Below are positions 1 to 64,000 of a stretch of 64,000 nt of DNA, piece after piece. The position numbers and the translations under genes were made by a program. Under the pieces are notes generated by a model that worked only from the letters and a program-made list of their open reading frames with translations, searched no databases and had not been told where the DNA came from. The DNA comes from Antedon mediterranea. Its lineage: Eukaryota; Echinodermata; Crinoidea; Comatulida; Antedonidae. The stretch is taken from contig NC_092677.1 of NCBI RefSeq assembly GCF_964355755.1, positions 4,159,001 to 4,223,000 of the forward strand. Direction: 5' to 3'. Numbering within the stretch: position 1 is the first letter of the stretch; each line of letters opens with the position of its first letter.

Positions 1-1
1 G

Positions 2-190
2 CAGAAATTTTTTACAAACTCTATTATCGACACATGGAACAACTTGCCTCAGGATGTAATAGAAGCTGCAAATGTTAATCAATTTAAAAACCGACTAGAA
101 AAATTTTGGAATCACCACCCACTAAAGTTTTCCCCGTATGATAGAACATGCAATAGAATATACCGGAGGGACACACAAGCATTGCTTTAG
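2..190 (+). mobile_element. 3' end of a non-LTR retrotransposon ORF2 (cut by window edge)
   Basis: An open frame runs from the window edge to TAG at 188-190. It reads IDTWNNLPQDVIEAANVNQF followed by KNRLEKFW. This is the familiar extreme C-terminus of LINE reverse transcriptases (a 'WNSLP..V..A.SVN.FK..L' pattern). The frame is intact here, but the body lies outside the window, so activity cannot be judged. Confidence 0.7.
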
Positions 191-240
191 ATGTCCAAGA
201 TCAAGGTAAATAAGGGAACTTAGATTAATGAAGCTCATGT

Positions 241-363
241 TAAGCTCTTTCTACACTATTAAACTTAATGTGACAACAAAATGTGATGTGCCCATATATG
301 GACCATGGTTGGGCACATCACATTTTTTGTCAAACTAGTTTGATAGTGTTAAGACAGAGCTTT
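241..363. mobile_element. MITE copy 1 (AGCTCTGTCTACACT family)
   Basis: Terminal inverted repeats AGCTCTTTCTACACTATTAA and its inverted partner ending GACAGAGCT flank a core with GTGATGTGCCC and GGGCACATCAC. The left flank is TTA and the right flank is TTA, as in several other copies, which suggests a 3-bp target duplication. This copy lacks the internal 21-bp unit. Confidence 0.8.
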
Positions 364-910
364 ACTCACATTCTCAAATACCAGGTATAGCAATATCTTA
401 AATATTAAATCAGCATTACAAATACAATAGATATAGATACAAACAATACCAAATAGATGATAGGGATGGAAACAAAATTGAATCATCTGCAAAATGACTA
501 CAACTGGTTTCCATGATAAACTTCACAGTACGACTACAAAAAGATCTCACCAAAAGTAATGTTTATGTGATGAAAATTTCCTGGAACATCGGATGTGATT
601 CTTGGAACCCATGCAGTGTGTATTCTTTTCTAGTTAAAATCTGTTTGATATGAATTTGAATTAAATTATGAGAAAGGAAAAAATAATATTGTTTATTATT
701 AATCTTTTTTTTTTCTCTTTCAATTCTCAAATTAAGCAATAAAAGCTAAATTAGAAACATTCTGAAATTATAAAGAGAAAGTCAACTAAAATATTATGAA
801 ACAACAGATGACAGTTGGAACATTGTAAGTTTTGTTGCCCATGCTGTGCTCACTGCCTCTTGTACAAGAACACTAACAAACATCTACCACATTGTTATGC
901 TTTCTGACAG
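364..910. other. AT-rich DNA without recognisable feature
   Basis: No coding, RNA or repeat signal was seen apart from short A/T runs. The 3' end (about 890-910) is pyrimidine-containing and ends TTTCTGACAG, a possible splice acceptor for the next entry. Confidence 0.4.
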
Positions 911-1030
911 GTCTTTGGCAGTACACCACACAAAGCAGCAAGACGACTCAGCATCAGACGAAATACAGATGTGAAATACACTGAAATGCTATATGAAAAG
1001 TATCTTGCTAATATTTTAGTTTGTAATTAA
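911..1030 (+). CDS. Candidate terminal exon of an unidentified gene
   Basis: After TTTCTGACAG, an open frame of 39 codons reads VFGSTPHKAARRLSIRRNTD and on to LVCN, then TAA at 1028-1030. AATAAA follows at about 1075-1080, a suitable distance for a polyadenylation signal. The peptide is basic and looks protein-like (AARRLSIRRN could be a phosphorylatable basic motif), but I do not recognise the family. No upstream exon is visible in the 900 bp before it, and a retrotransposon end occupies the first 190 bp. It could be chance; only RNA evidence would settle it. Confidence 0.28.
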   Translation, partial: VFGSTPHKAARRLSIRRNTDVKYTEMLYEKYLANILVCN

Positions 1031-1897
1031 ATTTAAACTTTACTCTATTTCTGACTTCACTTCTAATCTAATCTAATAAACTTCTATTCTAATATTCAAA
1101 TTTTCTTTGGCCTTCTGTAAGCAGATATATTATACAAATATATAATATTATTTATCTCATTTCTTTGTTTCTAGGAATTGTGTAAAGTGGAAATAAGTTT
1201 TTAACTTGTCTTGGCATTCCTTTTGTAATAGAGGCCTTGTCTCACTCTCACTCTCACTCTACAATCATTGTTTTTCTGTACAGTTTGTTGTTTATTTGAT
1301 ACAAACGGATTATACTTTTTTTCCACAACAAAATCCTTTTCTATCATTAAACAGCATTATCATCACATACACCCATTCTAGTTTCTACTTATTGTACTTG
1401 TGTTGTATGTATTGTATTTTGTAATATCGGTCTTTCAATGTATCAAATTTGGAGAAAAAGTTGATAAAAATGAAGTTTTGTCTGAAGTCTTGGAGAACAA
1501 CTATTTCTGTCTCTGCAAATTGATAATATAAATGTTTGCAATATATACACCTTTAATATAACACGTTCTTTGAAAGGTTTTGACAGGGGAGTTGTAATTG
1601 AATCGCATTAATATAACCAACTAAAGATTAATGGAGTTCCTCTGAGCAGGGAGTACAATTCTCTCATTCCTTAGAGATTATTCTACATTGACACTAATTG
1701 AAGTTTTTTTGTGTAAATACACAAATTGGATTTCTCTAAAGCAATTATAGCAATAATGACCTAATAGGATATTTGCTACTGGGCTGACAGTTATATTTGT
1801 ACAAGAAATTCAGAGACAATTATAGTTAGTAGGTTGTAAAGATACACCTGGCGAAGTGATATTCCTCAAACATTTTGTAAATAAATTTAAATACAGT

Positions 1898-1975
1898 AGA
1901 ACAGTAGAACTCCTATAAAGGAGACACTTTTTGAACCCAAGAAAGTGTCCACAGAATAGGTTCCCTTCTTGTTCA
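1898..1975. mobile_element. Remnant of a transposon end (pogo/Tc1-like style)
   Basis: The segment CAGTAGAACTCCTATAAAGG followed by 'agacact...gaacccaagaaagtgtcc' resembles the common invertebrate DNA-transposon terminus in which 'gtagaacctc..aaggacac..gggacc' precedes a short inverted copy. Similar wording recurs near 19.1, 43.6, 49.0 and 52.1 kb. Family assignment is by resemblance only. Confidence 0.3.
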
Positions 1976-1984
1976 CACTAAACC

Positions 1985-2830
1985 ATTCCAACCTAGATTT
2001 CACTATTAAATGAGGATGAAGCTCCAGTTATTACCAGTGTGACTAAAACCTGTACTACTCTAGCCATTTGTCTGTGATCTGGATTAACAAAAGTTACTGT
2101 CTGAACAAGGCAGTTGATTAGAATAAACTGTTTCACTTTCACAGTACCAACTTGGATTTCAATATTCAAGATGAAGAAAACCTGCACTACTTTTAGTCAT
2201 TTATCTGTGATCACAACTGACAAAAGTTACTGTGTGAACAAGGCAGTGGATTAGCATAAACTGTTTCACTTTCAGTACCAACTTGGATTTCAATATTCAA
2301 GATGAAGAAAACATGCACTACTTTTAGTCATTTATCTATGATCACAACTGACAAAAGTTACTGTCTGAACAAGGCAGTGGATTTAGCATAAACTGTTTCA
2401 CTTTTGGTACCAACTTGGATTTCAATTCAAGATGAAGAAAACATGCACTACTTTTAGTCATTTATCTGTGATCACAACTGAAAGAAGTTACTGTCTGAAC
2501 AAGGCAGTGGATTTAACATAAACTGTTTCACTTTTGGTACCAACCTGGATTTCAATATTCAAGATGAAAAAAACCTGCACTACTTTTAGTCATTTATCTA
2601 TGAACACAACTGACAAAAGTTACTGTCTGAACAAGGCAGTGGATTAGCATAAACTGTTTCACTTTCGGTACAAACCTGGATTTCCATATTCAGATGAAGA
2701 AAGCCTGCACTACTTTTAGTCATTCATCTGTGATTCGTCACACGTTACTGTCTGAACAAGGCAGTGGATTAGCATTAAACCGGTTTCTGTATATTTTTGG
2801 TAACCAACCACCTTGATTTCAATATAGTGT
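1985..2830. repeat. Tandem repeat, unit about 131-135 bp, about 6 copies
   Basis: The phrase 'tttcacttt..ggtaccaacttggatttcaatattc' recurs near 2131, 2266, 2397, 2527 and 2658, each time followed by 'gcactacttttagtcatttatctgtgatcac' and 'gttactgtctgaacaaggcagt'. Spacing is 130-135 bp. The first and last copies are degenerate. A minus-strand open frame over the first copy is a by-product. Confidence 0.9.
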
Positions 2831-3389
2831 AAACTAGCACTATAAAATAGTATATTCTATTCAAGTCAAGTTTCATTGATTAACAATGACAATTGTAAAT
2901 GTACTTCAAAATTTGCCTTCCATTTTCCTAAACATGAATACTATTGTAATTGAGGATTACATCAGTTTAATCAAGGACATACTGTAACCTACCTGTATTG
3001 TTTGCACTTAGTGTTTTGTGTAAATAGAGTATTGTAGATACTCTAGGCATTATGTTGACAGCCCATACATAGCAACATCATTAAACAGACATTGACAGTT
3101 ACTTTCAGTAAACAACCAACAAATTCAATATACTACAGTATATGTAATCATCTTAAATATGTTGTACAATTGTATACAGACAATTTGAAATGTCTGTTTT
3201 TTCTCTATTTTAGTAATGCATCAACAAAATATACCACCAACTCCCAACTCTTTTATTCAGAAGTCAATTGGAAAAACAGTAAAGTTGCATGTAAAGTAGT
3301 ATAAACAGATAAGCGAGTCCATCCAACATTGTAACAAATCGATTAACAAGGTTATGGTTTACAATTTCTAAATTCAATTTAAAAAGATA

Positions 3390-3623
3390 GTAAAATTTCG
3401 AGGAAGAACGAGAACCACCCTACCAATAACTCTCAGCAACGACCTACTCACCCTTTATTAGCAGAACACAAACATCAAGTATCCCGGACAATTGAAAACC
3501 AAGAAATACATCAAACAACAAGAACTAGCCAATGAAAGATCAGACTGGAAGAAACTGGTAAAAGAGATTTACGGAGCAGCCCAAGCGGAAATGTCGGCAG
3601 ACTTTTTAGCGGAAAGGCAGTAA
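3390..3623 (+). mobile_element. Degenerate non-LTR retrotransposon C-terminus
   Basis: The frame ending at TAA 3621-3623 reads LANERSDWKKLVKEIYGAAQ followed by AEMSADFLAERQ. This matches the usual tail of LINE ORF2 proteins ('A.DR..W..LV'). An in-frame stop upstream, after a 'SNDLLTLY' stretch, shows it is dead. Confidence 0.6.
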
Positions 3624-4305
3624 TCATCATCATCAGTAAAATCTTTGTGAGTTGTGAGATATGTAAAAGAAGACAAATTATTATACATGGTGTCCTTGGA
3701 ACCAAAGTAATTGTACAGTTCGTTCAAATACATTATGTAATAATGGTTGTCATGGGATATGCAAAAGTTTAATTACAGTATATCGATGGAATCATCTCCT
3801 GTAATATTTTATAACTTCACATAAAACATTCCTAAGCTAAAATAAATCATTTGCGAGAGAATTAAGTTTTTATTTCCTTCATTTTTATCTATTTAGTATC
3901 AGTTACAAAATGTAATGGCCTTTGAAACATTAATAATTTTATGTCGTTCACTGAACCAGTAAGTATTGAACTAGTAAGTAGTAAGTACTGAACCAGTAAT
4001 TAATTGAATGTAAATTGTGACAAACCATTTAAACAAAACAGAAGCCACTACAATTTAGGACTAAACCATTTAACCTACAATATCACACTTTAAACTACTT
4101 TATGAATAAATAATAGAAACTTTATAGGTGAAACAATATTTGAATATAGATAGTTAATTTAAAATAAAATCGATTCATGAGAAAAAGTATCAACTATAGT
4201 TTGTGTTTATACATCACAAGATAATTTCCCGAATGAAATCAAAATGTATCATGATACCTTTTGGGACTTCTGGCTTATGAGCTTCATTGACTCTTTAGAA
4301 GACTT

Positions 4306-4486
4306 TTAAGCTCTGTCCACACTATCAAACTTTATGTTGCAAACAAATGTGATTTGCCCATATATGGACATGATGATGTCACATCACTACCATATTTGGG
4401 CATATCACTACCATATTTGGGCATATCACTACCATATATATATAAAACTTTTTTGGTAAAACTAGTTTGATAGTGTACAGCTTTAG
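4306..4486. mobile_element. MITE copy 2, with about 3 internal 21-bp units
   Basis: Ends AGCTCTGTCCACACTATCAA and, inverted, ACTAGTTTGATAGTGTA. The core GTGATTTGCCCATATATGG is followed by repeats of 'ccatatttgggcatatcacta'. Flanks are TTA on both sides. Confidence 0.8.
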
Positions 4487-5401
4487 ACACTTTTGTTGAA
4501 AATAAATGAAATAAAATAGATGAAATCTTGTACAGAATGTGATGTGACAAATTATTAGATAAAATTGTTAGGTAATTTTAGCAAATGAATGTTTTTAAAA
4601 TTGAAAAGGTTACTGTCCTTATTGAAGGTTTTTCTAATAAAGCACCATTAACCATACAAACCATTGCAGCATATGTTCAACAAATATACATTTGATATTT
4701 TATCACTGTCATTTCAGTTGAGTTATAATTGCACAACAAGGAACAAACTGAGGTTAATAACACCTATGTTTACGATTTGTCAAATCCTGTCTTGCTCACT
4801 TCTTTCACATTCGAAAAACTTTCTATGACAAACAAACTTGACATTACTGTACTTTTTTATGTTAAGACAATTTCCTTGGCGTTCTAATATCACTGAACAA
4901 TAAATGTTCTAATAATACACAACAAATCACCAATGTCAGATTGTCAATTCTAATTTTGCTTAAAATCCTTCACAAGAACATAGTATCTTCTAAAAATTTT
5001 ACACAATTAGAAACTAATTTTAAAACAATGAACTCTCTGCAAAAAATGTACATCCTTTAGCTTAGACTTGCCCCAAGTCTGTATTCATTGTCTTTCTTTA
5101 TTTATTTGTTTTTATTTTGATTTTTGTCTGAAATTTATCCAAAGTCAAGTAGTATCAAATGAAACGCGATATGTGCCAAAATCTTTTTACTGATATTAAG
5201 TCAAAACTCTGTCTGCAACCCAGACTACCTTTAGCTGGCAAAATCGTCTTCTTTCAGAATTAATTTGTCAATAGTCAAAAAAAGCGGCAAAATGGTAGAG
5301 CTTACAAATTTAATAGAAAGTCTGGTTTGGATGTCTTTAATAGTATAAAATCTTGTAATACTGCTCACACTTTTTATACCACTTTCAAACCAATACTAAT
5401 A

Positions 5402-5525
5402 CTGTACCCACTATCAAACTTTATGTGGAAAAAATGATGATGTTTGGACATGATGATGTCATATCACTACCATATTTGGGAATATCACTACCATTTTCAG
5501 GCACACCTAACTTTTTTTGTCCTAA
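5402..5525. mobile_element. MITE copy 3, degenerate
   Basis: CACTATCAAACTTTATGTGG, GGACATGATGATGTCATATC and two imperfect 21-bp units are recognisable. The right terminal repeat has decayed. Confidence 0.6.
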
Positions 5526-6809
5526 AAACTTTGCACCTAACAAGTATAAAACAAAATAAAAACAACTATGCATTTTCTATGTTTGTATCAACTATGATTT
5601 CTGTTTATTTTACATGTGTACACCATGGAAATTAAAGTGTTTATACTTACTGTAAAAAATCTTACCTTCGCAATTTAAAAATAGCAATTGAATTGGCAAT
5701 GAAGCTGACAACATGTCCTCCATGTGTGATCATTTTTCAGAAACATTTGAAAAATTAATGGAAGGTTATAATTCTACCTTCACAAGACAATTTCCAAAAG
5801 CTTACATTACAAGGGAGGTTAAAAACAACAAATTCTGTAAAGATATTGCAACCTTTGCAAAACAGAACATTCTAAAAAACTTTACACGAAAACGAAACCA
5901 ACTTTGGTTTCATCACACAACATTTGTGGAATTATGTTCCACATCTTTCACCAACTTCTATATTAAAAAAAATTACAAAACAGGAATGAAAAACACCTGC
6001 TAATACATAATATGTTAATTCTTCTCTTGCTGCATTAATAATAACCTTGTCAAAAACCTAATTTTTTCATAAAAATGGTGTCAATTGAACATTAAAATCT
6101 TGAAAAATAGGAAATATAAAAAGATATGTTTATTTCATTTCTTTCAAGGGAATTAATTGCAAATTCTGTTTTATGGCTACAACGGCAATCAAATATTGAT
6201 GATTCGAGTGACGAAATGATGTTTGTAAAAGTATTAAAAATTTTTTTCTGGAAAACAGTTGATGAAAAAATGAAGATCCAAGATAATTAAACGAGATGAA
6301 AATAGCATTTACAAGAATTTCTTGCATCTTATTTACTCATAAAGAAAAGCAAATGTGTTAAGAACATTCATGTATAGATAATACGGAATTGGGTCAGTTG
6401 AGTTTTTTTTGTCATTGTTGGTTCAAAAGGTAAATTAGATGAGATCAAAGAGATGAGAACAAATGAGGTAAGATGATTGATGAATAGATATTGATGGATG
6501 TTAATATGACATGCAACAGAAGACTGTGTTGATCCATATTTCATAATATAATTCATTTTATCCAAGATCGGGATGAACATTTTCTTTAAATGTAAATTAT
6601 AATATTTCGTTAATAATAATCAGCACAAAGTTTTAGCTGCATTATGAGAATATGTTTCCATACATGTTTGATCCATAAAAATGACCAGGGTACTATATAA
6701 CATTTATTCATCAATAACATTGCTTCATTTGTTCTCATCTCTTTCATCCATTTATCTGGGTGGAGAGAGGCAAATGTAAGTATGACTTTTGTCAATTGTA
6801 ATTTTTCAT
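5526..6809. other. AT-rich intergenic DNA
   Basis: The longest open frame here (5713-6003, 96 codons) has AT-biased composition, no recognisable domain and no splice context. I treat it as chance. Nothing else was recognised. Confidence 0.4.
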
Positions 6810-6856
6810 TAGTTATCCGCAACGAAGTTGCAGGATAACTCCTTGTGATTGTACGA
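6810..6856 (+). mobile_element. Stub of a Helitron-like 5' end
   Basis: AGTTATCCGCAACGAAGTTG then 'caggataactccttgtgattgt' matches the 5' terminus of the elements that follow (TTATCCGC...GCGGATAAC...CCTTGT). It is interrupted after about 45 bp by a second, complete 5' end at 6874. Confidence 0.6.
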
Positions 6857-6873
6857 AATCATCATCATCTTTT

Positions 6874-8452
6874 TGGTTATCCGCACTTGGCGGATAACCC
6901 CTTGTTATTGTAAGGATCTTTTTTTTTTTTTTCTATCTTATTCTTCTTTCTTTCCCAGAATTTTGTGTCACGTGTATCTCAAATTCTTATCAACATTACA
7001 TCGTATAATTTTGTCAGAAGATTGACCTTTAACTGTAGAAGTGCAGGACATTTCGTTTTTTTACTTTAGAGTCGCGCAGCGTAAGTTACGCGCAATTTTA
7101 TGAATTTCAATAATTGATCATAGATTAAAAACCAAAAGTCATTTTATATTGACGCTTGGTGAAAATTTAAGTCATATCAAGAGCAAACTTTCTATGGATT
7201 AAAAATGGCACGTTTCACAAAAAGTTACGCGCGCACGCACGTTTAAAATTTCGGAATGCGCAAAATCAATTTCTAATCAACTTTCTACGCATTTCATGTC
7301 ATTTTAAGCATGTCAAAAATTCCCACGTGAGCGCATATTTTTACGCGCGCGGTGCGCACGTACCGCTAAAAACCTTTTTTTTTTGCGTGATTTATGTTTT
7401 TCCAGTCTTTTCTAGTAATTTGACCAACTGTCTAACAATTTCGATTTAAAATCACGTCATACGAGCACGTCGAATTGGACAATTTGTGCGCGTTTTTGAT
7501 GAAAAAGTTAAAAAATTCGCCAAAATTAAGCCTTTTTTTAAACAGTCATAGATTCTAAACTACACGGTGAACTTTTTTTTAATTACATATTCTGGAGGTT
7601 GATGAGTTGTAGATATCGGATCATGGATCAATATGGCTAACTGGACATTGTGACGTCATCATATGGCCACTCGAATATAAAATATAGGATTTTTGTCTTT
7701 TTCGTCATAGCTCATCACATTTAATTGAGCGCATCTGCACTTATCCTTATTCCATTTCCCTCCGTTTTTTATATTGTCTTGGTCAATCAATTATCTTTCG
7801 CATGATTTAACATTTTTAAAATTGTGATGACGTCATCATGATTAAAAGCGTGCATAACGTGGGTCACTTATTTTCATCATTACAGTAAATTTCAATCTGT
7901 TATAGCTCGTTAGAATAAAAAGTGATAATCATGATTAATACGTTTTCTGGAAGCTATTTGATTGTAGATACGAATTCATGTGAATATTTTGCCAATCAGA
8001 TGTTGTGACGTCATCATATGGCTAGTTGAGTTCAAAAAGTGGTATTTTCATCTCTTGCGTAAAAGTTCATTGCGTTTAAACGAGAGCGCATCTCAATTTT
8101 ACGTGCCCAAAATTCTTCAAATTTGCAATAATGTAATTATTTAGATAATTATCTTCTAAAATTGTTATCTTTATATGTCAATTTGATGACGTCATTGTGT
8201 TAATAATTGGATTTAAAAGATGGGTCTCGTAATTTTGTCTATGCTACACTGTATATAACATTATACAGTTTATTCTGTAAAATACTGTAATATGATATAT
8301 GCTACATAATAGGTACAATTCAGCACTGTAAACATATTTATTTCATGTCATAGGATGGCATAATAATTGTCGAGGTTCATATGGTTAAGTATGTGCATGG
8401 TTGTGTTTGCGCGGATAACCAGAACTAGTCAAAGTGACGAGTTCAAATCTAG
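6874..8452 (+). mobile_element. Non-autonomous Helitron/Helentron-like element, copy 1
   Basis: The 5' end is a hairpin, GGTTATCCGCACTTGGCGGA-TAACC. The 3' end has GCGGATAACC, an imperfect hairpin AACTAGTC-AAAG-TGACGAGTT, then 'caaatCTAG' at 8449-8452 followed by T. A hairpin about 6-10 nt before a terminal CTAG is the Helitron hallmark. The extra terminal/subterminal inverted repeat (TTATCCGC/GCGGATAA) is more like Helentron-type elements. There is no Rep-helicase coding. The body carries four TGACGTCA palindromes (7651, 7828, 8006, 8187) and is richer in CpG than its surroundings. Confidence 0.7.
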
Positions 8453-8457
8453 TTTTT

Positions 8458-10268
8458 AGTTATCCGCATTGAGCGGATAACTCCTTGTAACTGTCCTGTT
8501 ACTTTTTTTTTTTCTTTCCTTCTCCCCCATTTTTGTGTCTCACGTATCTCAAAAACTTGTAAACATAACATGTTATAACTTTGTCAGCATGAGGGCATTC
8601 ACGTGAAGTTGTGCACCTCCTATTTTTGAATTATGTCAGAGTTGCGCAACATGACTTACGCACGATTTTATGAATTTCACATATTTAACATAGGTCAAAA
8701 ACCAAATAACATTTTAAATTGAAACTTTGCAAAAGTTTAATTTATATCATGCGCTAACTTTTTGTTGAAAAAAAAATGCGTGTTTTACAAAAAGTTACGC
8801 GCGTACGCGCATTTAAAATTTCAAAATGCGCAAAATTAATTTCTAATCAACTTTCTACGCGTTTCATGTCATTTAGAGAATGTCAAAAATTCCCAGGCGC
8901 GCGCAAATTTTTACGCGCACGGAGCACACGTACCGTTAAAAACAGATTTTTTCGCGTGATTTATGTTTTTTCAGCCTTTTCTAGTAGTTTTACCAACTTT
9001 TAAACAATTTCGACTTCAAATTACGTCATACGGGCACGTCGAATTGGATAATTTATGTGCGTTTTTGATGAAAAAGTTCAAAAATTAGTCAAAATTTGTC
9101 AAAATTATACCTTTTTTTAAACAGTCGTAGTTTCTAAACTAAACGGTAAAAGTTATTTTTATTACGTATTTTGGAAGATGATGAGTTGTAGATCATGTAT
9201 CATGCATCAATACGGCTTACCGGACATTGTGACGTCATCGTATGGCCATGCGAATATAAAAAATAGAATTTTTGTATCTTTCATCATAGCTCATCACATT
9301 TAATAGAGCGCATCTCCAATTATCTGTTTTCCATTTTCACCCCGATTTTTATATTATCTAGGTCAATCAACTCTCTTTCGCATGAGTTAAAATATTTTAA
9401 TTTTTATGACGTCATCATGTCTAAAAATGAAAATAACGTGGGTCACTTATTTTCATCTTTACAGTAAATTTCAATCTGTTATAGCTCGTCAGAATAAAAC
9501 TTGATAATCATGATTAAAACGTTTTCTGGAAGCTATTGGATTGTAGATACGAATTCATGTAAACATTTTGCCAATCGGATGTTGTGACGTCATCATATGA
9601 CCAGTTAAATCAAAAAAGTCGTATTTTCATCTTTTGCGTCATAATTCATCACATTTAAAAGAGCGCGCATCAATATTTTACGTATTTAAATTTCTTCTAC
9701 ACATTAATATGTTGTTGCCGAGATAATTTCCTTCCGAAATTGCTATCTTAGTGTTTCATTTTGATACCGTCACTATGTTAAAAATTGGAATAAATGGCGG
9801 GTCCAGTCATTTCACCTATTCTACACTGTATGTAATATGTATACAAATTATATTTTCATATTTTGCGTAATAGTTCATCACATTTAAAAGGGCGCGCATC
9901 TATATTTTACGTATTCAAATTTCTTCCACACGTTAATATGTTGTTGCTGAGATAATTTCCTTCCGAAATTGCTATCTTAGTGTTTCATTTTGATACCAAA
10001 GCCGTGTTAAAAATAAGTATAAACGGGGGGACCCGTAATTTCACCTATTCTACACTGTATGTAACATGTATACAGATTATACCGTTTGCACTGTATATAC
10101 TATATGACACAAAATTGACAGAATTCAGCACTAACAGCATATGATATTCTTCAGTTCAGGTCATAATGTCATAATCTTTTTCCGTGTGCAAAATTCCAAC
10201 GTATGACGTGCGCGTGGCGTTTGTCGTGCGGATAACTAACTCGTCAAAGTGACGAGTTTCATGTCTAG
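8458..10268 (+). mobile_element. Helitron/Helentron-like element, copy 2, with internal duplication
   Basis: Begins AGTTATCCGCATTGAGCGGA five bases after copy 1 ends. It ends with the perfect hairpin AACTCGTC-AAAGT-GACGAGTT and CTAG at 10265-10268. It aligns along its whole length with copy 1. About 235 bp near the 3' end ('gcgtaatagttcatcacatttaaaag..' to '..cattttgatacc') is present twice, at about 9611-9845 and 9847-10080, explaining its greater length. The open frame at 8776-9003 is not supported as a gene. Confidence 0.75.
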
Positions 10269-11793
10269 TTCTTTATCTTCTTTCTTTCTGTAAATTTTGT
10301 GTCACCCGTATCTGTAAAACTTGCAAACATAACATTTCGTAACTTTCTCAACATATCTTCATTCATATGAAGTTGTGCAGCGAACCTTTTCAGGATGTTT
10401 ACAATTGCGCAACGTGACTTACGCGCGATTTAACGATTTTCTCGTATTTAACATAGGTAAAAAACCAAATAACATTTTAAATTGAAACTTTTCAAAAGTT
10501 TAATTTATATCATGCGCTAACTTTCTGTTGAAAAAAAATTGCGTGTTTTACACAAAGTTACGCGCGCACGCGCATTTAAAATTTCAAAATGCGCAAAATT
10601 AATGTCGTATCAACTTTCTACGCGTTTCATGTCATTTTAAGCATGTCAAAAATTCCCACGCGTGCGCAAATTTTTACGTGTGCGGTGCGCAAGTAGCGTT
10701 GAAAACATAATTTTTTCGCGTGATTTATGTTTTTCCAGCCTTTTCTAGTAATTTTACCAACTTTTAAACAATTTCGACTTAAAGTTACGTCATACGAGCA
10801 CGTCGAATTGGACAATTTGCGCGCGTTTTTGATGAAAAAGTTCAAAAATTCGTCAAAATTATGCCTTTTTTTAAACAGTCGTAATTTCTAAACTGCACGG
10901 TCAACTTTTTGTGAATGACATTTTCTGGATGTTGATGAGTTGTAGATATCGGATCATGTATTAATATGGCTAACCGGACATTGTGACGTCATCGTGTGGC
11001 CACGCGAATATACAATTTAGGAGTTTTGTATCTTTCTTCAAAGCTCATCACATTTAATAGAGCGCTTCTCCACTTATTCGTTTTCCATTTTCACCCCGAT
11101 TTTAATATTGTGTAGGTCAATCAACTATCTTTCGCATGAATTCAATTTTTTTAAATTTTTGTCACGGCATCATGCCTAAAAATTTAAATTACGTATGGCA
11201 ATAATTTCATCTTTACAGTAAATTTTAATCTGTTATAGCTCGTAAGAATAAAATCTGATAATCACGATTAAAACGTTTTCTAGAAGCTATTGGATTGCAG
11301 ATAGGAAATCATGTAAAAATTTTGCCAATCGGATGTTGTGACGTCATCATATGGCCAGTTAAATAAAAAAAGTCGTATTTTCATCTTTTGCGTCATAATT
11401 CATTACATTTAAAAGAGCGCGCATCAATATTTTACGTATTTTAATTTCTTCTACACATTAATATGTTGTTGCCGAGATAATTTCCTTCCGAAATTGCTAC
11501 CTTAGTGTTTCATTTTGATACCGTCTCCATGTTAAAAATTGAAATAAATGGCGGGTCCCGTAATTTCACCTATTCTACACTGTATATAATATATATACAG
11601 ATTATACTGTTTGTACTATATACTATATGACACAAAATTGACAGAATTCAGCACTAACAACTATTATCATATTCATCAGTTCAGGTCATAATGCCATAAT
11701 CTTTTTCTGTGTGGAATATTCCAACGTATGACGTGCACGTGGCGTTTGTCGTGCGGATAACTAACTCGTCAAAGTGACGAGTTACATGTCTAG
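10269..11793 (+). mobile_element. Helitron/Helentron-like element, copy 3, 5'-truncated
   Basis: Starts directly after the CTAG of copy 2, without the TTATCCGC hairpin ('ttctttatcttctttctttctg'). It then aligns with copies 1 and 2 to the terminal hairpin AACTCGTCAAAGTGACGAGT-T and CTAG at 11790-11793. Direct abutment suggests concatemeric rolling-circle products or repeated insertion at the element end. Confidence 0.75.
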
Positions 11794-13678
11794 TTTTATT
11801 TAATATTTCCAAATTCTTCGTTTTAAAAACAAAGTGGATACAAATCATTAGTATTATTGTTCATAGAATATGCATATTTGTGCAAAAACAATGTAACCTT
11901 TGACCTTATCAAGTATCTAATTGAGCCAGATTTTAGATTTGTCATTTATAGGCAGTTTTATGACAAAAAGAGATTAGATATTTAAGTTAAGGACTTAATT
12001 GTTGTTTGTGAAATGTTTCCGTCAATTACAATACTATTTTCTTTGGCAGGCAATCCACCTACTGACAAACTTTACAAAAAGACTTGGTAAAAAAAAAGCA
12101 TAAAAGATCAATTTAATTTTATCATCAAAAAATACAGTGGATTAAAATCTGAACTGTACTTTTATAACATAACTATCGAGTGAGTGAATGGTTGTATTTA
12201 ATTTGGAACTTTCGTAGTCAACATGAAGATTGTGTGCACCAGAAAATCATTTGAATAGAAAACAACAAATCAAGCTTTTTTTTATTAAGAACAATTTCAA
12301 CACTCAAAATACTTGGTTAAATAAGTACAGTACCCCAAGTACTCAACAGAAAAACAATACTCATTGGTAAAGCCTCAATCCCAACACAACAAGTGACTGA
12401 AATAAATAAATCATATTCCAATAATAACTAAAATTTGCTTTGTTTTTTCACGTTTCAATTAATGTTGACATTCAAATTAAGGAAGAACTGGGTTCCTTTA
12501 TAGGCCTACACCCGAATGGTCCCTTCAACCACAATTATTTCTACCTCAATGCTTCAACAAAATATTTTCCAGATATTAATCCTGTCCTTGAATCTTAAAT
12601 GTTTAAATTAAAAACATCAGACCGATTCTTGTCAAGCTCGTTCTTCTTTAATGAGAGACAAGAATAGATGACTATGATATTCATCATTTATCTAACCTCA
12701 CCTTTACTGCATTTTTCGTGTAATTTTATACGATCATCTATTTCGCACCAGAAAGGAAACGCAACAGGTCATGCTGAGTGCACAACGGTTTGCGGTTGAA
12801 AACGACTGCTCATGGTGTGATGGTGTAATATAGAGGAGCTAGGTTCATGGTGAGAGACAAGCATTGTTCCTGAATCATATCTTCGGAATTTAGGTTTTAG
12901 TTTTACACTAGGCTCTACTGGTCTTGATTTTTTACACCCCAATTAATTATTTTTTGTTTTTAATAAAAAAAAGTAAAATGCTATGTCAAATTAATCTACT
13001 GCAGTTACTGCAGTAACTACATTTTGATTTAAACTTTTTTTATAATTATTTGGGTAATTAGACATACTGTATTGACTGCTTCAACTTGATATTTTTACTG
13101 CAGTAAAAAAACAGTTACTGCAGTAGAATACTTTTGAACAAAATAAAATGCATCATTGCAATTTGATATGCGTGTGTAAAAAATAGATATAAATAAATAA
13201 GTTATCAAAACAGATTGGAATGAAGAAAAGAAACTGTCAAGAATTAAATATCTCTTAATCAAGTTCCGTCATGGAATGTCAAGCGATATAAAAGCGTCAG
13301 AAAATATGAGAAAATTATCGATTCAATATGAATCTATCAAAGGATGCTAGAAGCTACTCAGACTTCCCTTTCAAGTTTCACTGCCATAGAAAAATAAGTA
13401 AAGCAGATAACAAACTTTGACATTATTATATTTTTAATTAACATGACAGGTGATTAAGCACAAAAAAGAAATTTATACTTTAGAAATCTAAAAAAAAAGC
13501 TTTAAGAAATATAATACTATATTGGTTGATAAACTGATCAAATGCATTTACAAAAACTACATTTCAGTGAGGGGAACTGTACCCAGCTGTATTTGCAAAC
13601 ATTTCACCAAATTAAACCATTTTTGATGTTTTAGTAAAACTATAATAGTTAACACCATAAACCTGAAAGGACAGCTTA
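11794..13678. other. Intergenic DNA, no gene recognised
   Basis: AT-rich sequence. Around 13000-13130 the octamer-like ACTGCAGT/CTGCAGTAA recurs several times. No open frame or RNA gene was recognised. Confidence 0.4.
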
Positions 13679-13822
13679 AAAAGCTCTGTCTACACTATCA
13701 AACTAGTTTCACAAAAAAAGTGTGATGTGCCCAAATAATGGTAGAGATATGCCCATATATGGTAGTGATGTGACATCATCATGTCCATATATGGGTACAT
13801 CACATTTTGTTGTCACATAAAC
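13679..13822. mobile_element. MITE copy 4, right end lost
   Basis: AGCTCTGTCTACACTATCAA at the left and the core in reverse orientation (GTGATGTGCCCAAATAATGG, then GACATCATCATGTCC) are present. After 'cacataaaca' the right terminal repeat is missing. Confidence 0.75.
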
Positions 13823-16800
13823 AAACAGCCAGGGATGCCTTTTTCAAACTACTGTAGCAATTACTACTGTAGCAGTCATTGAAGATTTATTGGCCAATCC
13901 TACTTAGCACTTTGACCTCCCCCTTTTTTTAACCTTCCTCTAAACAATCCTAGCTATACAGTTAAAGGGATTATATTTTAAACATCATTTTCTTAAAATA
14001 TCTTTAGCATACATTGATGATTTTAATTTGCAATCTGGTCATGCTTGACTGCATCATTATAACTTCATACCACAGGCACCATCATCAGCAATATAACAAT
14101 TATTTCTAATCTCATTAGACTTTTATTATTACACTGTATTTTCCATCAGTGCTTTTTGTACAATTAGTAAAATCAAGCATGTTGCAATATCAAATTACAG
14201 TATAGTAGACCGTATGCTTTCGTGTTTCGGCACGATAAACTAAAATCCATCCCCAATGATTTAAAATAACTCTACGGATCAGTAACACAGTTGCCTATGC
14301 TCCATTTGTCATCAATAAACAAAACTATAAACTATGTTTGTCTATCTGCCTACGTAATACGAATTAATATTATGATATAATAATCCATAAAAATATATTA
14401 AGCAAAAAAATATGTCAAAAGCTTGGATGAAACGTAATTCTGAAAGTACAGTTGGGATATGGTTAATTAAAACTTCTCAAAAATCTAATTAAAAATATTG
14501 ATAATCGTGTTTTTTAAAGATTTTGAGTTAGAATACCTAAGTGCTGTAATAAAATATATTGTGGTACAGAATTATTTTAGCCTAAAATGGCATAGAAAAA
14601 CTCTAAAATAAATATGCAGTATAAAAATGGTAAAGACATGAAAAAGTTAAAAAGTCATATCAACTGAATTTTCTGGAAATGATCGAATTGTTTCCAATTG
14701 TTAGCTAGTTTCACACCTGGAATTCTGGCATTACTTCTAAGAAAACATGCATATTGGAAAAACAAATCTATAATGTTAACATTTTCATTGCAAGAAAATA
14801 ATAAACAGTTTAGGGTAGTTGAAGATTACATTATGCATGACCATATTCAATAGAAAACCTCCAATTACACACTCGCAAAACATCTCCAGAGACCGAAAAA
14901 CATAAACCAATCAACATCCATGATTTCAACACGGTGCAACGGCCTTATTTGGCAAATCGCATCATCATCAATAGATTTGTATCAAATGAACTAAGACAAA
15001 ATTTATCAAAAATTAAGTATTCCTAAGAAAATATAAAATAAATCAATATTATTTACCATCATTACTTTAATTAATGTAATAAAAAATACATTAATAGCTC
15101 ACCAAAATGTTACACATCATTAGAAGAGGTAATGAGTGGATTATATCCCACACTGCACATGATCATTATCTCTTCTCAAACCGTACAAAAGTGATTTTGA
15201 AGACGCCATAGATGATATAACTCAGCCTTACGGTCATCTAAACATGCCACACAAAATATACATACATATTAGTGTTGGACTGCCACAGACGCAATGAGAG
15301 ACTCCTCCATTGGGGCTTCTATCCACTAATTTCATAAAGAAATAATTATTAAATATGTATTCACCGCTCAAAATCATGTCACCTTCTGTATTTACTGACA
15401 CAATCTAAGTTCTATACCATTTATAATATTCAAGTATTTAACCAAAACACCCCATACCCCTTGTTTGAAGATTATAGACCTCTACCCTCATACCTTTTTG
15501 GCACCCGTATGTATGTAAACAGTATCTGCACCAAGTTTTTTCTTTTATGATGTCAAGTCCACAATTTTAGAATATTATTCAACATCAATAGTACAGTATG
15601 TATTTATGAGAATCATAAACAAATCCATAAAATAAAAACCTCACACGCAATACAAACAAATTTCTGGTAAAAAGTACAATATGGCATTTAATGTCATATT
15701 CATTATTTAAAGTCCTCATAAATATGTTATGGATTACCAAATCCCAGCATGAGGGGATGTCAAATCAGAAGTCAAAAGAGAAACCATGGTAATAATGGAC
15801 GAAACAGTCAGGGATACACGTATCACATGACGTATCACATGATATGATGTCTAAAAAGGAATTTAGTAAGAACAAGCAAAAATTTAAATTACTACTACCT
15901 GCAATTTTATAAAAACAAAAAAATAAATATGATTGTTCCGAAACAAAAATAATGACAGAGGAAAGAAAGAGGAGACCGGGTTTGGTTTATACATGGAGAA
16001 ATAATAAACTTTCTCCATTAGTATTCCAAAGTGGAAAAACTGAATGTTTACAGGCACTCAGTATATTGATTGACTGTTAGTTTTAAGTCTGGGATTTTAT
16101 ATGGTAAGGCGTAACTATTACTACTGTATGTTATTAATACATTTCATTGCCTTTAAAAAAAAAACATACAGTAAAATATGTGAATACACACATTTGTGTA
16201 TTTGATTTAAAGTAAATCATTGTACTAAATGTTTCATATTTTCATGTCCTAAGCCCAGAATAATCAATCCTAATTGCATTAAATAATGCAATTAATTATT
16301 TTTAATTATGCTTTTTGAAAATAGTAAATACTGTAGTAAATTTGTTCATGCGGCTCCTAAAGTTTATAAAGAGGGAATGTGAAACTAACTAATTAATTTT
16401 ACTTGTCCTTAAGAGAGATTAATGTTAATTAATTTATAACAAGGGTGAAGATGAGATATAATATTTATTATATTATATTAATATATATCAATCAAAAAGA
16501 AAGTTTAAATTTGTTGAACTGTGTTGGCATTCTACAGTACTAATAGCTAAAAACAGGATGCACCTACAGTACAGTATACTCTACTACCTGCCACTCAGAG
16601 GGGTCAATGACCAGACTGTCAATAAGAGAAGCTATTAACAAACCGATAAATCAATTAGTTATGATTGTTTAATCAAAGAAGAAGCTACACTAAGAGACAC
16701 TTTGTACTCATTTTACCTATGATTACTCGCTATTTTCTTTATCGGTTTAAACCTTGGTTCAAACGTAAGCAATTTGATAAATTACGATGCGATGGACGAT

Positions 16801-18255
16801 GGACTATCCAAACTGTTGCGTTGTTCCTACTGTACGTTTGTTGCGATGTGTCCGATGTGGAAACTACGCTTAATTCTTTTGCGTTCAAATGTGTGTGAAA
16901 CAGTATACTGTACATGATTCAGCCACTGTCACTCATCAAGAGGGCCCCTTGATTGTCAGCATAGGTTGTTTAGGGTCACCCTCTATAAATAAGGTGTAAT
17001 AAAATAATAAATAAAAAACTAAAAATAAATTCTGTTAGAAAGAACCGAGACACATTTTCCTGAAGTGCCCTTTTCAGCAACAGTTCTAGTAAAATAGGCC
17101 TAACTCATCACAATCCTATACATGGCCAGCAGACAAATGTACTTTCATCTACACTAGATAACAGCCTACTTTCTTCCGTTTTGCCAAATGTAGAAAAATC
17201 CTGGCTACCAGGCTTGTAAACTTTTCAGTATTTCACAAAAATCATTTTGAGCTTGTTGGGAACAAATTTGTAATTAAAATGGGGCAGAAAAAGTTGGTAC
17301 AAAATAAAATTGTAGCAATTATTTACGAATATCCGTTGGTGAAACCTTTAAAATGTAGACCTATAGTAACTATCCTACTTGATTGCAATTTGAAGGTAAT
17401 TAATTAAACATGTTTACTTTAATTAAAATTGAATTATTTTAAAAGTGATGGAATCATAATATTATTTTGTGATAAATAATTGTGTTATTTTTGTTCAATC
17501 AATATGTAGAAACAAGGAGAATAAATGTATAGGTCCATAGAGAATTGTATTGTTAATTGATGAAAATGAGGCACAGCGAGTATAACGTTCTTGACTTTCA
17601 GAATTCTACATGAACCATGCAGTTTGAATATTAATAAACATTTAATAAACAAAAAACAATTAAATTAGGATTAATAGACTCATGAGGTCAAGGTGAAATA
17701 CCTTCAAGAAAGGCTGGCATCTTCTCAATTCAGTGTAATAATAATATTCAAGCATTTAATAATTTATTTGTAGAAATTTGTCAGTGAAGAGTTTTAATTG
17801 ATTGAATCATGTGATGGGTTAACAAAGTTGTTGGTTATTTTAGTAATATAGTACCTGTCAGCAACCCATGCGCACACCTTGAAAAAGTTCCTAAATATCC
17901 TAAATATTCCCTATCCCACTGCCATTAACATTTACTCATTTTTTTTTAGATCTTAGGAAGATTTTGTTTATGTTTATCTTGGTTGACTTGGTTGAACCAA
18001 ATCCTGCACCAAAATTGTGTTCAACACTATTTTACAAGGGTTTTATGTCGAAGCTGGTCATTAGGGACCCTCAAAACAATACAATTTTAACAAATGATAC
18101 TAATGAAAAAAACACTTTGACAACAGCTATAATTACAATTTAAATATCTGTGCACATGTGTGAAGCAGTTTTCACCGGATAATAACACTTCAAATGTAGA
18201 ATCAAGGTTGTTTTAGGACAGTCGAGATATAATACAAATAAGTCAAAAAACTTAC
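13823..18255. other. Long AT-rich intergenic stretch
   Basis: No convincing exon, RNA gene or known repeat was seen. A 77-codon open frame at 16665-16898 lacks family features and is probably chance. Microsatellite-like AT runs occur near 16445-16490. Confidence 0.35.
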
Positions 18256-18342
18256 ATAAACCTGAAATATTCCAATTGCCAGCTTCTTTTTACCAATGGC
18301 AATGTAGAGCAGGAAGTTGAAAAGTACATCCACTATGCCACT
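18256..18342 (-). CDS. Possible exon encoding a membrane segment
   Basis: On the minus strand the frame reads SGIVDVLFNFLLYIAIGKKK followed by LAIGIFQVY, then a strong donor GTAAGT at 18255-18250. The hydrophobic VLFNFLLYIAIG followed by KKK looks like a transmembrane helix with a basic cytoplasmic edge. Against it: the upstream sequence is purine-rich with no good acceptor, and TGA precedes the frame. The family is not recognised. Confidence 0.2.
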
Positions 18343-21300
18343 TCAAATCAATATTTTGCTACTCCTCCTCCTCCTCCAAAACGTTTTTTTCTCTTCTCTT
18401 CACAGTTTACGATTTCCAAAATAATAATAATTACGACTTATTGTTCTCAAGAAAGAAAATGCCATCTATCTAGCATCTTTTCCCTGGTCTATCCATCGCT
18501 GTTGTCAATTATTATATATCAGTAGAGAAGTACAGTTGTTGGCTCTCTCACAGGGCCACACATCTGAAGTAGGAAAAGCAAAATTCCTTTTGACACACTA
18601 TATGGTCTGTTCCATTTATCATGCAGGGGTGTACACTCACGATTCAAGTTTATTCTGAGAAAAAAAAATCAGTTTTAATACGCATTAGGTATAATCTTTA
18701 TAATCTTAATCTAAATTACAATGATAAACAAATGGTATCTCTACTTGATTTATAAACTATATATTTGTGTTGGAAAATTAACAATTATTAAGTGTGTACA
18801 TAAGGTGTTACTGTACTATTTACACTATCATCAAACGCTAGTATAAATTATACATTTTCAATTAAACTTAATAGTTTGAGAGAAACATGCAGGAGTAATT
18901 ATATAATTCTCAAAGGTACAATTGTAAGATCATAACAATATCAAGTTGATATCAGTAAGCTAATAACAATGTTGATAAAGTATAATTGATAATGTTCCAT
19001 AATATTGTATCGATAAAGAAAAGTTTAAAAAAAAATCATGTGAAAATGATTTACACTATATCGAACCATAATAATGTTTTACCCCCTTTGAGACATCCCT
19101 AAGCAGGGGCCGGGATCCCCCTATTGAGGGGGCATCTGTATAGTACTGTACTGGACATTTTCCTGTGAAAAAAAACAAGGGTATGTTTTACAACTGAAGT
19201 ATGAAAACCTATTCAGGGGACATCTGTTAAAGGAAGGCTCTGTTGGTCCGGAAGAACTGCCCTTAATATGGGTTTTACTGTATTTTGTTTACAAGACCAG
19301 TCAATTCTGGCTTATGAGGGAGCAAATTAATTACAGATAAAAAAACAAAATAACAAGGTTTAATAATCCTACAACACCAAATAAATAACAACCACACGTC
19401 AAGCAAAGAACTAATATAAATATGATAAAGAACAACTTTAAGAGATCCAATAAAACTAATGTAAATATGGTATTCTACCCAATATATTCAAATAATAAAA
19501 TTTATTACTATTATTATAATTAGTATATTCCTCAATATTACAATAAAAGACCGTGAACTCATTAAGAAATCTCCATCAATGAGCTTTATATAACATGTCC
19601 TCGACTGATAATTGGCATAATATGGTAATTTTAATCATTAAACCAAAGATCTATTACACAACGTTTATTTTGATTGGTAATTGGAATAATGGACAAATAT
19701 GGATATAGAGTCCTTGAACATTGTTATTAGTATTAGAAAAGATACTGACCGACACAACTACAAGTTCAACTCCTCTCTCAAAAAATCGCCAAGATTTATT
19801 ATTTAATTTTATGTATGGGCACGTTGCACGTTGTCAATAAGGAATCTCGTACAGTACTCCACCACTGCCCTGAAATACAAGGCGACGATCCATTCATAAG
19901 ACTTAATTTCATTCATTCACTTTCCACACATTGTACAAAATATAATACATTTTAGGAAAAAAAATAAGCTAACAAAAAATTTTTTTTTTTTTAAATTTTA
20001 AAGTTCTTATTATTCCAAAATACAATTTACAATGCATACTTTGTTAAAGTAGTCACATCAACCTTTAAAATGTAATTTACAGTGCTGGTTTCATGTTCAC
20101 TAACAAAAAAATGGCTCTAGTTAGTTAAATGGAATTGCTTCCTTGTTTCTTGGAAAAATTATAGAAACAGGAAAAGTACAAGATTATGTTGTGGTTTTAC
20201 AAAAAGGATATAGATTTTTTTTTTTTTTTTTTTGGTTAGGATATTGTAAATAAAATTAAAAATATTCACCTGTGAATTTTAGTTCGTTAATTAAAACATT
20301 TTAAAATTAACATTTACAATGTAGTATTTATTTTATTTTTAAATAGCAAAAACGTTTTAAGAGTGTGTTATAGCCACTCGAACAAGAATAAACTGTTTTG
20401 ATTTAATCACATTTGTTACTTTTTTAACCATTATTTCTTGCCGTTCTGTTTGTAACAAACAAAATTGATTTATAACAATCTTTTTACAAGTATAATGTAA
20501 TTATGTTTATCATCCTGCATACAATTGTCCAAAATTAATGAAAATGGTGGTTTACCACAAAAAAAATAAATAAAAATAAAAGTATTTTCAAATATCCAGA
20601 GGTTGTTTTAAATTTGTTAATAGGAGCATGTTGTTAAAATTATGCTGGGTTGAAGAAGATATAGACTTAATACGTTTAGTATGTTTTAACCTTTTGATAT
20701 TGTAACTTTTTTTATATGTCTTTTATGTGTTTTTTTTCTGTATTATGTTTTTATGTATGTTCTAATTGATTGTAACAAGGTGCTGAATCTCACATTTTAT
20801 ATTTAATACAGCAATATGTGACAATAAAGTTTATATATGTCTGTCTTTTCTAAGTGGGTATTTCCAAACTCCACATATCATTCATGCTATAAAAACTAAC
20901 TTAAACATAAAAAATAGGGCTAAAATATATTTTATTATTTTCACTTATTACATTATACAGAATCAGCATCAAAGAGGTGCCGACAAATGGCTGCTCTTTA
21001 AATAGGCACTTAGTGAAATAAGACATTCACAAGTATACAGTGTCTTTGCAGATAGACATACTATAATAATTGAACGGCTAATTATTGATCCTAGGGTCAA
21101 AACACTTTATAGATTCATCAGTCTTTGATAAATGCTTCTACTGCCTAGAGGCTCTATCCGGTTGAAGCAATATAGCAGTTCTATTTCATTAAGTATTGGA
21201 AAAAGGTTTTAATATTGAAGAAATGGTGAAAAGCTATCAATGTGAGGCACTCACATTCATGTTTTCAACATTAGACTTTAAAGCTCAGGTACAGGCATGA

Positions 21301-22370
21301 ATTTTAAATATAATATTTGGTTAATTGTACATAAATCAAATATTTGTAACAGAAATCAAGACGAAAAAACATGAATTTCTCTTAATATGGCCAAATACAA
21401 AATTTTGCAAAATTCTGCCATAAAAACCAGGAAGACCTTTTTTCAGTAGTTAGGTAGTTAACCTAATGTAATAACATGTCTTGTGACTCCCTAGAAGGTG
21501 AAAAAAGATGGTGGATATACGGTGGATAATTTTTGCTATAGCATGAAAATAAAAATTTGAAGTTGAATAAAAATTCCAGAAATGTAATATTCAAGTTATA
21601 TTACCTTTACTTTGTCATCTGATAAAATTTTTTACCACACTGTTTATTTTTCGTAGCTTTTTAAAATGCCTCTCTATTTACAAAATTATGAAACATAGGG
21701 GAAACTATAGATCGATAATTATTGGAATGTATGATCAATAGAAATTTTTTGCCCGCACCTGGCCTTTAAATATGATTTAAAATAGAATTATCGTAGTACT
21801 TGAATAAACAGGGATGTCTAGAAACTTCCAAGATTACCCCCTTTTATGGAAAACCAAGTTATAAATCCCATTCCAAACACCATCCATCTCAACCTGCAGA
21901 GGCATGGCCACCCCCACCTTTCCCCCAAAAAAGGTTCACTTTTATACGCTTACATATTCAAAGTATGTGCAATTTATGAATACCCAGCAGCTCTAGTTTT
22001 CAAAATGTTCTTGATCCACCCCAATCATGGTGGGCTGGTCCTGTTGACTTTCATATAACTACCATTTTCATAGCAGCTCTATTTTTCAAAATGTCCATAG
22101 GTCGTTTCACATTTACAATTTTTGTGCTCCCTCCCCCGCCCCCATCCCCACTCACCCGACAAAAACCAGAAGAGCTTGTCTGTTAAATCCTCTACAGTAA
22201 TTAAAACCTACCCACAGTTATATAACAGAGATATGTAACTTAAAGACCCCTTCCCTGCAATTTTGGACGTTTTTTGGAAAATTATACATATATATCACTT
22301 TAAAAACATTAAACCATGTCATTTCTTGTCTTAAATGTACGTTTTATGGTAAATTATAATAAAAAGTGAG
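18343..22370. other. Intergenic DNA with a transposon-end remnant
   Basis: Mostly featureless. 19070-19300 holds paired phrases ('gagacatccctaagcaggggcc', 'aggggacatctgtt', 'atatgggttttactgta') resembling degraded ends of a pogo/Tc1-like DNA transposon. 18361-18378 is a (CTC)n run, and 19980-19995 and 20216-20234 are T runs. About 20640-20850 ends in 'tgtgacaataaag', similar to the 3' tails of LINE elements. Confidence 0.35.
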
Positions 22371-22374
22371 AAAC

Positions 22375-22600
22375 AATGCACTACCTAAGTAGCTCGCGGC
22401 GATCGACCTCTCGTGGACGGTCTTAGGCCTAGCCTAGCTAGGCTTAGTTTTGTAGGCCTAGCTGGTAAACATCGGTAACGTACGAACATCGTACGCGAGC
22501 TATATACCTAGCCTGACGTTGTATAGTTGCTGCATTAATTGTCTTTCTATTTTTGCCAGACTCCGTTGATACAAATTGGGGAAAACCCGGTATTTTCGCT
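22375..22600. repeat. Dispersed repeat A, copy 1
   Basis: Shares 'ctctcgtggacggtctt..gcctagcc', 'cggtaacg..cgaacatcgtac', GTTGCTGCATTAATTGTCTT and CAAATTGGGGAA with 33950-34255. It is markedly more CpG-rich than its flanks. Element class unknown. Confidence 0.7.
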
Positions 22601-25344
22601 GAAAAGTTAGGAGTCTTCCATTTGTTTTGGCCTCACGATCGATCGAAAAGTGGGCGAATTACAGGTGAAAAACAAAAATATCAATCCGCGCGCAATGCAT
22701 TTTGGGATTTATAGCGGGCCGCTATAATTATTAAAATCGACTTATTTTTCACATTTTTAACCGTTTAAAGACGAAAAAAGTTATCGCAATAGGACCATAT
22801 AGTATTATTTTTACATTAAATATAGTTTGTGATCTTAAATTAGATCTAAAAAACGTAGGGAATGGGGCTTTAAATATGGCTATGAATTTAATATAAAGTA
22901 CTTTGTACCAATATTTTTAAAATCATTGTATCAACTATAAATGCTTACGCAGATCGATATTCTACAAATATAAAATGCTATTTCCTACTAAGTCTGACAA
23001 GATGCATTGCATTGAAACACCTGGCGATATTGAAATCACATGACATTAACAAGATATTTGCATGCCAGTGTCATGGCAACCATACACCTGTACAGGTGAG
23101 ACAGGACTGATGACAATTAACCAACCTTGAGATAAAATACTAGCACAATTATAAAAACATACAATCAATAGTTAATAAATAATTATATGTTTTTACAGGA
23201 AATGAATACAGTATGAACTTTTTTTGTTTTCAGGGAAAAAATGACCTTTTCAAAATTTGATGTTTATTAATCTATATTTTTCATGCTTTGAGGGAAAATA
23301 CAATTTTATTCAAAAAAAAAAGAATAGGTTTCATTAAAAATAAATAAAAAATTTGTTAGGTTCAGGCCTCTTTATTTAAATATGTTTAAATACTTCCAGC
23401 CTTTTTTCCACTGATGGACACCCCACTGTTGTTCCTTTTCTTCTACACAATGTGCTTTAGAAGAAAAATAATTTAGAACAACTTAACCATCAACTTGAAC
23501 TGTACTTAATCTTTTCACATTGAGTAACCGATTACATAAGTCCAATCAAATACACCATCTGTGGCTACAGTAACTGCATTTGAGATGGACCACATGCTAT
23601 TGAAAATATGAAACACTTGTTTATGCATTACACCCCTGCTACTGCAGTGTAATAGTTGCTACACAAGACAAGTATGCTGTTAATTAATGGTATGTTGTAC
23701 ACTTAAGAGCATGGAACACGACACATGTCAATAATAAAATGAATATTTAATCTATTGCAACTACTGCACATTTTTCATGGGGAACTGTATAAAAGATCAC
23801 ACAAGGACTTAATTATTACTCTGATATGATTTAGATCAGCTTATAACTCTGCTCTAGCAGCTCTTCTTAAGCTTTGTTTATGCTATCAAATGTTGTGTGA
23901 CAAAATATGATGAGCCCATATATGAACATGATGTTGTCATATCACTACCATATGCGGACATATATCACCACCATATTTGGGCACATCATACTTTTTTGTC
24001 AAACTAGTTTCATAGTGTAGACAGAGCTTTAGAAACAATGCTAGTGCCGGAAAAATGCTGTACAGGCAACAGTGCTTTATGAGCAGGTTAGATAACTTAA
24101 TTGTTCTGTCGGAAGACCATACCATGAATACTGTATATTCATTCTCCGTATATTCCACAGTTGTGTGAGAAAAGAGATATTATGCAACATACAAAATAAC
24201 ACATCTTTAAATCTAATGTTAATTCACGTTATTAGACAACAAATTGATTGACTTTAGATTTATGACTCCATTGTCATTACAACTGGACCAAAGATAAATA
24301 TTTGTCTCCAGTGAAAAACACGACAGACAAGCTAATTGATTAAAGTGATCTACTCACTATGTCTATGGAGAGTTGTAGGTCGCAAAACAATTTGTCTTAT
24401 AAGGCAACCATAAAGTAATTAAAATAATAATTATGCTAATCCTTATTTATATTCATATACCTATACTCACAATGCATGTAATTATCTCAGATTTTTAAAG
24501 CCTTTAGAACTGTCACAGCATAGGCCAAGATGTATTTTTAGATGAAGAATTTTTAAAACACTTTTTGTACAAACTCATTTTTCCAGAATTTATAATTTTA
24601 TTTATTTTTTTTTATATGTATTATTTATTGAATAAACCTTAATGAACTCACACACTGCATATTTTGTTCAGGAAAAGTCAAACTCTCATTTGATTCTGAA
24701 TTGGAAACCTGGGGATATGGTGAGCCAATGAGCCGTAACGTTTATACACGATACCATAACAGGTTGAACGTTCATTTATTGTATGTTAGTAAAAGTTAGA
24801 TTTCCCTCTAAATTTACTGGATAAATTGAAATCCTAAAATTACATGGGATTTAAAGATATCTTGTTCCCAAAACATAAAAAAATGTGCATAAAATAACTT
24901 TAAATAGGTTTTTTTGTTAACGTTGTATCACGTTGTGTTCCGGGTGACTATTTTGTTTTTTCCTTCTTTACTTTTTTATTTGATAAATAGTTTTGGTAAA
25001 AGTGAAAATGTGATATTTAAATGGCCTATTTTACTTTTTTAAAGGGACAAAATAAAATTATTGTTTAAAAAATTAGCAAGTCAGTTGGTTAATTGTATTT
25101 TATAATTATTGTATTACAGTATTAGGAATACAGGGAAGTGAGTTACGGCATGTGATGCCTCGGGGTGTGGCGTGCTCATGTCTTAAAATCGTGTCAAAAC
25201 AAAGAAATACAACAAGGTCAAGTTAATGAAAGTATTCTGGTTTTGTTGAAGAGAAATAAATATATTGTAAACTCAGGTAGATAATACTTACTAGTAGTAG
25301 TGCACAGTTTTCTCAACTTACAATAAATAATAAATCTAGGCCCA
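22601..25344. other. Intergenic DNA apart from one MITE
   Basis: A weak exon-like frame ends at CAG/GTGAGA near 23094 (ACQCHGNHTPVQ before the donor) but has no recognised family. A MITE sits at 23867-24032. Otherwise no feature was recognised. Confidence 0.35.
23867..24032. mobile_element. MITE copy 5
   Basis: Left end AGCTTTGTTTATGCTATCAA, right end CTAGTTTCATAGTGTAGACA-GAGCT. Core 'gatgagcccatatatgaacatgatg' plus two 21-bp units. TTA flanks both ends. Confidence 0.8.
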
Positions 25345-25355
25345 AGTTGTAGTCT

Positions 25356-25712
25356 TGATGTCATTTTCAACAGACTTGATGAAACATTTCAGCAGTCTTG
25401 ATGAAAAATTTCAGCAGTAATGATGAAACATTTCAGCAGTCTTGATGAAACATTTCAGCAGTATTGATGAAACATTTCAGCAGTCTTGATGAAACATTTC
25501 AGCAGGATTAATGAACATTTCAGCAGTCTTGATGAAACATTTCAGCAGTCTTGATGAAACATTTCAGCAGTCTTGATAAACATTTCAGCAGTCTTGATAA
25601 ACATTTCAAGAGTCTTGATGAAACATTTCAAGAGTCTTGATGAAACATTTCAAGAGTCTTGATGAAACATTACAGCAGTCTCTATGAAACATTTCAGCAG
25701 TTTTGACGAAAC
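25356..25712. repeat. Tandem array, 22-bp unit, about 16 copies
   Basis: The unit GTCTTGATGAAACATTTCAG+CA repeats with small substitutions and occasional 1-bp deletions (for example 'gataaacatttcaag'). A CRISPR interpretation fails: units are contiguous with no spacers. Confidence 0.95.
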
Positions 25713-26474
25713 ATACCTTTAGCTTTGGAGAGGCCTTTTTGAATACTTACTAAAACATCAGTTATATATCACATCTTTTTACAGAAATACTAAATATGCA
25801 AAGTAGCACCTGGATGATCAACAGTGTTACTTAAAATCGGTCATTAATCACCCAACCTTTGACCCCAATATTCACATTTCAAAAACTATGAATGTTTATT
25901 GGAAAATCTAAAAATATGATATGCAATCGTAGCATGAAGGAAATAAATCTAAAATTCTGTGAAAGCTATAGCCAAAGTTGTCACCAACTTTACATAGTTT
26001 ATGTCATTTTGAAACTAAATTGTAAAGACGTCTCATAACAAAAGTGAATACAATACTTTATGAAACATATTAACATTAATAAAGAGCATCTAATTGTGGA
26101 AAATTAAGTATACAATATAAGATGGAATAATTGTATAGTTGTGTCATTTAGATTCTTGGCAAGTTTAAAGAAATAGGCCTGGAACAATAAATTGGGGAAA
26201 AGAACACATTACTGGATGGAATATTTATTTAGGTTGTTTAATAAACAAATAAGAAAAATTAACTTTGGGGAAAAAACACATTTTTGGATTGAATATTTTT
26301 TTTAACCTTTTTGTATGCTATTATTTTATAGGCAAATGTGAATGTGACCCATTTCAATTTATTTATGACAAGTCACATCTACTTTTTAACCAAATCAAAA
26401 TAGTTGCAAGTGTTAAATTTTACATAAAAAAAGCAGCCTGGTTGATAGTAGTACATAGATGAATTAAGGATAAA

Positions 26475-26512
26475 ATAAACAAGAAATATTTCTTACAAAA
26501 AACGCTGCTCAC
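26475..26512. repeat. Short dispersed block shared with 59789-59825
   Basis: AAACAAGAAATATTTCTTAC followed by 'aaaaaacgc.gctc' is nearly identical at both places. About 430 bp further on, both loci also share the next repeat (26905-27080 and 60220-60395), although the DNA between does not visibly align. Confidence 0.7.
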
Positions 26513-26904
26513 TTATTGAAAAATATTTTTTATTTCAAATGTTTTTGAATGTGTCATTTTATTGTCACATAATAGTTATTTTACCTGAAAAAAATGTAAT
26601 TTAAAGCAACAAATACTTAAATTGTCTGTCAGACAATGGTTTTTGGGTTTCTTTTCTTTTTTTATATGTGAATAAATATTATTTTTTTGTTACAGAAGTG
26701 AATACTCAATTTCTGTCACTTTAGTTAATTTTATTGCTAAGGTCAAATCTGGGGGTCACTTCATCACCCTAGATATTTCAATTGTGAAGTATCCTATTAC
26801 AAACACAAACTTTAATGGACTGTTTCGATAATAATTCAATGAATATCTGACAGTGAATATACCAGAAATGCTTAGGGATTTTTAATTTTAGCATGAAATG
26901 TCCT

Positions 26905-27080
26905 AATACTCTTTCCCAGACGTTTTTTGGGTCTACTGTAGCAGCTGGAATCAATAAATTATAGTGGAGTTTCCATTTTCACAAAACTGTCTGTCCTTAG
27001 AACTATAACTGCTGCTTGCTTTAGCTTCTGATTGAGTAGTCCTAATGGGACGTAGCGGGCTAGAGCAGCAGCCTGAAAAC
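26905..27080. repeat. Dispersed repeat C, copy 1
   Basis: Shares 'ctctttcc.agacgtttttt', CAGCTGG, ATAAATTATAGT.GAGTTT, 'caaaactgtc' and 'gggac.tagc.ggctagagc' with 60220-60395, in the same order and spacing. Confidence 0.65.
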
Positions 27081-27604
27081 ATAGAATTATTATATTACCT
27101 AGTCTATGGAAAAACTGAGAGCAAACATAAAACACACGTCTCATTTATCTGGTAGCCTAGGGATTACCCATAAATCTCCAGGGACCCATGGGCGTCACAG
27201 TTGTATATAGGTAATTTCTAATGTCATACTGCCACAATGTTACATAATTTATATATATAATTTATATAACATCAAATGCTCTATTAGATATAATTACAGT
27301 AATTTGGAGTGAATGGATTGAACACTACGTGATTGCATTGACGTTAAGGTAACTACTGTAGCTCCAGGGATGAGAATATTATTCCAGGTGCCTAAAGGTT
27401 TTCTGTGACCTTACAAATGTATGTAGTTTGACTTTCATGATTACATTTGTAACTAAACCTAACACACTGAATTTAATAGGTTTTTTTCTGGTTATGTTAT
27501 AAGTTTATATGATGGGGATATATAAAGGTAATACACTGACAAAGTGGCTGTGTTGCTGTTGTTGTTGTTTTTTCTGGCTGCTTTACTTTTACTTTATTGT
27601 TTTG

Positions 27605-27950
27605 GTTTAGCTTTTTGCTTATTTTTTATCTCCATTGAGATCCATCCACTGCATGATACCAACAGCATTGTCATTTTTCCACGCTTATTTCATTTTTTAT
27701 CTCCATTGAGATCAAGCCACTGATACCCACAGCATTGTCATTTTTTCAGTGCTTATTTTATTTTGTATCTCCATTGAGATCCAGCCACTGATACCCACAG
27801 TATTGTCATTTTCATTGCATATTTTGTTTGTACCTCCATTGAGATCCAGCCACTGATACCCACAGCATTGTCATTTTGTCAGTGCTTATTTTATTTGTAT
27901 CTCCATTGAGATCCAGCCATTGGCAACCAAGGCACTGTCATTTGTCCATA
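27605..27950. repeat. Tandem repeat, unit about 65-70 bp, 5 copies
   Basis: ATCTCCATTGAGATCCAGCC is repeated five times from about 27628, each followed by 'actgatacccacagcattgtcatttt' and 'gcttattttatttt'. Confidence 0.9.
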
Positions 27951-28937
27951 GATTTTATAGACCTTATATATATAAATTTATTTATTCAAAAGGAAAATTA
28001 CTGAAAACATTAAAAAAGCTAAAACAAAACAAAAAAGTACAAAAGTCAGAAAGAAATTACCAACCTTATTTATTCAACTAAGTGGTAGGTAGTCTAAAAC
28101 TCCAATAAAAACAATTGTAATGGTAACCAAAACTAAAAATTAATTTGGCAACCATTTTGGTAAATACAAAAAAATGTATACATACACCCAGACAGACACG
28201 AAACAAATATTAGACAAACACCACCCACACTGGGAATACTCCAGTATGGTTTCCATCTGGCAAAGATCTCAGAACAAAACACTTCTTCAAACAAACAGGT
28301 ATAGGCTACCTATAACCCTGATCTTATAAGCAGATGTACAGTGCTTGTAAACCCTGGGGCTAGGTGTATTTATAATTCAATTTTCATATTCAGTAAAATC
28401 TGTGTCAATGCACGCTGAGATTGAATAAGGAATGTATCTTCCTTTAAAAAGATAATACTGAAAGTTATCAAGAATCAGATAGACTTTCTTCATCAGTACA
28501 TCAATGAAGTAGCCTGGTTAGGTTTATCTAACTAATCTAATTTGCATGTTTAGGTGGCTCTAGTTATGATCGCCTGTAGTGGAACTCACCATCACGTACT
28601 AAAGTATATTTTAATAAATGAATTAAAGTATAATGGTAAAATACAATCATACACATTGTTCCTCGATTTATATTAAAATTTAATGGTAATAACATTTCAC
28701 ATAAGATTATATAGTTTTCATTTTAAGATATATTGAATTTTTTTTATTTTGAAAATATTTCATCCATATCAACAAACGTACAAACAGAAAAAGAAAGAAG
28801 AAAATTCCAAAATTCTAAAAATATATATATATTTAAACTATTTTCTAAATGGAGTTCAAAATTGAAAAAAAGTTGGGTGTCCCAACGGAAAGGTTCTTTG
28901 TATCGTTCCACATTTATTTTAATTAGAACAATATTTT

Positions 28938-29117
28938 ATGAGGGTGGTCCATCCAGCTGAAGCTGATCATGGAACCTCAGAACAATACAGAGCAATTCAA
29001 ACAATTTATAACTATACATTTTACGCTCCTGATATTCTAATTGAACCTTTGCGTATCACCTCCAAACTTTGTACGTCTGTGTACAGGATCAGGGCAGCCT
29101 ACGATGTTCTGAGATAA
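28938..29117 (+). CDS. Unassigned 59-codon open frame (possible exon)
   Basis: The ATG at 28938 opens a frame to TAA at 29115-29117 reading MRVVHPAEADHGTSEQYRAI and on through YNYTFYAPDILIEPLRI to AAYDVLR. Composition is balanced, unlike AT-driven chance frames nearby. A CCATCCAG at 28949-28956 could also serve as an acceptor into the same frame. No family is recognised and no partner exon was found. Confidence 0.22.
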   Translation: MRVVHPAEADHGTSEQYRAIQTIYNYTFYAPDILIEPLRITSKLCTSVYRIRAAYDVLR

Positions 29118-29439
29118 CTATTGGTAATTTTTTTTATCTTCTTTCTACGATCTACATAAATTTCAAAAAGAAAACCAGATTTTTTAGGTTAATCATGATG
29201 TTAATAGTTATTAGAATCCTTTGTTGAGCTAAAATTAGATGTTTGCTTATTTTCTTTATTGTAGCAAGGATTTGTTTCTCATCCTGCAGAATTCATACAA
29301 ATAATTGAAAAATATACTATGTGTTGGTTTTAACAATAGATAATTGTGCTTTTAAACAGTGTGATATTGAAGGATTAAAGATATACTGTAATTACTGTAT
29401 AGGGTTAATTAATCTATATTAATTGCACTGATTGTAACA

Positions 29440-29620
29440 TCAAACCTTGCACAAACCATCCTCCTAGGATCTTTGGAAGGAAAACGAAAACGAGGCTGTC
29501 CCAGAATGACTTAAAGGGATAACATCAAGACATGGAACATGCCATTCTACCAGCTTCTAGACTCTGCCGAAAATGGAAGGACTTGGAGCACTGTATCTCA
29601 TCTACTATGGACTTCCTTTC
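29440..29620 (+). mobile_element. Degenerate non-LTR retrotransposon C-terminal region
   Basis: The frame contains ILLGSLEGKRKRGCPRMT, a stop, then RDNIKTWNMPFYQLLDSAEN and GRTWSTV. This matches the common LINE tail 'G.L.GKR.RGR.R..W.DNI..W......L..A.DR..WR'. The internal stop makes it a relic. Confidence 0.65.
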
Positions 29621-30596
29621 TACCAAGCGTAAAAAATGACCCAAGAAACACTAGTTACCTAAAAGTATAGATATCTCTCCACCCCCCACTCGCTACCCCG
29701 ATACAAATCATATTCAACAATATTACAGTGGTTGATTGATTACATCAGAAATGGAGAATTTCCATTAAAACAACTCTCAATCAATCGGTTTCTGGAGATA
29801 CGTCACAATAATAGAAATTATAATAAAAATAATGAAGCTATATACTAAATGGTCCTTATATTGATTAAAGTAGCACAAAGCTGGTAAAAATGTTTTTACA
29901 ACATAATCAGACGGACGGAGACTAAAGGTCATTATTTTTGTAATACTATTAATAATTACTAATAATAATTTACGTTTCTGTGGAAACCATAGATGTACTA
30001 GGGCTACATAGATCGTCAACGATAGATGCGAAATGCAGTGGTGTAGCCACAAGAAATAGTGGTCCGGTTTTCACAAAAAAAGGGAACAATCTCTGTTCAA
30101 GCCACTGGATTGTCAAAGGCCTCTGAGAAAAAATTGGTCAGGTTGAAACAACTTTACCAACCGTACTGGTGGCTACGGCCCTGAAATTATTCACTAACAG
30201 TAAGGAGAGACCAGTAAAAATGGCCGTCACAGTTTAAATATTATTTAGTACAAGACAATAATCTAAAATAATATACTATATAAGAATATAAAAATCAGTT
30301 TACTGTAGCAAACGATGGTCAGACAGGTGATTTCTAACCATGCATTCCAATTTGCTGGTTTGCATTGTGGAAAATGCGTTGCCAAAGAGGGCCTAGTATT
30401 AGAGCTTAAATGGTAAATTTATTTCATAATCTATTTTTGTATATAAAAAAAAGAAAAAAATTGAAATAAATTGCACTTTTTAGCTGGAGACAGGATATCA
30501 CCTGAAACTTCCTCGATAATCAGGAGACTTGGGAGGTCTGTTGAAGCGAAATAATATTTTTAGCTTTAGTTATTTAAGGATCAATTCAAAAGAAGT

Positions 30597-30766
30597 TAAG
30601 CTCTGTCTCACTATCAAACTACTGTAGTTTGACAAATAATGTGATGTGCCTAAATATGGTAGTGATGTGTATAAATATGGTAGTCATATGACATCATCAT
30701 GTCCATATATGGGCACATCATATTTTTTTGTAACATAAACTATGATAGTGTAAGACAGAGCTTTAT
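30597..30766. mobile_element. MITE copy 6
   Basis: Left AGCTCTGTCTCACTATCAAA, right CTATGATAGTGTAAGACAGA. The core is in reverse orientation, with two 21-bp units and GACATCATCATGTCC. TTA flanks both ends. Confidence 0.8.
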
Positions 30767-31061
30767 TATAGTTGACCACAAACTTGCTCTGTAAAGCAGG
30801 TACGCTCAGGCTGCCGGCGACTCGACACACTTTCAATTTCATTATATCCATCAATGGAAGAAAAGAAATCAAACATGAAGAGAATTCAACCATACCTCAT
30901 GTCATGCCGACTACTATTGATTTCAGATATTATAATTGACAGACAAATGTGTGTCTTCTGTTGAACCCATGCAATGTATTGTACCGTCATGTTGTCTTTG
31001 ACAAAGTAGGATACGGGTATAGCTTAGGGATAAATGTTAGACCCTGTGCCGTCTATGTCAG

Positions 31062-31139
31062 TGGGAGTTGGTTATTATTACATTTGGTACCTCAAATATG
31101 CAAGAAAGCCCAATGTAGACAACACAGCAGATGCAACAG
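31062..31139 (+). CDS. Candidate internal exon of an unidentified gene
   Basis: A 78-bp open segment is bounded by a pyrimidine-containing acceptor (GTGCCGTCTATGTCAG, AG at 31060-31061) and a donor ACAG/GTAGAA. In the frame entered after two bases it encodes GVGYYYIWYLKYARKPNVDN followed by TADAT and a split codon. The aromatic YYYIWYL followed by KYARKP looks like a membrane-edge segment. It was missed by ATG-based frames. I do not recognise the family and no neighbouring exon is visible. Confidence 0.3.
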
Positions 31140-31269
31140 GTAGAAATGTATAAACTATAAGATAAGTTTATTGTATTATATAATAAGACAAGTTTTAAAT
31201 TAATTTAAATTATGGCCACTTCTCGTCAATTTTATTTATGTACAGTGCAGTACTTATATGCGCCATATA

Positions 31270-31311
31270 AGGCTCTGTCTACACTATTAGTTTATGTGAC
31301 AACAAAATGGA
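31270..31311. mobile_element. MITE fragment (copy 7, left end only)
   Basis: GGCTCTGTCTACACTATTAG then 'tttatgtgacaacaaaatgg', after which homology stops. Confidence 0.65.
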
Positions 31312-31424
31312 TACTAACAAGTATGACTTGAAACCAGAAAAACCCCCTTGCACTTCATGGTATTATATTATTTCTAAGTTTATTAGCATATACATTTAAG
31401 TTCTGTGTACACAAGATGCTTATA

Positions 31425-31588
31425 CAGCTTTGTCTACAATATTAAACTTTGTGACAATAAAATGTGATGTGCCTATATATGGACATGATGATGTCATCAC
31501 TACCATATTTGAACGTACCGTATCACTACCCTATTTGGGCACATCACACTTTTATGTCAAACTAGTTTGATAGTGTAGACAGAGCTCA
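31425..31588. mobile_element. MITE copy 8
   Basis: Left AGCTTTGTCTACAATATTAA, right CTAGTTTGATAGTGTAGACA-GAGCT. Core GTGATGTGCCTATATATGGA, with two 21-bp units between. Confidence 0.8.
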
Positions 31589-33018
31589 ACCTTAATAAAG
31601 TTCGAGCATATTGTTTAATTTTGAATCTTTCACTATTTTTAGATTAGAGCTTTATATATTATTTACATTTATATTGAACACAACAAATACATAATTATAA
31701 TTATTAAATAAACAAAAAAAACACAAGTAGTCATTTTTATACAAGCAATAAACGCAGCAAGCACAAGTGATGTATTCTTCATGTTGGATATTGTTTTACT
31801 AAATCTAATTGAGCGTTCACACTCAAATGTATCAAATGTAAAACATGTCATAGTTTGATATCTCTATTTAGTTTCATAAATTGATCATCAAATCTGTACA
31901 AAACGTGATAAATGTGTTTGGCTTCAAATAACTCTATAGATCACTGGCAATAGGGAGTATTTCTGTAATATGTTACTCAGTTTATTTCTTTCAATAAATT
32001 AAAATGTTATGATTTTTTTTACATAATAACTATGTTATTATATATATTATAAGAATAAAAAATTGAAAATTTGATATGAAATGTTATATCATTTTATTTT
32101 TATTTATCATATCAGCTTAAGCGGTAAACACATTAATAATGTACCAGATGAAATTCTAATTATTTGTGAAAAATGTATGTGATTTTTATCTGTAATCGTA
32201 AATTTTAAGAGGTAACTACTTCACAGTACAAATGTGTGTTACTTGATTGATTTTTGTATCTAAGTTTTAACTTCACAATCATTATGATTGGACAAAACAG
32301 AACAATGGCAAACCTCAAAAAGCTAGGATTGATTGCATGCCCGTCCCCCACCCCTTAAATTGAGAACCCCTCCCCATGATACTATTTACTATTTAAGAAA
32401 TCCAGCCTCCCAGACCTCTAATAAAACTACTTGTTGAAAATCTTTGATTTATCTTTGAATAAACTTATCACAAGATGAGTTATATTTAAAAGGATGAAAT
32501 AATTTTAATAAACTTCATATGTTGCGCAATGACATATCAAACAAAGGCTTTCCATAGTACTCTTATAGCTGCAATCTAGATAATTGAATAACATATACGC
32601 AAAAACATATTAACTCATTAGTTAGCGAACAAAAGGCATTTTTTAGTGTTCTAGTGTTATTATTGTTCATTGTGCAAAACTGTAGAGTAATCTTTGATCT
32701 CTTTGAAGACCTGAAAATGGCGCAAGATGCCATATATTAATTGGAAATGAATTAAATGTTCTCAAATGCTATTAAATGTTGCAAACGCTAATGAATTAAC
32801 GAGTACTTAATCCTATTAAAGGATACCAGAATTATAACAACATAATAAAGTCGTATTTATTGGAATATCATAAAAATAGTGACCTTTGACCTTCTTACCT
32901 TTCATGTAATTCTTCAGGAATCATAAAATATAACTTTACTAACCATATTTATTAAAATAAACGGGGCATGTTACAAATATTGCACTAAAAAAATAAACGC
33001 CTCCCCTGAATAATTGGC
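31589..33018. other. AT-rich intergenic DNA
   Basis: No gene, RNA or known repeat was recognised. Confidence 0.4.
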
Positions 33019-33114
33019 CATTTATGGACATGATGATGTCATTATTACCATATTTATGCATATCACTACTATATTTGGGCACATCACAATATTTTGATAG
33101 TGAAGACAGAGCTT
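33019..33114. mobile_element. MITE copy 9, left-truncated
   Basis: 'atttatggacatgatgatgtc', two 21-bp units, GGGCACATCACA and TTTGATAGTGAAGACAGAGC. The left terminal repeat is absent. Confidence 0.7.
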
Positions 33115-33689
33115 TACATCTGAGTTAACAGTGCCATAAACTGACCGAACTGAGCCGTCAAATAGAGAAGTCGGTCACTTTTATACTACGTGTTGTATCC
33201 ATTCATTAATGAAATATTAACAAAATTGCTAGATTTAAAAGGATTCAAAGTACAGAACAATGCGTTATTGCAGAATAAATTATCAAATTAATTGCAGTTA
33301 GTTTAATTTCTTTCTAAATACAATAGATTCTCTAGACAAATAGTACATTTGCACTATTTTGTTTGTTTGTTTTTATTTCTTGCTCATATAAAAATAACAG
33401 TGGAACAGAAATATACATCAAAAGTCACAGACTTAAAAAACAACAAAGTCAGAACAAAGAAAAGAAACAGGCAAATTCAGTCCAAAGACAACAAAAAAAC
33501 GAGTAGGAGCAAAGGATAACCCTCTAAACCCGGAGGTTTGTATCCTGAGGGGTCCCAAAAAGAAAAAAACATAGGAAAAATGAACAATCAGATGGCAGGA
33601 AGTGAGAAAAGGCCAAAGTTAGTCAACTTATATCAGTTAAAATAAGATTTGTTTATTTAACACAGATAAAGATGCATCATCATCAATGC

Positions 33690-33762
33690 ATTTAATTGAG
33701 GAATTGAACCCAGGTTTTTCTGTGTGATAGTCAATTTTCCTAACCACTCGGCTATACCACAT
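33690..33762 (-). repeat. tRNA-derived SINE head (or tRNA pseudogene)
   Basis: On the minus strand TAGCCGAGTGG (33754-33744) matches the A box, and GGTTCAATTCC (33710-33700) the B box at the right spacing. The stems do not form a full cloverleaf and the middle is non-tRNA-like, so a SINE head is likelier than a functional tRNA. Confidence 0.55.
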
Positions 33763-33949
33763 CTACGAAATAGAATATTGAAATTCTGTGATGTTGGTAT
33801 CATCCTTCCAGCATTGATGCAATCAAGTAATATAGAGGGCTCACTACCTAAATATTGATTCGTCTATTTAGAACCTCTGCTTTATGAGATCAATTTCATA
33901 TTTATTTTTATTCTATCTGAATGAATATTGTACAATAGTAACTTACTCG

Positions 33950-34255
33950 GGTTGAATGTTCTCTCATGGATGGTCTCAAGCCTAGCCTGGCTTAGTTGGA
34001 TTGGACCCCATTGGAAATAAGTTTACTTTTTATTTGTCGACTTAATGGGTTATCCTAGTATTCTCTTTAATATGTACATTGTATATTTTAACTATTTTTA
34101 TGAATATCGAATAAAATCAATCAATCAAACACCGATAACGAACGAACATCGTACACTAGCTATTAGGCCTAGCCTGGTGTTGTCTAGTTGCTGCATTAAT
34201 TGTCTTTCATCTTTTGGAAGAATGCAAATTGGGGAAGACCCAGTAGTTCGGTTGA
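33950..34255. repeat. Dispersed repeat A, copy 2, interrupted by a LINE tail
   Basis: Homologous to 22375-22600. About 34000-34130 is inserted material reading 'ccattggaaataagtttac', 'gggttatcctagtattctcttt' and a terminal (AATC)n. This matches the 3' tail style of CR1/L2-type retrotransposons. Confidence 0.6.
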
Positions 34256-34407
34256 TACGATGAAATTGATATATTTTAGCAGACAAAAGATACATGAATA
34301 TAATATACAGTTCCATGAAACATTCAGTCTGCAGATTGAAACAATACACAGACTGAAATAAAGGAAAATGGATCTATTTTCTGCTTACGTTTTCATGATC
34401 AATCGTG

Positions 34408-37109
34408 TCAAACTTTATAGAGGTCAAGGTCATCAAGCTGTGTTTCGTCGTTATCTACGTATTCTATTATTACATCCCCACCGTTGAACAGAGGTTCGTC
34501 TTCATGGAGCAGTTTGGTCAGCTTCGCATCCATCGGGAATGTTGAACCAACAACCGGATGGAAAAGTCGGAGTTTCTTAAAGAAGAAAATAAAGATTTTT
34601 TTTTTAAAGCTCTGTCTACACCTATCAAACTTTATGAGACAATCAAAATGTGATGTGCCCATATATGGACATGATGATGTCGCTACCATATTTAAGCATA
34701 TCACTACCATATTTGGGCACATCACACATAGACAGAGCTTTATACAAGCATATACATAAAAAAAACTTGTAGAGCTTAATTAATGGGACACCTTCAGGAT
34801 CCATAGAAGTATCTTCTAAATAGCTGTTAGTCTTAGTGTTATAAACATATTATTGTCACAGGACAGTGTCCCTTTAGATGTCCCCACCCCAAGAAAAAGG
34901 GGTTGTGTTATTACATATATTGTCCCTTGTTTGTTTCAAAGGACAGTTCCCCTTTATTAGCTGCCCCTCTCCCCAAACAAGAAAAGGGTTGAACTTAGTG
35001 CTAAAACTTATATTGTCCCTTAGTTGTTTCATATGACAATATTCTTTTAATAGAGGTGTTTTCCCAACAGGTTCCATTGAGCATGCAATTTCAGATAATA
35101 GGTATTTTTATTTACCTTACTATCTGCTAGATTGTTTTCGTTCCTTAAGCTTGCCATAGTTGCTATTTTGTCCACAAGGCGACCTACACTCCATTCTTTT
35201 GAAAAATACATTGCTTTGCTCTTCTCTTTACACCGATGTTCAATGGGTAAATATACTTGGAAATATAAACGTTCAGTCTAAGTAAAACAAATGCAATAAA
35301 GAGTATTAATAAGATCAATTAATTAATTAATAGAAGGAAATTTAATAAGATTAATTAATAGAGAGAATTCGCTTATATTTTACAGAGCAAATAAAGAGAT
35401 AATTTAATATTTAAAAAAAATTAAATATAATTTTAACTTTTAGTGCTTCATTTGAGGCTTAGGGAGTAGAGTTGAAAGAGTCGTAAGTTACAACCCTGAT
35501 ACTACTGTAGGTCAGGATTGAACCTTGGACCTTGGGATTAGAAGGCAAACATGTTAACAACCAAGCCACAGCTGCACTACCTGAGGAATAGAAGCATCAC
35601 CAACTGCATGCATCTTCATCTTTATGAGGGCCACCTTAGCAGCGGTCTTCTGTGCCTTGCTGCTCAGCTGTTTCTTTGGTTTGGGTGGCTTTGATTTTAT
35701 CGAGTCTGCAGGAGAATGATAAAAATAAATTTAAAAAATAAACATTTACTGTAAGCCTACTGCAATTAAAGCTGGGTTCCTTTTGTTGACCTTTAGCTTT
35801 TACTGTACCTGTTATTTTTTTCACAAGCTCAGCTGTTTTTTGCATTGGTTCTGGCTTTTCTATCAGCATTGCACAGGAATGATCTTGTTGATGTCGATGT
35901 CTGAAAAACAAAATTGAATTGAAAAATTACTTTGTAAATTGTTACGTAGTGATACAGAACATATCTGCTTGAAATAAAAGAACACTTTTTTTTCTTGAAG
36001 TGCCTTTCTTAGACACCAGCAGTGAAAGTGCTACTAAATATGGAGATGATGGTCACTTTCTGGCCAATCATGCCTGTACACCTTACCGAAGGCAGAAGTT
36101 CTTTCTGCAATGTTCACATATAACTTGTGTGGGTACTTTATCCTTGCACTCAGTTAGTTCACATGGATATGATGAGAAAGTTGATGTTGGAGGTTCTGAT
36201 GATACTCCTCCAGTATCTTGAACATCCTATATGGAAAAACAACTATGTATAAGTGAAAAATGAAATTTTTTTTCAGGATATTAATTATATTTTTATTTCA
36301 TGCAACTTACTTGTATGCATTGGTGCAAGGATTTGCTTCGATGATCTTTACTATAATTAAAAATATTGTTTTCATATAAGTTATAACCATATATGATTGC
36401 TGATGAATAAATATAGAATTATAAAAAAAGTACAAACAAATCTATATATAAACTTGTAGGAATAATATTATTAATTGATACTTTCAGTCACACACAAATA
36501 TGACTAATGTCATGTGTAATAATTATGTTAGTCAACACTAGGGCCAGGCCTATACTTATAACATTATACATTAACATTGTGTTTGTTTCCTATTAACTTT
36601 AGACTTTGAAATTGATCGTAGATTTTATTTTTTTAACATACCAAAAGACTTGACAACAGTCCTCACAGTTGAATGGAAGAAAATCTGAATAGAAAAAAAA
36701 AGGATGTGTGTTTGGAATGTAAAATTGATGTTTATTTTTAATTAATTAATGTTTTAATTAGTCTAGAATTAAGTAAATGATAAATGACCAACACAACCAA
36801 CCACAAACAAAAACAAAAGGGCTAGGCCTGTGTCTTGTTTTGGACTCTCATGGAGCAGCCACTCAATCAATCGGCGAAGAAGCCCTGGTGGTACGGTGCG
36901 GGTAAAACAAGTAGGAGGCGGCCTAACCTAGATCGATCTTACGCCGCGAATACGTTTCATTATTATTTTTAGAGTCGTTATTAATTACGTTCATTTCAGC
37001 TCATGTATTAACAAAGGAAATTTAATTTATTCATGTAACTAACTAATAACTAACCAAGTTGATTGCAATTTGGAAAAGAACAGTGTTCGCCGATTTCAAG
37101 TTCAGCCAT
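34408..37109 (-). CDS. ZFAND1: AN1-type zinc finger protein 1, 8 exons, 274 aa
   Basis: Exons (minus): 37109-37055, 36684-36642, 36350-36311, 36226-36087, 35900-35809, 35705-35581, 35277-35116, 34575-34408. All have GT/AG junctions and consistent phases. Two perfect AN1 fingers are visible: C10-X4-C15-X9-C25-X2-C28-X4-C33-X2-H36-X5-H42-X-C44, and C68-C73-C83-C86-C91-H94-H100-C102. The conserved AAKVALIKMKMHA follows, then a ubiquitin-like C-terminal part (ERLYFQVYLP, then EPLFNGGDVIIEYV). The length fits the human 268-aa protein. Known family role: binds p97/VCP and the 26S proteasome to clear stress granules. The start is the MAELEIGEHC methionine by homology, although the frame stays open upstream to an ATG at 37292. 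It is divergent with PSMG2. Introns carry a MITE and a SINE. Confidence 0.96.
34605..34742. mobile_element. MITE copy 10, in ZFAND1 intron 7
   Basis: AGCTCTGTCTACACCTATCA at the left, GTGATGTGCCCATATATGGA, two 21-bp units, and 'acatagacagagct' at the right (right TIR shortened). Its left edge is only about 29 bases from the exon 8 acceptor AG. Confidence 0.85.
34855..35075. repeat. Imperfect tandem repeat, unit about 85-90 bp, 2.5 copies
   Basis: 'attgtc(c/a)..aggacagt.tccccttta..tccccaccccaagaaaaagggttg' appears twice, with a decayed third part near 35025. It lies in ZFAND1 intron 7. Confidence 0.7.
35500..35575 (-). repeat. tRNA-derived SINE head in ZFAND1 intron 6
   Basis: On the minus strand TGGCTTGGTTGTTAAC resembles an A box, and GGTTCAATCC (35524-35515) is a near-perfect B box about 40 bases downstream. 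There is no complete tRNA cloverleaf. Confidence 0.5.
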
Positions 37110-37339
37110 CGCGGTTTCTTCGACAGTATGAAACGGAACCTTCACCGTGCTAAAGTTTTCGTTCTGGCCAATCGGATCGTCGGATTGTTGATTTTTTTTC
37201 ACACAATAGGACTTCAGTGGATACAATTTCTCATCCACCATGATTTCGCAAATTGTATGCTTGACTAGTTTCGATAAACAACCGCGTGCCACACAGTGTT
37301 TGTGAATTACTACTTTACTTTTTGATTCATTATTTCATA
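37110..37339. promoter_or_regulatory. Shared divergent promoter of ZFAND1 and PSMG2
   Basis: The two start codons face away from each other across 230 bp, which must contain both 5' UTRs and core promoters unless upstream exons exist. A CCAAT motif lies at 37168-37172. No TATA box was seen on either strand close to the starts, as expected for housekeeping bidirectional promoters. Two in-frame upstream ATGs for ZFAND1 (37292, 37241) fall inside this interval. Confidence 0.7.
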
Positions 37340-40300
37340 ATGTTTATTCCATTAAATTCTAGCGATACAAAGTGGTCAGATTTTACATTAGTCTGTGTAC
37401 GTATTCCTGAATTTACAGTCATATATATGCTTTGCATGTTATTATAATGCAGTTTAAATCTAGGCTAAGTAAAGGCTGTAAAAAATATAAGTGGATAGCC
37501 TGTCTGAGAGCATCTGGATACATAGATCCCAAAAGCAAAGACGATCGGGTCCATTTTAGGGCGCTAGTTCCGTTTCGCACCTGTTTTTATTTCGACTTCC
37601 TTTTGACTCCAAATTGTTAAGCAACTTATTGTGAATACCACACATTAAAATTGGGCCTCATAAGTACTTTTATGAAGAAGAATCACATAAAAAGTAACAA
37701 ATAAATCCTTAAATTGATGATTTTACAGACATGTTTCTCGCATACCGTTCGCCGCGAATTTAGCATACTCGAAGTTCAATATTTTCGTTTCTATGGAGCG
37801 CCAAAAGAGCAACAACAATAGATGGTTAAAACCTCAGTGGAATGCGTCTTCTTTTAATGCATTTATTATTGAAATACACGTTTAATTTTAATATATTTTG
37901 TCAATAAAAATGCTGTAACATTTTACTGCTAATAATTTGCTGTTTTCAAATAGCAACCAACCCTAGGCCTAAGAGTAAGACTAAGACTATAAGAGGAATA
38001 TTATTTAGATCAGGTATACCCCTACAGTACATGTAATATGATGATGAATTTGTCGATTTTCATTCCTAAAAGTTCCTGCAAAAACCATGTACAGTATCAA
38101 CAGTAAAATGTTTGTTACATTGACAAAATTGAACGTAATTTTCACCAATAAATGCATTAAATATACGCAATTTACTGAGTTTTTAGCCCTCTATTATGAT
38201 TGCTCTTTTGGCGCTCCATAGAAACAACAACATTGAACATGGAGTATGCTAAATTCACGAACCGATGTGCGGGAAACACGTCTGTAAATTCATCAATTTA
38301 AAGGATTTATTTTTTACTTTTTGTGTGATCTCCTTCGTAAAAGTATTTTTGAGGCCTAATTCTAAGGTGTGGTACTCACGATAAAGTTACTTAACCAATT
38401 TTGAGTCGAAATAAACGACAGGTGCGAAACGGAACTAGGCCTAGCGCCCATTTTAGGCTAATACAAATTATAAAGCATTTTCTGTACACATTAAAGTATG
38501 GGAAAGTTCATAATAATAATAATTCCTTTAGTAACTTCGAAGTTTAGGTTATATCTCTTATTACAAAATATTCACAATAATATTTGGTTATCCGTACTTG
38601 GCGGATAACCCCTTGTTATTGTCAGGATCTTTTTTTTTTTTTAGATTTAGTTTTGTTATTATAAATTTTAAAAAAAAAACAAATTATTTTTTCAATTTTG
38701 TCTAGCCCTGCATTTCTGTAGGTAATGTTGGGCAGCTAGCAACAGATCTTATCATCTCCACTTTAAAGATGGAGCATGTTGGTTATCTTTCTGATTCCAG
38801 TATGCTACCAATGTGCGGCAATGACCCATTTAATACGTCAGGCCTTGTAGAAGGAAAACTGTGCACAACAGCAGAGGGTAAGATATGGTTTGGAGGTTGA
38901 GGTACACCTTACAATGGATTCAAATCGACTTAAGCTCTGTCTACACTAGTGTGATGTGCCCAAAGATGGTAGTGATATGACATCATCATGTCCATATATG
39001 GGCACATCAAATTTTTTTGTCAGATCAAGTTTGATAGTGTAGACAGAGCTTAAGAATTTAACATGATTCCAGATTTTTAATTACAAAATAAATAAACAAT
39101 ACGGTTTAAGAAATATTGTTGGTATTCAAAACTTAAAACTACATACACATCCATTTGAAAAAATTCCTATCAAAATCTTTTCCTTTATTATTTTTCCTTT
39201 AGTATACCAAAGTGATGAGAAAAAATTACTGGTGGTACAGTTGCGTGCCTTGCTGGTGAAGGTGTGTTAAGCTCTGTCTACACTATCAAACTAATCTGAT
39301 GTGCCCAAATATGGTAGTGATATGACATAATCATGTCCAAATATGGACACATCAATTTTTTTGACAAAAGTTTGATTTGTGTAGAAAGAGCATTATTATT
39401 TATCTTTCATTAAACATTAATGACTTTAAATGACTATTTTTCTGAAATACCATTCATACGTAAACATCGCAGTTGAAAAAAATATTTTCACCTCGGAATA
39501 GGCGAATGCAGAAGGGGAGAAGGGAGATACCAGTTTCCACCCAACTAATCTAAAAAATATATAATGTACTGCTTTATGATTTGAATAAGCTGTATGTTTT
39601 TATCTTTATTAGGGTAAACACAGCCAGTTCAGAAAGAAGTTACTTGACTGGATCAAACGGAGTAACTTTAGTCGAGTGATTCTTCTAACAAGCAGTTTCG
39701 CATATGAAAGAATAGATTCACAAATCACAGGGTATATCTGAGCTACTTATTAAATTTGTCATGATACCTCTGGTATAATCCGACCCCCTAGAACACAAAA
39801 TTGGGCCGACTGTGAAGGTGGGACTATACCTGGTTTAGGGAAGAAATTGATTGGTAAGCATTTCTTGTAAAAACCTTATTTGAACTGGCTAGATATAAGC
39901 CTACATCCAGATCAAAAGTCAATACTAGGACTATACCTGGGGATACTGTGAAATCAGACATAAAGTAGAGGGTGGGATTAGACTCTAGTGGGATTATACC
40001 TGAGGATATACGTTATTACTACAATAAAGAGGAAGATACATCAATCGTCATCAAAAAAATGTTCATTCATGTTGAAACCCCACTATCTACACACAATAAT
40101 ATCCCTACTTTTATTCTACTCACAGATCACCTCTGCGATATCTTACAACACCAATGCTAGAAAAACATCCAAATTCACCAACAAAATGCGGCTTGGGGCA
40201 TTGGAAACAACTTGAGAGGCGGGATTTTGTGTGGTCACCAGAACCAGAAGGGACATCAATACCTGAAGCTGCCAAAGGTGTTTACATACCAGGTGGAGGT

Positions 40301-41388
40301 ATTGCTAAAAGGTTCTTTGAAGACTGGTATGGTTGAAGATATTTTATTTATTTATAAAAACGAAAAAGAGATCAAAATGTCGCCATCGGCGTAAGCTCTG
40401 TGGTCTGGAGGTATATGAACGCCAGGCTAGTGATCTGGAAGTCATGGGTTTTGAGTCCGACCCAAAAATGACTTGCAAAGTGTTCTCAAAATATATAGAG
40501 TATAAAAAGTAATTTACGTCCGAGTTGGGCAAAGCATCTGAACAATTAGAATCGATGCTAATAAATTATGATTTTTAACATTTCTATTCTATTTGAACTA
40601 GTTGCCGGGAAGATATTGCACTCGCTATTCTACTGAATTTCTGCTCCGAGGGTGATAATATTCCGCACGCCCTCCAGCTAGCAAACTACTTGAATGAGTG
40701 GCTCAAAGTCACAGAGAAATCGGTATGTATATAGGTACATTAAAACAAGAGCATTAAAACTCCTTCATACTGAAAATGATTTGTAGTGGAGTAGTAGCTT
40801 GCAATCCCAGGGATTGATTCTGACCTAATGACGCCCTAAGCCTCAAATAATTAATCATGTGTACATTATCTAGTTCTAGTTATTGCATGACCTAGATGAT
40901 TGTAGGGGCGTGTCAGATGAGATGCAGTAGTAGTACTCATCATGATATGATACACAGGCATAAGCTATATCTCCCAGCAGTGCCTATCTCTTCTCCAAAA
41001 TGTGAATAATAAATTACACAAAACATTCGGGTGCACTTTAAAGAACCTATTACATTTTTCAAGATGAGTAGGGGTGGGGGTGGGGGAGATACCCCGGTGT
41101 ACAAGTTCACACACAGCGACTGTCATGGACAGAAGAGAGTGCACCTTAGTTTGGCACTGATGTGACACTTAGGGTAGAAGTATATAGTTGAAAAGTAACA
41201 CCCCAGTTCACTGTGCCATGAGCAATGATCCATTCATTTGAATAGCAAAAACTCTTATAATACATAACATGTATAAGCTGGTTCAGTTATATTTATTTCT
41301 ACAGAAACAGGCATCAGGGTGTTCTTTCAAGATACCAAGCTCATGGACATTGCTATTTGGAAATGCTGTCAATCCGGAACTATATTGA
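37340..41388 (+). CDS. PSMG2: Proteasome assembly chaperone 2, 7 exons, 270 aa
   Basis: Exons: 37340-37396, 38706-38877, 39203-39261, 39613-39731, 40126-40326, 40602-40722, 41305-41388. All have GT/AG junctions and consistent phases. The product begins MFIPLNSSDTKWSDFTLV. It carries the family hallmarks SVGNVGQLATDLIISTL, the PGGGIAKRFFEDCCRE region (residues run across exons 5-6), GDNIPHALQLANYLNEWL and a C-terminal FKIPSSWTLLFGNA. The length is close to the human 264-aa protein. Known role: heterodimer with PSMG1 that guides alpha-ring assembly of the 20S proteasome, in cytosol and nucleus. Intron 1 (1309 bp) is mostly transposon. Introns 2 and 3 each hold a MITE, the latter starting at the donor of exon 3. 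Confidence 0.96.
37560..38448. mobile_element. Foldback DNA transposon with 8-bp target duplication
   Basis: About 255-bp terminal inverted repeats (37560-37830 and 38190-38448) begin GGCGCTAG..TTCCGTTTCGC. They share internal landmarks such as TTTCTATGGAGCGCCAAAAG and 'aatttagcatactc'. The perfect direct repeat CATTTTAG flanks both ends (37552-37559, 38449-38456). There is no transposase. Long TIRs with an 8-bp duplication fit a MULE-like or other 8-bp-duplicating superfamily (hAT, P, Merlin cannot be excluded). It lies in PSMG2 intron 1. Confidence 0.9.
38585..38640 (+). mobile_element. Isolated 5' end of the Helitron-like family
   Basis: GGTTATCCGTACTTGGCGGA then 'taaccccttgttattgtcaggatctttttt' is nearly identical to the 5' end at 6874. 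No body follows. It lies in PSMG2 intron 1, 137 bp after the foldback element. Confidence 0.75.
38930..39053. mobile_element. MITE copy 11, in PSMG2 intron 2
   Basis: Left AGCTCTGTCTACACTAGTGT (internally shortened), right TTTGATAGTGTAGACAGAGC. Both ends lie in the symmetric context CTTAAG. The core is in reverse orientation. Confidence 0.85.
39270..39392. mobile_element. MITE copy 12, abutting the PSMG2 exon 3 donor
   Basis: AGCTCTGTCTACACTATCAA starts eight bases into intron 3. The TTA direct repeat is at 39267-39269 and 39393-39395. Core 'gatgtgcccaaatatggtagtg' and 'gacataatcatgtcc'. Same orientation as copy 11, so exon 3 is bracketed by two copies. Confidence 0.85.
40390..40475 (+). repeat. 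tRNA-derived SINE head in PSMG2 intron 5
   Basis: GCTCTGTGGTCTGGAGGTAT carries an A-box-like core. 'catgggttttgagtccgaccc' about 45 bases on carries a degraded B box (GGTTTTGAGTCC). Other weak B-box-like relics lie near 40800 and 42950. Confidence 0.5.
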
Positions 41389-41525
41389 ACTATCCCCCTC
41401 TAAACACAATTAGTGAATAATAAGATTGGAAAGTCTGACATTTCGGATGACGAATTTCTAAAAAATCCAAATATGGATTGCTATAAAAACAAAAAGGTGG
41501 GCAGCAGTGGACCCAAACAAAACAC

Positions 41526-41531
41526 AATAAA
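41526..41531 (+). terminator. Candidate PSMG2 polyadenylation signal
   Basis: AATAAA, 138 bases after the PSMG2 stop. The intervening 3' UTR contains a short meaningless open frame. Confidence 0.5.
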
Positions 41532-41674
41532 CATGTTTTGTTACTTTGTGCCTTCCATACCTACAGTTATGGTGTACAACGAGTGCCATAATTGGTCAGC
41601 AATTATAAATTTACACAAAGGTGTACATTAATTGGTTGGTATATTTAATGTACTACCATTATTATATTTTTTAA

Positions 41675-42434
41675 CGCTGTGGCTAAAGATACGGTACCGT
41701 ATTCTAACTTCTGTTTACTAAAGGTACGGTAAAATTGCATTACGTCATAATCAGCCAATGGGGTGCTGGTACGTGTGTGACGTCATCGTATAAGGACTTT
41801 TGATTTTTTTTTCATATCGCGTCTGTTGTATGTAGAGAATTCCTGTCGGCGGCGCCAGGCTGCATGGATGTGTGTGCGCTGATGAGGGTTTTATTTTTAT
41901 TCCAAATGGCCTTTATAGGCCTATATTTTTTAAAACTTTGTTTACAATGGTGACCATAAACAACAAGCAAATGCGGACAATAAAGGGGCCCTCAAATACT
42001 ATGATTTTTAGACAGTAGCCCCAGGTCTGAGTCACAGAAATCAGCGCACACATGCAGCTGGCATCGCTTTCCCTACACAAACAAACTCATATAATGAGGT
42101 TATAGTACGTAGTAAGTACTAGGCCTAGGCCTCTTTTGAAACGGTTTTCTGTATTCTAGAATTAAAATCAACATGTTTTGGCTTTTCAATAATAATAACA
42201 GACGTAGGCTACATTTAGTTTTTGTCACACACGACGGCGATAATAGCGATAAATGAAACATAAAGAAAATGCGGTTGATCACTGTTTTCGCGATATGAAA
42301 AAAATCCCCAAGTCCTTATACGATGACGTCACACACGTACCAGCACCTCATTGGCTGGTTATGACGTAATGCAATTTTACCGTACCTTTAGTAAACAGAA
42401 GTTAGAATACGGTACCGTATCTTTAGCCACGGCG
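41675..42434. mobile_element. Foldback DNA transposon with 9-bp target duplication (MULE-like)
   Basis: Terminal inverted repeats of about 146 bp are almost identical (CGC(T/C)GTGGCTAAAGATACGG at both ends, including GGTACCGTATTC and TGACGTCA). The 9-bp direct repeat ATTTTTTAA flanks the element (41666-41674, 42435-42443). There is no coding sequence. A 9-bp duplication with long TIRs is typical of Mutator-like elements. High TIR identity suggests a recent insertion, about 290 bp past the PSMG2 stop. Confidence 0.9.
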
Positions 42435-42443
42435 ATTTTTTAA

Positions 42444-44987
42444 TAACTTGCTATCTATTGAATATACGGTAATAATACCAGTTGAAATATGGGTTTAACT
42501 ACAGAAGATTATTATTAAGTACTTGGTTAGTTAACATCAAGTAATGAGATACTAAAATTAAGCCAAGATGGTAGCAGTAACAAGTTACTGGTACCACACA
42601 TGCTCTTAAAACCTTACCAAATACACAAGCTAATTAGCTAGTTAACAATTATAAATTTAATTAAACAACAGTAAAGTAACAAGATAATTCTTTATTTAAT
42701 AATAAAAGCATAGCACAGATTATTTCGACCCCTACCATAAACGTTCGTGTAACACTACAACAACTAGCAATTTGATGATGAAAAATATTATAAATTATCT
42801 TTCAAACTAATATCTTACAAATATTGTTTTCATTTAACACCAATATATGGTATAAATCTATTGCCATCAATGTGATGGAGTACATAGTCAATGGACCCCA
42901 CTATACTGCCATACTATGTTTTGTCAAGCCTGTAGACAAGGGGATTGAGAGTTCAAACAAACCCTCATTTTTGCTGCCGTGCCCTTAACAAACAGTCAGT
43001 GGACGTGATGTTAAGTAGGCCTAGCTTATGGATGATTTTTGCCCCATTTGTGAGAAAGAGAAGCCTCCAATACAAATCCTTGATTCTAAAATTTACTGCA
43101 TAATTGACAAGGTAATAACAAAAATGGCAATGACTGGTAAAAATACATGTACAATGTACAGTGCGATACTATTAGACAGTGCTATGACCAAAGGGGTGGG
43201 GTTGTTTTAACGAGTAGATGCTATTCTCTATTTATGTCACTATCAAGGCCGTAGCGAGAGGTTAAAAACAGAAGAGGCAAAGATGCTTTAAATATAATTA
43301 TTAATATAAAATATGACGATCTGTGTGCTGGAGAATTGAGGTGGAATGGCAAGCGCCTTGTCTGTCTCATGCTGGCTACGGCCCTGAATGTGTATTTATT
43401 GCTATACTTTAATTTAATTTTTTATGGGTTCAAATTAATCATAAAAAATAAATAATCTGTTTCATATCTGCGATTTCCAAATTAAATTCACAACAACAGT
43501 ACTTATACTACTACTGTAGTTGAATATTAATAATTACATAAAGAAATGTAAGGTAATTTGAGTACAATATTTTCTTTGATCTTAGACAGTAGAGTATTAT
43601 TGTATTATCAAATGATTGAGAAGAAATACAGGTCACTCTATTCAGGACACATCCATATTATAAGGACAACCCTAAAGGGGAAATCCCTTTTAATATGACC
43701 CTATTAAAGGGGTCCTGAAGATGTCCCCTAAATATTTCTACTAGTTTCTTCTGTATTATTTTATTGGACGGTTTTATTGTATAATATAATAAAGCCATAT
43801 GTAGAATTATTATACATTTACAAGAACATATCTTCAGATATTAATAAAATAAATGTGTGCACATGCTAAATATTTGTGATGTATAATATTATCCGTACAA
43901 CAATACATTTATATCAAATGCTAAAAAGGATAGCTTAGTATAAGTTTTTTCAATTTAAGACCTGTTTGGGGTTAGGTTTCTTGTGACCTTTGAATTTTAA
44001 CTGCAAGTAATAATAAAGGGTCAAGTTTAAATGAAATAATAATTTTTTCCCCTGATGCAATGCAGTATAATAAAGCCTACACACTATAAGACTTTTACCT
44101 AGAAATTTATCATAATTAAATTGAGTCTCATTCTCATTCAAAGTTACTTTACTGCACAAAAAACTGGAATGAATAAATTTTAAAAATCTCACTTTTATTT
44201 TTGTTGGCCTTACAATATCAATAATTCACAATTATATTTATTATTCTATGTAATTCACAAGCTTAAAAACATCAAAATCTCTATACAACTATTTAATTAA
44301 TTTGTGGCCTAAAACATTGTTTGTAGAGTATAAGTTAGTTGATCTCTGTCAAGGGAAAAAACAGAATGTTGAAATCAACAATTCTAGTAGATTAATGTTT
44401 AAAAATCGGGGGCAACTCTCCGAGATATTGACACACTTGGGTCAACAACCCATGCATTAGATAATAAAGTATTTTGTTTTTGTGTGTATTTAAGCACAGT
44501 GCAGTACAAACAAACATACAGTAGTCTAATATTTATAAATACTTGAATTAAAAAAATTCTTTTTCAATAATTACAACTGAAAAAACCAGAAATACTAAAC
44601 AGTACACAACATATGGTTGAATTTAATAATTAGTAAATGAAAATTAAATAACATGTAAATAATTATTAGCATTAATATTCTAGCAAATTTTTGTCAATAA
44701 TATAATACCTCAATATGTTTCAATCAATATGATGAAACATAATTTATATAGAAAAAAAATGATATTTTTTAATTAGACCTCTTCATAATTATAATTTACA
44801 TGAGGTAATAGCACAGTTTTTACAATCATAATTAATTAACAAATAATGTTAATTAATATACAACTTTTTAATCTGTATTAACATAAATACAAGTTGTTTT
44901 TATATCAAACACAATGTATTAAAATTAATATCCTTGAAAAAAAAGTGGATTAATTTTACAGATTATAATATTGTTAACAGAGTACAT
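42444..44987. other. Intergenic DNA between PSMG2 and PCK
   Basis: 43240-43390 is bounded by GGCCGTAGC and its inverse GCTACGGCC, a possible short inverted-repeat element. 43610-43740 has 'attcaggacacatcc', 'cctattaaaggggtcctgaagatgtcccc', another pogo/Tc1-like terminal remnant. The 3' UTR of PCK presumably lies in the right part. No gene was recognised. Confidence 0.4.
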
Positions 44988-47900
44988 TTACATATTCCTA
45001 ACTCGCTCCTCTAAAGCATTCAACTGGTTAGCAATCTCTTCTGGTAAGTCCCTATTTACTTGTTCATCAAAATATGTACGGATTGATTGTACTTCCTTTT
45101 CCCAGAATTCCTTTGGCAAATCGAAGATTGCATCCATATCTACTGGCTCGAGATTGTCCGTATTTATACTGCCCTTCGTTGGCACAAGACCGATCGGGGT
45201 TTTCTTGGAATTGTCTTCTCCGTCAACTCTACGGCAGATCCAATCGAGCACTCGTGAGTTTTCACCGAATCCAGGCCAGAGGAATTTTCCTTCTGAACTC
45301 TTGCGGAACCAGTTGACGTGGAATATTTTTGGTAATTTTGCGCCCTGATGGTTTTCCATACTCAGCCAGTGGCCCAAATAATCACCAAAATTATAACCAA
45401 AGAATGGTCTCATTGCAAATGGATCATGCATTATTACTTTACCTAGAAAAATAAAAAACCAAATAATTTTTTTATTTACTTATTAAATATACATGTTATA
45501 TTAAATAATTTGTTAAAAAAATTCTACAATAAATAAGGTAAAAAATAGCAATCTTTTGATACGCCACTAAAATAAGCAGCTATTGAGTCAGTCTAACAGT
45601 CGTTCGGTGCATGCTCATATGTTTCTGAGCGTTCACAATGACCTTTGTACTCAATAGCTACATATACAGGAACAGCAATAGATAGAATCATCAAAAAACA
45701 GATTACAATATTTCTAAAAACATAAACAATAATGTAAAAATCAATTAAACATTTCAGAAAAAATGTTTTTACTTAAAAAAAATATCTTTTTTAAGAAGAA
45801 GTAGACCATATTATATAACGCCTAAATAAATTCCTGTCATTTGATTGGACGATTGTTGGTCACATGGCGTGCAATAGTACCATACTTACCAACATGTTCA
45901 GCTGCAGCAGTTGATTCTGATCTCATTGCAGCTCCTACAAATACTCCATGTTTCCAATCAAAAGATTCGTATACTAGGGGAACACCTGAAAGACAATTGT
46001 ACATATTATAGTCGGTTTATATAAAAAAAAAAAACACTAATATACATAGTGTTGTGAAACAATGTTTCAGTTATAAAGCGCCTATGTATTTTAATATGAT
46101 TCCTAAAATCATTCGACAATCTGAAAATGTTATTTCCTTTAAACGTGAACTTAAACAATTTATTTCCAGTTAATATTGTTCGTACTATGTATATATATAT
46201 ATATATATATTTTTTGTTTTTTTCTGTCAACGATTTTAACTTTTATATGAATTTTATATAATCATTGTAAATTTTTAAGCCTTTAATATATTTCATGTCA
46301 TTTTAATATTTAATATTTTATGTGTTGTACTGTATGTTTGTTTTATCGAGGGCCCTGAATGATCAGTTCTATTAGGAACTGGATAGGCTACCCTCAGTAA
46401 ATATGGTAATAAATAAATAAATAAATTTTAATCTATGTACTAATTGTTATTGTCTTTCCAATAGGATGAAATGACCTTCCTAATTTCGAACCCTCCCAAT
46501 TACTTGAAAGGAATACTTTATCAATTGATAACATTTACACAAATCAAGGCAATTTAACAACAGGATGTTGAGATCTGGAGATCAAAGGGTTTATCTGTGG
46601 CTGCGACATGATCAGTTCAACACCCCTGCGCGCCGTGAAAAATATGTATATAGTACTGTAGTGTTAATATTTGTCGCAGCCAGACATAAGATCAAAGGGC
46701 TGTTCTTGTTCCTATTTTGGCAAGGCAAGCTCAGTAGGGTCCTGTTGTGAGATTTCACACTCTTTCCAACCTTACCTTCTGGTCTACGCCCACCAAACAC
46801 AATAGCGTCAATTGGCACTCCTTCAGAGCTCTCCCAGGCTGGGTCCATGGTAGGACATTGGCTGGCTGGGGTGCAGAATCTAGAGTTAGGGTGAGCTGCA
46901 AGGATCTTCTTGCCTGTGTCTGTTAACATGTCCTTATGCCAGTTCTTGTGGTCTAGCCAAGATGTGTATGTAAGGCCCTAAAAAATAATAATTATAAACG
47001 TAATGACCTAAAAGAATAGTTAAAATAATAATTTTTCTTATAAATCTCTATCGTTACATGTAGTGATTGATAAGGTTTTATGAAAGAAGTTATAGTAAAA
47101 AAAAAGTATTATACCCTCTGAAGATCTGTCTACACTATCAAACTAATTTGCAAAAAAAATGTGATGTGCCCATATACAGACATGACGATGTCATATCACT
47201 ACCATATTTGGGCATATCACTACCATATTTGGGCATACTGTATCACTACCATATTTGGGCACATCACACTTTTTTTGGCAAAATTAGTTTGATAATGTAG
47301 ACAGAGCTTTTTGGTATGTTTATATAGCTGGAACTGGTTGCTCCAGACAAATAATTATTTATAGTAAATTTGGCAAAGTAGGAAAATATCTTACACTTGG
47401 TGTTTCATCCTCTAATCCTTCCCACCAGAACCCTCCCTCGGAGGTCTCTGCTACGTTTGTGAAGATTGTGTTTTTCTGAATCGTCAGCATTGCGTTTGGA
47501 TTTGTCTTCATCGACGTTCCTGGAGCAACTCCAAAGAATCCAGCCTCTGGGTTGATAGCACGGAGCTTTCCTTCGCTGTCGAACTTCATCCAAGCGATGT
47601 CATCACCAACGCACTCCACCTTCCAGCCAGGAAGGGTTGGGTTCATCATGGCTAAGTTGGTCTTTCCGCAAGCACTTGGGAAAGCCGCTGCAATGTACTT
47701 CTTCTGCCCTTCAGGATTTGTGATGCCTAAAATCTATATTTAATCAAAAAGTAAAACAATGTCATGTTTTGGTTTTTTTGTCCTCAAGAATGCATATTTA
47801 ATTAATTTAATTTATAAATTGGCTAATACTTAAATTCAATCAAAACAGTAATAGTGTCAAGGTTTTTTTGGTTTTTCCTAAGAAATGTCATAATATAAAT

Positions 47901-50900
47901 TCATAATTGTGTTACTTTTGTGTATCTAATTTGCCCTTGAGGTTGATATACTCAAATCTGTACTATATTATTTATATTTTATTTTTTTTGTTTTGAGGTC
48001 GAGCCTATTCACCACAAGCTTTGATTTCTTTTAGGCTCCTCAACTTTATATTTATATATTTGGAGTGAAATAAATGAAATGAAATGTATTTCAATATGAT
48101 TAAATTATTGGTTTGTAATGGTTTTAATTATTTCATTAAAAAAAAAACAATTTGACTATGAGTGTTAAGTGTAGTCTGTATTCAATTATTAATATGATGA
48201 ATGGATAAATAAGATGCTATTATGTTTTCTAATGGTTTCAATTATTTAATTAAATTTAACAACCATTCTTACCAACATATGTTCGGCTAACCATCCCTCG
48301 TCTTTTGCGATGCGTGACGCAATTCTCAACGCAAAGCACTTCTTGCCGAGTAAAGAATTTCCACCGTATCCGCTACCGAATGAGCAGATTTCCCTTTGGT
48401 CAGGAATGTGAGCGATTAGGGTCTTTGCGGGATTACACGGCCAGTTGTTTACAGGTGGTTCTAAAATAAACAAGTTAAATTAGTTACATTGTATATTTTA
48501 TTAGAATATTACAACAATAGTTTATTTTAAAAAACAGCTTGTATTGTCCATACAGTATACTGTAGTATACACCTGTCTCACCATACATTTTAGATAATGA
48601 AGATTACTGTATAAAACTTTCAAGATAAGAAGAAAAATGTTTCAAAATACTTACTCTCCATTGGAAGAGGTTGTCCCACCGAATGTAAACATTTGACAAA
48701 TTCTCCGTCTCCTAGCGTATCAAGAACTTTACCTCCCATTCGAGTCATAACCCTCATGCTAGCTACAACATAGGGGGAGTCGGTAACCTGGATGCCGATC
48801 TTGGACAGTGGAGACCCGACTGGTCCCATACTGAATGGAATAACGTACATCTTTCTTCCTGGAATAGGTTATAATTTATAATTACAATTGTTTATATCAA
48901 TGGGTTTTTTTTATATAGTGGATTTACAATTGTAACAATCTTTCAAACACAAACTCTATTAACGGGCACATCTTTGGGACCAAAAAGGTGTCTCCTTACT
49001 ACTACTAAGGTTCAGAGAATATGTACATGGTACAGTACTGTTAGTATTTGTTGCAGCCAGACATAAGATCAAAGGACTGTTACGAGTTCCTATCTTGGCA
49101 TGGCGAGCTCATGGTCCTGTATATTGCCTTGGTCCAATGATTCATAATCAGGACTGTATTTGGTCGAATTAATGTTTGTGTACAATCTCGAAGAAATGGA
49201 AAGTTTGCTGTTGCTAATATACAGTACAGTAAGTATAAATACTCTAAATACAGACAGGTTGCTTAGTAGGTCTACTGTATTGTCATCTACGATTTTCAAC
49301 TTAAAATTGAAATTGACAATTTAATAAACTACGGTTGTACCTTTCATACATGCTGGAAAGCGTTCCCTGAAGTCTTGCTGGAGCTCGTTTTGAGATCTCC
49401 ATTGACCCAGAGTTCCTTTAACATCCTCCTTCACAATTGGAATGGTGTCTCGTTTGTTTGGTGTGCATATTACGGTCTTGCTCTCCACTCTGGCTACGTC
49501 CTTTGGGTCAGTCTTTGCAAGCCAGCTAAAAGTTAATAACATTTGCACAATATAATAATATGTTTAAGATTTGTTAAGTGCACATATCCACTAAAGTGCT
49601 CAAGGCGCTGTGGACTAAATGTTACACTTTCAATAACATGCTTCTCCCCTAAGGGTCTTGTCATGTCCTGCAGCCACTTACGGCGCTTACTCTTCTGTCC
49701 ACGACACAGTGGCTGAGTGTAAACTAGTACATAGTTTACTGCAGTGATCGCCTAGTTACTGCAGTAATTGCAGGAGAATAATTTGAATCATGAAGCTCCT
49801 AAGCTGTACACAAGATTTAAAATTGATATGGTTATCCGTTTAGTTGGTAAAAATTTAAATATTGATATTGTGTGTCACACAATAAAAAGGTCTGTTCAGA
49901 CAGCTATAAAAACCATTAAAAATATGATTATTTAACAATATGTTTAACATCTGGTGGTAATGTTAAGTAAATACAGTACACCAATGTGGTTCATATAACA
50001 ATGATGCATCATAATGCTGTACAATATCTTAAACATTGTAGAGTTACTAAGAAATGTACTGTGTACAGCATATTAACATCAATATCTAAAGGAAAAATAC
50101 TGAAAAAATGTAAATGTTGTGGGTACATTCAGTGGCTGGATTTCAATGGAATTCTAATAAAAATTTAAAGATAATATAAGCAAAATCAAAACGATATTAA
50201 AACGGTAATAAATACATACAGTACAGGCAGTAAGAAATTGCAAAGCTTTCGAAAAGCTTCCTAACTTACTGTAATATATACAGTACATAAGTCTTTTTTT
50301 CTAAAGTGATTCAATGTGTGCCAAATGTATTTCTTTTACAAATATTAATCCAAATCTCTATTTACACATGACTTAAATTGTTCAGAAAACAAATCAATAG
50401 GATGGTACAGATTGGTATTTCACAATATAAAAAATTAATGTTCATGACTTGCAGATGTAACTGGAAATTAGAAAATGATTTGCATAACAAAGGCGATCCG
50501 ATGACTACAGTACAACAATACCTGTTTGTTTTATCTCTAGATAGAATTCTACACTTTATAAAAATACTCAAATGGCAAAAACCACAACACAATGCAATTT
50601 AAGTGATGACCATTCTTTAGTACTTAGTAGTAATAATAGATTGTCATGTGACAATGTGGTTTTCACTTCCTTTCATTATCTAACCTTTCAATATTAACCT
50701 ATACTATATTTAAATCTTTTTCTATAATTCCTCTTTAGGGACCATTCAAAAAGTTTTCCTGACAATTTCAATAAAATAAATTAATAAACATGAATAATTA
50801 AGGATTTCAATATTTTAAAAAGATGATTATTTTTTGTTATGTTATTAATAATACTGATTATAGTACTGTACTCTTTGTATTCAAGATAAATTTAACCAAT

Positions 50901-53444
50901 TAAATTTAGACGGAGTCAAATCACAGCAAAAAAACCAAAAAACTTAACTATACTGTATTGTATAAAATCGGCATTTAAATATTATCAGTTATCAAGTTGC
51001 TGGTAGTATATAAGTGTCATTTTATAAAATAATGTGTTTGTACTGTCTAAGTAGTAATACATATCTTTTCTTTTGCTCATCTTTAGAATGATCTGCAACA
51101 TAAAGAAGTGATGACCAATTGGTATTAAAAAAATGTTTTACAAATTATTTTGATACTTTTTGGTTAATATTGACTCGGTTTTTTTAAAAAGAATAGTTTG
51201 TTAGACGCCTTTTGAGCAATGTGCTGGTGAACAGAGTGGAAAAGGAGAGAATGTGATTGGGATGGAAATACTATAGAGAATGAAGACAAGATTGTGACCA
51301 AAGACTGGGTTCACTTGAGAAAAAATGTGCAGCCTTGCGGGCAAAAGAGGATAGGTACACTGTATGTACGAAATGCTAAACGTCACCTATCTTTTGTAGG
51401 GGACCTAGACCGACAGTACATAAATGCTTTGTACTTTAAACAGAGACACTTGACTTTAAAAACTGTCACCCCTGTAAAGCTCTGTCTACACTACCAAACT
51501 ATCATGGACATGATGATGTCATATAACTACCTTACCATATTTGGGCATATCACTACCATATTTGGGCATATCACTACCATATTTGGGCATATCACTACCA
51601 TATTTGGGCATAGCACTACCATATTTGGGCATATCACTACCATATTTGGGCATATCACTACCATATTTGGGCATATCACTACCATATTTGGGCATATTAC
51701 TACCATATTTGGGCATATCACTACCATATTTGGGCATATCACTACCATATTTGGGCATATCACTACCATATTTGGGCATATCACTACCATATTTGTCAAA
51801 CTACTGTAGTGTACGCTACAGTACTTGGCAACTATTCAATTATTAGAATTTATTTAATGTATGTAGTTTGACTGTAAAAACAATGTCCCGGTTTTAATCC
51901 ATACAATTGAAATATTTTACGGACCTTGGACTGGTTGTTTTATCAAGATTACTTCACACATTTTCTGATAACCTGTCGCAGAATTCTTACTAAGTAAATT
52001 TTACCTGGACTAAACAAACAAAACAGTTCAGTAGTTATGCTTTATGAAATAGGTGGGTGGGCCGGCTACACACTCTCAATAACAGGGCAAGGGATTAGTT
52101 ATATTTATTGTACAAGTGTACAGTCAACTCTCACAATACAGGATTCACTGGACACCAGAAACTCTCTTTTAACTAAACTTTTTGGCCTCCAAAATCTGTT
52201 TCACAATAAAAACAGCCTAATTGTGTTCGGTATTGGGAGTGTTAGAACTACCTACTTATGAATCACTGGTCATTACTTGAAACAATGGAGTGATTCAACA
52301 AAACTAAAAAGTATTTAAAAGTGAAAGACAAAGGAGGAACACATTGTCACAATTATGTTAATCTCTGTCTACAATATCAACCTTTATGTAACAAAAAACA
52401 TGATGATGTCATATCACTACCACATTTGGGCACATCAAATTTTTTTTTTTTCAAATTAGTTTGATAGTGTAGATAGAGCTTTACAAGAAGGTATCATGTA
52501 GGCCTTCTGAATGTGATGTGCCCATATATAGACATGGTGATGTCATCACTACCATATTTTGGCACATCACGTTTTTTAGTCAAACTAGTTTGAGTGTAGA
52601 CAGAGCTTTACTGTACTGTAGGAGTGATTAAGAAACTTCAGACAATAAAGGTAGTATGAATATAATATTGCAAAATTAATAACAACACTAAATTACCAAT
52701 TCTCATATTTTGTTAGTCTTTTTATCATGCCTTCTTCTTCCATAAGCTTTAGAAGTTGTTGTTCCTCTTCTTCTGATCCGTCACATATATAAATACTGTC
52801 CGGTTTGCAGAGCTCTGCTTTTTCCAACACATACTCTTTGACGTGAGGTCGTAAGTCATTCACTGTCATCGACGACATGGCTGGATGTGTTGTTACTGTA
52901 AAACGTCTCAACTTTTGAAAACTGTTAAATGATTTGACCACAGAGGTACTTCTCCTAAAAAAAATAAAATTAATACAGTATATAATTGATTATGATTGCT
53001 TATAATAATTTAAAAAAAGTACGTCTGACAGTAGTCCAGACAATTCTTGGCTTATACTAAGACATGCTATTAGTTTGTTTAAAACAACTACAGATTAGAC
53101 CCAGGTAAATATTTTTTTGAAAAAGTAGATTTTCGATTAATTCTGACATTCAACATTAGTCATTACTGTTGTTGGAAATCTAAGAGCACATATTATTAGG
53201 ACTGTATTTCGAAGGCGTATATTTAAACCAACCAAACTGCTATAAATTACTAATATGAATGCGCTCTTTCAAACTGACACGTACGCCTAGGCTAGCCCCT
53301 CCTCCTACACAAACACAACAGGCATTGTTTAGTGTCCAGCAACAACCGGTTGGTTGGACGGTCCCTTCTTTTGAAGAGGCCTAGCTTCAAGATTATTTTT
53401 AACACTTTCACTTACCGTAACAGCTGAAATGTTAATAGTGTCAT
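44988..53444 (-). CDS. PCK: Phosphoenolpyruvate carboxykinase [GTP], mitochondrial-type, 9 exons, 651 aa
   Basis: Exons (minus): 53444-53416, 52954-52697, 49525-49341, 48858-48655, 48460-48273, 47733-47395, 46977-46776, 45985-45890, 45442-44988. All phases agree. It converts oxaloacetate + GTP to PEP + GDP + CO2 (gluconeogenesis/cataplerosis). Visible motifs: [18 protein letters not shown] (substrate-binding R108), [15 protein letters not shown] (K265/K266), P-loop FPSACGKTN (306-314, with C310), metal/kinase motif ECVGDDIAW (D332/D333), HPNSRFC, GGRRP, and guanine-site [15 protein letters not shown]. The N-terminus [17 protein letters not shown] has no acidic residue before D43 and is rich in R/K, a mitochondrial presequence. 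Length is close to human PCK2 (640). PCK1/PCK2 orthology is not assigned. Introns contain MITEs and a LINE relic. Confidence 0.97.
46015..46433 (+). mobile_element. Non-LTR retrotransposon 3' fragment in PCK intron 7
   Basis: Antisense to PCK. The frame [20 protein letters not shown] followed by ELKQFISS and a stop matches LINE ORF2 C-termini ('WN.LP..IR....SFK..LK'). It is followed by an AT microsatellite (46189-46210) and a tail ending in (AAAT)n near 46410-46433. Confidence 0.65.
46645..46750. repeat. Dispersed repeat D, copy 1 (PCK intron 7)
   Basis: Shares 'aatatgta.at.gtac', GCAGCCAGACATAAGATCAA, 'gttcctat.ttggca.ggc.agctca' and 'ggtcctgt' with 49017-49120, in the same order. Confidence 0.7.
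47121..47311. mobile_element. MITE copy 13 in PCK intron 6
   Basis: Left 'gatctgtctacactatcaaac', right TTAGTTTGATAATGTAGACA-GAGCT. Core GTGATGTGCCCATATACAGA and three 21-bp units. Confidence 0.8.
47990..48090 (+). mobile_element. LINE-like 3' tail in PCK intron 5
   Basis: 'gaggtcgagcctattcac', 'ggctcctcaactttatatttatatat', then (AAATG)n. The style is that of CR1/L2-type tails; no coding part was seen. Confidence 0.35.
49017..49120. repeat. Dispersed repeat D, copy 2 (PCK intron 3)
   Basis: Partner of 46645-46750. Immediately upstream (48950-49000) 'aacgggcacatctttgggaccaaaaaggtgtctcc' is another pogo/Tc1-like terminal remnant. Confidence 0.7.
51475..51821. mobile_element. MITE copy 14 with internal unit expanded to about 13 copies
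   Basis: Left AGCTCTGTCTACACTACCAA, then GGACATGATGATGTCATATA. About 51533-51796 holds thirteen 21-bp units (CATATTTGGG+CATATCACTAC) with very few substitutions, then 'gtcaaactactgtagtgtacgct' as a decayed right end. Because 21 is divisible by 3, open frames run through it on both strands; these are not genes. It lies in PCK intron 2. Confidence 0.9.
52115..52235. mobile_element. Pogo/Tc1-like terminal remnant
   Basis: 'acagtcaactctcacaatacaggattcactggacacc' followed by 'aactttttggcctccaaa' has the wording of a degraded DNA-transposon terminus. It lies in PCK intron 2. Confidence 0.3.
52358..52484. mobile_element. MITE copy 15 in PCK intron 2
   Basis: TTA + ATCTCTGTCTACAATATCAA at the left, GTTTGATAGTGTAGATAGAG at the right, then TTA. 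One 21-bp unit. Confidence 0.8.
52509..52610. mobile_element. MITE copy 16, left-truncated
   Basis: GTGATGTGCCCATATATAGA, one 21-bp unit, then CTAGTTTGAGTGTAGACAGA. It ends 86 bases from the PCK exon 2 donor. Confidence 0.75.
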
Positions 53445-53455
53445 TTTGAAGCACA

Positions 53456-53465
53456 CTTTTATATA
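53456..53465 (-). promoter_or_regulatory. TATA-like box next to PCK exon 1
   Basis: TATATAAAAG on the minus strand, only 12 bases before the ATG at 53444. A start site 25-30 bases downstream would fall inside exon 1, beyond the ATG, so this box cannot drive the reconstructed exon 1 as written. It may be fortuitous or drive a shorter transcript. Confidence 0.3.
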
Positions 53466-54660
53466 CTATTTTAGATCAAATAAATAAGGATTCTATTGCT
53501 AAAAATATACAAAAACTGTCAATTCACTAAGTGACCACAGCATCAAACGGCGCGATCAGCTGGATTGAAGATGACCTAATGCAAAGCCGGCCGGGAGATC
53601 AATCTGCGCAGACTCAAATGTCAATTCACACATAGGAAAATTCCACTCATTTGTGCTAAAAGCAACAAAATATACCAAAAAGGCAAAATTTGCTATTAAC
53701 AACTTATTTCTGATCGGTATATTATTATTATTGATTTATTTTTATGTTTTAATTAATTATTAAATTCAAATTTGATAATTTTATGAATATTAATTTCGGT
53801 TAATTAAAGTAGATCGCCACTAAGTACAGTCTTGTTATCACCCGCGTACTAATATTAAGTATATGTGGAGGTGTGTAATAATTACAGATTTTGATTGGTT
53901 AAATAAGTGGTGTGTGTCGCCGGTGTGGCCATTGCATCATTGTTTTTGACAACAGCTGATCGATGTGGTAAAACGTATAGTAGCCACGAATTATTTTATG
54001 ATTAATACGCAATCAAAACAAATATTCCTCCTATGAAAGCTTTATATTAAATCTACTACATTAACGTATATAAAAAACCACGATATAAAGATAAATGATG
54101 TATTTTAGTCCTAGCCCACTGTTAAGAAAAAAAAAATTAGGATCGCGTTTTCTTTCTGTTTCAGGTAGGTGGGTGTTTGTAAATAACTAAGCTATGCCTA
54201 CTGAGTAGTATTCGGACACTGATGTATACTAAATACAATATTTATGGAAAAACTCCACAGTTCTTTTCAGAATTAATATACGTGGTGACGGCAAACTTTA
54301 TATCAACATATCAATATATATTTATCATAATATCAAACTCATAGGCCTATCAAGATAACTTAGTTACTACATATTATCTACTATATCTTCGTGATTTATA
54401 TTATGTATAATAATGGATTTAACAAGAAAAAAAACCAATTGATTTATATTCGTAATCAATAAAGCATGATAGTTTTATTTATCTGTGCTTGTAATACTAG
54501 AAAATTCAACTTTAAAATGAATCACATCACTAATAGTTATCCTCGTCGACATTTTCGTCAGCTATTTAAATTATATTTTGTTATCTAACTGTTTCGTTAT
54601 CATTGCTATTATTGATAATGATCTACAATTAGAAAACCGGAATTAAAAACGTGTACTTAC

Positions 54661-54692
54661 CTTAGTGAGGATATGACGAGAACTACGGACAT
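54661..54692 (-). CDS. Candidate alternative first coding exon of PCK
   Basis: On the minus strand ATG at 54692 opens MSVVLVISSL plus AG, then a consensus donor GTAAGT at 54660-54655. It ends in the same phase as the 53444 exon. Joining to 52954 gives [18 protein letters not shown], leaving the presequence basic. It could instead be a 5' UTR exon whose ATG is coincidental. Confidence 0.4.
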
Positions 54693-54900
54693 TGATCAAC
54701 TTATCAAGTGACGACACGGATGACAGCGACAGTTATAATCGTAGGAACAAATAAATATAATACTTTAAGATTAAATTGCCTTGTGAGATGGTTTTAATAT
54801 TGTGACGTACAATATGAATGGCTTTGGTATGGAAAATAGTGGGCATGGCATATTTCTGCCGTTTCATTGGCTAATTCGGGGGTGTGTTCGGTGACATTTT
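54693..54900 (-). promoter_or_regulatory. Candidate promoter for the 54.7-kb first exon
   Basis: In minus-strand order: a CCAAT box (TAGCCAATG, about 54872-54864), a CRE-like TACGTCAC (about 54809-54802), and an A/T box TATTATATTTAT (about 54764-54753). The order and distances suit a polymerase II promoter. CRE control is classical for vertebrate PCK1, but the match here is a half-consensus. Confidence 0.35.
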
Positions 54901-56650
54901 GTGGAATAACTATTGTGAGTCAATAGTCCGTGACGACTGGCGTATGATGCAACCATCATTTTATTGTGTTTGGAAAATGACAAATTATTGTCCTTGTTTT
55001 AAAATGATTCTGCACTATTTACTGTATAATTTAAAAAAGCGTTTTCTTTACTAAAAAAAAACTTCGATTCACTATTATTAAGCATAAAAACCAAGGGAGG
55101 CATAAACCATGCGTCTACTGTGACTTTTAAGTTTATGACGATTTGTTTTCTTCAGTGAAATCTGAAAGGACATGTTAACCTCCACAGAAAATTAGTAGAC
55201 GACCTGGCCTATTAATTCTATGCCATTGAACGAGCGCGCGTCAAATCACGTGGGCCTCCTGAATATGGGGTTCTGAGATTAGCCTATTTATTTAAAAAAA
55301 GACGTCCTTTAAACATCAACTCAGTGTGAAAACCACTTTACGGATGAGTATTCTTACAATGCATTGATATAGGTACAGGTACAACGTATAAATATGCCAC
55401 GTCGGCAACCAACAATGACTTTGACGACATTTTACAATGACACGGCCTCGACTCCAAAGTTAAATCTACCGTACCTGAGACACCGTACTGTGTTGTGACG
55501 TGTGAGCAAGAACAATTACACTGACGTCATAAATAATTCTTTACAAAACGGGCCGGGTAGGGGACCAAGGAGGGGGAGGGGTGGTGTGTGGGTTTGGGTG
55601 GAGCGGGTTGCTGCATGGTTCACGTTTCCTGCGATCCTGGTATTTATGTAACACGTACATAATCTATCTTATAATGTACAGGTAATCAAATGCAGTAGTG
55701 AAGTCGTATGGCCACAAATGATTTAATATTGAATGTTTGCTTCATTAAAAAAGCTGTATTATTAAAAACACTATTATTTCTTTGTTTATTATAAATATTA
55801 ACATTAATAATAAACATTTATTGTGGTAAATGATGGCAATATCGGCTACTTTCTTCTTTCTTTCTTTTATTTACCCAAAATAAATTATAAGCATGGTAAA
55901 CATATAAAACCAAATCATATCGTGGGAACAAAAATAGTAAAAACTAATCAAATTTAATATTTGGAAATCTTAGGCTTTAGTTAGTTATAGAAAATTTGAC
56001 AGGGTTGGTTTTTTTTTCCAAGGTAGAAATACGAAACGACCCGCGAATATTAATGGAACTTAACCCTCTAAACTCTCTCAATTATTAAAAAAAATAAGAA
56101 GCTATGTAACTAATGTATTGGTCAAATAAGGATTTTGTACCATTTGACTAGTGGGTCACAAGAGGCAAATTAGCCTATGTAATTTTTATACCCACACACA
56201 ATAAGTTTCAAGTTTCAATGAAATGTTTTGGTAAACACAAAATGCATCGATTATCATGATCGACAGAGCAGCCATATATATGGCTCTGGTTATCGAAACG
56301 TCATAGCTCCCTCTATAGTTGATAACTAATTATGCAAATTTCGATGTAGCTAGCAAAAAAAAATTATTATTAAAAAAATTATTTTAAAGTTATTTTACGT
56401 AAAAAATACAACAGGATACACTAAACAGTACCTTTTATTTACGTGGATTATTAATCTTGATAACATTGAAATTATGTAATATGTTGTATTACGGAATTTC
56501 CAATGACACTGGAAATTCTAGATACACGACAGCAGCCGACATGTTGACAACAGATACTTAAAACAATTAAAACTTGTATTAATACATGTAGTGCAACACT
56601 TAATATTGATAATTAATGTGCAAGTTTAAATAAATATAAATATCAATATT
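54901..56650. other. PCK upstream DNA with a G-rich tract
   Basis: 55551-55610 has several G runs on the plus strand (GGGCC, GGGTAGGGG, GGGGGAGGGG, GGGTTTGGG), an unusual composition here and a possible G-quadruplex former. TGACGTCA occurs at 55522-55529. No exon was recognised. Confidence 0.4.
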
Positions 56651-56679
56651 AATGTTAGTGCAATAATTAAATTAAATAA

Positions 56680-57062
56680 AATTAATTAAAAATTTGCTTT
56701 AAATTAAAATTCTATCCCATAGTTGGCTTATACTTAAAAATTAATTAAACAATTTTCTTTAAAATAAAATTCTATCCCATAGTTGGCTTATATTTAAAAA
56801 TTAATTAAAAATTTTCTTTAAATTAAAATTCTATCCCATAGTTGGCTTATACTTAAAAATTAATTAAACAATTTTCTTTAAATTAAAATGCTATCCCATA
56901 GTTGGCTTATATTTAAAAATTAATTAAACATTTTCTTTAGCCTAAATTAAAATGCTATCCCATAGTTGGCTTATATTTAAAAATTAATTAAAAATTTTCT
57001 TTAAAGTAAAATTCTATCCCATAATTGGCTTATATTTAAAAATCAATTAAAAATTGATTTTA
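56680..57062. repeat. Tandem repeat, unit about 59-63 bp, 6 copies
   Basis: CTATCCCATAGTTGGCTTAT recurs at about 56711, 56771, 56830, 56890, 56953 and 57014, each followed by '(a/c)ttaaaaattaattaaa.aattttctttaaa'. Confidence 0.95.
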
Positions 57063-58016
57063 ATTTATTTCTTGATTATTTAAGAGGCCAATATGACGTC
57101 ATGTGGCGATACGAAATTTTCTCAAAATTGTCATAATATAGCTTTCTTTCTTTTATTTCGAATTTGTTTTTTGATCTGGAAGTTCATCATATTCCCACTG
57201 TGCTTTCCTATCTTTTGTTTAACTGTTTGTTGAAAGGAAATTGTACAGTAGCAGTATAATGTATTGTTATTCAGTGACATTTATCAAATTTGTATTTTAA
57301 TTACTTATTAATATATTTTATTAATCCTCCGTATTTATTGATGATCTTTTATTTATTTCTATTGTTTGTAAATTACACAAACGAAGTCATTATTTGGTCT
57401 CACGCCAAAAATTAATTATTTAAATTTATAATTAAATTAGAGGTGTTATATATTTATATATACACATTTATTCACGAGACTGGTGTATACAGCACAACTG
57501 TTGTTTTTACACAAGTTCGTGATGATATATGTAAAACTAATCGTTGGAAACGCTCTACCATCCCATAACATTATTGATAGAATGAATGAAGCTTCTCAAA
57601 CTAAAACTTTGTAGGTTTGCAACATTAATAATAATGAACGAAGTAATGAATACCACATGCCTTGGTTTATGACTGAATCTGGGTCTTTTGGCATTTTAAT
57701 AATTTTAACAACTTTTATAGCTATTTTTAATAACTAATTTTAACTAATTTAATAGTTAATAATTCATTCATAATAACATTTATTTCTTATCTTTCAAAGT
57801 AAACGAAATAACAATTTAAATATAAATAATTCAGAGGCAAAACCCAGAAAGTAATAAAATTTGGAAAAAATAGTGATAATTAATAAAACACTATATAAAT
57901 ACAAAAAAAAGAAAGAAACATTTTAAAAGAAAATTACAGCAAAATCCCTTCCGCTATTTAGTACCACCGGTATAAATAAAAACAAGTTAAAGACAAATAA
58001 AAAATCTTTTAAACGC
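57063..58016. other. AT-rich DNA 3' of the PCK-like gene
   Basis: No feature was recognised. Minus-strand polyadenylation motifs are not clear close to the stop at 58017. Confidence 0.4.
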
Positions 58017-59324
58017 TCAAAAAGGATTATTTAAAATTGCTAAGAACCTTGATTCTGAAAGTGTGGAACCTCTTTTGGAAATGGCAACACATTTACAGCG
58101 GTCAACCTCCTTGATGAGGTCAAGAAGTGATCGTTCTTTTTCTTCAGAACCGTCACATCTATCAATGCTGTATGGTCTGCAGATCTCAGCCATCTCCATG
58201 ACGTCTTTGACGCCAGGTGTAAAGTTATTCTCTTTCATCTCAGCCATTGCGGGGTGTGTTGTGTTTGTAAAGCCTCTCTTTCCCGTCATCACAGCCATTG
58301 CGGGATGTGTTGGCAATGTAAAACCTCTCTTTCCCGTCATCACAGCCATTGCGGGATGTGTTGTGTTTGTAAAACCTCTTTTTCCAGTCATGGTAGCCTT
58401 TGCTGGATGTGTTGTGTTTGTAAAACCTCTCTTTCCAGTCATGGTAGCCAATGCGGGATGTGTTGTGTTTGTAAAACCTCTCTTTCCCATCATCACAGCC
58501 ATTGCTGGATGTGTTGTGTTTGTAAAACCTCTCTTTCCCGTCATGGTAGCCATTGCTGGATGTGTTGTGTTTGTAAAACCTCTCTTTCCAGTCATGGTAG
58601 CCATTGGGGGATGTGTTGTGTTTGTAAAACCTCTCTTTCCAGTCATGGTAGCCATTGCTGGATGTGTTGTGTTTGTAAAACTTCTCTTTCCAGTCATGGT
58701 AGCCATTGCTGGATGTGTTGTGTTTGTAAAACCCCTCTTTCCTGTCATCACAGCCATTGCTGGATGTGTTTTGTTTGTAAAACCTCTCTTTCCCGTCATC
58801 ACAGCCATTGCTGGATGTGTTGTGTTTGTAAAACCTCTCTTTCCCGTCATCATAGCCATTGCGGGATGTGTTGTGTTTGTAAAACCTCTCAACTGTTGAA
58901 CATTGTTGAATGTTTTGACCACAGAGGTACTTCTAAAAAACAAATAATAAATGCGATTCCGGTAAAATTAGGCGCTAACGTTAATTATTGACAATTGAAA
59001 CCAGTCAACGACCTCAATTAAGAGGACGATTGAAAGAAAAGCTCTGTCTACACTATCAAACTTTATTTGAAAAAAAAAGTGATTTGCCCATATTAGACAT
59101 GATAATGTCATCACTATTTGGGCATATCACTACCTCATTTGGGCAGATCACTACCATATTTGGGCAGATCACACTTTATTTTTGTCAAACTAATTTGATA
59201 GTGTAGACACTACAATAATTAATACACAAGTAGAGCTTCAGAACAAAAAGTAATGGAAGTCAAAAATTCTAATCGTGCTTGACTGCCATAGCACTTGTAC
59301 TTACCGCAACAGTCGAAGTGCCAT
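58017..59324 (-). CDS. PCK-derived gene: presequence-repeat protein without kinase domain, 2 exons, 311 aa
   Basis: Exon 1 is 59324-59305 (MALRLL plus CG, donor GTAAGT). Exon 2 is 58932-58017 (acceptor TTTTTTAG, stop TGA). Phases match, and both junctions sit where those of PCK exons 1-2 do. The product starts MALRLLRSTSVVKTFNNVQQ (compare [16 protein letters not shown]). It then has thirteen 17-residue repeats of consensus RGFTNTTHPAMAVMTGK (residues 22-242), one copy of which aligns with the single PCK segment [14 protein letters not shown]. The end (NFTPGVKDV..AEICRPYSIDRCDGSEEKE..LLDLI) matches the start of mature PCK, but then diverges and stops. There is no acidic residue in about the first 235 positions. 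It has no catalytic domain. It may be a functional novel protein, a decaying partial duplicate, or a source of alternative first exons. Expression is unknown. Confidence 0.7.
58227..58889 (-). repeat. 51-bp coding minisatellite, 13 units
   Basis: Exactly 13 x 51 bp with no indels. Two interspersed subtypes differ mainly in one block, giving MAVMTGK or MATMTGK. Singletons include K for T, S for G, P for A, L or K for M, and LP for NT. The first and last units grade into the flanking PCK-like sequence, so the unit arose from the presequence itself. Confidence 0.95.
59037..59213. mobile_element. MITE copy 17, in intron 1 of the PCK-derived gene
   Basis: Left AGCTCTGTCTACACTATCAA, right TAATTTGATAGTGTAGACAC. 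Core GTGATTTGCCCATATTAGAC and three 21-bp units with CAGATC variants. Confidence 0.85.
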
Positions 59325-59463
59325 TTTCAAGAACACGTTATCGTATGTAAAACAATGAATCCCCTGGAATGCAGAAATTACCACCAAAGTGTCACGTCCA
59401 AAATCAGTAAATGACACGATTTAAAATATAAACAATTAAGAATAATTTATCATATATTATAAT

Positions 59464-59471
59464 TGACGTCA
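59464..59471. promoter_or_regulatory. CRE palindrome upstream of the PCK-derived gene
   Basis: A perfect TGACGTCA about 140 bp upstream of the ATG at 59324. It is suggestive of cAMP/ATF control as known for PCK1 in vertebrates, but one 8-mer is weak evidence. Confidence 0.3.
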
Positions 59472-59788
59472 CAATAGTTGCCGACAATATAATTTGTTTA
59501 TAATTCTATTCACGTTTTTAATTTAGGAAGTTCGTAAGATTTCTTTAGATTCATTGGTTAAACTCGTTGTTTTGTATTCAAATTGTATCATTGTACGTAA
59601 ACAAAATTTAAACCAACCAACTAAATTTCACTTGTACCTTGTTGTTTAAATGAGAATAAATAATATCGTATCGTATCGTAAAATGATAGGTGTGGAAACA
59701 GGGATTACTTTGATCATCATAAGGTCTCCCTCTATGGGCTATTTGTACCTTCGTATAAAGCATATTGTTAAATTATCTGTGAAATGTA

Positions 59789-59825
59789 AATAAACAAGAA
59801 ATATTTCTTACAAAAAACGCCGCTC
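59789..59825. repeat. Short dispersed block, partner of 26475-26512
   Basis: AAACAAGAAATATTTCTTAC followed by 'aaaaaacgccgctc'. Confidence 0.7.
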
Positions 59826-60219
59826 GACATTTTAAAATGAATCATTGTTCTTTTGATTAATTTATGATTAATTATTAAAGATGTCCTTTAATCGCAAAGA
59901 TACATACAAATCACAGATAGTTAATTGTATACACAGCATTTGTAAGACATGTGTACCTTTCCAACAATGTATTATTTGCTAAAAAATATTACTACTAATT
60001 AAAAAATGGCATTTAAAAATGGTCAATTTTTAACTTTAATGTGTTGTAGGCTGTTTGTGTGTGAGTTCGACCTGTACTGTAGGCATGCAACTGAATACCC
60101 TCACGAGACAACGTGACTTCACGGTGGTACACAAGTGAGAAATTTCTTCCAGTCTGTTGATTCGCGTCAACCAATCAAAGGGCGAGAATCCAAAATCGTT
60201 CAATCGTGAGCCCTCATAG

Positions 60220-60395
60220 ACTCTCTTTTCCTAGACGTTTTTTTTTTGGGTCCAGCAGCTGGGACCTATAAATTATAGTCGAGTTTACAAATTCGCAAAA
60301 CTGTCGGCCTTAGATACTAAGGATACCGCTATGAAACAGCTGATTAATGAATATGTCCTCTTGGGACATAGCTGGCTAGAGCCGCGGCGCGAACA
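60220..60395. repeat. Dispersed repeat C, copy 2
   Basis: Partner of 26905-27080, with the same order of conserved blocks. The rest of 59826-60737 shows no recognised feature. Confidence 0.65.
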
Positions 60396-60737
60396 AAACA
60401 CATACGCATCTACATTTCACTGGGTTTAAATGTCCACGTAATACAGTAGTGACGCATCATGCCGCGATGGATTTAATAACGTAACGTACGTTTGTGTTAG
60501 GCCTACGACACTATAGGATACTGCATTTCAGGTATTGAAAAATCGATTGATCACACTCAATTGTTAGTATATAGTGCCTTCTATGTATCTGGTTACGGAA
60601 CCTGGGATGTAAAGCACTGTGCTGGTTGTGCTTTAAACTTGGTTCTTCTCACACGCAATTAATTTCACTTCATTCATATACGATTAAACTGATCCGAATC
60701 TATCCGAATTACACATCCAACGTCCGTCGTAGTCATA

Positions 60738-61850
60738 AACTCCGATATAACTCCGATGTATTCCTACCTCCGATATAACTCCGATTTATTCCTCCGATGT
60801 ATTCCTCCGATATAACTCCGATGTATTCCTCCGATATAACTCCGATGTATTCCTCCGATATAACTCCGATGTATTCCTCCGATATAACTCCGATGTATTC
60901 CTCCGATATAACTCCGATGTATTCCTCCGATATAACTCCGATGTATTCCTCCGATATAACTCCGATGTATTCCTCCAATATAACTCCGATGTATTCCTCC
61001 GATATAACTCCGATGTATTCCTCCGATATAACTTTGATGTATTCCTCCGATATAACTCCGATGTATTCCTACGATATAACTCCGATGTATTCCTCCGATA
61101 TAACTCCGATGTATTCCTACCTCCGATATAACTCCGATGTATTCCTCCGATATAACTCCGATGTATTCCTCCGATATAACTCCGATGTATTCCTCCAATA
61201 TAACTCCGATGTATTCCTCCGATATAACTCCGATGTATTCCTCCGATATAACTCCGATGTATTCCTCCGATATAACTCCGATGTATTCCTCCGATATAAC
61301 TTCGATGTATTCCTCCGATATAACTCCGATGTATTCCTCCGATATAACTCCGATGTATTCCTCCGATATAACTCCGATGTATTCCTCCAATATAACTCCG
61401 ATGTATTCCTCCGATATAACTCCGATGTATTCCTCCGATATAACTCCGATGTATTCCTCCGATATAACTCCGATGTATTCCTCCGATATAACTCCGATGT
61501 ATTCCTCCAATATAACTCCGATGTATTCCTCCGATATAACTCCGATGTATTCCTACCTCCGATATAACTCCGATATATTCCTCCGATATAACTCCGATGT
61601 ATTCCTCCGATATAACTCCGATGTATTCCTCCGATATAACTCCGATGTATTCCTCCGATATAACTCCGATGTATTCCTCCGATATAACTCCGATGTATTC
61701 CTACCTCCGATATAACTCCGATGTATTCCTCCGATATAACTCCGATGTATTCCTACCTCCGATATAACTCCGATGTATTCCTCCGATATAACTCCGATGT
61801 ATTCCTTCGATATAACTCCGATATATTCTTCGATATAACTCCAAAGATTT
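60738..61850. repeat. 24-bp satellite array, about 45 units
   Basis: The unit CTCCGATATAA+CTCCGATGTATTC is itself two diverged half-units. Five units carry a 4-bp ACCT insertion (near 60766, 61118, 61555, 61702, 61755), which breaks the frame. Because 24 is divisible by 3, long frames of 8-residue repeats (YSSDITPM, EEYIGVIS) appear on both strands. They have no start context or splice sites and are not genes. Confidence 0.97.
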
Positions 61851-64000
61851 CAGAGGTACCAGGATGTAACTTTAAATCCAATAGAGTATGAAGACAATAG
61901 CTTCTCATGAACGCATCGCCCTCCCCTCCCCTAACGTCACCTCTACTTTAAGGCCAGTTGCAGGCAAACGAATTCATACTTTCCAATAATTATCGATCTA
62001 TATAGTTTCCACTATGTTTATAATTTTTCAGTTGGAATTGCCCAGGTGTGTTGGTTTGTCAACATTATGTAAACTTGAATAATAACTTGAATTTTACATT
62101 ATTTTGTGTTTTTATTCAACTTCAGATTGGTTATGTTCACGCTATATCAAACATTACCTACCGTATATACCCACTCAATCAATTTGAGTCATCTTGAGGT
62201 AAAGGTAATCAGTATCAGAACTACAGACTGAAAAAAAAGAAGTCAGATTTGTTTTCTTCGTGATTTCTGTTACACCATTTTAATTCATGTACAGTGCACA
62301 TTTAATATCTGAATTTCCTGCCCGTAGCTGAGTCTATATGGTATTGTTATAGTTTTACTAACTAAAACTATACGTTGTAAGCGAGTTATAATAGTTGTAT
62401 AGAAAATCTGAAAATGTAAAGGTTAAGTGACGATTATAAGTCAATAATTCAATCCCATATGGAGTCACTGTTCGTTGGTTGAAATTTATTGCTAGCGTAG
62501 AAATGTTATCAATTTATCCACTTCTTTACTATCATTTGGGAACTGCTGTAATCCTAAATTCGTTGAATCAAGTAACTAGACTTTGTACAACGCAAAGTTA
62601 AAATGATCATGACGTCTGTACTTCATTGCATGGTAGCTTTATATTACCAATTCCGAATTTATTCAGGTCATATAATTAGGCCAAAACAAAAACATTTGTA
62701 CAATGTGTATGTGAGATAGCCTGGTTCTATTTAAGAAGACTGAAGCTCTTTCAGATTAGGCCTATGTAACTGTTTGTGAGGTAAAGCCTCTTTCGTTTGT
62801 AGTTTTACCGTTCGTCTTTTAACAGGTGAAATTTTCACAGTGAGGTGTATTTATGCTCTTTAATTAAATATTGATATAAAAAACTGATCCTCTGCAAATT
62901 CTTCCCGCCCGCGCACGTCCGGTCGTCCGGGTCAATTTTATTGTTTTAAAATCAGTACAAAACCTGAAATCCAGGTGCATTTGAGGTGACGGGACACTGT
63001 CTTTTACAAAAATAATACCAACAGTGGATTGTTTACAATTTTTTTGTTAAGTCTGGTTTTAATTAGTAACAATCTCACGTGTAATTACTTTATTTTTGAA
63101 TATCTTTTTGTGTCTTCTTTTCTCATTTATTTAACAGGTGCACTTACTATAGCATGAACCACCCACTTGTGTGAAAAGAATTTAAAAATATCACAGACTT
63201 GTACTATAACAAAACAAACGGTCTTCGACCCGTAACATTTGTTTCATCGCATAGCCTTTGTACACGAATACATAATGGACATGCTACTAACTACTACTTT
63301 TATATTTTGATGGGCTTATGTCAACTCGGAAATGGAAGCTCAACTCAACCCAGCTGTAGTGTGAAGACCTAGACAAGGGGACACTGGTGAACCTTTCGTT
63401 GAAAATTCGAACAAAAACTAAGTTATTCGAGAAAAGATTTCCAAAGGTTGCTAGTAGGCTAGTTGACAAACTTTGTGAAACTGCAGAAAACACGTTCAGT
63501 AATATCACAATAGCAAACCTTTCAAGATTTGCAAACTCAGCACATTCTGAGAATGGTAAAGTTTACTAAAACCACCTTTACCAATAGAAGGTTTGAAGGA
63601 ACGTGTTAGTGTATATAGTTAAACAAAATCCTAACGGAGGCTCCCATTGCAGCATGACAATAACAGATTATTTTATGCCTGCAATTGCTTTAAAACGCAG
63701 AAAATAGTTGGTGTTATTAAATAATAATAATAATATAATTATACACGCTTGTAAACAAAATTACTGTCTAAAATTACTAAAATCAAACAGGTTTGTTTTT
63801 CTCAATGTGCAATTACATTCAAAATGTCTTTCTTTTATGTTACATATAAATATTTAAATTAATTATGTTGTTGCTTTCTATTTAACAATCTATGTTGTAT
63901 GTTAACATCTTCAAAAGTAACACTCGGGATCTTAAATAAATAAATAAATAATGAAAGTGTATACTGATTAAGATATTCTTTGCATTAGCTTTATCTAACG
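61851..64000. other. Intergenic DNA to the window end
   Basis: No gene was recognised. Overlapping 60-73-codon frames on both strands at 63287-63569 have no family features. A terminal AAATAAATAAATAAATAATG run (about 63933-63955) may be a retrotransposon tail. Confidence 0.35.

Follow-up and report, generated by a model that had tools for sequence, protein, structure and literature searches.

A truncated copy of PCK exons 1 and 2 with an in-frame 51-bp minisatellite in Antedon mediterranea

The window, i.e. the entire 64-kb stretch of DNA that was analysed, belongs to a 354-Mb assembly of 18 contigs and contains PCK, a GTP-type PEPCK gene located on the minus strand. A diverged second version of PCK exons 1 and 2 is present ∼5.9 kb upstream of this gene, likewise on the minus strand, and carries a tandem array of 51-bp units within its reading frame. 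This locus raises the question of whether the copy specifies a product in which a mitochondrial cleavage segment is used many times over, or whether the array is a minisatellite that has grown in a shortened gene copy.

Organization and origin of the PCK copy

The joined frame of the copy (59324–59305 and 58932–58017, minus strand) comprises 20 and 913 coding bases, i.e. 311 codons. The start codon (ATG, 59324–59322, minus strand) has A at −3 and G at +4, and the coding part of exon 1′ (59305–59324, minus strand) specifies MALRLL and two nucleotides of an R codon and is similar to PCK exon 1b. The sequence of exon 1′ is ATGGCACTTCGACTGTTGCG, followed by GTAAGT, and its last base is 59305 (donor GCG|GTAAGT). 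The intron occupies positions 58933–59304 (minus strand), and the acceptor TTTTTTAG directly precedes the start of exon 2′ (58017–58932, minus strand; read as terminal), which completes the R codon and adds 304 codons. Exon 2′ consists, in order, of the opening segment STSVVKTFNNVQQL, the array (58227–58889, minus strand), a PEPCK-like tail (58017–58226, minus strand), and a TGA stop codon (58019–58017, minus strand). The coordinates and the 311-aa frame given in the initial annotation, including the ATG, the 59305/58932 junction, and the stop codon, were all found to be correct. The tail (NFTPGVKD...CDGSEEKERSLLDLIKEVD) resembles the N-terminus of PEPCK, as had been proposed for ∼70 residues, but its last 27 residues have no clear PCK homology. 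The nearest AATAAA (57779–57784, minus strand) lies 233 nt past the stop codon, in an AT-rich region where such a hexamer is weak evidence.

Several other repeats were observed around the copy. A palindromic, MITE-like element with ends like AAGCTCTGTCTACACTATCAAACT is present at 51474–51800, 52400–52480, 52520–52610, and 59040–59215 (limits set by eye), the last of these lying in the intron of the copy; its internal 21-bp unit, TACCATATTTGGGCATATCAC, has been amplified to varying extents, up to 12.5 copies. About six copies of an AT-rich 59-bp unit are located between the copy and PCK (56678–57055).

The parental counterparts of exons 1′ and 2′ are PCK exon 1b (53416–53444, minus strand), which encodes MTLLTFQLL and two nucleotides of an R codon, and PCK exon 2 (52697–52951, minus strand), the acceptor of which may be 3 nt earlier. 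Two blastn matches between exon 2′ and PCK exon 2 (E values of 3e-23 and 5e-20) flank the array, each including one unit. Exons 1′ and 1b, which also have in common a short similar stretch 5′ of the ATG, align with a 9-bp in-frame gap and share the donor and the intron position, whereas the two introns are no more similar than shuffled sequences (98 of 200 shuffles are at least as similar). The only gaps in the compared coding part are of 9 and 3 bp. The similarity of the exons exceeds chance and points to common descent of exons 1 and 2 of the copy and of PCK. PCK may also have a further first exon at 54661–54692 (minus strand; ATG...CTAAG|GTAAGT, donor score 11.8); it ends in phase 2, as does exon 1b, and would place MSVVLVISSLR ahead of the shared exon 2.

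Like the GTP-type PEPCKs (PCK1/PCK2; PF17297 + PF00821), the copy has homologous exons 1 and 2, a presequence end, and the CDGSEE segment, but it differs from them in the absence of catalytic exons, a PEPCK_N match below the cut-off, and the inserted array. All four exon matches listed for the catalytic domain PEPCK_GTP (PF00821) in a search of the assembly are in PCK, PEPCK_N (PF17297) exons occur once at accepted scores (in PCK), and no catalytic remnants of the copy were found elsewhere in the assembly at accepted scores; the single sub-threshold PEPCK_N match (E 0.27) has an internal stop. The blastn matches, the shared donor, and this search bear out the earlier proposal that exons 1 and 2 had been duplicated upstream of PCK without the catalytic exons. 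With the array collapsed, the copy scores 15.3 bits against PEPCK_N (PF17297), the cut-off being 23.8. Of the 25 residues that PCK shares with a cytosolic PEPCK of solved structure in 44 aligned columns, the copy has kept 15 and, by this measure, is relaxed as a PEPCK piece.

The start codon, the splice sites, and the frame are preserved over 84 of the 94 PCK codons. Because these features have been kept while the similarity of the introns is gone, the copy appears to have long been a translatable two-exon gene. The 10 full codons with which PCK exon 2 ends (after EEEG) have no in-frame match in the copy, and their alignment needs gaps of 3, 1, 5, and 4 bp; the frame may thus have been lost at the end of PCK exon 2, which weakens the test of constraint described below.

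Evolution of the array and of the flanking exon sequence

The array unit reads RGFTNTTHPAMA[T/V/M]MTGK. Twelve full 51-bp units (58278–58889) are followed by a 13th (58227–58277), which has diverged over its last five codons (3′ end). The array had been described as a perfect 13 × 51-bp array; this holds for the register, which is kept in all 13 units with no indel and no stop codon, but not for identity (mean pairwise value for the 12 full units 0.906, range 0.78–0.98). The variants at residue 13 of the unit (T, V, and M) form interspersed blocks, a pattern that unequal exchange would leave. The repeated 17-mer is the counterpart of the presumed presequence end of PCK plus the beginning of the mature part; thus, what has been amplified is not the whole presequence, as the heading of the initial annotation had it, but, in line with the text of that annotation, its presumed cleavage-site end, together with the first mature residues.

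Changes among the 12 full units were reduced to 18 events, 13 nonsynonymous and 5 synonymous, which were distributed over codon positions 1, 2, and 3 as 6, 5, and 7. Given an expected synonymous share of 0.234, this comparison between units, which had been suggested as a check, revealed no sign of selection (p=0.42; omega about 0.8), and the changes in the array look neutral. Non-functional expansion, one of the options raised at the outset, is the best fit for such near-neutral change. In the coding frame of the unit, 1.5% of substitutions give a stop codon, and the probability of no stop in 18 events is 0.77; four of the six reading frames are open over the 12 full units. The cautions that openness in itself proves nothing and that other frames are open too were therefore well founded. 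Similarly, a random single substitution in the unit gives D or E in ∼5% of cases, and the probability of none in 18 events is 0.37. The first D/E of the predicted protein is residue 238, in agreement with the ∼235 acid-free residues reported earlier. Both the acid-free composition and the openness of the array result from the repetition of one unit; these properties carry no functional weight and make the locus a warning case.

Coding minisatellites are a class of in-frame tandem repeats in exons, and the array is likewise a tandem in-frame unit within an open, predicted exon. It further resembles them in its head-to-tail arrangement, a unit length that is a multiple of 3, interspersed blocks of variants, and near-neutral change. 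Unlike in other coding minisatellites, the unit happens to be the presumed cleavage segment of the presequence encoded by a duplicated metabolic gene.

A DNA search of the assembly with the unit listed six matches, all within the array, and thus no second array, which does not prove absence elsewhere. A protein search listed 61 places, and, beyond the array (either strand) and PCK exon 2 (55%), identities were at most 36%, with many matches running across stop codons. Four of the matching regions, chosen via a query that itself has a 17-residue period, were fetched and rejected as relatives of the unit, as they are tandem arrays of different sequence, the period being 51 bp in three. All four are open for hundreds of codons and have no link to PCK. 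At the DNA level, the likeness of their units to that of the PCK copy is at shuffle level in three, and for the fourth, L017, 6 of 200 shuffles were at least as similar, a result not counted as significant among four tests. The L017 array (G000:C9:1591600-1592500) consists of 14 identical 51-bp units, FVNTWNMLLAPDISSEP on one strand (TRF 100% match), and is open in both directions. Another of these arrays, L015 (G000:C2:171700-173800), contains 36 copies of a different 51-bp unit, YNIKNNSYSTLVHTMGK, is open for 391 codons, and is no more like the unit of the PCK copy than shuffled DNA is.

In total, seven distinct arrays with a period of at least 15 and at least four copies were identified in the window, including that of the PCK copy. 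One of the seven, with 43 copies of the 24-bp unit CTCCGATGTATTCCTCCGATATAA, lies 1.5 kb upstream of the copy (60792–61842) and is open in several frames. Sampling of 11 stretches elsewhere (110 kb) yielded 36 non-overlapping arrays, seven of which have a period of at least 15 and at least four copies and are distributed over five of the 11 stretches. Because minisatellites, 51-bp ones among them, are common in this genome, it is not very surprising that one has landed in an exon.

The sequence outside the array was compared with PCK over 79 codons, i.e. 6 codons of exon 1, 25 codons from the start of exon 2 into unit 1, and 48 codons from unit 13 to LIKEVD. A codon model gave a dS of 0.65 and NG86 one of 0.62 (bootstrap range 0.36–1.14), and omega was 0.38–0.39 (0.18–0.74). 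An omega of 1 was rejected for all 79 codons (LRT 7.7) and for the 48-codon segment (LRT 5.66), but not for the 25-codon segment ahead of the array when taken by itself (LRT 0.59), and a neutral copy branch beside a constrained PCK (omega 0.55) was not rejected either (LRT 1.1). The dS values before and after the array were 0.26 (25 codons) and 1.02 (48 codons), respectively; gene conversion by PCK could be the cause of the lower value, both samples being small.

Neutral decay was simulated for 84 codons with 5000 runs per branch length, under an assumed indel rate of 8% of substitutions, 80% of them frameshifting. The probability that neither a stop codon nor a frameshift appears was 0.064 and 0.032 at branch lengths of 0.10 and 0.13, 0.006 at 0.20, and 0.0002 at 0.32, and no run (0/5000) remained intact at 0.50. 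The codon counts and the simulation cover PCK exon 2 up to its 10 terminal full codons, which were left out, and the results are subject to ascertainment, as the locus drew notice for being open. The flanks of the array look as though they had been under coding constraint in the past, and the copy was probably translated for much of its history.

Alternative readings of the locus

The question of mitochondrial processing arises from the cleavage motifs in the array. In the R-10 rule, as given in PMC7996597, MPP and then MIP cut at R-X|(F/L/I)-XX-(S/T/G)-XXXX|. This pattern (R at −10, F/L/I at −8, and S/T/G at −5) is present in 11 of the 13 units, with K and P at −5 in units 3 and 12, respectively, and R-x-F-T is present in all 13. 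According to section 6 of PMC10450427, short sites, whether internal or in tandem, can be cut by MPP, for which F-S-T or F-H-T at P1′–P3′ is favourable; cleavage was complete at an 11-residue site that combined one of these tripeptides with K at −3, whereas shortened, glycine-linked sites with K at −3 are cut inefficiently, and a distal arginine is important. The array unit has F-T-N after the putative MPP site and K at −3, and the nearest arginine further upstream is at a distance of 17 residues. In light of the latter two features and the cited section, cutting within the array is plausible but poorly supported. The N-terminus of the copy has a net charge of +4 and no D/E in its first 30 residues, and that of PCK is also basic and acid-free. 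The helical moment of the former is 0.434, the mean of its own shuffles being 0.449, and that of PCK 1b is 0.60 against a shuffle mean of 0.508, with 21% of shuffles reaching 0.60.

If the copy were a mitochondrial precursor, its N-terminus would lead it to the matrix, where MPP and MIP would cut every unit (RG|FTNTTHPA|M or RGF|TN), so that short repeated peptides (FTNTTHPA, MATMTGKRG, or TNTTHPAMATMTGKRGF) would be released or the enzymes would be kept occupied as by a decoy. The frequent motifs, the basic start, the acid-free stretch, and the nearness of F-T-N to the favoured F-S-T and F-H-T fit such a precursor. However, the motif was inherited, as PCK itself carries it, and its repetition is thus no independent evidence; T at −5 is missing in two units, the amphipathic moment is no higher than that of shuffles, purifying selection was not seen in the array, and both the K at −3 and the remote arginine are unfavourable by the cited section. 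We regard this reading as distinctly unlikely, and no evidence was found for the decoy or peptide-release options put forward initially; such a role is possible, but unsupported. Even less probable, in our judgement, is its strongest version, in which the duplicated presequence has become a gene of its own, a precursor with a dozen serial MPP/MIP sites that titrates import and processing or releases repeated peptides beside the parent enzyme gene. More than one basic MPP-type motif is also a feature of known multi-site precursors (the N-acetylglutamate kinase/reductase polyprotein, Neurospora Su9 with two sites, and engineered tandem S10 sites; PMC10450427), in which the sites separate functional proteins or end a presequence, whereas the copy has only repeats between the putative sites. 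No report of an amplified presequence or PCK fragment gene was present among the matches listed for the PCK, presequence, and MPP literature, a scope outside which most subscription journals fall. A secreted precursor would use the junctions differently. GKR is a processing and amidation rule, and it separates the peptide units of multi-copy neuropeptide precursors, as it does the array units (12 of 12 junctions), so that amidated GFTNTTHPAMATMT-type peptides might be released; the invariance of GKR is, by our own reckoning, unsurprising with so few events. Unlike those precursors, the copy derives from a mitochondrial enzyme and has no signal peptide. By simple hydropathy rather than a trained predictor, the best 9-residue value at the MALRLLR... 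start is 0.51, and the best among three candidate first exons (ATG and a phase-2 donor of at least 4, at most 250 nt, in the window upstream of the acceptor) is 1.32, inside a repeat; no hydrophobic start was found in exon 1′ or in the other two candidates. This argues against a neuropeptide-like product, for which there is only the faintest chance.

A structural role, in which the array would form a beta-solenoid with 17 residues per turn, rests on the best AlphaFold2 model, made without relatives, in which strands are stacked with a pLDDT of about 76–90 along most of the array. Mean values for the remaining four models are 53–59, a PDB search with the model gave nothing at E <0.001 (best 0.13), and, in section 3.2.1 of PMC11795689, AlphaFold2 confidently modelled 32 of 78 random proteins made of perfect repeats as beta-solenoids. 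This bias, as reported in that section, and the lack of a PDB match leave little weight on the fold, although an out-of-frame translation of the array DNA reached a mean pLDDT of only 46.6, which speaks against dismissing it altogether; we consider it extremely improbable. Alternatively, exons 1′ and 2′ might be alternative 5′ exons of PCK, exon 2′ being joined to PCK exon 3 to yield PCK with an array-extended presequence. The copy lies upstream on the same strand, and a GT in the right phase (2) is available at 58047 (AAG|GTTCTT), but this donor is very weak, scoring 0.98 against 10.4 for exon 1′ and 3.86 for PCK exon 2, with weights taken from general donor frequencies. It is the sole phase-2 GT among the 10 scored, which lie between 58240 and the stop codon, and no good donor was found 3′ of the array. 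A two-exon gene is the best reading of the copy, and splicing into PCK is highly improbable. The remaining alternative is a dead gene, an unexpressed relic with an open frame owed to chance and to the array. The retention of just 15 of 25 residues, the low PEPCK_N score, the near-neutral array, a pairwise omega that fits a neutral copy branch, and the lack of an in-frame counterpart to the end of PCK exon 2 favour it; the retained start codon, strong donor, acceptor, and frame stand against it, as does the expectation from neutral decay of stops or frameshifts within the 84 codons tested. We consider a dead gene unlikely.

Preferred explanation and its meaning

The explanation that we rather favour is a non-catalytic, formerly constrained PCK fragment containing a drifting in-frame minisatellite. 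Tandem duplication would have placed a copy of exons 1 and 2, devoid of the catalytic exons, upstream of PCK, and this copy probably remained a translatable two-exon gene for much of the time since. It now lacks the donor of PCK exon 2 and reads on into a new stop codon, and a 51-bp minisatellite would have arisen in exon 2′ over the presequence end and spread, presumably by unequal exchange. Since 51 is divisible by 3 and near-stop codons are scarce in the unit, the array could be tolerated and drift; it would itself be a passenger. Past translation of the copy is probable and may continue today; if translated, its product would most likely be imported into mitochondria, or degraded, as a non-enzymatic protein.

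If translated and imported, the copy would be a natural test of MPP and MIP on many serial cleavage sites and would represent a targeting peptide that evolves apart from its cargo. If not, it would still be a clear case of an in-frame minisatellite growing in a shortened gene copy, with flanks that look formerly constrained.
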